Below are positions 1 to 64,000 of a DNA stretch of 64,000 nt, piece after piece (within the stretch, counting starts at the first letter, position 1; each line of letters begins with the position of its first letter). Made by a program: the position numbers and the translations under genes. The DNA is taken from contig NZ_CP087715.1 of NCBI RefSeq assembly GCF_020991125.1, positions 3,945,501 through 4,009,500 on the forward strand, written 5' to 3'. Origin of the DNA: Microbulbifer celer (lineage in GTDB: Bacteria > Pseudomonadota > Gammaproteobacteria > Pseudomonadales > Cellvibrionaceae). The notes below the pieces were generated by a model. The model was not told where the DNA came from. It was given only the letters and a program-made list of their open reading frames with translations, and searched no databases.

Positions 1-377
1 CTGATTGCCACGCGGCGGCCATTGATCAGCACCAGTGTGGCGTCTGCGCCCATACCCCGGAGGCTGACCGCTGCGGCGCCGTTGGCGGTGGAATCCTGGT
101 TGTTGCCGCGAGTGGAGAAGGTGCCATTGCCCGCCGCCGGATGCTTTTCAAACATCTGCTGCAGGTTCGTGTAACCGGATTTTTCCAGCGACTCCCGGTC
201 TACCACCTGAATGGGGGTGGCGGTTTCAAATTCGGCGTTGCGTGAAATGCGTGAACCGACCACGGCGACTTCCTCCATGGCCGCCTCTTGTTGTGCGAGC
301 GAATGCTGAGAGGCTCCTACCGTCACACTGAGTACTGCCATGGCAAGTGCGCGGCGACGAAAAAATTGCTTGTGCAT
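1..377 (-). CDS. TonB-dependent receptor, N-terminal part (cut by window edge)
   Basis: This is the first ~125 residues of an outer-membrane receptor that takes up a ligand using TonB energy; the rest lies beyond base 1. The start ATG at 375-377 opens a signal peptide (MHKQFFRRRALAMAVLSV, then a cleavage region near SLAQQ). A TonB-box-like stretch EEVAVVGSRI follows, and then the plug domain, with TPIQVVDRESLEKSGY, a glycine- and asparagine-rich stretch and SLRGMGADATLVLINGRRV. These are typical plug motifs of receptors for siderophores, vitamin B12 or glycans. The ligand cannot be told from this part. No partner gene lies upstream; the next kilobase is decayed sequence. Confidence 0.9.
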   Translation of the reverse strand, partial: MHKQFFRRRALAMAVLSVTVGASQHSLAQQEAAMEEVAVVGSRISRNAEFETATPIQVVDRESLEKSGYTNLQQMFEKHPAAGNGTFSTRGNNQDSTANGAAAVSLRGMGADATLVLINGRRVAI

Positions 378-982
378 AATTGTCGACCTTCTATTTATTT
401 TGATTATTTCCTGGTGACCGTTTCACGGTCGCGATCAACACTAGCAACGACCGGAAAAGTGAACAATCAGCGCACGATGAGATGAGAATCAGTCGGCATT
501 AGTGGAGGTGGATCTCGCGCCAGCCGTCGAAAATTGGATTTATCGTAAGGAAAGGAAGATAAAAGCCTTCGAAATTCGCCAGCCCGGATACCATCCGCGA
601 CCCGATCATCGGTCAGCGCAATACCTACTTTGTCCTCGCTGCCAGTACCGAGGACAGAAAAGACTTCGCAGTTAGTTTGTTATCTGGAAGTGAAACAGTC
701 GTACCAATTTTGCTGGCAGAGTATTGAGGAATGATTTTCTATAAAGAAATTTTTGCACTGCTTAATAAGATCAGTATTACATAAATTATAAAGGCATTTT
801 CTACTATCGGATCAATCATGTCGCTTATTTCATTTCCGCTGAGGTAGGTATCTCCTTCTTTATAGGGCGGGGCTTTTTTGGTCGACCTCCATGTGGTACT
901 CGACGTAGAGCGACGCCGATATTGCGCATAGAATCAGATCCATCTGAAAGTTATTTAACCGTAGTGGAGAAGTTATGCCGTT
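378..982. other. Gene-poor, lower-GC stretch with possible gene remnants
   Basis: No intact gene is seen here. Two short open stretches read like protein but have no credible start. On the plus strand 563-727 ends in ETVVPILLAEY and a stop. On the minus strand about 612-499 ends in TINPIFDGWREIHLH and a stop. They overlap on opposite strands, so at most one is real in the overlap. The base composition is more AT-rich than the flanking genes. The part next to 377 should hold the receptor promoter, but no clear -35/-10 pair was chosen. Confidence 0.35.
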
Positions 983-1448
983 ATGAAAAGGCTTGGTGGC
1001 GACTGTTCTATACGTCGTGTCATCAAGTTTGTTAGCGAGTGAATGCCCAGATTCGACTACACCCAGGGCTCTGTTTTCAGATTCTGAAAATCTCATCGAA
1101 GAATACTTCGAACCAAATAAGGGAGAATATAGCGCAACCTTTAAAGGTGGTAGCAGCGCGACTGCTCGTTTTAGTCTGTGCGGATTGGGTGTCAGAGCGA
1201 GTTATCTGATGCGGGATAAAAATGATGACCTGTCAGATCATATTGAGTTTTTCTTACTAAAGGCGGTTCCATCAGAAAATGATAGGAATATTGTTGCCTC
1301 GCAGCTAGTGAAGTTTACCGAAGAAGATTTTCGTAATGGAGTCACCCTGAATGGAAGCAACGGAGACCACTGGGTTTAAGCAAAAAATTCCCCGAGCCCG
1401 ATTTATGCTGCAGTGATTCACTACCGCTGGATTCCGCCGGAGCATTGA
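983..1448 (+). pseudogene. Hypothetical secreted protein, probably damaged at both ends
   Basis: The longest intact reading is 993-1379 from a TTG codon (128 aa), starting MVATVLYVVSSSLLASE, which resembles a signal peptide without its basic start. An ATG at 983 lies one base out of frame; losing one A from the AAAA run at 986-989 would give MKGLVATVLYVV, a normal signal peptide. At the other end the frame stops at TAA (1377-1379) but stays open and protein-like afterwards, with YAAVIHYRWIPPEH to a second stop at 1446-1448. TAA could have been a lysine AAA codon. I see a frameshift and a nonsense change in an unrecognised family. Sequencing error is possible, and a functional short protein is not excluded. 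Confidence 0.45.
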
Positions 1449-1458
1449 GAGTGACACC

Positions 1459-1599
1459 ATGAAAATACTGAGAATGGTGAAGGTGCCGGGCGCGCCGGTG
1501 GTCAATTACGGCAGACGTCCCGGCCTGTTGTATGGCTGTACTTTTGCGGATGTGTGGTTCGGTGAGTATTTTGAAAATTTTCTGGACGACTGGTATTGA
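1459..1599 (+). CDS. Small open reading frame of 46 aa, unknown
   Basis: It begins MKILRMVKVPGAPVVNYGRR and ends FENFLDDWY. It starts 10 bases after the second stop of the damaged upstream gene and reads in the same direction as the DsbB gene further on. A weak purine-rich stretch (GAGAGTG) precedes the ATG. No family is recognised and no membrane segment is seen. It may be a remnant of a longer gene rather than a working one. Confidence 0.25.
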   Translation: MKILRMVKVPGAPVVNYGRRPGLLYGCTFADVWFGEYFENFLDDWY

Positions 1600-1677
1600 G
1601 TAAATATCTGCGTTGATTGGGAATTCACCCAGTATCACCTTAAGTTTGAGTCCAATATTCCATTTCGGGACTCACCG

Positions 1678-1836
1678 ATGATTATGATGTTGCCATTCCT
1701 CACTGCACTTGTGTCTGCGTGGTACTGCTGGCGCGGGCGTCGATGCGCCGCAATGGGCTGGTGGGCGGTGACGGCGATGATTTATGTGGCCTGGTGCTTC
1801 TACCACATGACCGATTCGCTGAAGATTTCCCTGTAG
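1678..1836 (+). CDS. DUF5993 family small membrane protein
   Basis: This 52-residue protein has two hydrophobic segments, MIMMLPFLTALVSAWYCW and WWAVTAMIYVAWCFYHM, joined by a short arginine-rich loop, and ends DSLKISL. Size and pattern fit the DUF5993 family, often encoded just before DsbB-like proteins. Here the stop is 10 bases before the DsbB start, and the GGAGG that serves dsbB sits in that gap. A shared transcript is therefore likely, and a helper role for the DsbB-like enzyme is inferred from position only. Confidence 0.7.
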   Translation: MIMMLPFLTALVSAWYCWRGRRCAAMGWWAVTAMIYVAWCFYHMTDSLKISL

Positions 1837-1846
1837 GAGGCGCGTT

Positions 1847-2416
1847 GTGACGTACCCTGTAACCGGTCTCGGCCGCTGGTCCGATTGTCTCAATGCCCTC
1901 GGCTTGCTGGGCGTCAGCGGTATTCTCTGGTTCGCGTTTATCTGGCAGCTGGTATTGCACGAACTGCCCTGTCCCCTGTGTCTGCTACAGCGGGCGGCAT
2001 TTGTGATGGTAGGGCTGGGGCTGCTGCTGAATGTGTGCTTCGGCAGTCGCCCGGCACACTATGGTATCGCCCTGATCTCGGCGCTCGCGGGTATGGTCTC
2101 TTCCGCGCGTCAGGTGTTGTTGCATATCGCCCCTGGCGATCCCGGCTTCGGTTCGCCTTTTCTCGGCATGCACTTCTATACCTGGGCTTTGGTGGCTTTT
2201 TTTGCGCTTGCGCTGTTTCTCGGCGGAATGCTGCTGATTGATGGCATGAAACTGAAAGAAGCTGCCAATACCCCGCGCGAGCCCGGGTGGCTGGGCAGAC
2301 TGGCGGGGTTCAGTTTTCTGGTGATTCTGGTGCTGAATGTGCTGTCGACATTGGTGGAGTGCGGTTTGGGGCCCTGCCCGGACAATCCGACGGAATATCT
2401 GTGGCTGCCGGGCTGA
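1847..2416 (+). CDS. DsbB-like disulfide bond formation protein (first of two)
   Basis: Inner-membrane quinone reductase type protein that would re-oxidise a periplasmic DsbA-like thiol oxidase. The 189-residue sequence has about four main membrane segments, the CPLC motif near residues 42-45, and a second cysteine pair in VECGLGPCPDNP near the C-terminus. The start is GTG at 1847 with GGAGG at 1836-1840. It is longer and differently spaced than the classical DsbB at 19848-20345, and its pairing with DUF5993 suggests a dedicated redox partner. It is followed by a convergent SugE gene 8 bases away. Confidence 0.85.
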   Translation: MTYPVTGLGRWSDCLNALGLLGVSGILWFAFIWQLVLHELPCPLCLLQRAAFVMVGLGLLLNVCFGSRPAHYGIALISALAGMVSSARQVLLHIAPGDPGFGSPFLGMHFYTWALVAFFALALFLGGMLLIDGMKLKEAANTPREPGWLGRLAGFSFLVILVLNVLSTLVECGLGPCPDNPTEYLWLPG

Positions 2417-2424
2417 CCCCGGGC

Positions 2425-2751
2425 TCATGCAGGGGCAGTCAATTTCAATCCAATAATCCCCGCCACAATCAATCCGATACACGCGAGCCGTGGCAGTGCG
2501 GTGGACTCGGCAAACAGCGCGATACCGAGGATCGCTGTGCCCACGGCGCCGATGCCGGTCCACACCGCGTAGCCGGTGCCCACCGGAATGGTCTTCAGGG
2601 CCTGGGCGAGAAAATAAAAGCTGGCGATCATGGCAATGACGGTCAGTACACTGGGCAGCGGTTTGCTGAAGCCTTGAGTGTATTTGAGACCGATGGCCCA
2701 GGCGATTTCCAGCAGACCGGCGATTAGCAATAAAAACCAGGGATTGGCCAT
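2425..2751 (-). CDS. sugE: SugE/Gdx-type small multidrug resistance exporter
   Basis: Four-helix inner-membrane transporter of the SMR family, working as a dual-topology dimer. The 108 residues resemble E. coli SugE closely: [18 protein letters not shown] with the essential membrane glutamate, [16 protein letters not shown] in the middle and [11 protein letters not shown] at the end. The SugE subgroup is known to export guanidinium and some quaternary ammonium ions. The start chosen is the ATG giving MANPWFLL, preceded by GAGG; a longer frame upstream adds an unlikely hydrophilic leader. No guanidine riboswitch was recognised upstream, where the end of ggt lies only 19 bases away. Confidence 0.9.
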
Positions 2752-2770
2752 CTCAGTAAGTACCTCTTTA

Positions 2771-4573
2771 TTAGCGCCCCAGTGCACTACCTTCCCGGCG
2801 CGGATCGGCGCCGCCGTGCAGTTTTCCCCCCATCAGCGCGATGGCGTGAATACCGCTGTTCAATTCTTTCCGTACCACCTTGTGGCCCATGGCCTCCAGC
2901 TTTTTCACTGCTGAATCGGTGAGTGTTTCCGGCTCCACTTCCACCCGGTAACCGATCGCGCCGATATTGCCGGCGTCAATGGCTTCGGCGATGGGCATGC
3001 CTTTGCCCAAGTGGTAGAGGATGGTGCGGGCGGTGTAGTCGATAATGCGCGAGCCGCCGGGGGAGCCCACCAGCAGTCGCAGGCTGCCGTCCTCGTTGAA
3101 TACGATAGTCGGTGACATGGACGAACGCGGACGTTTGCCCGGCTGTACCCGATTGGCGACCCGCTGTTTGTCCGCATTGATGGGCACGAAGGAGAAATCC
3201 GTCAGCTGGTTGTTCAGCAGGAAGCCTTTCACCAGCAGCCGTGAGCCGAAGCCGGTCTCGATGCTGGTGGTCATGCTTACACCGTTACCGTACTTGTCCA
3301 CGATCGACAGGTGGCTGGTATTAGGCATTTCCGGGGATTTCGCCTTGATCCGACGATCGGAAAACTCACCGGGTACCCCGGGGCGCGCGGGTTGCGCAGA
3401 TTCCAGGTTGATCAGTTTGGCGCGCTGGGCCAGGTAGTGCGGCGCCACCATGGCCTGGGTGGGCACCTCGACGAAATCCGCATCGGCGCTGTAGGTGTTG
3501 CGGTCGGCAAAGGCCAGTTCCGAGGCCTCTGTAAACAGGTGCGTCAGTTCGGCGCTGCCCACCTGGAATTGTGCCATGGGTGTGTGCTGCAGCATGCCGA
3601 GAATGGCGCCCACAGTGGTGCCGCCGGAAGACGGTGGCGCGGCGCCGCATACCCGGTAGGTCAGAAAGGTGCTGCACAGGGGCTCGCGCACCTTCGCCCG
3701 GTAATCTGCCATATCCTCGCGGGTCATCACCCCGGGGTTTTCCGGGTCGTTGCGCACCGCCTCTACAATCGCTTCAGCAATCTCGCCCTGGTAAAACGGC
3801 TTGGTGCCCTGCTCCGCCAGTATGCGCAGGGTTTGGGCGTAGTCGGGATTTTTCAGCAGGTGACCGACGGCCAGGGGTTCGCCGTCGGCGTCGAAGAAGT
3901 AATCCCGGATTGCCGGGCGCACAGCGACTCGCGGCATGCGGATCAGTAGCTCGCGCAGGCGCGGGGAGATTTCAAAGCCTTCTTCGGCGAGGGCGATGGC
4001 GGGCTGGAACAGCTCCTTCCACGGTAGCTTGCCGTCGCGCTGGTGGGCGAGTTCGAGCATGCGCATCACCCCGGGAACGCCCACCGAGTTGCCGCCGATC
4101 ACCGCGTCGAAGAAACCGCGGGGCTTGCCGTCGCGGATAAAGTAGTTTTCGTCCACCGCCATGGGCGCGGTTTCGCGGCCGTCGTAGTAGTAGAGCTTTT
4201 CCCGATCGGCGCGGTAGCTCAGCATGAAAGCACCACCGCCGATGCCCGAGGACTGTGGTTCTACCAGGCCCAGCACCAGTTGCGCGGCGATGGCTGCATC
4301 CACTGCGGTGCCGCCGCGGGCGAGGATCTGTTCCGCAGCCGCAGAGGCGTGGGGATTGGCGGTGACTGCCATGTAGTCGCTGGCGGTGGCGGATTTGATT
4401 TCCGTGCGCCCGGTGGCCACCTCTGGCTGTATTTCCTGTTGCGTGACTTGCTGTGACGGTGCGGTGCCAAACGTGGGCACGGAGACCGCCAGCGCGCAGG
4501 CGAGCGAGCAGGTGCGGAAAAAGGCACGCAGTGAAGTGCGTGGATACAGGGATGAGAGGAGAGAGGTGTTCAC
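2771..4573 (-). CDS. ggt: Gamma-glutamyltransferase (glutathione hydrolase)
   Basis: Periplasmic Ntn-hydrolase that cleaves or transfers the gamma-glutamyl group of glutathione. The 600-residue precursor begins with a signal peptide (hydrophobic run around residues 18-36) and should cut itself into large and small subunits before the catalytic threonine. That residue is Thr419 in [15 protein letters not shown], matching the TTHYSVVDKDGN region of the E. coli enzyme. Other family marks are [11 protein letters not shown] near residue 108, PPSSGGTT near 313 and [12 protein letters not shown]. It reads toward sugE. Its promoter should lie in the 63 bases before the start, which hold a hairpin with GGGCAGCT and its complement. 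Confidence 0.95.
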
Positions 4574-4636
4574 AACGGGCAGCTCCGGTATGGAATACAG
4601 CTGCCCGAGTGTATCAGACCCGAAGAAGAAATTCGG

Positions 4637-5137
<501 letters not shown>

Positions 5138-5211
5138 CTAGCCGGCCAGAGGGGACGCGCATCTTAAACAATTTAGCCTCCGGGCTCAAAATTGCGCCGA
5201 ATGGCGCCGAT

Positions 5212-5814
5212 TTAAAGAGAAAACAGCCGCATGCAGACCTGCCCGGCCTGCTTTTCTTTCTCCAGCTGCCAGCCCGGGGGCACCGGCACGGATTTGTCTC
5301 TTGGCGATTCGATATAGATCCGTGCATTGTCGGTCAGCAGAGAAGCTGCAGATAGCTGTGAAATCGTGTCCTGCCAGAGGTCCCCGGCAAAGGGGGGATC
5401 GATAAACACCAGATCGAACGCCGCCTGCTCCCTACCCGCCTGGGCGAGAAACATCTCCGCCGGGCAATTGTGCACGCGGGCGTTGTCTGCCTGCAGCAGA
5501 TCCAGCTGCTGGCGCAGGGTCTGCGCCGCGCCCCGGTGCAGCTCGACAAAATCCACCGAGCCGGCACCGCGGCTCAGGGCCTCAAGCCCGAGGGCACCGG
5601 AGCCGGCGAACAAGTCCAGGCAGCGCGCGCCGGGCAGCTGGAACTGCAGCCAGTTGAACAGGGTCTCCCGCAGCCGATCGCCAGTGGGGCGAAGCCCCGC
5701 CACCGGGGCGAAGGCCAGTTTGCGGCCCCGCCAACGGCCGCCGATGATGCGCAACTGGCTGGTGGCTGGAGCTGTCTGGCCCCGGGATGTGTTGGGTTTG
5801 CGTGGTCTGGGCAA
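5212..5814 (-). CDS. rsmD: 16S rRNA (guanine966-N2)-methyltransferase RsmD
   Basis: Methylates G966 of 16S rRNA using S-adenosylmethionine. Seen: RIIGGRWRGRKL near the start, LRPTGDRLRETLFNWL, the SAM-binding CLDLFAGSGALGLEALSRGA and the catalytic FIDPPF. The frame is open to 5904 but offers no ATG; both candidate starts are TTG (5904 and 5814). I prefer 5814 because AGAG lies about seven bases upstream and the resulting 200 residues match the usual length; the longer form adds an arginine-rich leader with no family counterpart. It is divergent from ftsY, so the two share a promoter region of about 110 bases. Confidence 0.9.
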   Translation of the reverse strand: MPRPRKPNTSRGQTAPATSQLRIIGGRWRGRKLAFAPVAGLRPTGDRLRETLFNWLQFQLPGARCLDLFAGSGALGLEALSRGAGSVDFVELHRGAAQTLRQQLDLLQADNARVHNCPAEMFLAQAGREQAAFDLVFIDPPFAGDLWQDTISQLSAASLLTDNARIYIESPRDKSVPVPPGWQLEKEKQAGQVCMRLFSL

Positions 5815-5927
5815 GGTATTCTCTATATTGGACTCGTGTGCGATGGCGGCGGCAGTGTAAAATCTGCGCCTTCCCAATACTCGCCGCCGGCAATGTCGGC
5901 GCAAGCAGCCAGTGATTTTACACCACC

Positions 5928-7199
5928 ATGATTTTTGATTTCCTGCGCAAGAAAAAGCCCAAGCCCGACGAAGCCGCCGAGCCTGTTGAGAACGGCGACG
6001 AAACCCCTGAGACCGGGGAGTCTCAGGCCCAAGACGGTGAGGTGTCTGCAGAGTCTGCGCCAGCCGAGGCCCCGGCCGAACCGGAGGCCGCGGAAGCGCC
6101 TGACGAATCAGCGGACAAGCCCGATGCGGTGTCCGATGCCGAGCCGGTTGCGCCTGCAGAGCCTGAGCAAGAGGGGCTCAAATCAGTAGAACCTCCGCAG
6201 CCTGAGGCCGAACCCGTGCCTGCGCCTCAGGTACAAGCGGCTGCGCCTCAGGTTCAAGAGAAACCCAAAAAAGAGGGCTTCTTCGCCCGCATCCGTCGCG
6301 GCCTGTCCCGCACCAGCAGCCAGTTTGCCGAAGGCATGGGCAACCTGTTCCTGGGCGCCAAGGAAATCGACGAAGACCTGATGGAGGAGCTGGAGACCCA
6401 GCTGCTGATGGCGGACGTTGGCCTGGATGCCACCACCGAGATTATCGACCGTCTTACCGACCGGGTTTCTCGCCGCGAACTCTCCAATGGCGAGGCCTTA
6501 TACGGAGCGCTGCAGGAGGAGCTGGCCGGGTTGCTGGATAAGGTTGAGGCGCCGCTCGCCATTGATCCGGGCAAGAAGCCGTTTGTGATCCTGGTGGTGG
6601 GCGTCAATGGCGTCGGCAAGACCACCACCATCGGCAAACTGGCGCACCGCTACCTGAATGAGGGCAAGTCGGTGATGCTGGCGGCGGGGGATACATTCCG
6701 CGCGGCGGCGGTGGAGCAGCTGCAGGTATGGGGCCAGCGTCACAATGTACCGGTGGTGGCCCAGCATACGGGCGCGGACAGTGCATCGGTGATCTTCGAT
6801 GCGATCCAGTCGGCCCAGTCCCGCGGTGTGGATGTGGTGATTGCGGATACCGCCGGGCGCTTGCATAACAAGTCCAATCTGATGGAGGAGTTGTCGAAGG
6901 TGCGCCGGGTGATGGGCAAGCTGGATGACAGTGCGCCCCACGAAACGCTGCTGGTGCTGGATGCGGGTACCGGTCAGAACGCGCTTTCCCAGGCGGAGAC
7001 TTTCAAGGATTCTGCGGGGGTTTCGGGGCTGGTGCTGACCAAGCTCGATGGCACCGCCAAGGGGGGTGTGATCTTTGCCCTGGCGCAGCGGCTGGGGATT
7101 CCGGTACGCTTTATCGGTGTGGGGGAGCAGTCGGAAGACCTGCAGCCGTTTGTGGCGAAAGATTTTGTCGCGGCACTGTTTAATCGGACTCAAGACTAG
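5928..7199 (+). CDS. ftsY: Signal recognition particle receptor FtsY
   Basis: GTPase that docks SRP-ribosome complexes at the SecYEG translocon. After the short basic start MIFDFLRKKKPKPDE comes an acidic, alanine/proline/glutamate-rich A domain to about residue 105, then the NG domain. The G motifs are GVNGVGKTT (residues 225-233), DTAGR (307-311) and TKLDG (371-375). The total of 423 residues is normal for proteobacterial FtsY. It heads the ftsY-ftsE-ftsX set, but a 120-base structured repeat (7235-7357) now separates it from ftsE. Confidence 0.97.
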   Translation: MIFDFLRKKKPKPDEAAEPVENGDETPETGESQAQDGEVSAESAPAEAPAEPEAAEAPDESADKPDAVSDAEPVAPAEPEQEGLKSVEPPQPEAEPVPAPQVQAAAPQVQEKPKKEGFFARIRRGLSRTSSQFAEGMGNLFLGAKEIDEDLMEELETQLLMADVGLDATTEIIDRLTDRVSRRELSNGEALYGALQEELAGLLDKVEAPLAIDPGKKPFVILVVGVNGVGKTTTIGKLAHRYLNEGKSVMLAAGDTFRAAAVEQLQVWGQRHNVPVVAQHTGADSASVIFDAIQSAQSRGVDVVIADTAGRLHNKSNLMEELSKVRRVMGKLDDSAPHETLLVLDAGTGQNALSQAETFKDSAGVSGLVLTKLDGTAKGGVIFALAQRLGIPVRFIGVGEQSEDLQPFVAKDFVAALFNRTQD

Positions 7200-7234
7200 A
7201 AACAGATTTTGTGGCTCGTACTTGGAAGGCCTGG

Positions 7235-7357
7235 TGGCGGCACTGCTACCGGGTACCGCTTTCTGAGACACGCCGTGAACCCATCCCTGGGGGCTCTTCT
7301 AAAACATCCCTGTTTTAGAAGGTCTCAGAAAGCGGTACCCGGTATCAGTACCTTCGC
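7235..7357 (+). repeat. Structured intergenic element, copy E1
   Basis: Outer arms 7247-7269 and 7322-7344 are perfect 23-base complements, and weaker pairing extends outward toward the border motifs TGGCGG (5') and CCTTCGC (3'). Inside lies GTGAACCCATCCCTGGG, which can form CCCA/TGGG with a TCCC loop, then a second hairpin 7296-7305 / 7312-7321 (CTTCTAAAAC with its complement, loop ATCCCT). It lies between ftsY and ftsE. Confidence 0.9.
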
Positions 7358-7422
7358 GCAAAGTGCTGCGCGTTCTAAAACGAAGTGCCGCTGCTGAAAC
7401 AAAAAACAACAAAAACGCGCTC

Positions 7423-8106
7423 ATGATTCAATTCGATAATGTCAATAAACGCTACGAGTCCGGGCAGGACGCGCTGGGGCGCGTGAGCCTGGAGATCGAG
7501 CGCGCGGAGATGGTGTTTCTCACCGGCCACTCCGGCGCCGGCAAGAGCACCCTGCTCAAACTGCTGACCGCGATCGAGCGCCCTACCCGCGGCAGCATTA
7601 TTGTCGGTGGCCAGAACCTCAATCGGCTGCGCAACGGCCAGATCCCTTATTACCGCCGCAACCTCGGCATTGTGTTCCAGAATCACCAGCTGCTGTTTGA
7701 CCGCAGCGTGTTCGATAACGTCGCGCTGCCGCTGTCGGTTTCCGGCTGCAGCAAGCGCGAGGTGGGCCGCCGGGTGCGGGCGGCGCTGGATAAGGTGGGG
7801 CTGCTGCACAAGGAGAAGCAGAACCCGATCGTGCTCTCCGGTGGTGAGCAGCAGCGGGTGGGTATTGCACGCGCGGTGGTGAATAAGCCGGCGCTGCTGG
7901 TGGCGGATGAGCCTACTGGTAACCTGGACCCGAAGCTGTCGGAGGAGATTATGCAGCTGTTCCGGCAGTTCAACGGGGTGGGCACCACGGTGTTGATTGC
8001 GAGCCACGATCTGGAGCTGATTGCGCGCATGCGCCAGCGGGTGCTGACCCTGCAGGCGGGACAATTGATCTACGACGGATATCCGAGCCTTGAACCAGCG
8101 TACTAG
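7423..8106 (+). CDS. ftsE: Cell division ATP-binding protein FtsE
   Basis: ATPase half of the FtsEX complex, which governs peptidoglycan hydrolases through the divisome. The 227 residues carry Walker A GHSGAGKST (residues 35-43), the ABC signature LSGGEQQRVGIAR and Walker B LLVADEPTGNLDP. The start chosen, MIQFDNVNKRYESG, matches the family; the open frame upstream runs into repeat E1 and its flank. No good ribosome site is seen before this ATG. Its end overlaps ftsX by 17 bases, implying coupled translation. Confidence 0.96.
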   Translation: MIQFDNVNKRYESGQDALGRVSLEIERAEMVFLTGHSGAGKSTLLKLLTAIERPTRGSIIVGGQNLNRLRNGQIPYYRRNLGIVFQNHQLLFDRSVFDNVALPLSVSGCSKREVGRRVRAALDKVGLLHKEKQNPIVLSGGEQQRVGIARAVVNKPALLVADEPTGNLDPKLSEEIMQLFRQFNGVGTTVLIASHDLELIARMRQRVLTLQAGQLIYDGYPSLEPAY

Positions 8107-9097
8107 TACCAGAAGGGCCCAGCCTCAGGCGGCGGAGCGACAACGCAGTGTGGGTGCGGTGGCCGCACGTACCGGTGTCGGCGATCGTCTGGGCAGCTGG
8201 CTGGGGCACCACCGGGAGATGTGGCGCGAGTCGTGGGCGCGTTTCTTTGCCTCGCCGATGTCCAGTGGCATGACGGCGCTGGTGATTGCGATTGCGCTGG
8301 CATTGCCGGCGGCGCTGCAGTTGGGGTTGACCAACTTCCAGCGCGCGGTTGCGGGCTGGGATGGTCAGCCGCAGATTTCGGTTTTTTTGCACAAGCGCGC
8401 CAAGGTGAGTGCGGTGATGTCGTTTGCCGATGATCTGCGTGCGGATCCGCTGGTGGCGGGGGTGACGTATATTTCGCCGGAGCAGGCGCTGGCGGAATTT
8501 CAGCAGGCGTCCGGGCTGGGTGATGCACTGGCGGGGATGGGCAGTAATCCGTTGCCGGCGGTGTTGCTGGTGCAGCCGGGCAGTGCCGACAGTGTGGCGC
8601 TGGAGACGTTGGCGGAGCGCTTGCGGGAGGCGGCGCTGACGGATTCGGTGGTGCTGGATATGGCCTGGGTACAGCGGCTGGCGCAGCTGACGGCGCTGGG
8701 CCAGCGCATGAGCCTGGGGCTGGCGTTTCTGCTGGCGCTGGGGGTGTTGCTGGTGGTGGTGAACAGTATTCGCCTGCACATCGAAAGCCGCCGTGAGGAG
8801 ATTCTGGTGGTGAAGCTGGTGGGGGCGACGGATGCGTTTGTACGTCGGCCTTTCCTGTATACGGGGTTGGTTTACGGTCTGGTCGGCGGGTTGATTGCGT
8901 GGTTGCTGGTGAGCCTCGGGGTCTGGTTGCTGGCGGGGCCGGTAAGCGGGCTGGCGAACCTCTATGGCAGTGGCTTCCGTCTGGATGGGCCTGGGGTTAC
9001 CTATCTTGTGGCGCTTGCCGGTGGCGCGGCCCTGCTGGGGCTGACCGGCGCCTGGCTGGCGGTGGCGCGACACATTTCGGCAATCCAGCCACGCTGA
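8090..9097 (+). CDS. ftsX: Cell division protein FtsX
   Basis: Membrane half of FtsEX. Of 335 residues, a basic cytosolic start of about 60 is followed by a first membrane segment (MTALVIAIALALPAALQLGL), a periplasmic domain of about 150 residues that would contact an EnvC-type activator, and three more membrane segments, including LGLAFLLALGVLLVVVNSI and the final VALAGGAALLGLTGAWLAVA. The cytosolic loop ESRREEILVVKLVGATDAFVRRPF is the family hallmark. The start is TTG at 8090, inside the end of ftsE. Confidence in the exact start is moderate. Confidence 0.93.
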   Translation: MNQRTSTRRAQPQAAERQRSVGAVAARTGVGDRLGSWLGHHREMWRESWARFFASPMSSGMTALVIAIALALPAALQLGLTNFQRAVAGWDGQPQISVFLHKRAKVSAVMSFADDLRADPLVAGVTYISPEQALAEFQQASGLGDALAGMGSNPLPAVLLVQPGSADSVALETLAERLREAALTDSVVLDMAWVQRLAQLTALGQRMSLGLAFLLALGVLLVVVNSIRLHIESRREEILVVKLVGATDAFVRRPFLYTGLVYGLVGGLIAWLLVSLGVWLLAGPVSGLANLYGSGFRLDGPGVTYLVALAGGAALLGLTGAWLAVARHISAIQPR

Positions 9098-9121
9098 TTC
9101 GCTCCCTTCCCTACCATCCCT

Positions 9122-9151
9122 TCGTCATCCCGGCCTTGAGCCGGGATCCAG
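9122..9151 (+). repeat. Short palindromic intergenic repeat
   Basis: TCCCGGC / GCCGGGA form a perfect hairpin around CTTGA within the context CGTCATCCCGG...GGGATCCAG. This wording is common as a dispersed repeat in proteobacterial genomes. It lies just downstream of ftsX and could also help end transcription, although no T run follows. Confidence 0.6.
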
Positions 9152-9188
9152 CGCTCGCAGAGCCTGCCGTCGCATTGAAGCCATTTCT

Positions 9189-9310
9189 TGGCGGGGCCGC
9201 GGTCGGGTACAGCTTTTCAGGACCGCTGTGAATACATCCATGTAAGCTGCGGCGCAAACATCCTGTTTGCGACGCTCCTGAAAAGCTGTACCCGACCGCG
9301 CCCCCTTCGC
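9189..9310 (+). repeat. Structured intergenic element, copy E2
   Basis: Outer arms 9198-9222 and 9276-9300 are perfect 25-base complements. The interior reads GTGAATACATCCATGTA (TACA/TGTA stem with a TCCA loop), then a hairpin CGCAAAC / GTTTGCG around ATCCT at 9253-9271. The TACA/TGTA stem replaces the CCCA/TGGG of most other copies, so pairing is kept with different bases. It lies between ftsX and rpoH. Confidence 0.9.
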
Positions 9311-9337
9311 ATAAACCATGGGTGTTTCGAGAAATCC

Positions 9338-9365
9338 GTAGGGTGGATAAGCGCAGCGCATCCAC
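9338..9365 (+). repeat. GTAGGGTGGATAAGCG-type intergenic repeat
   Basis: GTGGAT and ATCCAC flank AAGCGCAGCGC and form a small hairpin. This wording recurs between genes in many proteobacteria. It lies 28 bases after element E2, so the ftsX-rpoH gap holds three different repeat types in about 250 bases. Confidence 0.55.
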
Positions 9366-9446
9366 TATCCCGGGGCGCAGATCTGGCCCTTCAATCTAAA
9401 ATTGACCAATAAGTCAATCAAGATTTGTAAAGCCCTCTCCCCGCCC

Positions 9447-9476
9447 GGAACTTTCCCTGTGGATAACTGCTCTAAT
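9447..9476 (+). promoter_or_regulatory. Sigma-E-like rpoH promoter with embedded DnaA box
   Basis: GGAACTT (9447-9453) matches the sigma-E -35 consensus and TCTAAT (9471-9476) the -10, 17 bases apart. Between them TGTGGATAA (9458-9466) is the exact complement of the DnaA box TTATCCACA. In E. coli the rpoH P3 promoter is sigma-E dependent and DnaA-repressed, so the match in kind and position supports the call. The start codon is 210 bases downstream, leaving a long leader that may hold further promoters. Confidence 0.65.
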
Positions 9477-9686
9477 TGCCCGTATTGCAAGGGCTGGCGC
9501 GGTTTGTGTGGTGTCTGCTCGTGGGCTTCCATTTCCGACTGCGAGTGCTACACTGTTCGCCAACTTGGTGTTCCGGTGCCGCTTATGGGCCGGTTTGACG
9601 CCACTGCCGCCGACCAGGCCATCGGGCTGGAATCGCAGCGCGCTGCTGCAGTACGGGGCAAACAAGAGTTTTGAGGAGAGACCTGA

Positions 9687-10541
9687 ATGGGAACCAGTTT
9701 ACAGCCGATGCACACGCTGTCTCCGGGCGCTAACCTAAACGCCTACATCCAGACAGTCAGCGGCTTTGATGTCCTTTCCGCCGAGGAAGAGAAGAAACTG
9801 GCGGAGGACCTCTATTATCACGAAGACCTCGACGCTGCCCGTCAGCTGGTCATGTCGCACCTGCGTTTTGTGGTGCACATCGCCAAGTCCTACTCCGGTT
9901 ACGGTCTGAATCAGGGCGACCTGATCCAGGAAGGTAACGTGGGTCTGATGAAGGCGGTGAAGCGTTTCAATCCTGAGAAGGGTGTCCGTCTGGTGTCCTT
10001 TGCGGTGCACTGGATCAAGGCGGAGATTCACGAGTTTATCCTGCGCAACTGGCGCATCGTGAAGATCGCGACCACCAAGGCGCAGCGCAAGCTGTTCTTC
10101 AATCTGCGTGGCCAGAAGAAGAAGCTGGCGTGGCTGACCAACGCGGAAGCCAAGCGTGTTGCGGAAGAACTCAATGTCGATGTGCAGCATGTGCACGATA
10201 TGGAGGGCCGTCTGTCTGCGCACGATGCGGCGTTCGATGCCGGTGCAGATGATGATGACGATTCTGCCTGGCAGGCGCCGGCGCACTACCTGGAAGATCG
10301 CCGTTACGATCCGGCGGCAACCCTGGAGCAGGACAACTGGCAGGAAACCAGCGTCAATAATCTGACGGTGGCGATGGAGAAGCTGGATGACCGCAGCCGC
10401 GATATCATTGAAGCGCGCTGGTTGAGTGAGTCCAAGGCAACTCTGCATGAGTTGGCGGACAAGTACGGTGTTTCCGCTGAGCGTATCCGCCAGCTGGAAA
10501 AGAACGCCATGAAAAAAGTCCGGGTGGCAATGGAGGCCTGA
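9687..10541 (+). CDS. rpoH: RNA polymerase heat-shock sigma factor RpoH (sigma-32)
   Basis: Directs transcription of heat-shock genes. The 284 residues contain region 2 ([31 protein letters not shown]), the RpoH box QRKLFFNLR at 133-141, which separates it from other sigma-70 proteins, and a C-terminal helix-turn-helix [19 protein letters not shown] in region 4. GAGGAGAG precedes the ATG by about eight bases. An acidic insertion [12 protein letters not shown] sits between regions 2 and 4. Position after ftsEX is conserved. A hairpin terminator follows. In E. coli translation is temperature-controlled by mRNA folding; I did not test this here. Confidence 0.97.
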
Positions 10542-10569
10542 TTCGCCTTCTAACCACACCGGACTCGAG

Positions 10570-10594
10570 AACCGCGCTTATGGCGCGGTTTTTT
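10570..10594 (+). terminator. Rho-independent terminator after rpoH
   Basis: AACCGCGC (10570-10577) pairs with GCGCGGTT (10583-10590) and a run of six T ends at 10594. Confidence 0.9.
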
Positions 10595-10647
10595 CGTATC
10601 TGAAGTGTCGTTTGAGCCTGGTGGTTTCCGCTTTGAATTTCTTTCAG

Positions 10648-10767
10648 TGGCGGGAAGGCACCGGGTATGGGTTTTCGGAACCGCGGTGAACCCATCCCTG
10701 GGCGCTGCGGCGCAAACATCCTGTTTGCGACGCTTCCGAAAACCCATCCCCGGCACCTCCCCTTCGC
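10648..10767 (+). repeat. Structured intergenic element, copy E3
   Basis: Outer arms about 10658-10680 and 10734-10756 pair with one internal mismatch and a looser outer end. The interior has GTGAACCCATCCCTGGG and the hairpin CGCAAAC / GTTTGCG with loop ATCCT. Its core is nearly identical to inverted copy E4 downstream of DUF423. The stem base pair 10677:10737 is G:C here and A:T in E4. Confidence 0.9.
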
Positions 10768-10812
10768 ATTGAACTGTTTTACTTCGTAAGCCGATTGGTA
10801 AGGAAATAGCTG

Positions 10813-11190
10813 ATGGCTAAATTGTATTTATTACTCGCCGCATTTTTCGGTGGCACCGGTGTCGTTCTCGGTGCCTTTGGCGCCCACGGCCTGCGTAACA
10901 AAGTCGCGGAAAACCTGCTGGAAGCCTATAAAACCGGTGTGCATTACCAGATGATCCACGCGCTGGCGCTTATCGCCGTTGCAATGTTGATCCATCAGCT
11001 TGGCGCAAAAACTTCCCTGATTGTCAGTGGTGCGCTGTTTGCGGTCGGTATCCTGTTTTTTTCCGGCAGCCTCTACGGTCTGACATTCGGCGGCCCGAGA
11101 ATCCTGGGGCCGATCACGCCCCTGGGCGGCACCCTGATGATCGGCGGCTGGATAGCGTTATTTATCGCCGCCCTCAGTTACACCAAATAA
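10813..11190 (+). CDS. DUF423 family inner-membrane protein (YgdD-like)
   Basis: A 125-residue protein with four hydrophobic segments. Family motifs are GVVLGAFGAHGLRNKV near residues 17-32, AYKTGVHYQMIHALAL near 41-56 and FGGPRILGPITPLGGTLMIGGW near the end. The biochemical role of the family is not known. The gene is alone between inverted repeat copies E3 and E4, each within about 50 bases of the coding region, which is unusual and may mean the segment has moved as a unit. Confidence 0.92.
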   Translation: MAKLYLLLAAFFGGTGVVLGAFGAHGLRNKVAENLLEAYKTGVHYQMIHALALIAVAMLIHQLGAKTSLIVSGALFAVGILFFSGSLYGLTFGGPRILGPITPLGGTLMIGGWIALFIAALSYTK

Positions 11191-11226
11191 GCACACGGCG
11201 GTAATAAAATACGCCGAACCCAGAAT

Positions 11227-11347
11227 CGAAGGTCGAGTGCCGGGGATGGGTTTTCAGAAGCGTCGCAAACAGGATGTTTGCGCCGCAGCGCCCAGGGATG
11301 GGTTCACCGCGGTTCTGAAAACCCATACCCGGTGCTCGGCCGCCCCA
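11227..11347 (-). repeat. Structured intergenic element, copy E4 (inverted)
   Basis: Outer arms 11239-11259 and 11313-11333 pair, extending to about 11235 and 11337 with G-T type mismatches. Read on the minus strand its central ~100 bases match E3 except for two positions that are partners in the stem. Borders are CGAAGG at the left and CCGCCCC at the right, the complements of the family borders. Confidence 0.9.
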
Positions 11348-11397
11348 GCACCAGCTACGGAGCACCCAAAAGTGTGGAGGTAGCACAGAGGTAGACG

Positions 11398-12135
11398 ATG
11401 CAAGAAGAACCCACCAACGATCAGGGCGGCGAGGAAGAAGACTTCCCCTACCGCACCGAATACAAAAAGAAATCCATCCGCAGTTACGTGATCCGCGCCG
11501 GACGCATGACCGAAGGCCAGCGCCGCGCGTTCGACAATTACTGGGGGCCCCTGGGCCTGTCCCTGTTTGATGGCCCCATCGACCCCAAAGAAGTCTTCGG
11601 CCGCCAAGCACCACTGGTACTGGAAATCGGTTTCGGCATGGGCGACTCCCTGCTGCAGATGGCCCAGGCCGAAACCGACAAAGACTTTATCGGCATCGAA
11701 GTCCATCCCCCCGGCGTCGGTCGCCTGATCAACAACGCCGGCAAAGACGACATCAAAAACCTGCGCGTCTACATGGCCGACGCCGTCGACGTCCTGAACG
11801 ACTGTATCGCCGACGCCAGCCTCGACCGCTTCCAGCTGTACTTCCCCGACCCCTGGCACAAGAAGAAACACCACAAGCGTCGTATCGTACAACCCGAGTT
11901 TGTGAAACTGCTGTGCAGCAAACTCAAACCCGGCGGTCTCATGCACATGGCCACCGACTGGGAAAACTACGCCGAGCACATGCTCGAAGTCCTGGAAGCG
12001 GAAGACATGCTGGAAAATACCGCCGGCAAAGGAAACTACGCCCCGCGTCCGGAATTCCGCCCGCAGACCAAATTTGAACGTCGCGGTGAGCGCCTCGGCC
12101 ACGGTGTGTGGGATCTTTTGTACAAAAAAGTTTAA
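11398..12135 (+). CDS. trmB: tRNA (guanine46-N7)-methyltransferase
   Basis: Adds the 7-methyl group to G46 in the variable loop of tRNA, using SAM. The 245 residues show [18 protein letters not shown], the SAM site [25 protein letters not shown], and the catalytic-region motif [19 protein letters not shown]. The first ~30 residues are acidic and poorly conserved. The codon choice in this gene favours C-ending codons strongly. Upstream is element E4; the OmpA-like gene begins 81 bases downstream. Confidence 0.96.
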
Positions 12136-12216
12136 GAAGAGCACCGCACAGTGGGTGTAGGCCCCGCTGTGCTATCTTCTGAACTACCGCCGGTAAACGG
12201 ATACTCCGGAGCAACA

Positions 12217-13074
12217 ATGACAAAAAGCCGCACCTTCTTCCCTGTCAGGGGCGCGTTAACCGCTATCGTCTTTCTCGTCCTCGCTCCCACAGCGCCTGCA
12301 CTGGCGGACAGCGAGGGCACGCTCACCGTCTATTTGAACGGCGGTCAGTACTGGTTTGACGACAAACGCCTCGATGGCACCCCCTATTTCGACTACGACC
12401 TCGACGACGGCCCCGGTGGCGGTATCGGCTTTGGCTACAACCTGACCGATCGCTGGGCCATTGAAGGCGTGTACGACTACTTCAGTGTCGACGTCGGCGG
12501 CACCCGGCAGAAGGTTGATGTGGAAAACTACCACTTCGACCTGCTGTTCCAGTTTGCCGGGCGTTTCTGCGGCGTGCCGGAGTGGCAGCCCTATGTGGTG
12601 GTGGGCGCTGGTGAATTGCGCGTGAACCAGGATAACCATCGCTATCTCGACGAAGACAATTTCGACCGCAGGGATTACCCGGATTCCTGGCACCGCCGTC
12701 AAACCATGGTCAACTTTGGCGTCGGCGTCAAATATGAACTGGCGCCGCGCTGGCAGGTGCGAGGGGATGTGCGGGGATTCCAGGGCGTTGAGGAAGGCGG
12801 CCTGGACAGTTTTGTGAGCTTCGCCATCGGCTATCAGTGGCAGGATGAGGTGGAGCCGCGGGATTGGGATGGTGATGGTATTTACAGCAATGTGGATCAG
12901 TGTCCGCAGACGCCGGTCGGCATCGATGTGGACCAGCGCGGCTGCCCGCTCGATAGCGACGGCGACGGTATTCCGGATTACCTCGACCAGTGCCCGAACA
13001 CTCCCATGGGCATGGCGGTGAACGAAGACGGTTGCCCGCGTGAGGGTTACGATCCGGCGGACTTCGTTAAGTAA
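12217..13074 (+). CDS. OmpA-like outer-membrane barrel with calcium-binding type-3 repeats
   Basis: A signal peptide (to about ALADSEG) precedes an eight-strand-type barrel (residues ~30-210, LTVYLNGGQYWFDDKRL... through FVSFAIGYQW). It ends with two thrombospondin type-3 repeats, DWDGDGIYSNVDQCPQTP and DSDGDGIPDYLDQCPNTP, near residues 215-275. OprF/OmpA relatives usually continue into a peptidoglycan-binding OmpA domain; here the protein stops about ten residues after the second repeat, at 285 aa. GGAG lies six bases before the ATG. A structural or calcium-binding surface role is inferred. Confidence 0.8.
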   Translation: MTKSRTFFPVRGALTAIVFLVLAPTAPALADSEGTLTVYLNGGQYWFDDKRLDGTPYFDYDLDDGPGGGIGFGYNLTDRWAIEGVYDYFSVDVGGTRQKVDVENYHFDLLFQFAGRFCGVPEWQPYVVVGAGELRVNQDNHRYLDEDNFDRRDYPDSWHRRQTMVNFGVGVKYELAPRWQVRGDVRGFQGVEEGGLDSFVSFAIGYQWQDEVEPRDWDGDGIYSNVDQCPQTPVGIDVDQRGCPLDSDGDGIPDYLDQCPNTPMGMAVNEDGCPREGYDPADFVK

Positions 13075-13121
13075 GCGGGCAAACCGCATAGACCGTTACA
13101 CGGAATGAAAATGACGCGGTG

Positions 13122-15035
13122 TCAGCCGCCGCGCGCTTCTTCCAACTGTTCGGAAACTTCCAGCCACTCCATTTCCAGTTCGTCCAATGTGGCGCGCGCC
13201 TGTCCCTGAACCTGGGTAAGGCGTGCAATTTCGTCTTGCTGGCCGCCTTCGTAGAGGCCTTCGTCGGCGAGCCTTTCCTCTACCTCCGCCACCGTCTTTT
13301 CCGCTTTGGCCATGTCGCGCTCGATGGTCTTGAGGCGGTTGGTGAGCGGTTTCAGCTGTTCCCGCAGTGCGGCAGCCGCGCGACGCTGGGTCTTTTTATC
13401 TTCTACCGGTTGCGCTTGTGAGGCCGCCGCTGTGTCGCTTTCCTCCCGGCGTTTTTTATCGCGGTTGAAGTTGAGCAGCCACTGCTTGTAGTCCTCCAGG
13501 TCGCCGTCGTAGAGCTCGGCGCGCCCTTCGGCTACGAGAATGAATTCATCCGTGGTGTTGGCCAGCAGGTGGCGATCGTGGGATACCAGGATCACCGCGC
13601 CGGGGAATTCCGCCAGCGCCAGGGTCAGCGCGTGGCGCATCTCCAGGTCCAGGTGGTTGGTGGGCTCATCCAGCAACAGCAGGTTGGGTTTCTGCCATGC
13701 GAGCAGTGCCAGCGCCACCCGCGCCTTCTCGCCGCCGGAAAAGCCCCCTACGGCCTCAAACACGCGATCTCCGACAAACCCGTAGCCGCCGAGAAAGTCC
13801 CGCACTTCCTGCTCGCTGGCGTCCGGGGACAGCCGTTGCACGTGCAGCATGGGGGACGCTTTGCTGTCCAGGGCCTCCAGCTGATGCTGGGCGAAATAGC
13901 CGATACGCAGGTGCTCGCCGCACTGACGCTCGCCGGTGAGCGGTGCCAGTTCGCCGGCGAGGGTTTTGATCAGCGACGACTTGCCGGCGCCGTTAGGGCC
14001 CAGCAGGCCGATGCGGCGTCCGGGCTGGATGCCCAGCTGAACTTTGTGCAGTACCGCCTTTCCCGGATAGCCGATCTCCGCCTCGCGCAGATCGATCAGC
14101 GGATTGGATACTTTGTCTGCGCACGGCAGGCGAAAACGGAACGGGGAGTCCACATGGGCCGGGGCGATCTGCGCCATCCGATCCAGGGCCTTGAGACGGC
14201 TCTGGGCCTGCTTGGCCTTGGTGGCCTTGGCCCGGAAGCGGCGCACGAAGTCTTCCATGTGCGCGCGTTGCGCCTGTTGCTTTTCGTACTCGATCTGCTG
14301 TTGTGCCAGTCGCTCGGCCCGGGTGCGTTCAAACGCGGTGTAGTTGCCGCTGTACAGCACCAGCTCCTGATGCTCGAAACTGACGATGCCATCCACCACC
14401 GCATCCAGGAAGTCGCGGTCGTGGGAGATGATCAGCAATGTACCGGGAAAGCGCTGTAGCCACTGTTCCAGCCACAGGGTGGCATCCAGGTCCAGGTGGT
14501 TGGTGGGCTCGTCCAGCAGCATCAGGTCCGCCGGGCACATCAGTGCGCGGGCGAGATTCAGACGGATCCGCCAGCCACCGGAAAAGCTTTTCACCGGGCG
14601 CTGTTGCTCGTCGTGGGAAAAGCCGAGACCATCGAGCAATTGCGCTGCCCGTGCGGGCCCGCTGTAACCATCGATAGTGGCCATATGCTCGTGCAATTCC
14701 GCAATACGTTTGCCGTCGGCGCCATCGGCTTCGGCGGTATCCAGATCGCGCTGCAACGCGCGCAGGCGGTGATCGCCGTCGAGGACATAGTCCAGCGCGC
14801 TCTGATCGCTGGCGGCCACTTCCTGAGCCATGTGCGCGATTTCCCAGCCGGCGGGGACCTCGATACTGCCGGCATCGCTGTCCAGTTGCTTGAGCAGCAG
14901 CTTGAACAGGGTCGATTTGCCACAACCATTGGCACCGATAACCCCCACCTTATGGCCGGGGAAAATACGGCAATTGGCATTGCGCAACAGATCGCGTCCG
15001 CCCACTTGCAGGGAGACGCCTTGCAGATTGATCAA
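13122..15035 (-). CDS. yheS: ABC-F family ATPase, YheS type
   Basis: Cytosolic translation-linked ATPase with two ABC domains and no membrane part. Walker A motifs are GANGCGKST (residues 34-42) and GPNGAGKSS; signatures are FSGGWRIRLNLARAL and FSGGEKARVALALL; both domains carry LLLDEPTNHLDL. A linker rich in arginine, glutamine and lysine (about residues 230-290) joins them, and a C-terminal coiled coil follows (AAALREQLKPLTNRLKTIER onward). The 637 residues equal E. coli YheS in length. It is divergent from the TIGR02444 gene. Confidence 0.92.
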   Translation of the reverse strand: MINLQGVSLQVGGRDLLRNANCRIFPGHKVGVIGANGCGKSTLFKLLLKQLDSDAGSIEVPAGWEIAHMAQEVAASDQSALDYVLDGDHRLRALQRDLDTAEADGADGKRIAELHEHMATIDGYSGPARAAQLLDGLGFSHDEQQRPVKSFSGGWRIRLNLARALMCPADLMLLDEPTNHLDLDATLWLEQWLQRFPGTLLIISHDRDFLDAVVDGIVSFEHQELVLYSGNYTAFERTRAERLAQQQIEYEKQQAQRAHMEDFVRRFRAKATKAKQAQSRLKALDRMAQIAPAHVDSPFRFRLPCADKVSNPLIDLREAEIGYPGKAVLHKVQLGIQPGRRIGLLGPNGAGKSSLIKTLAGELAPLTGERQCGEHLRIGYFAQHQLEALDSKASPMLHVQRLSPDASEQEVRDFLGGYGFVGDRVFEAVGGFSGGEKARVALALLAWQKPNLLLLDEPTNHLDLEMRHALTLALAEFPGAVILVSHDRHLLANTTDEFILVAEGRAELYDGDLEDYKQWLLNFNRDKKRREESDTAAASQAQPVEDKKTQRRAAAALREQLKPLTNRLKTIERDMAKAEKTVAEVEERLADEGLYEGGQQDEIARLTQVQGQARATLDELEMEWLEVSEQLEEARGG

Positions 15036-15137
15036 AGAAAACCTCTATATATCTCATCGGTGGGAACGCGCGCTCCCATTTCGCGTTTGTCCTGCCTAAA
15101 CTAGGCTATCGACGCAACAAGTCGCCGGGATTCTATC

Positions 15138-15746
15138 GTGACAGAAACCGCACCTCCATCATCGCCCGCCAACTCACCGGGAAAACAGCCATCGGGAAAA
15201 AAATCGCTGGAAAACCCGCTGTGGGACTTCAGCCTCGATTTTTATGCCCAGCCCCAGGTGGCTGATTTTCTACTTGAATGCCAGGATCGCAAAGGTGCGG
15301 ATGTTTGCCTGTTGCTGTGGGCCAGTTATATCAGCGCCTGTGGGCGGCAGCTCAGCGAGGAGAGCTGGCGGGTGGCAGACCGCGGCCTGGCGCCGCGACG
15401 GCGGATGATCAACAGCATGCGGCGAATGCGGCGGCTACTGGGGCGCTTGAACAAGAAGCTGGGGATATACGAGTGGTGCAAGCGCTGTGAGTTGCGAATG
15501 GAGCAGCGCCAGTTGGCGGCACTGTGGAAGCTGGGTGGTGAGAACTGGCCGGGAGACCGCTCGGCATTGGCTCTCGCAGGGCAACAGTATGGACTGTTGC
15601 AAAAAGATCAGGCCCGCTGGGCGGGCCTGATCAATGCCTATAGCGCGGGCAATAAGGCAAACTCGGTGTATCGTGACAGCGCGAGCAGCATGAATGGCGC
15701 CATAAGGGGCGAAAGCGGCGGTCACCCGGAAGGTGCCGCCGACTGA
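15138..15746 (+). CDS. TIGR02444 family protein
   Basis: A 202-residue soluble protein of unknown biochemical role. After a proline/serine-rich start the family core runs from NPLWDFSLDFYAQPQVADFLLECQD through ADVCLLLWASYISACG to RRRMINSMRRMRRLLGRL, all likely helical. The start is GTG at 15138. The last ~50 residues look less conserved. Its place between yheS and the algP-like gene is the same as in Pseudomonas. Convergent with algP, leaving only six bases between stops. Confidence 0.85.
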   Translation: MTETAPPSSPANSPGKQPSGKKSLENPLWDFSLDFYAQPQVADFLLECQDRKGADVCLLLWASYISACGRQLSEESWRVADRGLAPRRRMINSMRRMRRLLGRLNKKLGIYEWCKRCELRMEQRQLAALWKLGGENWPGDRSALALAGQQYGLLQKDQARWAGLINAYSAGNKANSVYRDSASSMNGAIRGESGGHPEGAAD

Positions 15747-15752
15747 TCGCAC

Positions 15753-16775
15753 TCAGTGCTTGTGTTTGTGCTCTTCGGGACCGTAGTGCGGATTTTCCTC
15801 AGTGGCAAACAAACTCTTGGCCGGTGTGCTGGGAGTGATAGTCGGCGTAACCGGGGTTACCGCAGAAGGACTCGCCTCGGGCACCATGGGTTTTGGCGTG
15901 GACTCCGGATTGGTCATTTTATCCATTACCGGCTGTGACGATGTGGCGGCGACCGGTGTCGGTTTTACTTCCGACTGAGCCTTGGGTTCTGGCTGGGGAG
16001 TGGGTTTGCTCTCCGGCGCTTTCGGTTTGGTCGATGCCACTGGCTTACTGCCATTGGCTTTTGCCGCTGCTGTTGGCTTTTCTGCCGCTTTTTTGGTGGC
16101 GGGCTTGGCACTGGATCTGGGCGTTGTAGCTTTGTTTGCGGCCGCCTTTTTAGTCGCTGCTTTCTTGGCTGTGGTTTTTGCGGCCGTCTTGGTTTCGCCA
16201 GATTTGCTTACCGCAGATTTCCTGGCGGCTGTCTTCTTGGCGGTAGCCTTTTTGGGCGTTGCCTTGGCGCTGGCGGCCTTTTTGCTTGCTGCCTTCTTCG
16301 TGGTGGCCGGCTTGCTCGCGGTAGTCTTGCTTGCCGCTTTTTTCTTCTTTGGCTTGTTGGCCGCAAGCACTTTTCTGGTGGCCGCTTTTGCGGCTTTTTC
16401 AATGGTCTTGGCGGCTTTTTCCGCCTGTTTGGCAGCGGCCTCCGCGGCTTTGGCTTCGCGCAAGGCATCGCTTGCCTGCTGTGCCGCTTTGTCCAGCTTA
16501 GTGACCTCGGATTTGGCGGTGTCTACCCGCTTGGTAGCGGTCTTTTTCGCCGCTGGGGTTTTGGCTTTGCCGACGGCGGTGCGGGCTTTGGCCAGCTTGT
16601 CTTTGGCTTTCTTCAGTTTGGTTTGTGCGCCGGCCTGTGCCTTGGTTGCCTTCTGCACGGCTTTACCGGCATCAGCGACGGCTTTGGCCCGGGCCTTGTC
16701 GAGTTGCGTGGTCAGCTTGTCGATCTGTTTTTCCAGATCGGCGACGGAGTCTACGGATTTGCGTTTGGCGGCCAT
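15753..16775 (-). CDS. algP: AlgP-like alanine/lysine-rich protein (histone H1-like)
   Basis: A 340-residue low-complexity protein. The start MAAKRKSVDSVADLEKQIDKL leads into a helical stretch of alanine, lysine and glutamine. From about residue 140 comes a repetitive basic region built from KKAA, ATKK and SKPA units, like eukaryotic histone H1 tails, then a proline/threonine-rich stretch and a histidine-ended tail (GPEEHKHKH). AlgP of Pseudomonas, a DNA-associated regulator linked to alginate genes, has the same design and the same neighbours (yheS, TIGR02444, FKBP, AlgQ). The symbol rests mainly on that context. Confidence 0.75.
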   Translation of the reverse strand: MAAKRKSVDSVADLEKQIDKLTTQLDKARAKAVADAGKAVQKATKAQAGAQTKLKKAKDKLAKARTAVGKAKTPAAKKTATKRVDTAKSEVTKLDKAAQQASDALREAKAAEAAAKQAEKAAKTIEKAAKAATRKVLAANKPKKKKAASKTTASKPATTKKAASKKAASAKATPKKATAKKTAARKSAVSKSGETKTAAKTTAKKAATKKAAANKATTPRSSAKPATKKAAEKPTAAAKANGSKPVASTKPKAPESKPTPQPEPKAQSEVKPTPVAATSSQPVMDKMTNPESTPKPMVPEASPSAVTPVTPTITPSTPAKSLFATEENPHYGPEEHKHKH

Positions 16776-17225
16776 GAGTCAAAATCCTGAAGTTGCTGTT
16801 CGAAGTGGTCGATTGCCGGATAACTCACCTGCAGTTCCACCTCTCTGCGGAGTGAAAATATCGCGGATTGAACGCTGATAATAGCGCTGTTATTTATGAA
16901 GTGCATCCCTGCCCACAGCGCTTTTTTTGCATTTCCAGCCGCTGTTTATCGCTGTCAATCGATCGTTGCACCAACGGAACTCGGCTGTTGTTTACGCGTC
17001 TCAGTGCCCTCCCTTGTGCACCGGGGTGCACCATGGGTTAGACTTGAGCGCTGCTGGCCCGGCATGAATTGCGCAGTGACGAGTACTCAACTGTGATCTG
17101 TAGCACAAAGCGCGAGCGAATCTGGGTGTACAACGCGTACGACGGCAGGTGGGGGGTCTGACGCCCTGCCCGAACTGAAACCCCGAACTGAAACAATGCA
17201 TCACGGAAATAAAGAGACAATTCTC
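16776..17225. other. Divergent control region between algP-like and FKBP genes
   Basis: 450 bases without a gene. It must hold promoters for both neighbours. The only clear structure is GTGCAC repeated on either side of CGGG (17016-17031). A stretch TTGTGC...TTAGAC across it could be a promoter toward the FKBP gene, but this is weak. No inverted-repeat element of the E family is present. Confidence 0.4.
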
Positions 17226-18017
17226 ATGAAAAAAACTTCTTTGGCTGCTGCGGTTGCACTGGGCATCGCGCTGGTCGGCTGTAACAAACAGGAATCTGCC
17301 GAGAGTGCGGATATCAAGCTGGAGACCCAGGAGCAGAAAGTCAGCTACATCATTGCCGAAGATATGGCCACTCGCCTGAAGTCCCAGGACGTTGCCCTCG
17401 ATCCCAAGATCGTTGCCATGGCCCTGAATGATGTCGCCAATGAGCGCGAGTCGCGCCTCAGTGAAGACGAGAAGAAGCAGGTAATCTCCGTTTTCCAGGA
17501 AAACATGCAGGCCAAGCAGAAAGAAATGATGGCCAAGCAGGAACAGGAATTCGAACAGTCGGCGAATAAAAACCTGGAAGAAGGTAAGAAGTTCCTGGAA
17601 GAGAACGCCAAGAAAGAAGGTGTTCAGACCACCGACTCCGGCCTGCAGTACAAGGTGATTACCGAGGGCTCCGGCGAGCGTCCCACCGCAGAGAGTGTAG
17701 TGGAAGTCGACTACAAGGGTACCCTGATCGACGGAACCGAATTCGACAGCTCCTATAAAAATGGCAAGCCGGTACAATTCCCGGTGGGCGGTGTGATCAA
17801 GGGCTGGACCGAAGCGCTGCAGCTGATGAAGGAAGGCGCCAAGTGGGAGCTTTATATTCCTTCTGACCTGGCATACGGCCCCGGCGGCGCAGGCGGTCTG
17901 ATCGGCCCCAATTCCACCCTGATCTTCGAGGTGGAACTGCACAAGGCGAACGTCAGTGACGACGAGCCGGCGGCAGAAGAGGAAGCGGTTGAGGAAGAGC
18001 AGACCGAAACCGAGTAA
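17226..18017 (+). CDS. FKBP-type peptidyl-prolyl isomerase, lipoprotein (Mip/FkpA-like)
   Basis: Envelope foldase that speeds proline isomerisation. The start ATG gives [19 protein letters not shown], a lipoprotein signal with Cys19 to be lipidated; an upstream ATG adds nine unlikely residues. Residues ~35-130 form the helical dimerisation domain, which includes [15 protein letters not shown]. The FKBP domain follows ([50 protein letters not shown]) and the end is acidic. It belongs to the algP/algQ locus. A strong terminator follows. Confidence 0.93.
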
Positions 18018-18037
18018 GCGTTTTCTCTGCAAGCATC

Positions 18038-18064
18038 AAAAAAGGGGCCGCGGGCCCCTTTTTT
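18038..18064 (+). terminator. Bidirectional terminator between FKBP and rsd
   Basis: AAGGGGCC / GGCCCCTT around GCG, with an A run before and a T run after, so it can serve both convergent genes. Confidence 0.9.
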
Positions 18065-18106
18065 GTTTCTAGATGGTGATTTTCTCACCGTCTGTGCTGC
18101 TGCGCA

Positions 18107-18574
18107 TCAGGCGAGCTGATTCTTGTGCGCATTGTGCAGGGTGTCGATCATGCGATCTTCCGCGCTGAAGCGGGTTTCCAACGCTTCACCCAATTCCGAC
18201 AGGTCTTCTACCAGAGTGCTGAGGTCATCGGTTTCCAGGTATTTGTCATTGAAGTCGACGCAGATATCGGTGGTGGCGTCGATTTCCCGGTACAGGCCTT
18301 TGGCTTCCTGCAACCCTTCGGTATCTTTGAACGCCTGTCCTTCCTGGATCAGTTGGTCGTAGATTTCGAAGTGGCCGGCGGAAACGTAGTCCACCAGCTT
18401 CTGACACAGCTCGCGCAGGCTGGTCTCTGACTCTTTGTCGTCGTCGGCAAAGGTTTTCTTTTCCGACAGTCCACAGAAGCTTACCAGCAGTAACTGGCGG
18501 GCATGTAGCCAGCGATCGATGATCTCGCTGACACCACCCCAGCGCTCCCGGGCATTTTTACAGTTTTCCAGCAT
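18107..18574 (-). CDS. rsd: Rsd/AlgQ family anti-sigma-70 regulator
   Basis: Binds the housekeeping sigma factor and frees core RNA polymerase for alternative sigmas; in Pseudomonas the homologue AlgQ affects alginate and siderophore genes. Seen: IIDRWLHARQLLLVSF near the start, the signature CQKLVDYVSAGHFEIYDQL in the middle and LGEALETRFSAEDRMI near the end. The protein is helical, about 155 residues. Two methionines are two codons apart; I chose the one giving MLENCKNARERW. It converges on the FKBP gene, completing the algP-FKBP-algQ set. Confidence 0.93.
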   Translation of the reverse strand: MLENCKNARERWGGVSEIIDRWLHARQLLLVSFCGLSEKKTFADDDKESETSLRELCQKLVDYVSAGHFEIYDQLIQEGQAFKDTEGLQEAKGLYREIDATTDICVDFNDKYLETDDLSTLVEDLSELGEALETRFSAEDRMIDTLHNAHKNQLA

Positions 18575-18725
18575 CTCCAAGTTTCCTTTTGTTACATCTT
18601 GGCTGATTCAGATTCGGCGGATTTTGATAAAGGACTCTTCAGAAGATAGAAGCTTCCTCCGCCATCGGCAAGTGCCGCACAACTCCATGCACGAACTTTG
18701 TACGCCAACTTTTACGAAAATGCGA

Positions 18726-19460
18726 TCAGGTCGCCAGCAACAGAGGCAGTAGTAGCGCGGTGAGCGCACCGCACAGCCCCATGGCCAACGCAGAAAAGGC
18801 GCCGCACAGGGCACTGATCTCCAGCGCACGCACGGTGCCGATGGCGTGCGCGTTTACTCCCAGGGCGAACCCGACCACCCGTTCATCGGTAATCTGCAGT
18901 TTCTTCAACAATCCGGGCCCAAAGACCGCGCCGATAATCCCGGTTATGGCCACCACGCCGGCTGTGAGGCTCTGCACGGACTGCATTTCCTGCGCCAGTG
19001 CCAGCGCCACCGGCGTGGTGACAGATTTGGTGGTCAGGGCCAGCAACACGGTGCGGCCGCCGCCCAGTGCCAGGGCGATTACGACCGCCACCAGCGGCGC
19101 CAGGACCGCACCCACCAGCAGGCCCAGCATCAGCGGCCAGCCGACCCTGCGGATCATGGTCAGATTCTGCTTCAGGGGGATGGCGAGTGCCACCACCGCA
19201 GGCCCCAGCAGCAGGTAGAGTGCGCCACTGCCCCGCTGGTAATTCGCGTAATCGATATCCAGTATCAACAGCGCTGCGAGCACCAGCAGACTGGCGCCGA
19301 CGATGGGATGCAGCAGCGGTGTACCGGTGCGGCGGTAGAGTCTGAGCCCGAGCCAGAAGGCGAGCACATTCAGTGGCAGTATCACCAGTGGGTGAGACAG
19401 TGACAACGGTGTCGCAATACTCTCGAGCAGGGTACGAAGCTGTGTCAGCCAATCAGCCAT
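18726..19460 (-). CDS. LrgB/CidB family membrane protein
   Basis: A 244-residue protein with about seven membrane segments. Family marks are GALYLLLGPAVVALAIPL, TKSVTTPVALALAQEMQ and VGFALGVNAHAIGTVRALE. LrgB proteins act together with LrgA in murein hydrolase export control, programmed lysis or, in some species, transport of small organic acids. The start overlaps lrgA by eight bases. This is the last gene of an overlapping operon with acpH, dsbB and lrgA. Confidence 0.9.
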   Translation of the reverse strand: MADWLTQLRTLLESIATPLSLSHPLVILPLNVLAFWLGLRLYRRTGTPLLHPIVGASLLVLAALLILDIDYANYQRGSGALYLLLGPAVVALAIPLKQNLTMIRRVGWPLMLGLLVGAVLAPLVAVVIALALGGGRTVLLALTTKSVTTPVALALAQEMQSVQSLTAGVVAITGIIGAVFGPGLLKKLQITDERVVGFALGVNAHAIGTVRALEISALCGAFSALAMGLCGALTALLLPLLLAT

Positions 19461-19848
19461 TGCCCTGCTCCCGCTGTTGTCTGCCGTTGCTGCGTTGGAT
19501 CAACCGGTTCAGCAGCAGTGCGGTGAGCGTCAGGCTGATCAGGGTACCGATGACCATCGCTGTCATCAGTACGATCCAGTCGCGGGGAGAGAGGTCGCGC
19601 AGAAAATAGATGCCCACGGAGGCGGGTAAAAAGATCAATACCAGAAAGCGCAACAGGAGTTCGCTGACACGCGCCAGGCCGCTGGGGACTTCGCCGTATA
19701 TGAGAAGCCCTACAAGCAACAATACCATGCCCACCACGGAACCTGGGATGGGCAGGGAAAGCAGGTCTACCAGAGCGCGGCCGATCAATTCGCACAGCAG
19801 TAACAGCGCGGCGCCGCCCAGCCACTGGGCGGCGGATTTCAATGACAT
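19453..19848 (-). CDS. LrgA/CidA family holin-like protein
   Basis: A 131-residue protein with four membrane segments and the family motif LCELIGRALVDLLSLPIPGSVVGMVLLL near the start. ATG at 19848-19846 shares its A with the dsbB stop codon (TGATG), so translation is coupled. It would form oligomers in the inner membrane with its LrgB partner. A longer frame upstream belongs to dsbB sequence read in another frame. Confidence 0.9.
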   Translation of the reverse strand: MSLKSAAQWLGGAALLLLCELIGRALVDLLSLPIPGSVVGMVLLLVGLLIYGEVPSGLARVSELLLRFLVLIFLPASVGIYFLRDLSPRDWIVLMTAMVIGTLISLTLTALLLNRLIQRSNGRQQREQGNG

Positions 19849-20345
19849 CACTGTGGGTGTTTGCGGAATGCCTGCCAGATGCCGAACAGGATCAGGCCGG
19901 CGAAGCACACCGCGGCCCAGCCGGGGATTGAGAGGCCGAGCAGGGTCCATTTCACTTCCGCACAGTTGCCGTCACCGGTGAGCAGGGTTTTGATCACTTC
20001 GGACATGGGGAAGACTTCCACCATGTAGGTGATGCCGGGGCCGCACAGGGGCACCTGGTCTTCGGGCAGGCTCTGCAGCCACAACTGGCGGCCGGCGAAG
20101 TAGAGGCCACCGAGGGCCCACAGGGAGACCAACAGGCCGTAAACCCGGCGTCCGATCTTGCCGGGGCTGTGCAGGAAGGCGATCAGGGAGACGAGACCTA
20201 CGCCCAGGAACATGACGCGCTGGGTGATACACAGCGGACAGGGTTCAAGCCCCTGCACGTATTCGAGATAGAACGCGGTGCCGAGAATGACGATCACGGC
20301 GATAAAGGTGAGCAGAAAGGTGGTACGCGGGTTGGGCAGGGTCAT
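19848..20345 (-). CDS. dsbB: Disulfide bond formation protein B (second, classical)
   Basis: Four-helix quinone-linked oxidase of periplasmic DsbA. The 165 residues show the CPLC pair (LEPCPLCITQRVMF, near residues 36-39) in the first periplasmic loop and a second cysteine pair in VPLCGPG and GDGNCAEVKW in the second loop, the classical layout. It overlaps acpH by four bases (ATGA) and lrgA by one. A dsbB-like gene also lies beside algQ in Pseudomonas, so its presence near rsd here is a conserved association. Confidence 0.93.
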   Translation of the reverse strand: MTLPNPRTTFLLTFIAVIVILGTAFYLEYVQGLEPCPLCITQRVMFLGVGLVSLIAFLHSPGKIGRRVYGLLVSLWALGGLYFAGRQLWLQSLPEDQVPLCGPGITYMVEVFPMSEVIKTLLTGDGNCAEVKWTLLGLSIPGWAAVCFAGLILFGIWQAFRKHPQ

Positions 20346-20971
20346 GAATTATTGTCCGGGTAATCCTGTCGGAGTCGGTTTTGTCGCAGACAGTCCTGTC
20401 GGAACAGGATGGCCTGTTGCGACAGGTCCGTAAACAGTGATTGAAAATCCTGTTCCAGCGCGGTGTTGTGGGCCTGAAACAGGGGTATTAACTGTTCCAG
20501 GGGGTGTGGCCGGCGCAGTCGGTTGCCGACCCGTTCCAGGGTGCGCTGGATGACGGCTACCTCGCGGTAGCCGGGCAGCAGTTTAAATTGCTCTGCGCGT
20601 TGAATAAATGCCTGTGCGTTGGCGGGGATGTATTCGCGGCGATTGCGGAAGTTGGACCAGCATTGGTGGGTAAAGGTTTCCAGTGTCTGCGGGTGCCATT
20701 GGGGCCAGGTTTTGGCGAGGAGGTGATCGAACCAGATGTCGAGGCCGATGCCGCCGAGGCGTCGCCATTGGGGGCCGAGCCGGGTGAGGGCGTCGATGAA
20801 GGCGGGGTGTCGGTCGCTGAGCAGGTCGATGCGGCGGTGCAGGCGCATGCCGGCTTCGATGGCTTCCGGGCGCTCGCCTTTGAGGGGACCTTTGACAAAG
20901 TCGCCCAGTAATCCGCCCAGCTGCCAGTCCGGATCGGGGCCGGAGAGCAGTAAGTGGGCTAGGTAGTTCAT
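20342..20971 (-). CDS. acpH: Acyl carrier protein phosphodiesterase
   Basis: Removes the phosphopantetheine arm from acyl carrier protein. It starts MNYLAHLLLSGPDPDWQLGG, followed by LGDFVKGPLKG, AGMRLHRRIDLLSDRHPAF and GGIGLDIWFDHLLAKTW, which carry the His and Asp metal ligands of this HD-like family. Its 209 residues are slightly longer than usual because of a tail with repeated RQxRLRQD units. First gene of the overlapping acpH-dsbB-lrgA-lrgB operon; its upstream region runs into element E5. Confidence 0.9.
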   Translation of the reverse strand: MNYLAHLLLSGPDPDWQLGGLLGDFVKGPLKGERPEAIEAGMRLHRRIDLLSDRHPAFIDALTRLGPQWRRLGGIGLDIWFDHLLAKTWPQWHPQTLETFTHQCWSNFRNRREYIPANAQAFIQRAEQFKLLPGYREVAVIQRTLERVGNRLRRPHPLEQLIPLFQAHNTALEQDFQSLFTDLSQQAILFRQDCLRQNRLRQDYPDNNS

Positions 20972-20996
20972 CGGCTTGGGTTTCTTTCGGGTCTGG

Positions 20997-21119
20997 TGGC
21001 AGTGCTGCTACCGGGTAGGCGCTTGCAAGACACGCCGTGAACCCATCCATGGGGCTCGGCTGCGGCCGTCCTGGCCGCAGACGGTCTTGCAAGCGCCTAC
21101 CCGGTATCAGCACCTTCGC
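20997..21119 (+). repeat. Structured intergenic element, copy E5
   Basis: Outer arms 21009-21031 and 21084-21106 are perfect 23-base complements and extend outward with few mismatches (AGTGCTGCTACC against GGTATCAGCACC). Inside are GTGAACCCATCCATGGGG and the hairpin CTGCGGCC / GGCCGCAG with loop GTCCT (21060-21080). It lies between acpH and gshA and shares its interior, but not its arms, with inverted copy E6. Confidence 0.9.
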
Positions 21120-21145
21120 ATCTGACTGTTGATGTTTCGGAGGCT

Positions 21146-22735
21146 TTAGAGCCCTCTCTGACAGAAAACATACTGCGCGTAATACTGCCCGAGAAAATCC
21201 TCAAAACTGCCGCTATCCGCCGCCTCCACTTCTTTCTGTTTCTGCAGGGATTCTTTCGCCAGCTGCTGGTATTCCGCCTGTTCGACATCGCTCAGCGGGC
21301 GTTCGCGGAAGTACTGGCGGTGTTGTTCCGCTTTGGCCTGGGCCCACTGGAAGAAGGTCTGCCCGTGCTCGTGCATTTCCGCCAGCATGTGCGCGGCGGG
21401 GGTGGGGGTTTTGCCGGAGATTTTGTCGCGCTGGGCGTCGACGGCGCGCTGGTATTCTTTTTCTTCCCAGGCGTCGTCGAGCAGTCTGGCGATGGGGGTG
21501 ATTTCGTCCAGCAGGTCGTTGGCCCAGTCGGTGAGTTTGCGCTCGCCGCCGTTGTGGATCAGTTGCACTTGCGGGTCGCGGCCGCGATAGACGATGCGTT
21601 CCTGGTTTTGCTGGATCGCGCGGTAGTCGGCATCGTCGGACAGGGGGCTGTCGCTCAGCAGGCAGTGCAGCAGGAAGGCGTCGATAAAGCGCATCTGCGG
21701 GGCTTCGAGGCCGAGGGGCACGAAGGGGTTGAGGTCGAGGCAGCGCACTTCGATGTATTCGACACCGCGGGCGTCGAGGGCGGAGAGCGCAGTTTCGCCC
21801 ATACCGGCGGGGTTTTTGGGGCGAATTGGCGAATAGAATTCGTTTTCGATCTGCAACAGGCCGGTGGACAGTTGCTGGTAGTCGCCGTTGGCGTCCTTGA
21901 CCCCCAGCTCGTGGTACGGAGGGTAAGGTTTGCTGATGGCGGCGCACAGTGTCGTCAGGTAGCTGGGCAGGTCGTTGTAGCAGACGATCAGGGATTTTTG
22001 TGCGTCGCTGGTGTAGCCGAGGTCGCCCATACGCAGGGAAGTGGCCTGGGGGGCGTAGAGGCTGCGGCCGTCACCGTCGAATGGTTCGAGTTTGTGCTCA
22101 CGGTCCTGCACAAAGGTGCCGCACACGGCGGGGGCGGCGCCGAACAGGTAGATCAGCAGCCAGTAGTGGCGGCGGAAGTTGCGGATCAGGTCGAAGTAGC
22201 GGCGGGTTTTGAAGTCGCCCAGTGCTTCGTTGTTACCTTCTTTCTCCTGCAGCCACTGCCAGAAGGTATCCGGCAGGGAGAAGTTGTAGTGGATGCCGGC
22301 GATGGTCTGCATGGCGCGGCCGTAGCGCAGGCCAAGCCCGCGGCGATAGATGGTTTTCATGGTGCCGCTGTGGGAGCTGCCGTACTCACCGACGGGAATG
22401 TCTTCGTCGCGGCCGAGGCGGCCGGGCATGCTGTTGACCCACAGGCGTTCGTCGCCGATCTGGCTGTAGGTGTAGCGATGGATCTGGTCGAGTTTTTCCA
22501 GCGCCTGCTCGGGAGTTGCCACCGGAGGAGTGATGAATTCCAGCAGCGCTTCAGAGAAGTCGGTAGTGATGCACTCGTGGGTGAGCGCAGAGCCAAGCCC
22601 GGTGGGGTGTTCACTGTGCGCCAGTTCGCCCTCGGGGGTCACCCGCAGGCTTTCTTTTTCGATGCCGCGGCGAATGCCCTTCAGCAGTGTGAGGACTTCC
22701 GGCTTGGCCAGCTCGGTCAGGTTGATGGTGGGCAC
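21146..22735 (-). CDS. gshA: Glutamate-cysteine ligase
   Basis: Makes gamma-glutamylcysteine, the first step of glutathione synthesis. The 529 residues match the gammaproteobacterial GshA type: LLKGIRRGIEKESLRV, GLGSALTHECITTDFSEALLEFITP, SMPGRLGRDEDIPVGEYGSS, GAAPAVCGTFV and YIEVRCLDLNPF. I chose GTG at 22735 as start because GGAG lies six bases before it and it fits the family; the frame stays open to 22840 but adds an arginine-rich leader. The ggt at 2771-4573 degrades the product of this pathway. E5 and E6 bracket this gene and the next one upstream. Confidence 0.95.
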   Translation of the reverse strand: MPTINLTELAKPEVLTLLKGIRRGIEKESLRVTPEGELAHSEHPTGLGSALTHECITTDFSEALLEFITPPVATPEQALEKLDQIHRYTYSQIGDERLWVNSMPGRLGRDEDIPVGEYGSSHSGTMKTIYRRGLGLRYGRAMQTIAGIHYNFSLPDTFWQWLQEKEGNNEALGDFKTRRYFDLIRNFRRHYWLLIYLFGAAPAVCGTFVQDREHKLEPFDGDGRSLYAPQATSLRMGDLGYTSDAQKSLIVCYNDLPSYLTTLCAAISKPYPPYHELGVKDANGDYQQLSTGLLQIENEFYSPIRPKNPAGMGETALSALDARGVEYIEVRCLDLNPFVPLGLEAPQMRFIDAFLLHCLLSDSPLSDDADYRAIQQNQERIVYRGRDPQVQLIHNGGERKLTDWANDLLDEITPIARLLDDAWEEKEYQRAVDAQRDKISGKTPTPAAHMLAEMHEHGQTFFQWAQAKAEQHRQYFRERPLSDVEQAEYQQLAKESLQKQKEVEAADSGSFEDFLGQYYAQYVFCQRGL

Positions 22736-22877
22736 TCGTATCTCCTGTGAGCAGCCGGTGATGCGGGGTGGCTTTCGCCTGTGAGCGTGAGCGCCGCCCG
22801 CGGTATCCCGCCTAGATGGGGGCGCCCCGTTACAACTCAAGGGCTACATCTCAAGCCCGCTCGCTTTCTGAGGGGGC

Positions 22878-23399
22878 TCAGGCCTGGCTGGTGGCGGATT
22901 CCGGCAGCGGTTCCGAGGATTGTTCGGGGGGCTGTTCCGGCGTCACCTCTGGAGCCGTGCCGGGATATTGATCCGGTTCGATTTCCGGCTGTGGGTCGGG
23001 CTCCACTTCCGGTGCCGGTTGCGGATTCACCTCCGGGTTGTGCTGCGGTGGCGTTTCACTGGGATCGGGCTGCGGCAGCTCGTCCGGATCGCCGGCGCTG
23101 GATGCTTCGATCTGCGCGTTTTTCGCAGGGTCATCCGCGGCCGCCAGCAGGGGTTCTTCGCTAAGCGCTTCGGCGGGAATCTGCGGCTGTTTCTTGCCGT
23201 CCAGCTCGCACTCCAGCAGTTCGATGCGCAGGCTCACGTTGCGGGTGTTGGCCTCGAACATCTGGTTGATGGCGACGTCTTTGTGTTCAGTGCGGAACAG
23301 TTTGTTGTTCTCGCGGCCGTCGATCCATTCGTTGCTTTTGCTCAAAAACTGCTGGTGCTGGTTCACCAGCACATAGACGTGACTCATAGGAGGGGACAT
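22878..23399 (-). CDS. Uncharacterised protein with acidic proline-rich tail
   Basis: The family is not recognised. Residues 1-70 look folded (SHVYVLVNQHQQFLSKSNEW, ENNKLFRTEHKDVAINQMFE, VSLRIELLECEL). The second half is disordered, made of Pro, Glu, Asp and Gln in PEVEPDPQPEIEPD-like units to the end. There is no signal peptide or membrane segment. Two nearby ATGs (23399 and four codons on) are possible starts; neither has a strong ribosome site. It lies upstream of gshA in the same direction, between the inverted elements E5 and E6. Confidence 0.6.
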   Translation of the reverse strand: MSPPMSHVYVLVNQHQQFLSKSNEWIDGRENNKLFRTEHKDVAINQMFEANTRNVSLRIELLECELDGKKQPQIPAEALSEEPLLAAADDPAKNAQIEASSAGDPDELPQPDPSETPPQHNPEVNPQPAPEVEPDPQPEIEPDQYPGTAPEVTPEQPPEQSSEPLPESATSQA

Positions 23400-23506
23400 C
23401 TTTGCTCGGACATGGGGGCAGTTTAGCGAGGGCTTGAGGGTGGCTCAAGGATGGTATGAAAGTCTGCGGTGAAGCGCGAGGGTGTTCAGTTAATTGAAGT
23501 TGCTGT

Positions 23507-23628
23507 GAAGGTGCCGATGCCGGGTATGGCTTTGTGAGACCGTCTGCGGCCAGGACGGCCGCAGCCGAGCCCCCATGGATGGGTTTACGGCGTGTCTCAC
23601 AAAGCCATACCCGGTAGCGGCACCGCCC
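23507..23628 (-). repeat. Structured intergenic element, copy E6 (inverted)
   Basis: Outer arms 23510-23540 and 23594-23624 are 31 bases long and pair with two mismatches. On the minus strand the interior has GTAAACCCATCCATGGGGG and the CTGCGGCC / GGCCGCAG hairpin, almost the same as E5, while the arms are different from E5 throughout their middle. Confidence 0.9.
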
Positions 23629-23688
23629 TTGAACCTGTTGTAAGGGCGGGGCCTCGGGGGGCGCACGGGAACTATTCAATCAGGAGGG

Positions 23689-24942
23689 TTAAATCGCCTT
23701 CAACGGATAGTGCTCCGGATACGGCAGGCACGCGGAGCCGCTGTCCACCGCGGCGCGGGCCACGGCCGAGGCCACTTCTGGCAAGAGACGCGGATCCGTG
23801 GGCTTGGGCAGGATGTACTCGGCCCCGAATGTCATTTCCACGCCACCGTAACCGGCGCGAACGGAATCCGGCACCGGCTCGCGGGCGATCTTGCGGATCG
23901 CTTCCACCGCCGCCAGCTTCATATCTTCGTTGATGCGAGTGGCGCGTACGTCCAAGGCACCGCGGAAGATGAACGGGAAGCAGAGCACGTTGTTGACCTG
24001 GTTCGGGTAGTCCGAGCGGCCGGTGGCCATTATCAGGTCGTCGCGCACGCTGTGGGCCAACTCGGGGGAGATCTCCGGGTTGGGGTTGGAGCAGGCGAAG
24101 ACTACCGGCTTGTCCGCCATATGTGCCAGCTGCTCCGCGGACAGCAGGTCCGGGCCGGAGACGCCCAGGAACACGTCGGCGCCCTCGATGGCGTCGTCCA
24201 GGGTGCGCATCTCGGTATCCCGCGCCCACTCGCCCTTGTAGGCATTGATGTCGCTGCGCCCGGAGTGGATTACGCCGCGGCTGTCGAGCATGGTGATCTG
24301 CTCTTTCTTGGCGCCGGCGGCCAGCAGCAGTTTGCAGCAGGCCGATGCGGCGGCGCCGGCACCCAAGCACACGATACGCGCGTCGCGGATATCCTTGCCC
24401 TGGATTTCCAGCGCGTTGAGCATGCCGGCCACGGTGACGATGGCGGTACCGTGCTGGTCGTCGTGGAAAACCGGTACCGAACAGCGCTCAATCAGCGCCT
24501 CTTCAATATGAAAGCACTCGGGCGCCTTGATGTCTTCGAGGTTGATACCGCCAAAGGTGTTGGCAATGGCTGCGACGGTTTCGATAAAGCGCTCGGCGCT
24601 GGGGGCTTCGACTTCGATATCCACCGAGTTGATGTCGGCAAAACGCTTGAACAGCAGCGATTTGCCCTCCATCACCGGCTTGGAGGCCAGTGGCCCCAGA
24701 TTGCCGAGGCCGAGAATGGCGCTGCCGTTGGAGATCACCGCCACCAGGTTGCCTTTGCCGGTATACAGATAGGCTGCTTCCGGGTCCTTGGCGATTTCGC
24801 GCACGGGTTCCGCGACCCCGGGGCTGTAGGCCAGGGACAGGTCTTCCTGGGTCTGGGCCGAGGTTGTGAGTTCCACCGATAATTTGCCCGGTGTCGGCAA
24901 GGCGTGGTAATCGAGCGCCGCCTGGCGCAGGTCTTTGGTCAT
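23689..24942 (-). CDS. Malic enzyme (NAD(P)-dependent, short form)
   Basis: Oxidatively decarboxylates malate to pyruvate. The 417 residues comprise the malic N-terminal domain (SLAYSPGVAEPVREIAKDPEAAYLYTGKGNL, then ISNGSAILGLGNLGP) and the nucleotide-binding domain (VCLGAGAAASACCKLL, SGPDLLSAEQL, VFACSNPNPEISPE). The phosphotransacetylase-like C-terminal domain found in MaeB is absent. The start giving MTKDLRQAALDYHALP fits the family; a longer frame adds 35 basic residues. Order malic enzyme, nuclease, rpmE, priA is conserved. Coenzyme choice cannot be read safely. Confidence 0.93.
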   Translation of the reverse strand: MTKDLRQAALDYHALPTPGKLSVELTTSAQTQEDLSLAYSPGVAEPVREIAKDPEAAYLYTGKGNLVAVISNGSAILGLGNLGPLASKPVMEGKSLLFKRFADINSVDIEVEAPSAERFIETVAAIANTFGGINLEDIKAPECFHIEEALIERCSVPVFHDDQHGTAIVTVAGMLNALEIQGKDIRDARIVCLGAGAAASACCKLLLAAGAKKEQITMLDSRGVIHSGRSDINAYKGEWARDTEMRTLDDAIEGADVFLGVSGPDLLSAEQLAHMADKPVVFACSNPNPEISPELAHSVRDDLIMATGRSDYPNQVNNVLCFPFIFRGALDVRATRINEDMKLAAVEAIRKIAREPVPDSVRAGYGGVEMTFGAEYILPKPTDPRLLPEVASAVARAAVDSGSACLPYPEHYPLKAI

Positions 24943-25071
24943 CTCGCGATCTTCTCTGGGTGGGAGGTTATTACTTCTTGTCCGCTGCCTTCTCCGGGCA
25001 GGGTAACTGCGGTGGGCGAAGGATAACCGAGGCGACTCGAAATTCACAAGTGCAAAAACTGATCGATTCCG

Positions 25072-25881
25072 TTAATCCCTACTAATTTCAACAGTAAATT
25101 CAGAGTCCACAGCAATAAACCATCGCTTATTTTTTTTAAATCGGGATGAGTATTTCGCTCCGCGGTCCACCAGCCACCCTTTCACCACTATTTCCCGTCC
25201 TTGCCAATCGCGCCGGCCCAAGTGGCCATAATCCCGTTTCGGGTCCAGGCGCAGGGCCACCGGGCCATCCAGTTCCAGCCACAGGAAGCGGTTGCGGTCG
25301 ACTTTCTCCACCCGTCCCTTGAGACGCACAAAGCCGCCGTCGCCGGGGCGGATATTCCTCGCCTGTCGGGTGGGCCAGACCCCCGGTGCCCACAGGCCGC
25401 GGTGGCGCTGGCGGGCGGCGTTCTCGCGCTCGGCCAGGCATTCGGCGAGGGCAAAATTGGGCGCTACGGCGATATGGAAGGCCAATCCGGCTGACAGCAG
25501 TGCGGCTTCCAGGCTGTCACCGCGGTGGTTGTAGACATGGGCCAGTACCCGGCCGTGGTTGTCGCGGCGGTCGCGGTCGTAAACCAGTTCCACGTCGCCG
25601 CCGGCGAGAAAGCGCTGGGTAAACTCCCGCGCCTCTTCTGCAAGCGGCTGCGCGGGGCGGCCGCTGTGGGCCAGTTCCGGGGTGTTGACGCCGATCAGAC
25701 GTACCTTGCGACCGTCTTTCAGGTGTACGGTATCGCCATCCACCACCTTTGCCAGCGCAGCGAGGTCGTCCGCCGGGCCCAGTACGCAGTCCGCGCGGGC
25801 GGCCGCTGCGAGCGGCCCCAGCAATAAAATGAGGGCACAAAAAAAGACGCCGAGGGAAGCCCAGGGCGTCTTTTTTGTCAC
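25072..25881 (-). CDS. Secreted thermonuclease-like (SNase) protein
   Basis: A staphylococcal-nuclease fold protein of about 269 residues. From GTG 25881 it begins MTKKTPWASLGVFFCALILL, a full signal peptide ending near AARA. The nuclease core follows: AKVVDGDTVHLKDGRKVRLIGVNTPEL, the catalytic-type RDRRDNHGRVLAHVYN, and LLSAGLAFH. The last 100 residues form an extra domain with RLKGRVEKVDRNRFLWLELDGP. GTG 25899 in frame is another possible start. The codons for the signal peptide coincide with the terminator of rpmE, so expression may depend on readthrough. Confidence 0.85.
   Translation of the reverse strand: MTKKTPWASLGVFFCALILLLGPLAAAARADCVLGPADDLAALAKVVDGDTVHLKDGRKVRLIGVNTPELAHSGRPAQPLAEEAREFTQRFLAGGDVELVYDRDRRDNHGRVLAHVYNHRGDSLEAALLSAGLAFHIAVAPNFALAECLAERENAARQRHRGLWAPGVWPTRQARNIRPGDGGFVRLKGRVEKVDRNRFLWLELDGPVALRLDPKRDYGHLGRRDWQGREIVVKGWLVDRGAKYSSRFKKNKRWFIAVDSEFTVEISRD
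25839..25876 (-). terminator. Terminator of rpmE inside the nuclease signal-peptide codons
   Basis: A run of A followed by GACGCC (to 25851) pairs with GGCGTCTTTTTT (25865-25876). On the minus strand the T run follows the stem, as needed to stop transcription coming from rpmE. The same bases encode residues about 3-14 of the nuclease. Confidence 0.8.
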
Positions 25882-25940
25882 CGTAGCAGCGTTTGTCACC
25901 AAACCGGTGAAAGCCGCTGCGGTGTGCGCATCTTGTCCAA

Positions 25941-26153
25941 TTACTTGGAAATACGGCTGCCGAAACGCTTCTTGAAGCGGTCTACGCGGCCGCCGGTGCT
26001 CGCTTCGCGCTGCTTGCCGGTGTAGAACGGGTGACAGTTGGAGCACACGTCCAGCTGGATGTCTTTGCCCAGAGTGGAAGCGGTCTGGAATACGTTGCCG
26101 CAGGAGCAGGTCGCTTTGATCTCGGTGTACTTCGGATGGATATCGGTCTTCAT
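25941..26153 (-). CDS. rpmE: 50S ribosomal protein L31
   Basis: A 70-residue ribosomal protein of the zinc-binding (C+) type: cysteines at 16, 18, 37 and 40 in ATCSCGNVF and [14 protein letters not shown]. It begins [16 protein letters not shown], as in E. coli L31. The zinc-free paralogue induced under zinc limitation is not in this window. The gene is divergent in function but joined in order with the nuclease and malic enzyme downstream. Confidence 0.97.
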
Positions 26154-26329
26154 GATGGCCTCTACTCGACACCGCCACCCAGTCGTTTGCTGAGCACGGG
26201 ATCGTCATTGGTTCAGGGGATCGCTCCCCGGGCTGTTTAAAAAGTCGGCGCATACTATCAGATTAGCCTCCTGACGCAAGCGGAATTGCGCCCGTAGCGT
26301 CACAGATTCCACCGCCGGCGTGCTCGTCC

Positions 26330-26635
26330 TCAGACGTTGTCTCCACTGGCGTCGATCAGGCTTTGCAGTGCGGCCAGATGTGCTTCCAGCGCGGCACTGC
26401 CGGTGGCGGTGAGCTGATACCAGGTGGTCGGTTTGCGCTCAACAAAATCTTTGCGCGACTGCAGGTATTCCTGCTCTTCCAGTTTGCGCAGCTGAGCACC
26501 GAGGTTGCCGTCGGTGGCCCGCAGTAGTGATTTCAGCCGCGTAAAGGTCAATTCGCCGTGCTTCCTCAGCAGCACGCAGGTGCCCAGGCGGAACCGGTGT
26601 TCCAGCAGCGGATCCAGGGATGCCAGCGCCTTCAT
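26330..26635 (-). CDS. Winged-helix transcriptional regulator
   Basis: A 101-residue DNA-binding protein: FRLGTCVLLRKHGELTFTRLKSLLRATDGNLGAQLRKLEEQEYLQSRKDF has the helix-turn-helix plus wing of small MarR/PadR-like regulators, and the rest is a helical dimerisation stretch. No ligand domain is present. Its ATG overlaps the stop of the upstream membrane-protein gene (ATGA), so the pair is co-expressed and probably self-controlled through the repeats at 27318-27364. Confidence 0.85.
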   Translation of the reverse strand: MKALASLDPLLEHRFRLGTCVLLRKHGELTFTRLKSLLRATDGNLGAQLRKLEEQEYLQSRKDFVERKPTTWYQLTATGSAALEAHLAALQSLIDASGDNV

Positions 26636-27213
26636 TGTTCGCGGCCCGCCTTGATTGCGGTGCGGCGGCTGATCCCGGCCCACAGCAGCGACAGTCCCAC
26701 GGTGATTCCGGTCAGGGTCCAGGTATAAGGGGGCATCAGCAGTACCATGACGCCGTAGGCGACCAGCATCAGCAGGCCGCACCATAACAGGGGGCGTTCC
26801 AGATGGACCCCGGCCAGACCGTAGCCGATCCCGGTCACCAGCAGGAAGTTGGCACCGCCCATGGCTGGCGATACGCGCCCCAGCAGCAGGGGCAGGAAAC
26901 ACAGCAGGAACGCGGCGCCCATCAGGCCCCAGTGGAGTGCGTAGCGTTTGGCCAGGTGCGAATTTTTCACGCCCCAACGACGGTTCTGGCGATCGCCCAG
27001 CCACCAACTGAACAGGCCGCCGCCGATACCCGCCACCAGCCAGTAGATCCCGGCTACTCGGGGTGCCAGATCCGGCAGGCTGAAGCCGACAGCGATCAGC
27101 CCGGCCCACAGGAAGTACAGTGTCGGGATACCGCCGGCGGTGGCATCCTCCCGCAGGGTGTTGCTGATATAGTCCAGGTCGCTTTGCAGTTTGTTGACGT
27201 CGGTCATGGTCAC
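26632..27213 (-). CDS. Uncharacterised multi-pass membrane protein
   Basis: A 193-residue protein with a soluble start (DVNKLQSDLDYISNTLREDATAGG) and about five to six hydrophobic segments between residues 30 and 180. No family was recognised with confidence. It is translationally coupled to the winged-helix regulator that follows, an arrangement often seen for membrane proteins controlled by or controlling their DNA-binding partner. Two starts two codons apart are possible. Confidence 0.7.
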   Translation of the reverse strand: MTMTDVNKLQSDLDYISNTLREDATAGGIPTLYFLWAGLIAVGFSLPDLAPRVAGIYWLVAGIGGGLFSWWLGDRQNRRWGVKNSHLAKRYALHWGLMGAAFLLCFLPLLLGRVSPAMGGANFLLVTGIGYGLAGVHLERPLLWCGLLMLVAYGVMVLLMPPYTWTLTGITVGLSLLWAGISRRTAIKAGREQ

Positions 27214-27588
27214 GGTTCCCTCGTGCGGTGGGGTATGGGATCGGGTCAGGTGTCGCTGGGGGCGGCGCCTGTGCGGCGGCGTCGAGTGCTGATCCTTTCC
27301 CGTTCCCTTGGCATCAACTCTATTTTTTAGAGTTATGGTTGTAGAGTACTTTAAATTTTAGAGTGTTCAATGGGTATCTCGACTTTGACGGGGGAATTCG
27401 CGCCAACTTCCGCCTGTGCCACATTCTGCTTGCGTTGTGATCGGTGCGGGTGCGGAGCAGGAGACGGGCTTGTTGCCGCGGGATTGATCACGGCGGCTGT
27501 AACCACTGGCCCCAGTCGGTAAACTAGCGGGTCTTTTTACCGGGTCTTTTCGCAAAGCATCTCATTTAAAGCATCACACCGGACAACG
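27214..27588. other. Divergent control region between membrane-protein operon and priA
   Basis: 375 bases without a gene. The middle (27318-27365) is strongly AT-rich and holds the TAGAGT repeats listed separately. The rest is GC-rich and shows no repeat element. The priA promoter should be on the right side, but no convincing hexamers were picked. Confidence 0.4.
27318..27364 (-). promoter_or_regulatory. Candidate operator: TAGAGT repeats
   Basis: TAGAGT occurs at 27328, 27342 and 27359. The outer two belong to inverted repeats: CTCTA-TTTTT-TAGAG (27318-27332) and ACTTTAAA-T-TTTAGAGT (27348-27364, one mismatch). The AT-rich block lies about 105-150 bases upstream of the membrane-protein gene, a natural promoter position. 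The winged-helix protein of that operon is the obvious candidate binder; this is inference. Confidence 0.5.
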
Positions 27589-29892
27589 ATGCCATCTCCG
27601 GCGGCACAGGGTATTGGGGGTAATTTGGCGCCACAGGAAGTATTTCACGCGGCCGGGGGGCAGGAGCAGCAAGAGCGCGCCGCCCGCGAAGTTCGCCAGC
27701 GCGCGATTCTGCGTGTCGCTGTGCCGGTCCCCCTGCGCCGCCTGTTCGACTATCTGCCGCCCGCGGGCATGACGAGCGAGGATTGTCGTCCCGGCCAGCG
27801 TTTCTGGGTGCCGTTTGGCAAGCGCAGTCTGGTGGCGGTACTGGTGGATGTGGTCGACGACTCACCGTTTGATGAACTCAAGCCGGCGCTCGAGCGTATC
27901 GACAGCCACCCCGTATTTGATCAGCGCAGCCGTCAATTTCTGCAGTGGGCAGCCGACTACTATCAGGCGCCGGCGGGAGAACTGTATGCCGCGGCGTTGC
28001 CGGTGGCTCTGCGCAAGGGCAAACCGGCGGATTACTGGGCCGAGCAGTGGCTGGAGCTCACCACCGAGGGTAAGGGGCTGCCGGAAACCGCACTGGCGCG
28101 GGCAAAGAAACAGCAGGCACTGCTGCAATTGTTGTTGAGTTGCGGCCGCCAGAGCCGCACCGCACTGAATGCCCGCGGCCTCAACAGTACCGTCTGTAAA
28201 GCGTTGATCGAGCGTGGACTGGCGCGCTGGGTGTCCGGCCCTACCGCACCGCCGCCAATAGAAAACGCGGAGCCGAAGCCGGCCCCGGACCTCAATGACG
28301 AGCAGCAACAGGCGATCGATGCGATTCGTTTCGGCAGCTTCAGTGCCTCGCTGCTGGAGGGCACCACCGGCAGCGGCAAAACCGAGGTCTATCTGCGCCT
28401 GATGGAGCGCGCCCTGCGCGAAGGTAAGCAGGCGCTACTACTAGTACCGGAGATCGGGCTCACCCCGCAGACCCTGCGCCGCATCGCCGCGCGCTTTCCC
28501 GACTTTCGCATCGCTGCCCTGCACTCGGGTCTCGCCGATGGTGAGCGCGCCCGCGCCTGGCTGTCCGCGGCCAGTGGGGTGGCGGATATCGTGATCGGTA
28601 CCCGCTCCGCTATTTTCACCCCGTTGCCCCGGCTGGGGGTGATCCTGGTGGACGAGGAGCACGACGGCTCCTTCAAGCAACAGGACGGCGTGCGTTATTC
28701 CGCGCGGGATCTCTCCGTGGTACTGGCGAAGAGGGCCGGGGTGCCGGTAATGCTGGGGTCGGCGACACCGTCGCTGGAGAGCCTGCACAATGCCTTGAGC
28801 GGGCGCTATCAGCACCTGCATCTGCGCCACCGTGCCGGCAATGCGCGCCCGCCGCAGATCAGCCTGGTGCCGACCCTGCACCAGCAATTACAGGAAGGCT
28901 TTGCGCCTCAGGTACTGCGCCATATCGGCGAGACCCTGGGCCGTGGCGAGCAGGTGCTGGTATTCATCAATCGTCGCGGTTATGCCCCGGCACTGACCTG
29001 CGATGACTGTGGCTGGCTCGCGGATTGCCCCCACTGTTCCAGCAAGCTCACCCTGCACCGACGCCAGCGTCACCTCCGCTGTCACCACTGCGATTACCGT
29101 ATGCGTGAAGTGCACAGCTGTCCTCAGTGCCACAGTCGCAATCTGAACGCCCTGGGTGCCGGCACCGAGCGCAGTGAGGACTTCCTTGCCCACACCTTCA
29201 ATCAATTTCCGGTGATCCGCGTCGATCGAGATACCACGTCCAGCAAGCAGGCGCTGGACCGGTTGCTGGAGCCGGCGCGCAACGGCGAGCCCTGCCTGCT
29301 ACTGGGTACCCAGATGCTGGCCAAGGGCCACCATCTCCCGAGGGTGACGCTGGTGGTGATCCAGGATGCGGACGGGGGATTGTTCAGCGCCGACTTCCGC
29401 GCGCCGGAGCGCATGGGGCAGTTACTGGAACAGGTGGCCGGCCGTGCCGGGCGCGGCGACCTTGCGGGCCATGTGCTGCTGCAGAGCCGCTATCCGGAGC
29501 ACCCGATGCTGCAGTTGCTGCTCAACAAAGGATACGGCGCATTCGCCCGCCAGTTACTGGAGGAGCGCGCACTTACCCAGTTACCACCGATCCGGGCTAT
29601 GGCGCTGGTGCGTGCCGAATGCGAGGAGGCGCGCTGGGCGGAGGAATTCCTCACCAATGCCCGTCATTACCTGGAGGCTCTCGCCCCGCCCTCGCCCCAG
29701 CTGCAGTATCTCGGTCCGGTGCCGGCGCTGCTGGAACGCAAATCCGGCCGCTTCCGTTTCTATCTGCAGATTACTGCGGAAAAGCGCGGGTTACTGCAGC
29801 AGATGCTGGCTCGCTTCTGCGCCTGGGCGGAGGGCAATAAAAATCGCCGCCTGCGCTGGGCGGTGGATATGGATGCGCAGGAACTGTCCTGA
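27589..29892 (+). CDS. priA: Primosomal replication helicase PriA
   Basis: Restarts stalled replication forks. After a DNA-binding domain (RVAVPVPLRRLFDYLPP onward) comes the helicase: Walker A EGTTGSGKTEVYLRL, the DEEH box ILVDEEHDGSFKQQ, GSATPSLES, then the zinc region with eight cysteines in the pattern CxxC (CDDCGWLADCPHC and CHHCDYR, SCPQCH), and VAGRAGRGD. The ATG at 27589 gives 767 residues with a 40-residue leader the E. coli protein lacks; TTG at 27625, behind GGGGG, is an alternative. The next gene is FtsN-like, as in Pseudomonas apart from the missing argS. Confidence 0.95.
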   Translation: MPSPAAQGIGGNLAPQEVFHAAGGQEQQERAAREVRQRAILRVAVPVPLRRLFDYLPPAGMTSEDCRPGQRFWVPFGKRSLVAVLVDVVDDSPFDELKPALERIDSHPVFDQRSRQFLQWAADYYQAPAGELYAAALPVALRKGKPADYWAEQWLELTTEGKGLPETALARAKKQQALLQLLLSCGRQSRTALNARGLNSTVCKALIERGLARWVSGPTAPPPIENAEPKPAPDLNDEQQQAIDAIRFGSFSASLLEGTTGSGKTEVYLRLMERALREGKQALLLVPEIGLTPQTLRRIAARFPDFRIAALHSGLADGERARAWLSAASGVADIVIGTRSAIFTPLPRLGVILVDEEHDGSFKQQDGVRYSARDLSVVLAKRAGVPVMLGSATPSLESLHNALSGRYQHLHLRHRAGNARPPQISLVPTLHQQLQEGFAPQVLRHIGETLGRGEQVLVFINRRGYAPALTCDDCGWLADCPHCSSKLTLHRRQRHLRCHHCDYRMREVHSCPQCHSRNLNALGAGTERSEDFLAHTFNQFPVIRVDRDTTSSKQALDRLLEPARNGEPCLLLGTQMLAKGHHLPRVTLVVIQDADGGLFSADFRAPERMGQLLEQVAGRAGRGDLAGHVLLQSRYPEHPMLQLLLNKGYGAFARQLLEERALTQLPPIRAMALVRAECEEARWAEEFLTNARHYLEALAPPSPQLQYLGPVPALLERKSGRFRFYLQITAEKRGLLQQMLARFCAWAEGNKNRRLRWAVDMDAQELS

Positions 29893-29982
29893 TGCATGTC
29901 CCGCGGCGGACAGCCCGGCCCGCAGGGGTTACAATTTCCCGCCCGCTTAAATCTAGATAACGCAGTCAGAGAGAACCCGCCC

Positions 29983-30552
29983 ATGGCCCGCCGCAATACC
30001 CGCCGCAAGCAATCCACCGGCAAACCCGCCTGGGTCTGGTTTGTGCTCGGCAACTTCGTCGGCGGCTTTGCCGTGTTCATTTTCCTGCTCGACAATATCA
30101 GGACCGAACAGGGCAAGGTGACCGCCGAGGCGGACAAACCCGCCGCCAGCAAGAGTGCGCCCACAGAGGCCAAGCCCCGCTTTGATTTCTATAAGCTGCT
30201 GGAAGAAAACGAAGTGAAGGTGGAGAAGCCCAGGGAGCGCAAAGTGCGGGTGCGGGAGTCGGATAAAGGCGATTCTGAGCAGACCGTCGATCACAGCGAC
30301 CCCGGCTCCAATCTGGTCTACATCCTCCAGGCCGCGAGCTTCCGCGACAAAACTGAAGCCGAACGCCTGCGCGCGCAGCTGATGCTCGCCAATCTGGACG
30401 TGAAAGTGGAAACCGCCAGCGACAGCCGCGGCACCTGGCACCGGGTGCTTGTCGGCCCGTATACCAGCCGCTCCAAAGCTGCCAAGGCGCGCGGCATCCT
30501 AGCGGAGCACAGCCTGATGCCGCTGATGTTGAAGCGGCCGGCGAAGGGATAG
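29983..30552 (+). CDS. FtsN-like SPOR-domain membrane protein
   Basis: A bitopic inner-membrane protein of 189 residues: a basic cytosolic start (MARRNTRRKQSTGKPAW), one membrane segment (VWFVLGNFVGGFAVFIFLL), a charged linker, and a C-terminal SPOR domain from YILQAASFRDKTEAERLRAQL to GTWHRVLVGPYTSRSKAAKARG. SPOR domains bind denuded septal peptidoglycan. The start chosen skips a 29-residue upstream extension. Placement between priA and hslV matches the division protein FtsN of related bacteria. Confidence 0.85.
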   Translation: MARRNTRRKQSTGKPAWVWFVLGNFVGGFAVFIFLLDNIRTEQGKVTAEADKPAASKSAPTEAKPRFDFYKLLEENEVKVEKPRERKVRVRESDKGDSEQTVDHSDPGSNLVYILQAASFRDKTEAERLRAQLMLANLDVKVETASDSRGTWHRVLVGPYTSRSKAAKARGILAEHSLMPLMLKRPAKG

Positions 30553-30569
30553 GTTTTTATTGACTGAGA

Positions 30570-30596
30570 TGGCGGTGCCGCTAGCGGCACCTTCGC
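30570..30596 (+). repeat. Possible collapsed remnant of the E-family element
   Basis: TGGCGGTGCCGCTA is joined directly to GCGGCACCTTCGC. These are the two outer borders of the element family (compare the borders of E6 and E5), with the arms and interior missing. Bases 30574-30591 form a perfect 18-base palindrome. It lies just after the FtsN-like gene and could act as a transcription stop, but lacks a T run. A second hairpin, AGCCCAA / TTGGGCT, follows at 30606-30631. Confidence 0.55.
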
Positions 30597-30650
30597 CCCG
30601 ACTCAGCCCAAACGATGGCTGCATTGGGCTGATCTATCGGAAAAGAGGGG

Positions 30651-30884
30651 CTACTCGGTTTCCACCAACTTGCGCGTAATCCAGTGCGCCACCGGCGCAA
30701 TCACCGACACCAGCGGAAACGCGATCACCCACGCCACCAGCCCCGCATGCAGCCAACGGCCGAAGAACCCCTCGGTCAGGCCCGTGTTCACCACCGTGAT
30801 CACCGCCGACATCATTGTCGACATGAAAAATGACATGAATAACGCAAAAATCAGCGTGTAATAACGGCGCTTGATACGGGCCAC
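30651..30884 (-). CDS. DUF2798 family membrane protein
   Basis: A 77-residue protein with two membrane segments (LIFALFMSFFMSTMMSAVITVVN and LHAGLVAWVIAFPLVSVIAPVAHW), the DUF2798 pattern; role unknown. The start is GTG at 30884 with GAGG seven bases upstream; the longer frame to 30968 has no better support. It is divergent from hslV and interrupts the priA-ftsN-hslVU run. Confidence 0.8.
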   Translation of the reverse strand: MARIKRRYYTLIFALFMSFFMSTMMSAVITVVNTGLTEGFFGRWLHAGLVAWVIAFPLVSVIAPVAHWITRKLVETE

Positions 30885-31003
30885 AGGCGATCCTCGAAAT
30901 ACCTCAGAAGAAGGCGCGGAGTATAAAGCCGCACCCGCAAAGTTGAAATCCAGCTCCTTCGACCACACTTAGTGCTTCTGAGATTCAAAATGCAGAGGCA
31001 CAC

Positions 31004-31543
31004 GTGGAACAATATCGCGGTACAACCATTCTCTCCTGCCGACGCAACGGCAAAGTCGTCATCGGCGGTGACGGGCAGGTCTCCATGGGGAACACCATCA
31101 TGAAAGGCAACGCCCGCAAGGTGCGCCGCCTCTATGACGACAAAGTCATCGCCGGATTTGCCGGCGGCACCGCCGACGCCTTCACCCTGTTCGAACGCTT
31201 CGAAGCCAAGCTCCAGGCCCACAATGGCCAGCTCACCCGCGCCGCGGTGGAACTCGCCAAAGACTGGCGCACCGACCGCGCCCTGCGTCGATTGGAGGCT
31301 CTGCTGGCGGTCGCCGACGAAACCGCCAGCCTGATCGTCACCGGCAACGGCGACGTCATCCAGCCGGAAGATGACCTCATCGCCATCGGTTCCGGCGGCC
31401 CCTTCGCCCAGTCCGCCGCCCGCGCATTGCTCGACAACACCGAGCTGGACGCGCGTACGATTGTTGAACAGGGCCTGAAGATCGCCGGTGATATCTGTGT
31501 GTACACCAACCAGAATCACACGATTGAAGAGTTGAGTTACTGA
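31004..31543 (+). CDS. hslV: ATP-dependent protease subunit HslV
   Basis: Proteasome-like peptidase that forms double hexamers capped by HslU. The start is GTG, and the sequence begins (M)[25 protein letters not shown]; processing would expose the catalytic threonine of TTIL at residue 7. Further marks are [33 protein letters not shown] and [17 protein letters not shown]. Its 179 residues are normal. hslU normally follows closely; here 212 bases with element E7 intervene. Confidence 0.97.
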
Positions 31544-31579
31544 TAGTCAGCTCCGTAACGAAGTAAAGAAGCCCGAATT

Positions 31580-31698
31580 GAAGGCCGGGTGCCGGGTAAT
31601 AGTTTTTGAAAGCGTCGGCGACAGGGACGTCGCCGCCGCAGCGTACAGGGATGTATACACAGCGGTTTCAAAAACTATTACCCGGTGCCCGGCCGCCA
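31580..31698 (-). repeat. Structured intergenic element, copy E7 (inverted)
   Basis: Outer arms 31583-31611 and 31666-31694 are 29 bases long and pair with two mismatches. The interior, on the minus strand, has GTGTATACATCCCTGTA (TACA/TGTA stem with TCCC loop), and the second hairpin is GGCGAC / GTCGCC around AGGGAC (31617-31634). It lies between hslV and hslU. Confidence 0.9.
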
Positions 31699-31755
31699 CC
31701 GCACTCGAAATAAACGAGCCCAAGTGGAAGCAAGCGAGAAATTCAGAGTAAAGCC

Positions 31756-33069
31756 ATGTCCATGACCCCCAGAGAAATCGTCCACGAACTCGACAGCCAT
31801 ATCGTCGGCCAGAACGACGCCAAGCGCGCCGTCGCCATTGCGCTCCGCAACCGCTGGCGTCGCATGCAGGTCAGCGAAGACCTGCGCGTCGAAATCACCC
31901 CGAAAAACATCCTCATGATCGGCCCCACCGGCGTCGGCAAAACCGAAATCGCCCGGCGCCTCGCCAAACTCGCCGGCGCACCATTTATCAAAGTCGAAGC
32001 CACCAAATTCACCGAAGTCGGCTACGTCGGCCGCGACGTTGAATCCATCGTCCGCGACCTCGTCGAAATGGCCATCAAACTCGAACGCGAACAGGCCATG
32101 GCCAGCGTCGAACAGCGGGCCATGGACGCCGCCGAAGAGCGCGTCCTCGACGCCCTGCTGCCCCCCGCCCGCAGCACCGAACCGGGTGAAAAAGATTCCG
32201 GCACCCGTCAGATGTTTCGCAAAAAACTGCGCGAAGGGGAACTGAACGACAAGGAAATCGAAATCGACGTCTCCGCCAACCCCATGGGCGTCGAAATCAT
32301 GGCCCCTCCTGGCATGGAAGAAATGACCAACCAGCTGCAGGGCATGTTCTCCAACATGTCCAAAGGCAAAACCCAGAAGCGCAAGCTCACCGTTAAGCAG
32401 GCACTGAAACAGCTCACCGACGACGAAGCCGCCAAACTGATCAACGACGAAGAGATCAAAACCAAAGCGATCCAGTCCGCGGAACAGAACGGCATCGTGT
32501 TTATCGACGAGATCGACAAGGTCGCCAAGCGCCAGGAAAGCGGCGGTGCCGATGTCTCCCGTGAAGGCGTGCAGCGTGACCTGCTGCCCCTGATCGAAGG
32601 CTGCACCGTCACCACCAAATACGGCATGATCAAAACCGATCACATGCTGTTTATCGCCTCCGGCGCCTTCCACCTGTCCAAACCCTCGGACCTGATTCCG
32701 GAGCTGCAGGGGCGTCTGCCGATTCGCGTGGAACTGGACTCGCTGACCTCCAATGACTTCCAGCGTATCCTCACCGAGCCCAGCGCGTCGCTGACCGAAC
32801 AGCAGAAAGCACTGATGAATACCGAAGGCGTGAACCTCGAATTTTCCGAAGACGGCATTCGCCGTATTGCCGAAGTGGCATTTGAAGTGAACGAATCCAC
32901 GGAAAATATCGGTGCCCGTCGTCTGCATACCGTACTGGAGCGCCTGTTGGAAGAAGTCTCCTTTGCCGGTGGTGATGGCGATACTGCTGTCACGATCGAC
33001 GCCGCCTATGTGGACAAGCACCTGGGAGAATTGAGCAAGGACGAAGATCTTTCCCGGTTTATTCTCTGA
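31756..33069 (+). CDS. hslU: ATP-dependent protease ATPase subunit HslU
   Basis: AAA+ unfoldase that feeds HslV. Of 437 residues: [33 protein letters not shown] at the start, Walker [10 protein letters not shown] (56-64), [18 protein letters not shown] pore region, a variable I domain (about 105-240, methionine-rich), Walker [19 protein letters not shown], and sensor-2 [17 protein letters not shown]. The C-terminus SRFIL is the family tail that docks into HslV pockets. A terminator follows at once. Confidence 0.97.
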
Positions 33070-33082
33070 TTCTCTCCCGTGA

Positions 33083-33108
33083 GGAGCCCGATTCGGGCTC
33101 CTTTTGTT
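33083..33108 (+). terminator. Rho-independent terminator after hslU
   Basis: GGAGCCCGA pairs with TCGGGCTCC, followed by TTTTGTTTT. Confidence 0.85.
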
Positions 33109-33138
33109 TTCCATAGTCTCGCCGAGCCGAACCTGCCA

Positions 33139-33516
33139 ATGTCGCCCCCCAGAAAAGTCCGTCTGCAGAAAGCCGATAAGCAACTCATCCTGCAATATCC
33201 GGATGGCGAATTCATCCTGCCGGCAGAATACTTGCGGGTCTATTCCCCCAGTGCCGAAGTGCGCGGTCACGGCGCTGGTGAGGGCACCCTGGTATGCGGA
33301 AAAATGCATGTGGGGATCGACAAAGTCGCCGCCGCCGGTCGCTACGCGTTGCAGATATTCTTCGACGATGGTCACGACAGTGGCATCTACACCTGGGACT
33401 ACCTGCGCGAACTGTGCGATCAGCAAGATGCAAAGTGGCAGGATTATCTGGCGCGCCTGGAAGCTGAAGGCAAGGGGCGTGATCCCGATGAAAGTGCAGT
33501 AAAGTTCATCGGCTGA
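33139..33516 (+). CDS. DUF971 domain protein
   Basis: A 125-residue single-domain protein of the DUF971 / gamma-butyrobetaine hydroxylase N-terminal family: LQKADKQLILQYPDGEFILPAEYLRVYSPSAEVRGHG and ALQIFFDDGHDSGIYTWDYLRELC. The family is linked to iron-sulfur or oxygenase proteins, but a stand-alone function is not settled. The start giving MSPPRKVRLQ was chosen since the open frame upstream passes through the hslU terminator. Order hslV-hslU-DUF971 is conserved. Confidence 0.88.
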   Translation: MSPPRKVRLQKADKQLILQYPDGEFILPAEYLRVYSPSAEVRGHGAGEGTLVCGKMHVGIDKVAAAGRYALQIFFDDGHDSGIYTWDYLRELCDQQDAKWQDYLARLEAEGKGRDPDESAVKFIG

Positions 33517-33614
33517 CAAAACTCATCCAATAAGTACACCTGCACTTATTGGATTGTTCCCGCAATGTGAACCGCATCCAAATTCACAAAAGGTTCACCA
33601 ACACTTCACCAGTG

Positions 33615-33632
33615 GTGTCACGTCACTGTCAT
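33615..33632 (+). promoter_or_regulatory. PhoB box upstream of the PhoX-like gene
   Basis: GTGTCAC-GTCA-CTGTCAT matches the 7+4+7 layout of the Pho box, with a perfect second half-site and near-perfect first. A -10-like TTTCAAT begins nine bases after it (33642), the normal PhoB spacing. The linker is less AT-rich than the E. coli consensus. Confidence 0.65.
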
Positions 33633-33684
33633 TTGGAATCGTTTCAATCCCCGCTCGAAAATAATTCAGTTGGGGGGTTCAATA

Positions 33685-35571
33685 ATGATTCCATTTTCCA
33701 AGACGCCGCTGGCGTTAAAGCTCGGCCTCAAAATAAGTGTGGCCGTGGCCGCATTCGCACTGCTGCCCGCCTGCAGCGACGACGATAATAATCGCAACAA
33801 CCCGCCGGTGGTCACCCCGAACCCCAATCCCGGTGACGATGGAGATGACGGTGGCGATGAAACACCAGTACGCTCCCTGAGCTTCACCGGCGTACCGGCG
33901 CCTGCCACCGACAGCGAAAAACGTCAGATTCTCGCCTCACCCAAAGTCGAGGTGGACGGTGAAGAATACGATCTCGGCTTCCACACCCTGCTGCGCTCCG
34001 GCGACTCCGTTAATGGCAATGTGGTATTCGGTCAGTTGGTAGATGCTGCCGGCCAGCCGCTGTACGGCGAAGACGGCATGCTGAAAGTCACCGATGCCAA
34101 CGAGCACACTTCCCTGTTGCCGATCGGCGAGCGCCTGTTTTCCGTATCGCAGATGGAAACCCGTCCCGGTGCCATGTTCCTGATGGAGCTGGACCAGAAT
34201 CCGGAAAACGGTGAGCTTTCCACCAAGGACCTGTGGCAGATCGATCAGTCCGGCGTCGACGGCGGCTGGGTGCACTGCGCCGCTTCCGTAACGCCGTGGA
34301 ACGCACACTTGGCGTCTGAAGAGTACGAGCCGGATGCCCGCAGTCTGCCTACCTATATCGAAGCGGCAGAAAACAGCTACGCCGCCGGCATGCTGGATTA
34401 CTACGCCGATCCGGCCGAGTGGAACCCCTACTATTACGGCTGGAATATCGAGATCAATGTGACCGCCAAGGGAGACGCCGAGCCCATCACCGAGCTCAGC
34501 AAACACTACGCCATGGGGCGTATCGCTTTCGAGTTGTCCTACGTGATGCCCGACAGCAAAACCGTGTACATGACCGACGACGGTACCAACGTGGGCCTGT
34601 ACATGTTTATCGCCGATACCGCCGGTGACCTCACTGCCGGTACCGTTTACGCAGCCAAATGGAACCAGACCTCTGGCGAGGGCCTGGGCAGCGCCGACCT
34701 CGAATGGATTTCTCTCGGTCATGCCAGCAACGACGAGATTGATGCAGCGGTACACGGTGGCGACGGCCAGCCCGCGGTGACCTTCGACGATATTTTTGAC
34801 GTGGATGCTGAAGGCTGTGTAGAAACCGCCACCAACGGCAACACCGAATGTTTGAGCGTGAAACCGGGCATGGAGAAAATCGCCTCCCGCCTGGAAACCC
34901 GTCGCTACGCGGCACTGATGGGCGCTTCTACCGAATTCCGCAAGGAGGAAGGGGTCACCTTCGACCCGACCGGCAACAAACTGTATGTGGCCATGAGCTC
35001 CGTGGGCGCCGGTATGACCGACGATGTCGGCCATATCCAGATTGCGGCAGGCAATTCCTGTGGTGCGGTCTATGCGCTGGACGTGGCCGCGGACAGCGAA
35101 ATCGGCTCCGATTACGTCGCCACCAATATGAACGGCCTGATCGGCGGTATCGAACTGACCAAAGAAACCCGGTACCCGGAAGACAGCCCGTTTGCCAGCT
35201 ACAGTTGCGATGCGGATGCCATTGCCAACCCGGATAACGTTACCTTCATCACCGGTTACAACACCCTGATCATTGGTGAAGATACCGGCTCCGGTCACCA
35301 GAACGATGTGATCTGGGCCCTGAACCTGGATGACGTCGACGCAGACGATTCAAGGGCCGGCCTCACCCGGATTCAAACCACGCCCTACGGATCCGAGACC
35401 ACCTCGCCCTACTGGTACCCGAACATCAACGGCTTCGGTTATCTGATGAGTGTGATCCAGCATCCCTACGGTGAGTCCGACGATGACAAACTGGCCCCGG
35501 GCTCCCTGGAGCACCGCGCCTATACCGGCTATGTAGGTCCTTTCCCGGCCATGGATGTCACTGACGAATAA
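33685..35571 (+). CDS. PhoX-family phosphatase-like lipoprotein
   Basis: Cell-surface or periplasmic protein of the PhoX (DUF839) beta-propeller family, whose known members are calcium/iron phosphatases made under phosphate starvation. The start ATG 33685 sits seven bases after GGGGGG; the signal ends at a lipobox LPAC, Cys30, not the usual Tat signal of PhoX. A disordered DDDN/PNPNPGDDGDD linker follows. Family-like regions are CAASVTPWNAHLASEEYEPD near residues 195-214, TVYMTDDGTNVGLYMFIADT, FDPTGNKLYVAMSS and a late SPYWYPNINGFGYLM. Substrate is not proven by sequence. Confidence 0.75.
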   Translation: MIPFSKTPLALKLGLKISVAVAAFALLPACSDDDNNRNNPPVVTPNPNPGDDGDDGGDETPVRSLSFTGVPAPATDSEKRQILASPKVEVDGEEYDLGFHTLLRSGDSVNGNVVFGQLVDAAGQPLYGEDGMLKVTDANEHTSLLPIGERLFSVSQMETRPGAMFLMELDQNPENGELSTKDLWQIDQSGVDGGWVHCAASVTPWNAHLASEEYEPDARSLPTYIEAAENSYAAGMLDYYADPAEWNPYYYGWNIEINVTAKGDAEPITELSKHYAMGRIAFELSYVMPDSKTVYMTDDGTNVGLYMFIADTAGDLTAGTVYAAKWNQTSGEGLGSADLEWISLGHASNDEIDAAVHGGDGQPAVTFDDIFDVDAEGCVETATNGNTECLSVKPGMEKIASRLETRRYAALMGASTEFRKEEGVTFDPTGNKLYVAMSSVGAGMTDDVGHIQIAAGNSCGAVYALDVAADSEIGSDYVATNMNGLIGGIELTKETRYPEDSPFASYSCDADAIANPDNVTFITGYNTLIIGEDTGSGHQNDVIWALNLDDVDADDSRAGLTRIQTTPYGSETTSPYWYPNINGFGYLMSVIQHPYGESDDDKLAPGSLEHRAYTGYVGPFPAMDVTDE

Positions 35572-35596
35572 ACGTCAGTAAACCCATCCAGGCCGC

Positions 35597-35626
35597 AAAA
35601 CCCCGACCGGTGACCGTCGGGGTTTT
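35597..35626 (+). terminator. Terminator after the PhoX-like gene
   Basis: AAAACCCCGAC pairs with GTCGGGGTTTT around CGGTGACC; the A and T ends make it symmetrical. It separates the PhoX-like gene from the cytochrome gene, so the latter either depends on readthrough or has its own promoter in the next 40 bases. Confidence 0.85.
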
Positions 35627-35665
35627 GTCCTGTCAGCTTTTCACGCAAGCGTCGGAGTCAAGCCC

Positions 35666-37345
35666 ATGCGTACAGTTATTCTGGCAATCACCGCCCTATT
35701 GTTTGCGGTATCGTTGAATGCCAGTCCGTTATCCGCCGAGCCAAAAACTGAATCGAAAAACCTGGGTCGCCTATACCTGTCCAATCCCGCCGCGGTGACC
35801 CCGCCCCAGTGCTACACCAAAACAGAAAATAAAAACGCCCCGGCGAGTAATCCCTGCTATGTGTGTCACACCGACAGCCGGGCCCCGAACTTTACCAACG
35901 ACCTCGACCTGCAACTGTTGTATGACTTCGCCGAGCCGGCGCGTACCAACCGCTGGCACAACCTGTTCAAGGACCGCTCCGATTATCTGGCGGGGGTCAG
36001 TGACGAACAGATTCTCGATTACGTTCGCGAGAGTAATTACCGCACGCGCGACGGCAGTGTGCCGTTGCGGGAAAAGCTCACGGAAAATCTGCCGGCACAC
36101 TGGGATGGTAACGGAAACGGCCGCTGGGATGGCTATGTGCCGGATGTAGTTTTCAATTTTGACGAAGCCGGTTTTGATCGCGATATCGGTGGCCACTTTA
36201 CCGGCTGGCGCGCGCTGGCGTACACACCTTTTCCCGGGACTTTTTTCCCCACCAACGGCTCCACCGATGATGTGCTGATCCGCCTGCCGGAAATTTACCG
36301 CAACAACGAACAGGGCGAGTTTGACCTGGAGGTTTACCGGGTCAATCTGGCTGTGGTGGAAGCACTGATCAAGCGCGAAGATGTAGCTATCGATCCGGTG
36401 GATGAAAAGCCATTCAAGGTGGATCTGGACAAGAACGGCGAGCTCGCCATCGCCACCCACATCGCATATGACTGGGCGCCGCTGGAAAAGCGTTTCATGT
36501 CCTATGTGGGCGAAGCGCGCCTGGCACAGCAGCGGAAAGACGCACCATTGTCTGCCGGCTCCTATCCTTTGGGTACCGAATTCCTGCACAGCGTGCGCTA
36601 CCTGGATGTCGATGCCAGTGGCGAGGTGGCGATGGCACCGCGTATGAAAGAATTGCGCTACGCGCGTAAGGTGCGCTGGGTCAACTACTTCCAGCACCGG
36701 GAGCTGGCCGCGGATGAACTCAAGGACGCGCACGACTTTCCCGATCGCCTGGAGCCGGTGATCGGGGATATCGAGCGCGGTGTCAGCAATCGTCGCGGCT
36801 GGCGCTACAGCGGCTTTATCGAGGATCAGCACGGTGCGCTGCGTCCGCAATCTTATGAGGAGCTCGCCACCTGCAGCGGCTGTCACGGCGCCATCGGAGC
36901 CAATGTGGATGGCGGCTTTGCCATGACCCGCAAGCTGGACGCAAATATCAGCTTCCAGCGCGGCTGGTACCACTGGAGCCAGAAATCCCTCGCCGGCACG
37001 CCGGAGCCGGTGCGCGCTGATGGCGAGGGTGAGTACGCCTACTACCTCAAGCAGGTCGGCAACGCGGACGAGTACCGCTCCAACGACGAAGTGCGCTCAC
37101 GCTTCTTCGGCGAGGACGGTAGACTGAAAACCGCGATGCTCGACAGGCTGGCGCAGGATATCAATGTGCTGATCATGCCTTCACCCCGCCGAGCCCTGGA
37201 CCTGAACAAGGCCTACCGCGCTGTGGTCGAAGAGCAGAGCTACCGCGAGGGGCGCGACGCGATTCTGACGCCGCGGGAAAACCTGCTGCGGGAAGTGGCG
37301 GAAGGTCAGGAGACCGGCGTGAAGCAGGCCTTATCCTATTTCTGA
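35666..37345 (+). CDS. Secreted diheme cytochrome c-like protein, unknown role
   Basis: A 559-residue periplasmic protein with a signal peptide (MRTVILAITALLFAVSLNAS). It has two c-type heme sites: CYVCH (residues 64-68) and CSGCH (403-407). Between them is a large domain with a calcium-binding-like DGNGNGRWDGY near residue 150 and acidic DLDKNGEL and DVDASGEV motifs. I recognise no enzyme family. GGAG lies nine bases before the ATG. It is flanked by two phosphatase-type genes with PhoB boxes, suggesting expression under phosphate limitation; a redox role there would be unusual. Confidence 0.75.
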   Translation: MRTVILAITALLFAVSLNASPLSAEPKTESKNLGRLYLSNPAAVTPPQCYTKTENKNAPASNPCYVCHTDSRAPNFTNDLDLQLLYDFAEPARTNRWHNLFKDRSDYLAGVSDEQILDYVRESNYRTRDGSVPLREKLTENLPAHWDGNGNGRWDGYVPDVVFNFDEAGFDRDIGGHFTGWRALAYTPFPGTFFPTNGSTDDVLIRLPEIYRNNEQGEFDLEVYRVNLAVVEALIKREDVAIDPVDEKPFKVDLDKNGELAIATHIAYDWAPLEKRFMSYVGEARLAQQRKDAPLSAGSYPLGTEFLHSVRYLDVDASGEVAMAPRMKELRYARKVRWVNYFQHRELAADELKDAHDFPDRLEPVIGDIERGVSNRRGWRYSGFIEDQHGALRPQSYEELATCSGCHGAIGANVDGGFAMTRKLDANISFQRGWYHWSQKSLAGTPEPVRADGEGEYAYYLKQVGNADEYRSNDEVRSRFFGEDGRLKTAMLDRLAQDINVLIMPSPRRALDLNKAYRAVVEEQSYREGRDAILTPRENLLREVAEGQETGVKQALSYF

Positions 37346-37394
37346 GTTGATTGGGTGCACGCGGTGGTCGTTCATGATTGTGTGATCGTCAGTG

Positions 37395-37412
37395 TCGTCA
37401 CGGTTCTGTAAC
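37395..37412 (+). promoter_or_regulatory. PhoB box upstream of the alkaline phosphatase gene
   Basis: TCGTCAC-GGTT-CTGTAAC fits the 7+4+7 Pho box layout (5/7 and 6/7 against CTGTCAY). A -10-like TTCTAAT starts nine to ten bases later (37422), the same spacing as at the PhoX-like gene. Confidence 0.6.
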
Positions 37413-37518
37413 ATCCTCGCTTTCTAATTGGCGCCTCAATTGGCGTCTTCCTCTGCAACGAGGTACCTTGAGCAGAAGGACAACTTGAGCAGAAGCACAA
37501 GAGGATGAGGTAAACAGA

Positions 37519-39090
37519 ATGATCCGCAACATGCTCACCGCCGCGCTTGCGACGGCAACACTACTCGGCACCTGCCACTCAATCGGTGAAACCGGCGGCG
37601 ACATGCAGCTGCCGGCAAGTCAGCGTTCCAGTCACTGGTTCACCGATGGCGAGAAAGCCCTGCAGCGGGCCGCCGAGCGTCAGATCAACAATAAGCGCGG
37701 TGCGGCCAAGAATGTCATTCTGTTTGTGGGTGATGGTATGGGCATCTCCACCGTTACCGCCGCGCGCATTCTCGCCGGCCAGCAACAGGGGCTCGCCGGT
37801 GAGGAATATCGGCTCAGCTTTGAGCAGCTGCCGTTCGCCGGTCTGATCAAAACCTACAACACTAACCAGCAGACCCCGGATTCCGCCGGCACCGCCACCG
37901 CCATGGTCACTGGGGTGAAAACCAAGGCTGGCGTATTGAGTGTGGAAGAAACCGTGGCCCGCGGGGATTGCGCGGCGAGCCTCGAGCATCCGCTCACCAC
38001 CGCGCTGGAACTGGCGGAGGGCCTGGGCAAAGGCACCGGTCTCGTCAGCACCGCCCGCATTACCCACGCCACGCCCGCCTCGACTTACGCCAAGGTACCG
38101 GAACGCGGTTGGGAATACCGCGCGCCGGAAGGCTGTAAAGATATTGCCACACAACTGGTAGAAATGCCGGTGGGCGATGGTGTCGACGTCATCATGGGCG
38201 GCGGGCGTCGCAACTTCCTGCCCAAAGAGGTGAAAGACCTGGAGGGGCAGGCGGGCAAACGCGAAGACGGCCGCAACCTGATCGACGCCTGGAAAGCGCG
38301 CTACGTCGACCACACCGACAAGGCGCTGTATATCGAAGATCAGAAAGGCTTCGATGCGCTGGATGTAGCGTCCACCGAAAAACTGCTGGGCCTGTTTGCA
38401 AGCTCCCATATGCGTTACGAGGCGGATCGCCACAACGATGTGGCCGGCGAACCCGCGCTGCACGAGATGACCGCGAAGGCCATCGACCTGCTGGATAAAA
38501 ACGAGCAAGGGTATTTCATGCTGGTAGAGGGCGGCCGTATCGATCATGGCCACCATGCCGGCAGCGCCTTCAATGCCCTCACCGACGCAGTGGAGCTGGA
38601 CCGCGCGGTAAAAGTGGCGATGGAAAAGACCAGCGCCGAAGATACTCTGATCATCGTCACCGCCGATCACAGCCATGTGATGACCATGGCCGGCTACCCC
38701 ACTCGCGGTAACCCGATCCTGGGCAAAGTGGTGGGCAATGACAATCACGGACACGCTGAGAAATCCCCGGCACTCGCCGCCGACGGCAAACCCTACACCA
38801 CTATCGGCTACACCACCGGCCTCGGCCATGCCGATTACGGCAACGAGACCGACGCGGATGTGCGCTACGGCGATCCCGTAGACAGCGGTCGCAAGGACCT
38901 CGGCAACGTGGACACCACCGCACCCGGCTTTCACCAGGAATCCCTGGTACCGCTGGGCTCCGAAACCCACGGCGGTGAAGACGTAGGCATCTGGGCCCGC
39001 GGCCCCGGTGCACACCTGCTGAGTGGCACCAACGAGCAGAGCTTTATTTTCCATGTGATGGCACATTCTGGGGGGCTGATCGGCGATTAA
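37519..39090 (+). CDS. phoA: Alkaline phosphatase (PhoA family)
   Basis: Periplasmic phosphomonoesterase releasing phosphate from organic esters. The 523 residues have an N-terminal signal, metal site VGDGMGIST, the nucleophile serine in TPDSAGTATAM (Ser122), GGRIDHGHHAG and VTADHSH metal ligands and SETHGGEDVGIWARGP near the end. An insertion with PGFHQESLVPLG precedes that last motif. The hydrophobic start ends LLGTCHS, which might be lipidated but is not a good lipobox. A PhoB box is at 37395 and a terminator follows. Confidence 0.93.
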   Translation: MIRNMLTAALATATLLGTCHSIGETGGDMQLPASQRSSHWFTDGEKALQRAAERQINNKRGAAKNVILFVGDGMGISTVTAARILAGQQQGLAGEEYRLSFEQLPFAGLIKTYNTNQQTPDSAGTATAMVTGVKTKAGVLSVEETVARGDCAASLEHPLTTALELAEGLGKGTGLVSTARITHATPASTYAKVPERGWEYRAPEGCKDIATQLVEMPVGDGVDVIMGGGRRNFLPKEVKDLEGQAGKREDGRNLIDAWKARYVDHTDKALYIEDQKGFDALDVASTEKLLGLFASSHMRYEADRHNDVAGEPALHEMTAKAIDLLDKNEQGYFMLVEGGRIDHGHHAGSAFNALTDAVELDRAVKVAMEKTSAEDTLIIVTADHSHVMTMAGYPTRGNPILGKVVGNDNHGHAEKSPALAADGKPYTTIGYTTGLGHADYGNETDADVRYGDPVDSGRKDLGNVDTTAPGFHQESLVPLGSETHGGEDVGIWARGPGAHLLSGTNEQSFIFHVMAHSGGLIGD

Positions 39091-39114
39091 CTCCGCTATT
39101 TTCGTCTTGAATGG

Positions 39115-39147
39115 GCCCGCCGGCATGAAAGTGTCGGCGGGCTTTTT
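39115..39147 (+). terminator. Terminator after phoA
   Basis: GCCCGCCG pairs with CGGCGGGC, then TTTTT. Confidence 0.9.
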
Positions 39148-39252
39148 GTCGGTACTGAGGTCTCGGTACTGGGGTCAAGGCTGTGGAATCCGTGCCGCAT
39201 TTACTTTGCCGATGTACAATACCGCCCTGAAATTCGGCTCAGCAGGCACAAG

Positions 39253-40002
39253 ATGACCCAACGCAAGACGACCCATTTCGGCTACCAGGAGGTACCGGTC
39301 GATGAGAAGGCCGGTCGGGTGGCGGATGTCTTCCATTCGGTGGCGGCGCGCTACGATGTGATGAACGATCTGATGTCCGGGGGCGTTCACCGCCTGTGGA
39401 AGCGTTTTACCATCGAGTTGTCGGCGGCGCGGCCGGGGCAGACGATTCTGGATATCGCCGGGGGTACCGGTGATCTGACGGCGCGGTTCTCCCGTATTGT
39501 GGGCCCTACCGGCAAGGTGGTGCTGGCGGATATCAATGAGTCGATGCTGAAGGTGGGGCGCGATCGCCTGCTGGACCGCGGTATTGCGGGGAATGTGGAA
39601 ACGGTACAGGCGGACGCCCAGTATCTGCCGTTTCCGGATAATACCTTTGATTGCATCACCATTGCTTTCGGTCTGCGCAATGTGACAGACAAGGATCTGG
39701 CGCTGCGGTCGATGTTGCGGGTGCTGAAGCCCGGTGGTCGCCTGCTGGTGCTGGAGTTTTCCAAGCCGGCGTCGAAGGTGCTGGAGAAGGTCTACGATCA
39801 GTATTCGTTCCGCCTGCTGCCGTTTATGGGCAAGCTGGTGGCAGACGATGCGGACAGCTATCGCTATCTGGCGGAGAGTATCCGTATGCATCCTGACCAG
39901 GAGACATTGAAAGGCATGATGGGAGAGGCCGGCTTCGTGGACTGTGAATTCCACAATATGACCGGCGGCATTGTGGCTTTGCACAAGGGTATCAAGCCCT
40001 GA
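39253..40002 (+). CDS. ubiE: Ubiquinone/menaquinone biosynthesis C-methyltransferase UbiE
   Basis: Methylates the quinone ring (2-methoxy-6-polyprenyl-benzoquinol and demethylmenaquinol) using SAM. The 249 residues show the UbiE signatures [24 protein letters not shown] and [17 protein letters not shown], with the SAM site [11 protein letters not shown] and [13 protein letters not shown]. First gene of ubiE-ubiJ-ubiB, but repeat E8 sits in the 235 bases before ubiJ. Confidence 0.97.
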
Positions 40003-40027
40003 TATCTGGGCTTCGGCCGTGGTTCTG

Positions 40028-40163
40028 TGGCGGCGCCGCTACCGGGGTCTGTTTGCGGGACACGGACTAGGCGCCCCCCCGTGAACCCATCCATGGGGGC
40101 TCGGCTGCGGCCATCCAGGCCGCAGACGGTCCCGCAAACAGACCCCGGTATCGACGCCTTCGC
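40028..40163 (+). repeat. Structured intergenic element, copy E8
   Basis: Outer arms 40032-40061 and 40129-40158 are 30 bases long and pair with two mismatches. The interior has GTGAACCCATCCATGGG and hairpin CTGCGGCC / GGCCGCAG around ATCCA. Compared with E5, an extra stretch of about 16 bases (GGACTAGGCGCCCCCC, near 40065-40080) lies between the left arm and the core. It lies between ubiE and ubiJ. Confidence 0.88.
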
Positions 40164-40237
40164 GTGTGGCTTTAGTGCATTGAATAACTAAGCAATTGCG
40201 CATCAGTGTTTATCGCACGGACGAACTCAATATAAAT

Positions 40238-40879
40238 ATGACCGATCCCACTTTCCGCGCCGGCTTCGACGCCACCCTGGAAACCGCCATCAACACCGCG
40301 CTCCGGTACGATCCCGGCACCCGTGCACGCCTCACCAAACTGGTGGGCAAGGTGCTGGGGGTGACCCTGACGGCACCTTCCATGTCCCTGTTTCTGGTGA
40401 TCGAGGAAGAGGCCGAGGGCGGATATATCGAGGTGCACAGCCGCTGGAGCGGCGATGTGACCACGGAGCTGCAGGGTTCGGCGCTGGCATTTGTGCAGTT
40501 GCTGAAGAACCGCGATGCTACGCCCGCAAAACTGGGGGTGACGGTGCGCGGGTCCAGCGCATTGTTGGCGGAGCTGCAGTCGATCCTGCGGGATCTGGAT
40601 ATCGATTGGGAGGAGCCGCTGTCGAAGCTGGTGGGTGACTCGCCGGCGCATCAGATTGGCCTTGGTATCCGCGCGGCCTCCGGCTGGCTACGGGATACAC
40701 TGCGCACGGCGCCACAGGCGGGCGCGGAGGCGGTGAGCGAGGAGTGGCGGGTGACGCCGCCGGCGGCGCAGTTTGAGGCGTTTGTGGACGATGTGGCGGA
40801 CCTGAGCGCGGGGGTGGACCGGCTGGAGGCGCGGTTGGCGCACTTGCACAGCAAGCTGAAAGGCCGGGGGAACGCGTAA
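40238..40879 (+). CDS. ubiJ: Ubiquinone biosynthesis accessory factor UbiJ
   Basis: A 213-residue SCP2-domain protein that organises the soluble ubiquinone-making complex and binds lipid intermediates. The SCP2-like part spans about residues 10-125 (ARLTKLVGKVLGVTLTAPSMSLFLVIEEEAEGGYIEV, LGVTVRGSSALLAELQSILRDLDIDWEEPLS). A C-terminal coiled coil follows (FEAFVDDVADLSAGVDRLEARLAHLHSKL). The start giving MTDPTFRAGF was preferred to an upstream ATG. The stop is immediately followed by the GTG of ubiB. Confidence 0.9.
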   Translation: MTDPTFRAGFDATLETAINTALRYDPGTRARLTKLVGKVLGVTLTAPSMSLFLVIEEEAEGGYIEVHSRWSGDVTTELQGSALAFVQLLKNRDATPAKLGVTVRGSSALLAELQSILRDLDIDWEEPLSKLVGDSPAHQIGLGIRAASGWLRDTLRTAPQAGAEAVSEEWRVTPPAAQFEAFVDDVADLSAGVDRLEARLAHLHSKLKGRGNA

Positions 40880-42514
40880 GTGCCGATTGCGAGAAGTGTG
40901 ACCATTGCGCGGGTGTTCCTGCGCTACCGATTGAATGAGCTGGTGCCCGCGGAGAGTCAGCCCCTGTGGCTGCGCGTTCTGTGGGCGCCGGCGAAGCTGT
41001 TGCCGAGTGGCAAGGCAAAGCGCATGGGGCGCGGCGAACGCCTGCGGCGTGCGCTGGAGGATCTGGGGCCGATCTTTGTGAAGTTCGGCCAGTTGCTGTC
41101 TACCCGCCCGGACCTGCTGCCGCCGGATATGGTGGAGGAGCTGAACCACCTGCAGGACAACGTGCCGCCCTACCCCGCGGATCAGTGTATTGCGCGTATC
41201 GAAACGGCGCTCGGGGCCTCGGTGGACGAGTTGTTCGCGGAGTTCGAGCGCGAGCCACTGGCGTCGGCGTCGGTGGCGCAGGTGCACGCGGCGCGTCTGA
41301 AGGGCGAAAACGGGGAAGCCGGTCAATCCGTGGTGGTGAAGGTGCTGCGCCCGGGTATTGGCCGTATTATCGGGCAGGATCTGCAGCTGCTGCGTCATAT
41401 CGCGCGCTGGATCGAGCGCTTCCTGCCGGATGGCAAGCGTATGCGCCCGGTGGAGGTGGTGGAAGACTACCGCCATACCATCGAGGGCGAGCTGGACCTG
41501 GTGCGTGAGGCGGCCAACGGGTCGGAGCTGAAGCGCAATTTTGCCAGCTCTCCCCTGCTCTACATTCCCGAGGTTTACTGGGACTACACCCGCGAAAATG
41601 TGCTGGTGCTGGAGCGCATTGACGGTATCCCAGTGACCGATCTCGATCAGCTGCGGGCCCAGGGCACCAATATGGCGCTGCTGGCGGAGCGCGGGGTGGA
41701 GATCTTCTTCAAGCAGGTGTTCGAGCACAACTTCTTCCACGCCGACATGCATCCGGGCAATATCTTTGTGTCGCGGGAAAACCCCGAGCGACCCAAATAC
41801 ATTGCCATCGATACCGCCATCGTCGGCAGCCTGACCCGGGAAGATCAGTACTACCTGGCGCGCAATCTGCTCGCCATGTTCCGCCGTGACTACCGCATGG
41901 TAGCGGAGCTGCATGTGCAGAGCGGTTGGGTGCGTCGGGATACGCCGATCAACGCTTTCGAGGCGGCGATCCGTGCGGTGTGCGAACCGATCTTCGAGAA
42001 GCCCCTGGGGGAGATCTCCTTCGCTCGGGTACTGATCAGCCTGTTCCAGACCGCCAGAAGGTTCGATATGGAGGTGCAGCCGCAACTGGTGCTGCTGCAG
42101 AAAACCCTGCTCAATATCGAGGGCCTGGGGCGACAGCTTTATCCGCAGCTGGATCTGTGGAAGACTGCCCATCCATTCCTGGAGCGATGGATGCGCGAAC
42201 GTATCCATCCGAAGACGATCTTCGGCGAAATCCGTCGATACGGGCCGGAATGGCTGGAGAAGTTTCCGCAGCTGCCGCAGCTGGCGTTTTCCGCCCTGGA
42301 ACAGGGGCGGGATCTGGCTCCCCAGTTGCACCGCCTTGGGATTGAGCTGGCGCACAGCAAGCGCCGGGGGCGCACGCGCTACGCGCGGATGATTGCGGGG
42401 GTAATGCTCGCCGCCGGCGCCGGGCTGGTGGCCTCGCCGGGGTTGTTGACCCAGATCCCCGCCGCGAGCTGGGCGCTGGGCGCTGCGGCACTGGCCCTGT
42501 TGTTGTGGCCCTGA
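40880..42514 (+). CDS. ubiB: Ubiquinone biosynthesis kinase-like protein UbiB
   Basis: Atypical kinase/ATPase of the ADCK family needed for ubiquinone synthesis. The 544 residues show [21 protein letters not shown] (the KxGQ motif), [16 protein letters not shown] (the alanine-rich loop), and [11 protein letters not shown] with the following AIDTAIVG metal site. The protein ends with two membrane segments ([21 protein letters not shown] and [17 protein letters not shown]), which anchor it. GTG start directly after the ubiJ stop. Confidence 0.96.
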
Positions 42515-42584
42515 GGCGATCAACCACAATCGAACTACGACGAGACGGCCAGAGCAACAGGGGATACCCGGTCGCCAGCCTACA

Positions 42585-43046
42585 ATGACGAATGCAGTAA
42601 GGACGCAGAGCGTGAGCGAAACCGATTTTACACAGGCGGTGAGCTGGAACAGTGACGGCCTGGTTCCGGCTATTGCCCAGGACTTCAGGACCGGCCGCGT
42701 GCTGATGATGGCGTGGATGAACCCCGAGTCTCTGCGCCTCACCGCCGAAGAGGGCCGCGCGGTCTACTGGTCGCGCTCCCGGGGCAAGTTGTGGCGCAAG
42801 GGCGAATCGTCCGGCCATGTGCAGCAGGTGCGGGAAATTCGCCTCGATTGTGATGGCGATACTCTGGTACTGATGGTAGAACAGCTCGGAGGCATTGCCT
42901 GTCATACTGGCCGCACCAGCTGCTTTTATCAGGTGCTGGAAAACGGTCAGTGGCAGATCCGCCAGCCGGTGATCACGGATCCGAAAGAGATTTACCGGCA
43001 GGATGAAAGGTCGGGCCGGGACGAACAATCGGGAAAGAAACAATGA
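42585..43046 (+). CDS. hisI: Phosphoribosyl-AMP cyclohydrolase
   Basis: Third step of histidine synthesis: opens the ring of phosphoribosyl-AMP. Of 153 residues, the core shows [34 protein letters not shown], the metal-binding DCDGDTL and [13 protein letters not shown]. It is a stand-alone domain, not fused to HisE as in enterics. It ends in a basic tail overlapping hisE by four bases (ATGA). Confidence 0.96.
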
Positions 43047-43390
43047 GTGATATGCTGACACAACTGGATCGGGTGCTGCGCCTGCGCATGGAGCAGGGTG
43101 ATGCAGAGTCGTCCTATGTCGCCAGCCTGCATCACAAGGGCCTGAACAAGATTCTGGAGAAGGTGGGTGAAGAAGCCACCGAGCTGGTGCTCGCGGCCAA
43201 AGATGCCGAGGGCAAGGCGCTGGATTCCGACGAACATCGCGCATTGATCGGCGAAACCGCGGACCTCTGGTTTCATTCCCTGGTCATGCTGGCCCACCTC
43301 GGCACCGACCACCGTGCAGTGCTCGACGAGCTGGGTCGCCGCTTTGGCCTTTCCGGCCTGGAAGAAAAGGCCGCCCGGGCCAAGAACTGA
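43043..43390 (+). CDS. hisE: Phosphoribosyl-ATP pyrophosphatase
   Basis: Second step of histidine synthesis: removes pyrophosphate from phosphoribosyl-ATP. A helical 115-residue protein with the MazG-like metal motif [20 protein letters not shown] and [16 protein letters not shown]. Translationally coupled to hisI; the Tat genes follow after 29 bases with AGGAG before tatA, the same order as in Pseudomonas. Confidence 0.96.
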
Positions 43391-43419
43391 TTTTACCAGA
43401 ACATATAGGAGTACTTTAA

Positions 43420-43689
43420 ATGGGAAATATAGGCTGGCAACAATTACTGATTCTGCTGGTGATCGTATTGCTGATCTTCGGCACCAAACGTCTGCGCAAT
43501 ATCGGCGGTGACCTCGGTGGTGCGATCAAGGGCTTCAAGAAAGCCATGAAGGAAGAAGACAAGAAGAAAGGCGACGACGAAGAAGCAGAGCCAAAAGATC
43601 CGGAGTTGCTGAACAAGGACGAGAAAGGCGAGCCCACCAAGCCCGGGCAGAAAGCTTCATCAGAAGATAAGCACACCCAGGACAAGTAA
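43420..43689 (+). CDS. tatA: Twin-arginine translocase subunit TatA
   Basis: Pore-forming subunit of the Tat export system. An 89-residue protein: membrane segment [20 protein letters not shown] with the FGTKRL hinge, amphipathic helix [19 protein letters not shown], then a charged tail. AGGAG lies about eight bases upstream. Confidence 0.96.
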
Positions 43690-43748
43690 CCGGACATCGG
43701 TGTCCATTTCCCTAGTGGGCAGGGGCACCAAACAGGCGGATTTGAAGC

Positions 43749-44384
43749 GTGTTTGATATCGGATTTTTCGAATTGCTGCTGGTTGGGGTTGTGGGCCTCG
43801 TGGTCATCGGTCCCGAGCGCCTTCCCGACGCGGTGCGCACTACGGTGCGCTGGTGGACGCAGTTGAAGCAGACACTCGGTAGTGCCCGTGAAGAACTGGA
43901 GCGCGAAGTCGGCGCTGACGACATCCGTCGCGAGCTACACAACGAGCGCGTGTTGCGGGAGTTGCAGGAAAGCAAGGCGGAAATGGAGCGCACCTTCAGG
44001 AAGGCGGAAAACAAGTTTGAGCAGGATCTGCAAGCGGTAACCGAGCAGCAAAAGTCGGATTCTGTGCGCGAAGGCGAAGACTACCTGCCTGAACAGGGTA
44101 GCGACGATAAAATCCCGGAGGAATATCTGCCGGAAGATGAAGAGGACGATTCGGACCTGGAAGACCCGGAATACCCCGAACATCTGCACGATCACGGTGA
44201 CCCCGAGTTCAACCCGCACCATCCCGATCACTTTCACGATGAAGCACATGTCGGGGGAAGCAGAGAGGTAAGCGATACGGATAGCAGTGAAGCGCCGTCG
44301 AATGAGCGCCCTGAGAGCGCGGCGCAGGATGCACCCGACGAGACCGACAAAAACAGTGGGCAGGTGGAAGACAAGCGTTCATGA
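43749..44384 (+). CDS. tatB: Twin-arginine translocase subunit TatB
   Basis: Receives twin-arginine substrates together with TatC. GTG start; membrane segment FDIGFFELLLVGVVGLVVIGPERLP with the glutamate and the GPERLP hinge, then a long helix. The tail (about residues 120-211) is very acidic and carries a histidine-rich block EHLHDHGDPEFNPHHPDHFH, longer than usual and possibly metal-binding. Overlaps tatC by four bases. Confidence 0.95.
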   Translation: MFDIGFFELLLVGVVGLVVIGPERLPDAVRTTVRWWTQLKQTLGSAREELEREVGADDIRRELHNERVLRELQESKAEMERTFRKAENKFEQDLQAVTEQQKSDSVREGEDYLPEQGSDDKIPEEYLPEDEEDDSDLEDPEYPEHLHDHGDPEFNPHHPDHFHDEAHVGGSREVSDTDSSEAPSNERPESAAQDAPDETDKNSGQVEDKRS

Positions 44385-45127
44385 GCGAAAGAGAACAGCC
44401 ATTCATCGAGCACCTGATCGAGCTGCGGGACCGCCTTCTGAGAACCTTCGTGTTCGTGGTCGTGATTTTTGCCTGCATGATGCCCTTCGCCGCGGATATC
44501 TATGACTTTGTCGCGGAGCCGCTGCAGAGTCGGCTGGCCGAAGGCGCGGGGATGATTGCTACCGAAGTCACCTCTCCCTTTCTAACCCCCTTCAAGACCA
44601 CGTTTGTGCTGGCTTTTTTTATTGCCATCCCATTTGTGCTTTATCAGTTCTGGGCATTTATTGCCCCGGGGCTGTATCGCAATGAGAAACGCCTGATCGT
44701 CCCCTTGATGGCTTCCAGCGTTCTGTTGTTCTATGTGGGAATGGCGTTTGCCTATTACGTGGTTTTCCCGATTATCTTTGACTTCTTTGTCAGTTCAGCA
44801 CACGCAGACATCAAGGTGATGCCGGATATCCGGCAGTATCTGGATCTGGCCCTGAAGCTGTTTTTTGCTTTCGGTTTTGCGTTCGAAATCCCGATTGCCA
44901 CCCTGTTGTTGATCTGGAGTGGCGCGGTTACCGCAGACGGTCTGGCAAAAAAACGCCCCTACGTCATCGTGGCCTGCTTCGCCATCGGTATGTTGCTGAC
45001 ACCACCGGATATGATTTCCCAGTCGCTACTGGCCGTGCCCATGTGGTTTCTGTTTGAAGTGGGTATATTCTTTGGCCGCTGGGTTCGGCCGAAGAAACAA
45101 CAGGATGCGGAAGAAGCCGAGCACTGA
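44381..45127 (+). CDS. tatC: Twin-arginine translocase subunit TatC
   Basis: Six-helix receptor for twin-arginine signal peptides. The 248 residues show PFIEHLIELRDRLLRTF at the start, then VTSPFLTPFKTTFVLAFFIAIPFVLYQFWAFIAPGLYRNEKR, and FEIPIATLLLI. Ends in a charged tail (KKQQDAEEAEH). Completes the hisI-hisE-tatABC set. Which proteins use it here is unknown, apart from the note that the PhoX-like protein in this window lacks a Tat signal. Confidence 0.97.
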   Translation: MSEREQPFIEHLIELRDRLLRTFVFVVVIFACMMPFAADIYDFVAEPLQSRLAEGAGMIATEVTSPFLTPFKTTFVLAFFIAIPFVLYQFWAFIAPGLYRNEKRLIVPLMASSVLLFYVGMAFAYYVVFPIIFDFFVSSAHADIKVMPDIRQYLDLALKLFFAFGFAFEIPIATLLLIWSGAVTADGLAKKRPYVIVACFAIGMLLTPPDMISQSLLAVPMWFLFEVGIFFGRWVRPKKQQDAEEAEH

Positions 45128-45171
45128 CGGGCCTGCGGCCTGGCTGAAAGCTCCCTGGCGGAAATGCCCGC

Positions 45172-45411
45172 TCAGCGGCTGGTCATCACAACCGCTATGC
45201 TGATAAATCCCAGTGCCGCCAGTGCCAGCGCGAACAGCTCCCGGTGGCGCTGCCAATGTGGGACCAGCAGCAACAGGGCCACCGGCGGTAATAGTAGCGC
45301 GATGATGCCAAACAGGGTGGACTGGGCAAAACACACCCGCAGCAGGTAAATCCACAGGGTCGCGCTCAGGATCAGGGCGAATACCAGCGATACGGCGGCG
45401 ACAGGTTGCAT
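45172..45411 (-). CDS. Small hypothetical membrane protein
   Basis: A 79-residue protein with three hydrophobic segments (AAVSLVFALILSATLWIYLL, FGIIALLLPPVALLLLV, LFALALAALGFISIAVV). No family recognised. It is convergent with tatC and divergent from the aminopeptidase gene; the two start regions nearly meet at 45411 and 45488. Confidence 0.6.
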   Translation of the reverse strand: MQPVAAVSLVFALILSATLWIYLLRVCFAQSTLFGIIALLLPPVALLLLVPHWQRHRELFALALAALGFISIAVVMTSR

Positions 45412-45487
45412 GGACGATTCCCGAGAGTTTTTCCTTCCACTGTTTAAGTTAGTCTCTTTTCCTGCACTCGATTTTCAGTCGTGGCGC

Positions 45488-46609
45488 ATGTCTCTGCACG
45501 CACTGGTTTTCCGGCGTGTGTGGATCGCTATTCTACTCGGTGCTCTGCTGTCGGGCTGTGAAACCGTGCACTTCTATTCTCAGGCCGCGGTGGGGCAGCT
45601 CAAAATTCTCGCCGGGCGCAAGCCCATCGAGCGACTGGTGGCGGATGAAAAAACGGCGCCGGAACTGCGCGGGCAGTTGCAGCGGGTGCAGTCAATACGC
45701 GCATACGCCGGTGCGGAACTGCACCTGCCGGTGGGCAAGGCGTACGGTGAATTTACCCAGCTGGAGGGAGAGTACCCGCTGTGGAACCTGATTGCCGCAC
45801 CGGAGTTTTCCCTGTCCCCGAAACGCTGGTGCTATCCCATCGCCGGCTGTGCCAGCTATCGGGGATACTTTGATAAGGCAGATGCACAGGCCCATGCCGG
45901 CCGACTGCGTGCGGCGGGTTACGATGTCTACCTGGGTCCTGTGCCCGCCTACAGTACCCTGGGTTGGTTTGATGATCCGGTGCTGTCCAGCTTCGTCGAC
46001 TGGAAACCCAGCCGACTGGCCAATCTGTTGTTCCACGAGCTGGCCCACCGCCGGGTGTATATCGCTGGCGATACCCGTTTCAATGAGAGTTTTGCCACCG
46101 CCGTGGCCCAGATCGCGCTGCCCGACTGGCGTCGGCGACAGGGAATCCCCGCACCGGCGCAGGCGAGTGTGGCCCAGGCACGCAAAATCAATGGCCTTAT
46201 GGTCATTGCGCGCAAACAGTTGGAAGCACTGTACGCCTCGGACAAGCCTGAAGGCGTCAAGCGGCAGGAAAAAGCGGCGACGCTGGAGCGGCTGCGCCGC
46301 TGTTATCGCAAAATGTCCGAAGGCTGGACTCGCGACGAGCGCTACGCACAGATGATTGAAAAGACCAACAATGCGACGTTGGCGCTGGTGAGCGAATACC
46401 AGTCGCAGGTCCCTGCTTTCAAGGTGCTGTTTGCAGATTCCGGACAGGACTGGGAGCGTTTTTATTCCGCCGTGGAACAGTTGGGCGCCCTGCCCAAAGC
46501 GCAGCGCAAGGCGCGTCTGGCGGCGTTGAGCAAGCGCGCTCAGACCTCCAGTAGGAAGGTGACCGGGCCATCATTGCACAGTGAGACCTGCATGTCGGCA
46601 GCGAACTGA
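45488..46609 (+). CDS. Putative aminopeptidase lipoprotein (PF10023-like)
   Basis: A 373-residue predicted zinc peptidase of the putative-aminopeptidase family. The start ATG at 45488 gives [18 protein letters not shown] and a lipobox LLSGC, so it is probably anchored to the outer or inner membrane. The metal motif is [25 protein letters not shown], with HExxH and a downstream glutamate. Other family-like stretches are [16 protein letters not shown] and [20 protein letters not shown]. The last 24 codons overlap the end of dtd on the other strand. Confidence 0.8.
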
Positions 46610-46977
46610 CCACTGGCCACGGTGGCGAGCTTTTCCCGGGCCTGCGCGACAAAATAATCGTACAGCGCCTCCGCCTGCTGGGGTGTGGCGCCGCGGCTGA
46701 AACTGGGGCGCAGACCTTTGGCCGTATCCGCCACCAGAGTGAACTGACTGACCACCAGCAACCCGCCTTCCGCCTGTTGAACGTTCAGGTTCATCTTGCC
46801 CTGTTCATCGCTGAATATGCGGTAGTGCAGCACCTTGTGCAGCAGCTTGTCGGCGCTCTCACGGCTGTCAGTGGCCTCTACCCCCAGCAACAGCAGAATA
46901 CCGCCGTCAATGGCGCCAATCGCCTCTCCGGCCACGTCCACTCTGGCGTGACTTACCCGCTGAATCAGTCCTTTCAT
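46540..46977 (-). CDS. dtd: D-aminoacyl-tRNA deacylase
   Basis: Removes D-amino acids (and glycine from tRNA-Ala) mischarged on tRNA. A 145-residue dimeric enzyme starting [15 protein letters not shown], with [14 protein letters not shown], the catalytic SQFTL ([11 protein letters not shown]) and the cis Gly-Pro motif [11 protein letters not shown] near the end. Convergent with the aminopeptidase gene; coding regions overlap by 70 bases. Confidence 0.96.
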
Positions 46978-47075
46978 CGTACCCTCTAACAGTGCTATAC
47001 CCGCCGGCTGGAACCAAACGGCCGAATCGCCTAGATTAGCCGATCGTATCCGTACAACAAAACCGGACCCCTTTG

Positions 47076-49229
47076 ATGAAAAAGCCCGTGATCGCCGTTG
47101 CGGCAGGCGTTATCGCCGCGATCGCAACCCTGGTTGCCACCAGCGACCAGGCCGACAACTCGCACTCCGAGAATACCTACCCCGCCACCCCCGTGGTCGA
47201 TCAGAAAGACGATTACTTCGGCACCGAGGTAGCCGACCCCTACCGCTGGATGGAAGACCTGGGCTCGAAGCAGGTCAAGGAGTGGGTGCGGGTGCAGAAC
47301 GATTATTCCCTGCCCAAGCTCAAGGCGCTGCCCGGGTGGGAGAAAATCAATCGCCGCCTGACCGATCTGTGGGAGTACGAGCGCTACGGTGTGCCGTACA
47401 AAAAGGCCGGGCAGGTATTCTACGAATACAACGATGGTTCCTGGGACCAGAGCGTGTTCTACACCACCGGGGATATCGCCAAGGACGGGCATGTGGTGCT
47501 CGATCCGCGCCAGCTGAGTAAAGACGGCACCGTTGCCGCCAAGCGCTATTCCGTCAGTCCCAATGGGCGCTACCTCGCCTATGGCACTTCCGATGGCGGT
47601 ACCGACTGGACCGACTTTCATGTGCGCGACCTGAAAACCCGCCGTCTGCTGCCGGATCATTTAAAGGGGATAAAGTTCAGTGATGCGAGTTGGGCCAAGG
47701 ATGAATCCGGGTTTTACTACAGCCGTTATCCGTTCAACACTTCACCCGAAAAGGACGGCAGCGCGGACGACAGCAAACAGGTTTCGGTGTACTTCCACAA
47801 AATCGGCGAGCCGCAGGAAAAAGATGCGTTAATCTACCAGGTTACCGACCATCCCACGCGCAATCCGGATGCCGAAGTCAGCGATGACGGCCGTTACCTG
47901 ATCCTGAATATTTTCGACGGCTATGACAGCAATGGTATTTACTACCGCGACCTGCAAAGTGACGACGAGAAGGTTGTAAAGTTACTCGATCGGTGGGATG
48001 CGCTGTACCACTATTTGGGCAATACGGACGATACTTTCTACTTTGAAACCAATGCCGATGCCACCAATGGCCGTATTATTGCTATCGACGTTAAAAATCC
48101 GGAGAAAAAACACTGGAAAACTCTGGTGCCAGAACAGAAAGATGCACTGCAAAGCGCAAGCCTGGTTGGTGAACGATTTGTACTGCACTACCTGGAAGAT
48201 GCCAAATCCAAAGTGGTGGTGACAGACCTCACTGGTAGGCAGAAGTATCAGCTGAAACTGCCGGGCATGGGGACCGTCGAGGGGTTCTATGGCCAGCCGG
48301 ATGACCCGGAAACCTACTATGCCTTCAGTAATTTCCTCACACCTCCCAGTATCTACAAACTGGATGTCCACTCCGGGGAAACGGAAAAAGTAAAAGCGCC
48401 GGATTACCCGGCAGATTTCTCTGATTACACTGTCAACCAGCATTTCTTTACCAGCAAAGACGGCACCCGCGTACCGCTGTTTCTGGTGCACAAGAAGGGG
48501 CTGAAAAAAGATGCACAGAATTCCACCCTGTTGTATGGCTACGGCGGCTTCAATGCCGCGCAGTTACCGCGTTTTTATACCCGCTTTGCGGGATGGCTGG
48601 ATATGGGCGGCACCTTTGCCATGGTCAACCTGCGCGGTGGCAGCGAGTACGGTGGTGACTGGCACAAGGCCGGTACCAAGCTCAATAAACAGAATGTGTT
48701 TGATGACTTTATCGGGGCCGCGGAATGGTTGATCGATGAGAAGATCACCTCGCCGGAAAAACTGGGCATCATGGGGCGCTCGAACGGCGGTCTGCTGGTG
48801 GGCGCGACCGAAGTGCAGCGCCCGGAACTGTTCAAGGTGGCGCTGCCCATCGTCGGTGTGCTGGATATGTTGCGTTACCACACCGCTTCCGCCAACGCGC
48901 GTCAGTGGTCCAGTGACTACGGCCTGTCGGAAAATGAACAAGAGTTTGAGGCCCTGCACGCCTATTCGCCGGTACACAACACCCGGAAAGGCGCCTGCTA
49001 TCCGGCAACCTTGATTACCACCGCGGAAAAGGATGATCGTGTGGTGCCCTGGCACAGCTTCAAGTTTGCCGCGTCCCTGCAGCGGGATCAGGGCTGCGAT
49101 AACCCGGTTTACCTCGCCGTGGAAACCCGCGCGGGCCACGGTGCCGGCAAGCCGGTGTGGATGCAGGTGGAAGATTTCACCAACCAGTTTGCATTCCTGG
49201 CGAACGAATTGGGGCTGCGTGTTGAGTAA
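47076..49229 (+). CDS. Prolyl oligopeptidase family serine peptidase (S9A), exported
   Basis: Cleaves short proline-containing peptides. The 717 residues begin with a membrane/signal segment ([21 protein letters not shown]), so the enzyme is likely periplasmic. [18 protein letters not shown] starts the mature part, a seven-blade propeller follows (about 80-430) and then the alpha/beta hydrolase: LLYGYGGFN, the nucleophile [11 protein letters not shown], and the histidine region [12 protein letters not shown]. The ATG after an in-frame TTG was chosen as start. Confidence 0.93.
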
Positions 49230-49401
49230 TGTCAAACACCGGTTTGTTACCGGCGGTAGCCGTCAGTACCGGGGCGAAAAGGGGGCTGGGGTACAATGCC
49301 TCGAATGCCTAGGTCGACCCGGAAACCAGATTACAAGAATCGCGAGACTGGCTGCTTGCCGAGAGGCAATTGTCGCTGGACAATGATGGAGGGAAGAGAA
49401 T

Positions 49402-49491
49402 ATGAACCGGCGCAATATCATTTTCGTACTGGTCATTACACTGTTGATCCTGCAGCTGATACAACACTACTTTTTCTCCGGCGCCGCGTAA
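49402..49491 (+). CDS. Candidate 29-residue single-span membrane protein
   Basis: Translates as MNRRNIIFVLVITLLILQLI followed by a short end (QHYFFSGAA). It has a basic start and one membrane span. A strong ribosome site, GGAGGGAAGAG, precedes the ATG by about nine bases. It lies 58 bases before mscS in the same direction. It is too short for family assignment; a small regulatory or accessory membrane peptide is possible. Confidence 0.5.
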   Translation: MNRRNIIFVLVITLLILQLIQHYFFSGAA

Positions 49492-49549
49492 AAGTGGCCG
49501 CCGAGCGCATCAATCAACGTCATTTGTTAAATACAATTTGGGAGGGGCT

Positions 49550-50395
49550 GTGCAAGCACTGAAGGAACAATTGGAAGCCTTGTGGCCCGTGGCCATGAAT
49601 ATTGGCCTGAATATCTTATGGGCCCTGTTGGCCTTCTTTGTCACCTGGGTGGCGGTGAAACTGGTGCGTCGCTCGGTGCTGAAACTGGGGGATCGCGGTG
49701 TCGATGAAACCCTGATTCCGGTGCTGGAGACCCTGGCAGTCTGGGGCACCTGGGCGATCGGCGCGATGGTGGTATTGGATATTTTCGGCGCCAATACCAC
49801 CAGTCTGGTTGCCCTGCTGGGGGCTGCGGGCCTCGCCATTGGCTTTGCGCTCAAGGATACCCTGGCCTGTATTGCCGCCGGCTTCGTACTGCTCGGGCTG
49901 CGTCCCTTTCGTGTTGGCGAGACCATCCAGTTTGGCAGTACCCTCGGCACGGTGCGCAAGGTCGGGCTGTTTATCACCGAGATGGATACGGTGGATGGCC
50001 TGCGTGTTTCTGCACCCAATGACAAGGTTTGGGGGGAAACCATTACTAACTTCACCCGTAATAGCAGCCGCCGCATTGAGATCATTGCCAGCATTGCCTA
50101 CGGCGACGATATCGAAACCGGCATGAAGGTGCTGCGCAACCTGGTGGCAGAGGAACCGCGCCTGCTGGAAGACCCGGAGCCCCAGTATGCCGTGTGCGCG
50201 CTGGCAGACAGCTCAGTTAACCTGCACCTGCGGGCCTGGGCCAAAACCGATGACTACTGGGACGTGCACTGGGATTTCATGAAGAAGCTGAAACCTGCGC
50301 TGGAAGCGGAGGGGCTGAGCATTCCATTCCCGCAGCGGGAATTGCATATCATCAATTCTGTCGAGGCCAGCCATAAAGAGACCAAGAGTCAATAA
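49550..50395 (+). CDS. mscS: Small-conductance mechanosensitive channel MscS
   Basis: Heptameric inner-membrane channel that opens on hypo-osmotic shock. The start is GTG right after GGGAGGGG. The 281 residues have three membrane segments; the pore helix is LLGAAGLAIGFALKDTLACIAAGFVLLGLRPFRVGE, with the Ala/Gly pattern of MscS. The beta domain follows (IQFGSTLGTVRKVGLFITEM, VSAPNDKVWGETITNFTRN), then the C-terminal vestibule domain (IIASIAYGDDIETGMKVL). Confidence 0.93.
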   Translation: MQALKEQLEALWPVAMNIGLNILWALLAFFVTWVAVKLVRRSVLKLGDRGVDETLIPVLETLAVWGTWAIGAMVVLDIFGANTTSLVALLGAAGLAIGFALKDTLACIAAGFVLLGLRPFRVGETIQFGSTLGTVRKVGLFITEMDTVDGLRVSAPNDKVWGETITNFTRNSSRRIEIIASIAYGDDIETGMKVLRNLVAEEPRLLEDPEPQYAVCALADSSVNLHLRAWAKTDDYWDVHWDFMKKLKPALEAEGLSIPFPQRELHIINSVEASHKETKSQ

Positions 50396-50433
50396 GCCGG
50401 CGAGATACAGAAGATTAAATATCCGTGTAAAAC

Positions 50434-50469
50434 TGTTTCATCAACAGCTTCATCGACAGTTTCATCAAC
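50434..50469 (+). repeat. Three tandem 12-base repeats
   Basis: TGTTTCATCAAC, AGCTTCATCGAC and AGTTTCATCAAC follow each other without gaps between mscS and the DUF885 gene, in an AT-richer leader. Confidence 0.8.
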
Positions 50470-50529
50470 TACCTGTGCACTCACAAGGTCGCACAAGAGC
50501 TTATAAATAGCCTAATAGAGGAAAAATAG

Positions 50530-52422
50530 ATGCGTAAGACGCTTCTGAGTATGGTGATTTTTTCGGTCATCACCGGCTGTGATCAGGCCGACCAGCAAAA
50601 AACCGATGGTGTGGAAGCTAACAGCGGCACCGAACAGGTTGCGGTGCAGTCTGCGGACCAATCTACAGCAAAAGATCCACAGGCAGAGACCCAGCGTCTC
50701 GGCGCGTGGCTGGATACCAAGTATGAAGAGCAGCTGCAGTTCAGCCCGATGCAGCTCAGTTATCTCGGCCGCAAAGAGCAGTACGACAAGATCGACGATA
50801 TGAGCAAGGCTGCGGATGAGAAAGAGCTGCAGTGGAAAGCGGATTCGGTTGCGGAACTGAAAGAAAAATTCGATTACGACAGCCTGTCCCCAGAGGGAAA
50901 GGAGTCCTACGATCTGTGGATCTTCCAGTACCAGCAGGAGAAAGAAGGCCAGCCGTTCTGGGATCACAATTATTTTGCCGGCGAACTCGGCGGCCCTGAA
51001 GCGTCCCTGCCCACCTTCCTGATCAACCAGCACAAGGTGGACAGCGAAGATGATATGCGGGCATATATCGCCCGTATCGGCGGTGTCAGTCGTGCCCTTG
51101 GACAGCAACTCGAGCGCGCCCAGGAGTCCGCTAAAAAAGGTATTCGCCCACCGCGTTTTGCCTACGATCTGGCGATCGAGCGCGCGCAGAAAGTCATTGC
51201 CGGGCAACCTTTTGCTGAGGGCGAGGATGCGCCGCTGATGGCCGATGCCAAAAGCAAGATCGAGAGCCTGAAAAAAGACGGCAAGATCGATGGCGACACT
51301 GCCGAAGCATTACAGGCAGAAGTGGTCACTGCACTGAAAGAGCAGTTCAAACCGTCCTACGAAGCTTATATCGCCTGGTTGGAAGAAGACCGCACCAATG
51401 CCAGCGAAGTGGCCAAGGGCGTGTCCAACCTGCCCGATGGCGATGCCTTCTATAACAACCGCCTGGCTCGCTATACCACTCTGCCGCTGACTGCCGATGA
51501 AGTGCATCAGATTGGTCTCGACGAAGTCGCCCGTCTCCGCAAGGAAATGGAAAAGATTAAAGAGCAGGTAGAGTTTGACGGATCTTTACAGGAGTTCTTC
51601 ACCTTTATCCGTACAGACGATCAGTTCTACTTCCCGAACACGGATGAAGGCCGCAAACAGTACCTGGAGCAGACGCAGGGATTCCTCGACGATATCGAGA
51701 AAAAGCTGCCGGAGTATTTCGGTATTCTGCCTAAGGCCGGCCTGGTGGTTAAGCGGGTCGAAGCTTTCCGTGAAGTCCCCGGCGGTGCCCAGCACTATCA
51801 GCCGGGTACCCCCGACGGCTCCCGCCCGGGCACCTACTATGTGCACATGTCTGACATGAGTGCGCTCTCCTCCACCGATATGGAAACCGTGACCTATCAC
51901 GAGGGCAATCCCGGCCACCATATGCAGATCTCCATTGCCCAGGAGCTGGAGGGTATTCCAAAATTCCGTACCCAGGCACACTTTACCCCGTATATCGAAG
52001 GCTGGGCACTGTACTCGGAAGCGCTGGCGAAGGAAATGGGACAGTTCCAGGATCCGTACCGGGACTTCGGACGCCTGACCGCCGAGATGTGGCGTGCCAT
52101 CCGCCTGGTTGTGGATACCGGCATGCACAGCAAAGGCTGGAGTCAGGATCAGGCGGTGGAGTACTTCCTGGAAAATTCCGCGATTCCGGAAGGCGCAGTG
52201 CGCTCAGAGGTGCGTCGCTACCTGACCCTGCCGGGCCAGGCGACCTCCTACAAAATCGGCATGCTGAAGATTCAGGAGCTGCGCGCTAAAGCGGAGGAAG
52301 CTCTGGGTGACCAGTTCGATATCCGCAAATTCCACGACACGGTACTCGGTGGTGGTGCGCTGCCATTACCGTTGCTGGAAAAGCGTGTAAATGACTGGAT
52401 TGCCAGTGTGAAAGCCGGCTGA
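50530..52422 (+). CDS. DUF885 family lipoprotein (predicted metallopeptidase)
   Basis: A 630-residue lipoprotein: MRKTLLSMVIFSVITGC with Cys17 as lipid site, then a disordered linker to about residue 55. The DUF885 domain fills the rest. Its metal motif is TVTYHEGNPGHHMQIS (HExxxGHH-type, near residue 460), with EGWALYSEALAKEMG downstream supplying a glutamate ligand, as in predicted gluzincin peptidases. Close to the C-terminus SEVRRYLTLPGQATSYKIG is a well-kept family block. A terminator follows. Confidence 0.9.
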   Translation: MRKTLLSMVIFSVITGCDQADQQKTDGVEANSGTEQVAVQSADQSTAKDPQAETQRLGAWLDTKYEEQLQFSPMQLSYLGRKEQYDKIDDMSKAADEKELQWKADSVAELKEKFDYDSLSPEGKESYDLWIFQYQQEKEGQPFWDHNYFAGELGGPEASLPTFLINQHKVDSEDDMRAYIARIGGVSRALGQQLERAQESAKKGIRPPRFAYDLAIERAQKVIAGQPFAEGEDAPLMADAKSKIESLKKDGKIDGDTAEALQAEVVTALKEQFKPSYEAYIAWLEEDRTNASEVAKGVSNLPDGDAFYNNRLARYTTLPLTADEVHQIGLDEVARLRKEMEKIKEQVEFDGSLQEFFTFIRTDDQFYFPNTDEGRKQYLEQTQGFLDDIEKKLPEYFGILPKAGLVVKRVEAFREVPGGAQHYQPGTPDGSRPGTYYVHMSDMSALSSTDMETVTYHEGNPGHHMQISIAQELEGIPKFRTQAHFTPYIEGWALYSEALAKEMGQFQDPYRDFGRLTAEMWRAIRLVVDTGMHSKGWSQDQAVEYFLENSAIPEGAVRSEVRRYLTLPGQATSYKIGMLKIQELRAKAEEALGDQFDIRKFHDTVLGGGALPLPLLEKRVNDWIASVKAG

Positions 52423-52443
52423 TCGGATGCGGCTGTAAAGGAG

Positions 52444-52475
52444 AAAATGGCGGGCCACGTGCCCGCCATTTTTTT
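52444..52475 (+). terminator. Terminator after the DUF885 gene
   Basis: AAAATGGCGGGC pairs with GCCCGCCATTTT around CACGT, continuing into a T run. Confidence 0.92.
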
Positions 52476-52525
52476 ATTCAACTATTTTTAGATGGAAGTG
52501 AAAGAGATTCATCCGCGGAGAAGCC

Positions 52526-53284
52526 ATGCCAACAGACAAAGCGCGCAGACAACAGCTTCGGCAGGAGCATCGCCCGGAAAATATCGCGCGACGTCTGCAG
52601 CAACCTCCCGAGCCGCGCCGTCTGTCGGACTTGGTGCTGGGTGCGATTGACGGTTGTATCACCACTTTTGCCATCGTCTGCGGCGCGTATGGCGCGGGCT
52701 TCCCATCGTCAGTCGTCGTGGTAATGGGAATTGCCAATCTGATAGCGGATGGGTTCAGTATGGCGGTGAGCAACTACGAGGCGGTCGGGGCGGAGCAACA
52801 TTTCTTCGAGTCTGCTCGCAGAACGGAAGAGCAACACATCGAATTGGTCCCCGAGGGTGAGCGCGAAGAGATTCGACAGATATTTGCAGCCAAAGGCTTC
52901 CGCGGCGAGAGCCTGGAATTGATAGTGAATACGGTGACATCTGACCGCCGGCTGTGGGTCGATACGATGCTGCAGGAGGAGTATGGTTTATCCAGAGTTT
53001 TCCCCAACGCATTTGCGTCTGCGTGGTGGACATTTATTGCCTTTGTAGTGGTTGGGCTTATACCCCTGACCCCATTCCTTTTTTCAGGATTGACGCAAAC
53101 GCAGGAATTTGTCGGTAGTGCCCTGCTCGCGGGTGTTGTCTTTATTGCGATCGGGTTAGTGAAGGGAGTGGTAAACCGGACGGCGCGCTTGCGGTCGGCA
53201 TTCAGGACTTTTCTGCTTGGTGGCGGTGCCGCAGCTTTGGCGTTCTGTGTTGGCTATCTGTTGCGACAAGCGTTTAATTTTTAA
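52526..53284 (+). CDS. VIT1/CCC1-family transporter
   Basis: Inner-membrane protein of the vacuolar iron transporter family, whose members move Fe2+ or Mn2+. The 252 residues show the family first helix DLVLGAIDGCITTFAIVCGAYGA, then VVVMGIANLIADGFSMAVSNY, a cytosolic glutamate-rich loop (ESARRTEEQHIELVPEGEREEI) that would bind metal, and three more membrane segments to the end. It may detoxify excess iron; no Fur box was identified upstream. Confidence 0.88.
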   Translation: MPTDKARRQQLRQEHRPENIARRLQQPPEPRRLSDLVLGAIDGCITTFAIVCGAYGAGFPSSVVVVMGIANLIADGFSMAVSNYEAVGAEQHFFESARRTEEQHIELVPEGEREEIRQIFAAKGFRGESLELIVNTVTSDRRLWVDTMLQEEYGLSRVFPNAFASAWWTFIAFVVVGLIPLTPFLFSGLTQTQEFVGSALLAGVVFIAIGLVKGVVNRTARLRSAFRTFLLGGGAAALAFCVGYLLRQAFNF

Positions 53285-53399
53285 AGTGTTTGATAGGAAC
53301 CAGAGGTTATCATTGCTCGGCTGGTTGCGATATCATTAATAGAGGAGCCGCAACGATATAGGGCATCTCTATAAATCAGCCCCACAGGAATATCCAATC

Positions 53400-53789
53400 A
53401 TGTTCTCGTATCAGGTAGAGCCCCGGTTTTCGGAAACCGATGCCCTCGGGCATATCAATAACACTATTGTACCCAACTGGTTTGAACACGGGCGCATGCC
53501 GATCTTCCGGATTTTCAATCCGGACCTTTCTCTGGTGCAGTGGAATCTGATCCTGAAGAAAATGGATGTGGATTTCGTTGCACAGATTTACCTCTTTTCA
53601 CCAGTTGAGATCCGCACCAGCATCACTGCGATCGGCAATACGTCACTGACGATCCATCAGGAAGTCTGGCAGGAAGACAAACTGGTGGCCCAGGGCGACT
53701 GCGTCATGGTGCACTTTGATTATGAAAATCAGACCAAGGCGCCGATACCGGATGACGTGCGTCAACAACTGGCTCAGCACCTTGTCTGA
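53400..53789 (+). CDS. Hot-dog fold acyl-CoA thioesterase
   Basis: A 129-residue single-domain enzyme of the 4-hydroxybenzoyl-CoA thioesterase/YbgC type. RFSETDALGHINNTIVPNWFEHGR carries the catalytic aspartate region, then the central helix and the EIRTSITAIGNTSLTIHQEVWQ strands. Substrate chain length cannot be read from sequence. It stands alone; the convergent Hsp20 gene ends 48 bases away. Confidence 0.88.
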   Translation: MFSYQVEPRFSETDALGHINNTIVPNWFEHGRMPIFRIFNPDLSLVQWNLILKKMDVDFVAQIYLFSPVEIRTSITAIGNTSLTIHQEVWQEDKLVAQGDCVMVHFDYENQTKAPIPDDVRQQLAQHLV

Positions 53790-53837
53790 AATCTAACTTT
53801 CAACAACGTTTAACACGGCAGTGGCTGGCCCGTTGTC

Positions 53838-54266
53838 TCAGTGAATCTGGATTTTGTGGCTGGCAGGTTTTTGGGGCTCCGCTTTGGGCACTGTCAGAGT
53901 CAACACGCCGTCTTTGAATGTCGCGTCGATGTCATCCTCGTCGACGTCTTTTCCCAGGTTGAAACTGCGGGTGAACTTGCCGTAGCGGCGCTCTTGACGT
54001 AGCACCCGGTGCTCTTCATTTTCCGGCACCTGCCGGCGCATTTCCGCCTCCACGGTGAGCACACCGTTTTCCAGCGTCACGCTCAGGTCTTCCTTGCGCA
54101 CACCGGGCATTTCCGCACATATTTCATAATGATCTTTGCGTTCATTGATGTCGACCCGGGGGGTGTGAAAGCCGCTGCGGGCTTCTCCCGCTTCCTGTCC
54201 GGTGCTGAAAAACTGCTCCACGATTTCATCGAAATCGAGCATTTTGTCGCGAGGTATCAATTTCAT
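53838..54266 (-). CDS. Small heat-shock protein Hsp20
   Basis: Holdase chaperone. The alpha-crystallin domain runs from PRVDINERKDHYEICAEMPGVRKEDLSV through GVLTVEAEMRRQ and YGKFTRSFNLGKDVDEDDIDATFKDGVLTLTVPKAE. The end, KPASHKIQIH, carries the IxI oligomer motif. Of four in-frame ATGs I chose the one giving MKLIPRDKMLDFDE since GGGAG lies nine bases upstream. RpoH control is likely by family, but no heat-shock promoter was confirmed. Confidence 0.92.
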   Translation of the reverse strand: MKLIPRDKMLDFDEIVEQFFSTGQEAGEARSGFHTPRVDINERKDHYEICAEMPGVRKEDLSVTLENGVLTVEAEMRRQVPENEEHRVLRQERRYGKFTRSFNLGKDVDEDDIDATFKDGVLTLTVPKAEPQKPASHKIQIH

Positions 54267-54402
54267 GGCGGGCATCTCCCGATTCATCAACATGTGATCG
54301 GCAACTCGAGTTCGCAGAGCTGCCAGTGTGGTATGTGGACAAATTATAGGGAGGCGGGGCCGGTTCCGTAGGGTGGGTTTGGAGCCGGTGCGGTGGCGGG
54401 CG

Positions 54403-55494
54403 TCAGGCGCTGACTACCCGGTTGCGGCCATCATTTTTGGCGCGGTACATTCGGGCATCGGCCTGTGCCAGCAGCTGCCCGTGCCCCACCGCCGCTGGGT
54501 TACCTTCGGCAACGCCAAAGCTGATGGAAATGTTCACATCCTGGGGATACTGCTTGCTCAGTGCTTCCACCCGGTCGCGGAGCTTTTCCGCCAGTATACC
54601 GCCGCCGGCCGCATCGGTATTGGGCAGCAGAATCAGAAATTCCTCACCGCCCCAGCGCGCCACCATATCGTCCGCGCGGGTATTGCTGCGCAGCACTTCC
54701 GCCACATCTTTGAGCACCTGGTCACCGAAGCTGTGGCCGTGGGTATCGTTGATGTATTTGAAGCTGTCCAGGTCGCCGATCAGTACGGAATAGCGGCCCG
54801 CCAGCTCGCGGTTGCGACGCTCCAGTTCATCGATGGCGCGGTAGGCCTCGCGGCGGTTGGCGAGTCCGGTCAGGGCGTCGGTGCTGGCATGGTTTTCCAG
54901 TTCCGCGGTCAGCATATGCAGCATCTGTTGGGTCTGATGGCGGCTGCTGTCGAGAATTGCGGTGAGCGCGGTGAGAGCGCCAAAAATGGCGATAAAGCGC
55001 GCGCGGTGCCCGGTGTCGTAGTGGGCCTGCAGGCCGGGAAAATCTGGATAAAACAGGATGAGCGCGGTAGCGCCACCAATGCAGGTCAGGGTCACTGTAC
55101 CCCACTTGTAGCCGTAGAGGTTGATGAACCCCGGCACCAGCATCACCGCCCACATCAGGCCGGTGTTGTTCACTCCGCCGGAAAGCAACAAATAGAAATA
55201 GAGTACCAACAGCAGCGCGCCTACCAGCAGTGGGGTTTTGCGGCTGGGGCCGGCGATATTCACCCCGATGTAGGACAGCAGAATCACTGCCGCCACCGCA
55301 AACAGGGTACCGGCGAGAAAAACATCGCCCCCCATCAGGGCAATCACACCCATGGCGCCGGTGATGGCGAGGGCGAAAATCAGCATATAGCCAGAGGCCT
55401 GTATACGGCGGCGCAGTTCCAGTCCGCGCGCCTGGGCGACCGGGTCGGTATAGGGCTGGAATTGTTGTTGTGATTGCAGCGCGAAATTCATCAT
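54403..55494 (-). CDS. Membrane-bound diguanylate cyclase (GGDEF)
   Basis: Makes cyclic-di-GMP from two GTP. Residues ~33-180 form six hydrophobic segments of an MHYT/7TM-like sensor, and the GGDEF domain follows: STDALTGLANRREAYRAIDEL, LIGDLDSFKYINDTHGHSFGD, then the active site RWGGEEFLILLP (GGEEF at 282-286). The inhibitory I-site RADD is present at 273-276, exactly five residues before it, so product inhibition is expected. No EAL domain. Divergent from the macro-domain gene. Confidence 0.93.
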   Translation of the reverse strand: MMNFALQSQQQFQPYTDPVAQARGLELRRRIQASGYMLIFALAITGAMGVIALMGGDVFLAGTLFAVAAVILLSYIGVNIAGPSRKTPLLVGALLLVLYFYLLLSGGVNNTGLMWAVMLVPGFINLYGYKWGTVTLTCIGGATALILFYPDFPGLQAHYDTGHRARFIAIFGALTALTAILDSSRHQTQQMLHMLTAELENHASTDALTGLANRREAYRAIDELERRNRELAGRYSVLIGDLDSFKYINDTHGHSFGDQVLKDVAEVLRSNTRADDMVARWGGEEFLILLPNTDAAGGGILAEKLRDRVEALSKQYPQDVNISISFGVAEGNPAAVGHGQLLAQADARMYRAKNDGRNRVVSA

Positions 55495-55625
55495 TCTTCC
55501 GGTAGTTTGCGGTACTTGCCTCTAATCTCGGCAAACCTGTAAAAAACAGGCGGCCATCGCCCTCCATCACCGCTGAAAGCGAACAGGCTATAGTAATGGC
55601 GAACGGGATTGGGGCGGAGACCTGC

Positions 55626-56153
55626 ATGGCAAAGCTACAGCTGATTTGTGACGACATTCTCACTTTGGATGGTGATGGGCTGGTGTGCCCGGCGCACAAG
55701 CACCTGGTCCGCGGTCGCGGCCTGTCGGCACAGATCTATGATCGCGCCGGGGAAGCGCTGGTGAGTGAGTGTTCACGTTTGCCGGAGTGCACAATCGGCG
55801 CGGCGCGTATCACCAGTGCACCGAATCTCGCCCCCCACTATCTCCTGCACACCGTGACGCCCCAGTGGAGCAGCGGTGATCAGTGGGGCGCAGAAGCGCT
55901 GGTGCAGTTGCGGCAGTGCTATGAGAGCGTACTGGCGCTGGCGAAAGCGCGCGGACTGAAACGCTTGCTGTTTCCCGCCTTGGGTGCCGGTACCAACCGC
56001 TTCCCCCACGAAATCGCCGCCCACCAGGGTTTGGAGGTATTGCGCCAGCACGCGCCGGATTTCGCGTTACTTACGGTGTGCCTACGCACATCTACGGCGC
56101 TGTCGGTATGGCGCACGGTAGATGCGCGTTTTTGGGGGGGTAAAGAGACATAA
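55626..56153 (+). CDS. Macro-domain-like protein with altered ligand motif
   Basis: A 175-residue protein with the macro-domain layout: LQLICDDILTLDGDGLVCPAHKHLVRGRGLSAQIYDRAG at the start, then TSAPNLAPHYLLHTVTP, and LLFPALGAGTNRFPHEIAAHQGLEVL. Macro domains bind ADP-ribose and often remove it from proteins or nucleic acids. Canonical members read NAAN before the glycine loop; here that place is CPAHK, and the loop is GRGLSAQI instead of GGGVAGAI. It may bind another nucleotide ligand. ATG 55626 follows GGAG. Confidence 0.7.
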   Translation: MAKLQLICDDILTLDGDGLVCPAHKHLVRGRGLSAQIYDRAGEALVSECSRLPECTIGAARITSAPNLAPHYLLHTVTPQWSSGDQWGAEALVQLRQCYESVLALAKARGLKRLLFPALGAGTNRFPHEIAAHQGLEVLRQHAPDFALLTVCLRTSTALSVWRTVDARFWGGKET

Positions 56154-56177
56154 AAAAGCCGGGCATCAGCCCGGCTT
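56152..56177 (-). terminator. Terminator between typA and the macro-domain gene
   Basis: GCCGGGC / GCCCGGC around ATCA. The minus-strand reading ends in a six-T run, so it mainly serves typA. Confidence 0.88.
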
Positions 56178-56197
56178 CGTCATTCGCGTTTGCTGGC

Positions 56198-58009
56198 TTA
56201 CTTGTTCTTCGCCCGCTTACGCATATTTTCCTGCAGGATCTTCTTGCGCAGGCGCAGGTGATTCGGGGTCACTTCCACCAGCTCGTCGTCCTCGATGAAT
56301 TCCAGCGCCTGCTCCAGGGTGTGGCGCACCGGCGGGGTCAGGGTCAGGGCTTCGTCGGTACCGGCAGCGCGGACGTTGGTCAGCTGCTTGGCCTTGGTGG
56401 GGTTTACCACCAGGTCGTTGTCGCGGGCGTGCAGGCCGATGATCTGACCTTCGTAGATGTCTTCACCGTGGCCCAGGAACAGGCGGCCGCGATCCTGCAG
56501 GGTGTACAGGGCGTAGGCCAGGGTCTTGCCCTTGGTCATGGAGACCAGCACGCCGTTGATACGGCTGGTGACGTCACCCTCTTTCACCGGACCGTAGTGG
56601 TCGAAGATGCTGGTCATGATGCCGGAGCCGCTGGTCAGGGTCAGGAACTGGTTGCGGAAACCGATCAGGCCGCGGGACGGCACGATAAAGGTCAGGCGCA
56701 CCCGGCCCTTGCCGTCCGGCTCCATATTGGTCAGCTCCGCCTTGCGCAGGCCCAGCTCTTCCATGATGGAACCCTGGTGCTGCTCTTCGACGTCGATCAC
56801 CACTTCCTCGTAAGGCTCCTGCACTTCACCGTCTACGACGCGCTGGACTACTTCCGGGCGGGAGACACCCAGCTCGAAGCCTTCGCGACGCATGTTTTCG
56901 ATCAGTACCGACAGGTGCAGTTCACCGCGGCCGGAGACCTTGAACTTGTCCGGGGAATCGCCCTGCTCGACGCGTAGCGCCACGTTGTGGATCAGCTCCT
57001 GATCCAGGCGCTCGCGGATATTGCGGCTGGTGACGAACTTGCCGTCCTGGCCCGCAAACGGGGAGTCGTTCACCTGGAAGGTCATGCTCACGGTGGGCTC
57101 GTCCACGGTTAGCGCCGGCAGTGCTTCCGGGTGCTCGGGATTACACAGGGTATCGGAGATGTTCAGCTCGCCCACACCGGTGATACACACGATATCGCCA
57201 GCGCTGGCCTGATCCACTTCCACCCGCTCCAGGCCCAGGTAGCCCATGACCTGCAGTACCTTGGCTTTGCGCTTGTTGCCCTCGCGGTCGAGGATCACTA
57301 CCTGCTGATTGGGTTTCAGGGTGCCGCGCTTGATGCGGCCGACGCCGATCACGCCCACGTAGCTGTTGTAGTCCAGCGCGGAAACCTGCATCTGGAAGGG
57401 GCCGTCCAGGTCGACCTTGGGCGGCTCCACCTTGTCCACGATCATCTGGAACAGCGGGTTCATGTCGTCCGCCATGTCGGTGTCGTCGAGACCGGCGATA
57501 CCGTTCAGGGCGGAGGCGTAGACCACCGGGAAGTCCAGCTGCTCGTCGGTAGCGCCGAGGCTGTCGAACAGGTCGAACACCTGGTCCATCACCCAGTCAG
57601 GACGCGCGCCCGGGCGGTCGATCTTGTTGATCACCACGATCGGGTTCAGGCCCTGCTCGAAGGCCTTCTGGGTCACGAAGCGGGTCTGCGGCATGGGGCC
57701 GTCCACCGCGTCTACCAGCAGCAATACCGAGTCCACCATGGACAGTACGCGCTCCACCTCACCGCCGAAGTCGGCGTGTCCGGGGGTGTCGACGATGTTG
57801 ATGCGGTAGTCGTTCCAGCGGATGGCGGTGTTCTTGGCGAGGATGGTGATACCGCGCTCACGTTCCTGGTCGTTGGAGTCCATCACCCGCTCGGCGCCCT
57901 CGTCCCGTCGGTCCAGGGTGCCGGACTGTTGCAGGAGCTTGTCTACCAGGGTGGTTTTACCGTGGTCGACGTGGGCGATGATCGCAATATTGCGCAAATC
58001 TTCTATCAC
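56198..58009 (-). CDS. typA: Ribosome-binding GTPase TypA/BipA
   Basis: Translation-factor GTPase involved in ribosome assembly and stress adaptation. The 603 residues start [22 protein letters not shown] (P-loop), then [22 protein letters not shown] (switch I), [29 protein letters not shown], the EF-G-like domains and the TypA-specific C-terminus ([26 protein letters not shown]). The order typA-thiI-glnA is shared with Pseudomonas, here interrupted by a VOC gene and a foreign-looking gene. Confidence 0.97.
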
Positions 58010-58272
58010 AAGGGGCCTCTGGGCTTAAAACGCGATTGGGCGGGACACTTTCTTAAAGAACGTCTTAAAGAGAGTGGTCACGCCAGAGAAATTAGTAACG
58101 GCGGGGACTGAGCTGAGATTGGGAACAGCGGCTATCCGGCCAAAGCGGCCGCATTATAGAGGTGAAATGTGGCAATTGGGAGTTGATTTGGCGGATTTTT
58201 GTGCGACTGTGCGGGATTCCGGCCCCCGATACCGGGATGCTGGCAACGGGAGCCGGAATAGAGAGCGGGAAA

Positions 58273-58659
58273 TCAGCCTTCCAGGCGACGCATCGCGCAG
58301 ATCTTGTTGCCGGAAGGGTCGCGCAGATAAGCTAGGTACAGCTTCATCCCGGCACCCTCGCGTACCCCGGGCGGATCCTCACAGGCAACGCCGCCATTGG
58401 CCAGGCCCGCCGCATGCCACCGGTCCGCCTGTTCGGGGTCTTCCACGGCAAAGCCGATGGTACTGCCGTTGCCGCAGCTCGCCGGCTGGCCGTCGATGGG
58501 CTTGGTGAGCGCGAACACTCCGGTATCGGTGAAGTAAAAACAGCGGCCTTTCTGGTCGATGACACCGGGCTTGTAACCCAGCTCACCGAGGATCGCATCG
58601 TAGAATGCCTTGGATTCCTGGATATCGTTGGCACCGAGCATGACGTGACTGAACATCAT
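58273..58659 (-). CDS. VOC (glyoxalase/dioxygenase-fold) protein
   Basis: A 128-residue protein of one VOC domain: FSHVMLGANDIQESKAFYDAILGELG at the start and AYLRDPSGNKICAM at the end, with metal-type residues His and Glu-like positions expected in such folds. Related small proteins are annotated as lactoylglutathione lyase-like, but the substrate is open. Confidence 0.85.
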   Translation of the reverse strand: MMFSHVMLGANDIQESKAFYDAILGELGYKPGVIDQKGRCFYFTDTGVFALTKPIDGQPASCGNGSTIGFAVEDPEQADRWHAAGLANGGVACEDPPGVREGAGMKLYLAYLRDPSGNKICAMRRLEG

Positions 58660-58804
58660 TAATCCTTCTAGCGTTATATGTAAGGGGCAGGATACATGCC
58701 TCGCATTGCGAGGTATAAGGGAAAATAAGCAATGGTGGTTTCACCATTCTTATGTGTGCGCAGTGAATGGCCCGGGTATCGTTACAAAACTTCGTGGCCC
58801 TGGG

Positions 58805-59407
58805 TTATACGGAGATGCATTTCTCAAAAAAGGGTTTTGTCACTTTTTGACCTTGTGCGTTGAACCACTCTAACCGCTCTTCCCCATCTAGATCGGACTT
58901 GGAGAAAAGCTGATTATGGGTGCCTAGGTCAACCAAAGAGTATGCAGAACCCCGGCCGGTTTGCGCGTCGAATCCATCATATATAACAGAGTCAATGTAC
59001 CCTCCTACCACAATGTTCGCATAACCTAGATGACCGAGCTCTATCGCCAACTGTTGAGCGACGTGGTTAAGCTCACATCCCAGCAAGCGAATTTTCACGT
59101 GAGAGGTGGGCAGGGTCCAGTATTGATGAAGCCAGGTTGCGATCTGCGCGGGGCTACAATATATCCGTTGTTCGCCAGATAAGCCGTTACTGATTCCGTT
59201 CACAGGTTCGTTAAAGCCTGCTTGTGCACCGTGTCCATCGATCAGGACCGTCGCCTCTTTCTCGACGTTGTTCAGGCAGTGCCACATTGTGGTATTTACA
59301 GCTGTGCAGTTGGCTTTCAACCTGTATTTGGTACGACTCGTTGCGAGAACGTTATCAATATCCTGTAAAAACGGATTTATATAGTACTGCTGGCGCACTT
59401 GCGGCAT
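58805..59407 (-). CDS. Stand-alone caspase-like (C80-type) putative cysteine peptidase
   Basis: A 200-residue protein with no signal peptide. Two motifs fit clan CD peptidases: ATVLIDGHGAQAGFNEP with His59 in a Gly-His-Gly, and HVKIRLLGCELNHVAQQLA with Cys111 after a hydrophobic strand and glycine. The spacing and wording recall family C80, the self-cleaving domain of RTX and clostridial toxins (GHG ... LLGC). The tail, with GRGSAYSLVD and ERLEWFNAQGQKV, also fits. Normally this domain is part of a huge toxin; here it is alone. ATG follows GGGAG. GC is near one half, lower than neighbours, suggesting transfer. Activity is inferred. Confidence 0.6.
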   Translation of the reverse strand: MPQVRQQYYINPFLQDIDNVLATSRTKYRLKANCTAVNTTMWHCLNNVEKEATVLIDGHGAQAGFNEPVNGISNGLSGEQRIYCSPAQIATWLHQYWTLPTSHVKIRLLGCELNHVAQQLAIELGHLGYANIVVGGYIDSVIYDGFDAQTGRGSAYSLVDLGTHNQLFSKSDLDGEERLEWFNAQGQKVTKPFFEKCISV

Positions 59408-59598
59408 GTCAACTCCCTTTGGTTGTCTATCTAAGCCAATAGTGCACGAATCTTTGATATACAAAAAAGAAACTGCTGCCAAAATAAACCGAGTCAGAGT
59501 GAACTATTTATCTGCCTCAGTTTGTGAGTGTGCGTGCCCGGTTGTTGTTGGGCACGGACTTTCAAGTGGCGCATTATTTACGCTTCAAATATGCCGAC

Positions 59599-61065
59599 CT
59601 ACTGCTTCGCCTTCTCCGGCCGGAACACGCCGACGTTCCGATACCCCTCATCCAGCAGGTGCGAGGCATGCAGCTGGCTCATCACCCCGCGCGCGCAATA
59701 CAGCAGGTATTGCTTGTCTTTATCCAGGCTCTGGAACGCGGTGCTCAGGCGGTAGAAGGGGATGGTTTCCACTGTGGCGTTGTCCAGCTCCAGCGGGTTC
59801 ACTTCTTCTTCCGTGGGGTGGCGGATGTCGATGATGGTGGCATCGCCGGCTTCGCTGAAAATATCCACCGGCGGTGCGTCTTCATTGAGGTCGTCCATCA
59901 CCTGATCGATGTTCTGCATCACGCGGTTGCCGATGGCGCGGTCGAGGACGGTGAAGTCGAAGCGGGTTTCCTCGTGATCCACCTTTTCCATTTTTGCGCG
60001 GGTAGTGGGTTTTACCGAAATCACGCCACAGTACTCGGGCATATTCGCGGCAAATTCCTCGGTGCCAATGGCGCGCGCGGTGCGGATGATGTCGGTCTTG
60101 TCGGACGTGATCAGCGGGCGCAGTACCAGGGTGTCGGTGACACTGTCGATCACCGCCAGGTTTTTCAGGGTCTGGCTGGAGACCTGGGCGATGGCCTCGC
60201 CGGTCACCACCGCATCCACATCCAGTTCTTTGGCGACCGCGGAGGCGGCGCGCAGCATCATGCGCTTCAGGGTGACGCCCATATAGGAGTCATCTACCTG
60301 TTCGAGGATTTCCGCCACGACCTCATCAAAGGGTACTGTGATGAATTTCACCCGATGGGAGGCGCCGTACTTGTCCCACAGGTAGAAGGCCACTTCCTTG
60401 ACGCCCAGCTCGTGCTGACGGCCGCCGAGGTTGAAAAACAGGAAGTGGGTGCGGATACCGCGTTTCATGGTCAGGTAGCTGGCGACGGTGGAGTCAAAAC
60501 CGCCTGAAACCAGCGACAGCACCGGATCCTGGGTGCCCAGTGGAAAGCCGCCGAGGCCCTGGTGCAGCTCTTCGATGACATTCAGTTTGTCGTGGCGGAC
60601 TTCCAGTTTGACGGTGATATCGGGGTTTTTCAGTTTTACCCCGGCGGCCTGGGTATTTTTGTTCAGCCCGCCGCCCACGTACTGTTCCACGTCCAGGGAC
60701 TGGAAGTCGTGCTTGCCGGTGCGCTTTACGCGCACGCAGAAGGTCTTGCCGGTGAGCTGGGGCCCCCAGATCGCCAGGGTCTTCTGGTAGATATCGTCCA
60801 GGTCGCCGAGGGGGAACTGCTGTACCCGGGCAAAGTTGGCAATACCCGGAGTGTGCGCCAGTACCTCTTCTATGCGCTCGGAAAGGTGGGATACTGCATC
60901 CGGTGCGATGACGTCGATCTTTTCCCAGTCTTTCTGTACCTTGATGCGGTCGTCCAGTTGCCGCATCAGCTTGCGCAGGTTGTCGGCGAGCTGGCGCGAC
61001 ATACGCTTGCGCACCGGGTTGCTCTTGATGGTGATTTCCGGGAAAAATTTGACGACGAAGTGCAT
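59599..61065 (-). CDS. thiI: tRNA 4-thiouridine synthase ThiI with rhodanese domain
   Basis: Adds sulfur to U8 of tRNA and, with its rhodanese domain, supplies sulfur for thiazole synthesis. The 488 residues contain an N-terminal ferredoxin-like/THUMP region (1-170), the PP-loop SGGFDST (187-193), the cysteine of MPEYCGVIS and a C-terminal rhodanese domain with the active cysteine in YLLYCARGVMSQLHA. Long gammaproteobacterial form. Divergent from glnA, sharing about 400 bases of control region. Confidence 0.96.
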   Translation of the reverse strand: MHFVVKFFPEITIKSNPVRKRMSRQLADNLRKLMRQLDDRIKVQKDWEKIDVIAPDAVSHLSERIEEVLAHTPGIANFARVQQFPLGDLDDIYQKTLAIWGPQLTGKTFCVRVKRTGKHDFQSLDVEQYVGGGLNKNTQAAGVKLKNPDITVKLEVRHDKLNVIEELHQGLGGFPLGTQDPVLSLVSGGFDSTVASYLTMKRGIRTHFLFFNLGGRQHELGVKEVAFYLWDKYGASHRVKFITVPFDEVVAEILEQVDDSYMGVTLKRMMLRAASAVAKELDVDAVVTGEAIAQVSSQTLKNLAVIDSVTDTLVLRPLITSDKTDIIRTARAIGTEEFAANMPEYCGVISVKPTTRAKMEKVDHEETRFDFTVLDRAIGNRVMQNIDQVMDDLNEDAPPVDIFSEAGDATIIDIRHPTEEEVNPLELDNATVETIPFYRLSTAFQSLDKDKQYLLYCARGVMSQLHASHLLDEGYRNVGVFRPEKAKQ

Positions 61066-61217
61066 AGAGTGTGTGCCGGGTACCGCATTGCGTGGTGAGT
61101 GGTCGAAGCTTCGATCGGTTTGGATAACAGCTCAAGCGGCATGTGCCCAATGGCCGTTTCCCGAAGCTCCCTGAAAAGGTGGCGAATTATAAACTCGCTG
61201 GGGCTAATTTGCTCGTC

Positions 61218-61263
61218 GCACCAATATGGTGCCTTGGTATAACGGGTGGCACCGTTATGGTGC
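61218..61263 (+). promoter_or_regulatory. Two NtrC enhancer sites for glnA
   Basis: GCACCAATATGGTGC (61218-61232) and GCACCGTTATGGTGC (61249-61263) are both strong matches to the NtrC site TGCACC-N5-GGTGCA; the first is a perfect palindrome apart from its middle base. Their centres are 31 bases apart, about three helix turns on one face, as at E. coli glnA. They lie roughly 150 bases upstream of the sigma-54 promoter. Confidence 0.85.
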
Positions 61264-61391
61264 ATCGGTATTTGTGAAACCGGATCACGGGGCGCTATTC
61301 TCCGTGCGCGGGCCACCATTCCCGGTAAAAAATCGGGCGTTGCGCCGAAAGTTTCACCAATCCCGCGTCTCTTAGACCGCTTGCCCCAATT

Positions 61392-61407
61392 TGGCACACT
61401 CCTTGCT
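61392..61407 (+). promoter_or_regulatory. Sigma-54 promoter of glnA
   Basis: TGGCAC-ACTCC-TTGCT is an exact -24/-12 match. Transcription would begin about 55-60 bases before the ATG. Confidence 0.9.
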
Positions 61408-61473
61408 TCGACTGTTGCCACAAGATAAAGCGAATTGGCGCGATACATAACTTTTCATTCTTGGAGGACTGCA

Positions 61474-62880
61474 ATGTCAGCGAAAACGCTCGGACTGATC
61501 AAAGAGAGCGAAGCCAAATGGGTAGACCTGCGCTTCACCGATACCAAAGGTAAGGAACAGCACGTTTCTCTTCCGTCCAAGGAAGTTGACGGCGAGTTCT
61601 TCGAAGAAGGCAAGATGTTCGATGGTTCTTCCATCGCTGGCTGGAAGGGCATCAACGAATCCGACATGATCCTGATGCCGGACGACGAGACTGCCTTCCT
61701 GGACCCGTTCACCGACGAAGCGACTGTTATTATTCGCTGTAACATCGTCGATCCGATCACCGGCCAGGGCTATGAGCGCGACCCGCGTTCCATCGCGCTG
61801 CGCGCCGAGGAATACCTGAAGTCCACCGGCTACGGTGACACCGCGCTGTTCGGCCCGGAGCCCGAGTTCTTCGTATTCGACGACATTACCTGGGGCGCCG
61901 AAATGGGCGGTGCCTTCTACAAAATCAATTCCGAAGAAGCGGCCTGGTCCTCTGGTGCCTCCTTCGCGGAAGGCAACATGGGCCACCGTCCGGGTGTAAA
62001 AGGCGGCTACTTCCCGGTTCCGCCGGTCGACTCCCTGCACGACATCCGCGCTGCCATGTGTTCCGCGATGGAAGCCATGGGCCTGGAAATCGAAGTGCAC
62101 CACCACGAAGTGGGCACTGCCGGCCAGTGTGAGATCGGCGTTGGCGCCAATACCCTGACCATGAAGGCGGACGAAGTTCAGATCCTGAAGTACGCGGTGC
62201 ACAACGTTGCCCACGCTTACGGTAAAACCGCCACCTTTATGCCCAAGCCGCTGGTAGGCGACAACGGTTCCGGCATGCACATCCACATGTCTTTCAGTAA
62301 AGACGGCACCAACCAGTTCGCTGGCGACGCTTACGCCGGGCTGTCTGAAACTGCCCTGTTCTACATCGGCGGTATCATCAAGCACGCGCGCGCCCTGAAC
62401 GCGTTTGCGAACGCTTCCACCAACTCCTATAAGCGTCTGGTACCGGGCTTCGAAGCGCCGGTTATCCTGGCCTACTCCGCGCGCAACCGCTCTGCGTCCA
62501 TCCGCATTCCGTTCGTACCTAGCCCGAAAGGCAAGCGCGTTGAAGCCCGCTTCCCGGATCCGACTGCCAACCCGTACCTGGTGTTCGCAGCCATGCTGAT
62601 GGCCGGCCTCGACGGCGTTAAGAACAAGATCCACCCCGGCGACGCGGCAGACAAAGACCTGTACGACCTGCCGGCGGAAGAGCTGGCCGAGTACCCGACC
62701 GTTGCCTCCAGCCTGGAACAGGCCCTGGAAGCACTGGATCAGGACCGCGCCTTCCTGACCGAAGGAGGTGTATTCACCGATGACGCCATCGATGCCTACA
62801 TCGCGCTGAAGCAGGAAGAAGTAGAGCGTGTGAACATGACCACTCACCCGGTCGAGTTCGAGCTGTACTACTCTGTTTAA
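61474..62880 (+). CDS. glnA: Glutamine synthetase type I
   Basis: Joins ammonia to glutamate; the entry point of nitrogen. The 468 residues show [18 protein letters not shown], the [10 protein letters not shown] motif, [12 protein letters not shown] and the ATP site ([11 protein letters not shown]). Tyr397, in KDLYDLP, is the adenylylation site, so the enzyme is of the GlnE-controlled type. GGAGG lies about seven bases before the ATG at 61474. Expression should rise when nitrogen is scarce, through the NtrC sites and sigma-54 promoter. A strong terminator follows. Confidence 0.98.
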
Positions 62881-62941
62881 CACGCCGCAGGCGCTGTCTA
62901 AATTGCCGTAGGCGTTTCCTTGGAAGTGCCTTCTGGTTCGC

Positions 62942-62982
62942 AAAAACCCGCATCCCCGGCAACAGGGGGTGCGGGTTTTTTT
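62942..62982 (+). terminator. Terminator after glnA
   Basis: AACCCGCATCCCC pairs with GGGGGTGCGGGTT around GGCAACA, followed by a run of seven T. Confidence 0.93.
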
Positions 62983-63080
62983 ATTGCGGGTACACTAGCC
63001 TTAACTTGATGACCCTATGGCCGCGGGCGGTGTCTTTCCGACGCTGTTGCCCGTGCCAAAAGACAGGCAGGAGTGCCGAT

Positions 63081-63764
63081 ATGAAAATCCGGATTGCGCT
63101 GCTTGCGCTGCTACTCGCTTCGCCCCTCATGGCCGATGAGGCGCCGGAGAAAGGTAGCAGTGAGGGCAAGGACAATGAGCAGTCCTCCTCCAGGGTGGTA
63201 TACAAGACCGTGACCCCGGACGGCAGGATCGTGTTCAGTGATACGCCGCCACCGGACAAGAAGTCGGAGAAGGTGGTTATTGGCCCCACCAATGTGCAGC
63301 CCATTGCGCCGCCACAGCCTATGCCCACCCGTAAACTGTCGCCGAGAGACCGGGATAAGCGCGAGCGCCGTTCCGGTGGAGAGCAGGGGCCGATCAATTT
63401 CGCCATTGTCAGTCCCGCAAACGATGCCACCATTCCGCCGGGCCAGCGCTTTATTGTGCTGCAGGTGGCTTTGGATCCCGTTCCCCGGGGTGGCTACGAG
63501 TTTTTTGCCGTGATCGACGGACAGCGCTGGGGGGGGACTTCTAGCAGTAGCAGTCTGGACATCTCCGCCCTGGAACGCGGCACCCATACGGTACAGGCGG
63601 TGCTGTTGGATGCCGGTGGCCAGGCGATTGCCCAGTCCCAGACCATCCAGATCCACGTCAAGCGACCCGGCGGCCAGGTGCCGGACTTCCCCGCCCAGCA
63701 GGCACCGCGGGCGCCAAAAGCCCCCCAGGCACCCGGTTACCCCCGGGCACGGCCGGGTAACTGA
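63081..63764 (+). CDS. DUF4124 domain exported protein
   Basis: A 227-residue envelope protein. Signal peptide MKIRIALLALLLASPLMADE, then the DUF4124 motif VVYKTVTPDGRIVFSDTPPP, a basic linker and a beta-sandwich-like domain (NFAIVSPANDATIPPGQRFIVLQVAL, FFAVIDGQRWGG, RGTHTVQAVLLDAGGQAI). The end is alanine/proline-rich and disordered. Role unknown. The gene between glnA and the ntrBC region is conserved in Pseudomonas. The start was chosen for its signal peptide and the GGAG upstream. Confidence 0.85.
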   Translation: MKIRIALLALLLASPLMADEAPEKGSSEGKDNEQSSSRVVYKTVTPDGRIVFSDTPPPDKKSEKVVIGPTNVQPIAPPQPMPTRKLSPRDRDKRERRSGGEQGPINFAIVSPANDATIPPGQRFIVLQVALDPVPRGGYEFFAVIDGQRWGGTSSSSSLDISALERGTHTVQAVLLDAGGQAIAQSQTIQIHVKRPGGQVPDFPAQQAPRAPKAPQAPGYPRARPGN

Positions 63765-63869
63765 TCTCGTGTGGTCCCGTCACTGTTCCTGCCTATAAAC
63801 TTCCCTTTCGGGCGTTGCTCCCTGTAGCGCCCCATTCTGATCTCTTCCGCTGGTTAAAATTTGCTCTGC

Positions 63870-63969
63870 GCACCATATTGGTGCACCATGCTGGTGCCTG
63901 TTCTCCTGTGTGCCCTGATATCGTCTCGGGACCCACGTATTGTTGCGCCATTTTGGTTTGCTTTTTGCA
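63870..63969 (+). promoter_or_regulatory. Second NtrC / sigma-54 control region (gene beyond window)
   Basis: Two NtrC sites overlap: GCACCATATTGGTGC (63870-63884) and GCACCATGCTGGTGC (63883-63897), centres 13 bases apart. At 63954-63969 TGG...TTGCA has the GG and GC pairs spaced as in a sigma-54 promoter, although the CAC is replaced by TTT. The downstream gene is outside; by conserved order ntrB-ntrC is the first guess, and glnK-amtB the second. Confidence 0.65.
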
Positions 63970-64000
63970 CTGACATCAGGCGACGCCCAAAAGAACTCAA

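Follow-up and report, generated by a model that had tools for sequence, protein, structure and literature searches.

The region analyzed here is a window of 64,000 nucleotides, corresponding to positions 3945501-4009500 of the 4.35-Mb single-contig genome of Microbulbifer celer, and all coordinates below are those of the window unless stated otherwise. A DUF423 gene (10813-11190, + strand; PF04241, E = 1.2e-27) lies between rpoH and trmB and is the sole gene between two hairpin elements, E3 (10648-10766, + strand, with the TCC strand on +) and E4 (11227-11345, - strand). The bracketing of a lone DUF423 gene by an inverted pair, as reported in the preliminary description, agrees with these coordinates and orientations. 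E3 and E4 are A-type copies of a three-way hairpin and were matched by our covariance model (CM R1, built from 44 copies) with 133 and 131.6 bits, respectively. The RNA fold of E3 had z-scores of -7.1 on the + strand and -7.5 on the - strand. On the + strand of E3, the outer stem (stem positions 4-13) is formed by 10652-10661 and 10753-10762; it is site-specific, and G.U pairs on the reverse strand are tolerated. The inner stem (positions 19-32), formed by 10667-10680 and 10734-10747, is the zone in which joint pair changes occur. It is followed inwards by the hairpins P2 (10691-10702; CCCA-TCCC-TGGG) and P3 (10707-10733; TCC loop), both of which present GGA on the reverse strand. By symmetry with E3, P2 and P3 of E4 were placed at 11291-11302 and 11260-11286 on the - strand.

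E3 could be aligned with the reverse complement of E4 over 118 nt without a gap, with 98% identity over 99 nt. Within these central 99 bases (10658-10756) only two positions differ, and they face each other in the stem. Pair 29 (10677:10737) is G:C in E3, with G in the left arm and C in the right arm, and A:T in E4, where the counterpart of 10677 is 11316 (A on the element strand, T on +) and that of 10737 is 11256 (T on the element strand, A on +). The near-identity of the cores and the two partner differences had been described exactly. The same list of differences overlooked the four-base blocks just outside the core (10654-10657 and 10757-10760), which differ as well; three pairs in these blocks are still matched (AGG/CCT in E3, GAG/CTC in E4). 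By our own estimate, two random differences would fall on complementary partners ~0.2% of the time, and the paired difference is therefore not due to chance. The strain is represented by one genome assembly, which would leave room for an assembly artefact, but the pair toggles between G:C and A:T over 13 assemblies and is always paired at the E4 site (G:C in six species, A:T in seven, no intermediates). Chance or artefact thus appears exceedingly improbable as the source of the two differences.

E3 and E4 belong to a large family. The covariance model search identified at least 147 full copies of ~120 nt in the genome among the matches listed, divided into subtypes A (84 copies) and B (63 copies). 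Each copy combines the long outer stem P1 with two hairpins, the short P2 and P3, and the outer ends read GTGGCGG ... CCTTCG. No replication-strand bias was observed among the copies (74:73). Further copies in the window are of B type at 7235-7356 (+, upstream of an ftsE-like ABC ATPase gene; the orthologous site S7235 of the rate test below), 20998-21117 (+), 23506-23628 (-) and 40028-40162 (+, with a ~14-nt insert of the GGACTAGGCGCCCCCC form), and of A type at 9189-9308 (+, between an ftsX-like gene and rpoH) and 31579-31698 (-). The copy at 9189-9308 had no counterpart in the corresponding regions of 12 relatives. The ~14-nt insert (AGCTAGGCGCCCCCC) lies at the three-way junction and was also found in L027, L033, L034, L038, L040 and L044; several copies with this insert have mismatched arms. 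Six pairs of copies in the genome have no more than two core differences, E3/E4 among them; the members of the other five are unlinked and far apart. All 16 copy pairs less than 200 nt apart are inverted (12 +-, 4 -+), and at 200-1000 nt, the range of E3/E4, orientation looks random. The inverted bracketing by E3 and E4 is therefore not unusual. Rfam matches to miRNA families (mir-629, mir-3199 and others) were rejected as palindrome artefacts, as they fell under the curated score, some of them on both strands.

The preliminary description had also raised the possibility of a composite-like unit, in which the whole segment could move or invert. The inverted bracketing is in keeping with such a unit, and inverted repeats of ~100 bp could recombine. 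In addition, plasmid pDCA carries an ISAs1-family transposase gene with such a copy on either side, again in + / - order. However, the order and direction of rpoH, DUF423 and trmB were constant in all 30 genus loci read, whether or not elements were present, and inversion or absence of the 10648-11347 segment, for which a check among relatives had been proposed, was found in none of them. In the 13 carriers (own genome included), the E3 and E4 sites were both filled and always in unchanged orientation, and the remaining 17 loci kept the gene order with no element present. Since DUF423 occupies the same place in loci without elements, it is a resident gene and not cargo. As an account of the fixed differences, a composite or invertible unit is refuted by the 30 genus loci, and we regard it as highly improbable. 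It had been stated that this idea would fail if all relatives kept the gene order without any elements and no inversion was seen; the constant order and the lack of inversion hold in 30 of 30 loci, whereas elements do occur, in the 13 carriers.

Occupancy and orientation were also compared across the relatives' regions, with 1622 occupied and 44 empty cases among orthologous site pairs, counted over overlapping comparisons. At sites 7235 and 23506, orientation differs between species, together with different P3 types (L081, L082, L084, L088, L089, L091); therefore, replacement or re-insertion happens at sites other than E3/E4. The empty-site comparison in Microbulbifer yielded no clean empty site with a target duplication; conservation of the flanks stops ~22-26 nt outside the element, and several of the 'empty' sites are hairpin deletion remnants. 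In apparent remnants of this kind (L109, L091, L082/L087), the hairpin interior is gone and the outer arm ends are joined.

Analysis of the loops and mismatches gave a strand to the fold. Nearly all of 143 copies have TCC, that is GGA on the reverse strand, in each of their two loops. Outer-stem mismatches read on the + strand comprise 75 A-C and 9 G-T, which corresponds to G.U on the reverse strand (p = 4e-14), and at positions 11-12 of subtype A the ratio is 102:0 in the same direction. On the basis of this bias, the reverse-strand fold is probably under selection in its outer part. CsrA/RsmA bind ANGGAN hairpin loops, with the consensus RUACARGGAUGU (PMC7652899). The reverse-strand loops AUGGAU, AGGGAU and AGGGAC have the ANGGAN form, with A-GGA-U shorter by one base, and are candidate CsrA/RsmA sites by their loop form. 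The genome contains one csrA gene. The GGA strand showed no sense preference relative to genes (34 sense, 30 antisense, by rough gene calls from a caller that misjudged DUF423), and a cis role in mRNA is therefore not supported. Divergent-gene gaps were rare (6 of 98).

The architecture resembles TwoAYGGAY RNA (Rfam RF01731; Weinberg et al., 2010, PMC2864571), in which a long outer stem likewise leads to a pair of hairpins whose terminal loops bear GGA on the same strand; the likeness of that motif to CsrA sites has already been proposed (PMC4333381). On the GGA strand, relatives of the element family in other genera of the order exceeded the RF01731 cut-off of 43 (45.6 and 47.6 bits), and matches of CM R1 and RF01731 lay on opposite strands, as expected. 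E3 and E4 themselves gave no match to RF01731, and the search of their own genome returned two weak matches, the best of 39.0 bits, below the gathering score of 43. Unlike TwoAYGGAY RNA, the Microbulbifer family is a dispersed repeat of at least 147 copies, in which the long perfect stems are free in sequence and turn over in pairs; these features were not found in the parts of the open TwoAYGGAY literature available to us. A literature search with strings of the element core returned nothing relevant among open papers. An orphan Rfam motif is thereby connected with dispersed hairpins that form large families in many Gammaproteobacteria, in some cases within mobile elements.

It is an open question in RNA evolution how stem pairs change without passing through a broken state, and the present family provides hundreds of copies per clade, conserved sites and matched neutral flanks. 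One-step (template-switch) and two-step (selection) models are therefore separable by counting. Across paralogs, the inner pairs include all four Watson-Crick types with few mismatches. In the inner stems of the 44 aligned copies, changes on both sides were observed in 29 of 43 pairs, one-side changes were almost nil in the variable columns, and 314 cells were doubly changed, compared with 95 in shuffles and 35-63 when partners were slid. Between little-diverged orthologous copies, 181 paired and 7 single differences were counted in the inner stem (position 18 excluded), as against 26 paired and 118 single differences in the outer arms; some of these comparisons reuse identical sequences. Neither the outer arms (positions 4-13) nor position 18 are held matched, unlike the inner stem: at position 18, T and C are mismatched (G.A on the reverse strand) in 23 of the 84 A-type copies, within a stem that is otherwise well paired.

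Rates were measured at three sites, against a rough neutral yardstick in which flank divergence is partly coding. At the E4 site in relatives, flank divergence was 0.171, and inner pairs had changed on both sides at 0.188 and on one side at 0.003. The corresponding values were 0.167, 0.204 and 0.000 at S7235, and 0.185, 0.216 and 0.107 at the E3 site, where the one-side figure is mainly due to two chimeric copies. On a species tree built from five flanking genes, we counted 17 pair-state changes at E4, 18 at S7235 and 36 at E3; by comparison, third codon positions had 1.8 changes each and coding sites 0.9. Non-Watson-Crick cells amounted to 1 of 182 at E4 and 0 of 144 at S7235. Given that pairs at E4 and S7235 change at a near-neutral rate and that only 0-0.3% of them are half-changed, pairs change jointly. 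The joint change by hairpin-templated repair or conversion that had been put forward for E3/E4 is thus supported, and the compensatory difference between the two is a rule of the element family, not special to this pair.

Independent mutations under purifying selection for a structured RNA or a single-stranded DNA hairpin, with intermediates purged, might produce the same end states. The invariant or nearly invariant GGA loops of both hairpins, the skew of outer-stem mismatches towards G.U on the reverse strand and the constancy of the P2/P3 cores in some comparisons despite flank divergence all agree with such selection. In contrast, inner-stem mismatches are symmetric (24 A-C, 19 G-T) and offer no G.U route, and under a stepwise-fixation model a mismatch fraction held at 0.003 predicts a pair-change rate of ~0.7% of neutral, whereas the observed rate is about neutral; mutation plus selection would be ~100 times too slow. 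Thus, selection probably shapes the loops and the outer stem without explaining the turnover of inner-stem pairs, for which we consider it an improbable cause.

Comparison of arms and cores with those of relatives pointed to exchange between the two copies. The outer arms of our E3 resemble those of E3 orthologs (0.80) more than those of E4 orthologs (0.60), and the outer arms of our E4 those of E4 orthologs (0.79) more than those of E3 orthologs (0.57), whereas the inner arms of our own E3 and E4 agree at 0.95. E3/E4 core likeness was 0.83 within and 0.78 between genomes (permutation p = 0.0017). The common core beside site-specific outer arms indicates that the core was converted between the copies, which also lends support to the conversion alternative raised before. 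E4 was probably the donor and E3 the recipient, since the core of our E3 is 99% identical to the E4 of a near relative (G001). It should be noted that conversion by proximity was rejected as a general rule, as close copy pairs are no more alike than distant ones (p = 0.80).

Conversion from a donor might even suffice by itself, if whole interiors were replaced from other genome or population copies whose arms arrive already matched. The core common to E3 and E4 and the varying orientation at sites 7235 and 23506 fit this idea; moreover, orthologous sites often differ by whole modules such as P3, and element identity is ~86% regardless of flank identity. Among E3 orthologs, the 36 pair changes exceed the expectation for single-site drift and two copies are chimeric (L083, L090), and therefore donor conversion acts as well. 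However, isolated changes of a single pair in an otherwise unchanged interior, such as pair 29 of E3/E4, argue against it as the only process. At S7235, L090 and L091 differ by A:T to T:A in an inner hairpin that is otherwise identical save for a loop insert, and L086 and L087 differ at pairs 23 and 7 only. The varied stem sequences in the donor pool would still need a matched-pair origin. We therefore consider donor conversion alone rather unlikely.

The reading that we favor, with somewhat more confidence than doubt, is that conversion between the inverted copies followed by concerted copying within a hairpin would explain E3/E4. E3 and E4 would both be resident members of a dispersed family of TwoAYGGAY-like three-way hairpins. 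Gene conversion between the two inverted elements would have overwritten the core of one with that of the other, probably E3 with E4, and left the site-specific outer arms of each in place. Later, a mutation in one arm would have been copied onto the facing arm by template switching in replication (quasipalindrome correction), changing G:C to A:T, or the reverse, in one step within a single hairpin. The polarity is ambiguous, as both states of pair 29 occur among near relatives. Template switching is known to make one-step compensatory changes (PMC8794818) and may be the copying mechanism here. As donor conversion would need two separate single-base tracts, one per arm, copying within the hairpin is the simpler reading. 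Against it, the copying would need to be restricted to the inner stem, as the outer arms and position 18 are unmatched, and single unpaired mutations are present in young copies from another genus (G400). A more far-reaching proposal, that the hairpin is renewed as a unit by a dedicated or replication-linked process which resynthesizes an inner-stem arm from its partner, appears unlikely to us; if true, it would be part of how TwoAYGGAY-like elements persist or spread, and would make compensatory change run at a neutral rate, with no intermediates, at hundreds of loci.

Several known systems share part of these features. In quasipalindrome correction or template-switch mutation, one palindrome arm is copied onto the other, which gives one-step compensatory changes (PMC8794818, PMC7202029); the likeness lies in the joint changes, but that is a mechanism and not a family, and here it is suggested by comparative data only. 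REPINs and REP elements with RAYT transposases are dispersed intergenic hairpins with inverted doublets and compensatory stem changes (PMC3116915). The present family likewise consists of dispersed intergenic hairpins with compensatory stem changes, and its 16 close copy pairs are all inverted; its units, however, are 120-nt three-way hairpins, with no conserved tetranucleotide at the stem foot. Mobilization by a RAYT was rejected because no intact RAYT was found: the histidine motif of the genome's only Y1_Tnp gene (L048, genome positions 3529739-3530065) is degenerate (NMVQII), and no element copy lies within the 4 kb of this gene. Integron attC sites, with RYYYAAC / GTTRRRY core sites in an integrase-linked array, were considered on structural grounds; the present copies are dispersed, and their ends read GTGGCGG ... 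CCTTCG.

With regard to distribution, all records of the genome collection that matched the element-core pattern were from Microbulbifer, and the covariance model found matches in 30 of 40 genomes at the level of the genus, 38 of 116 at that of the order and 39 of 274 at that of the class, with thresholds set per search. Viral contigs had no match to the core pattern. A distant-mode search of plasmid and phage sets with E3 gave no matches, and a B-type query matched two plasmids. On pDCA (NZ_KU922118.1; L242, 2487-3975), the two inverted related hairpins that flank the transposase gene lie within apparent terminal repeats (CAGGGCAATCGCACTA). A MITE in G400 has the same three-way core in its middle, matched by the same model. 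This MITE has terminal repeats (GTAACTATTCAGC), target duplications of 8 bp and copies that are nearly identical, whereas no terminal repeats of this type were found for the Microbulbifer copies. The G400 copies (L246-L255) show the duplications gatggaac, tataaatt and aattttta and a TwoAYGGAY-like hairpin, and differ from one another mostly by single, unpaired changes. Finally, a GC-rich mini-element of ~35 nt (GGCCCGGCCGCTCCAGGTATTCACGGCGCCTTCGGCC and variants) was observed within the P3 loop of L016, L021, L176 and L090, and a stretch resembling it lies downstream of DUF423 in L069.
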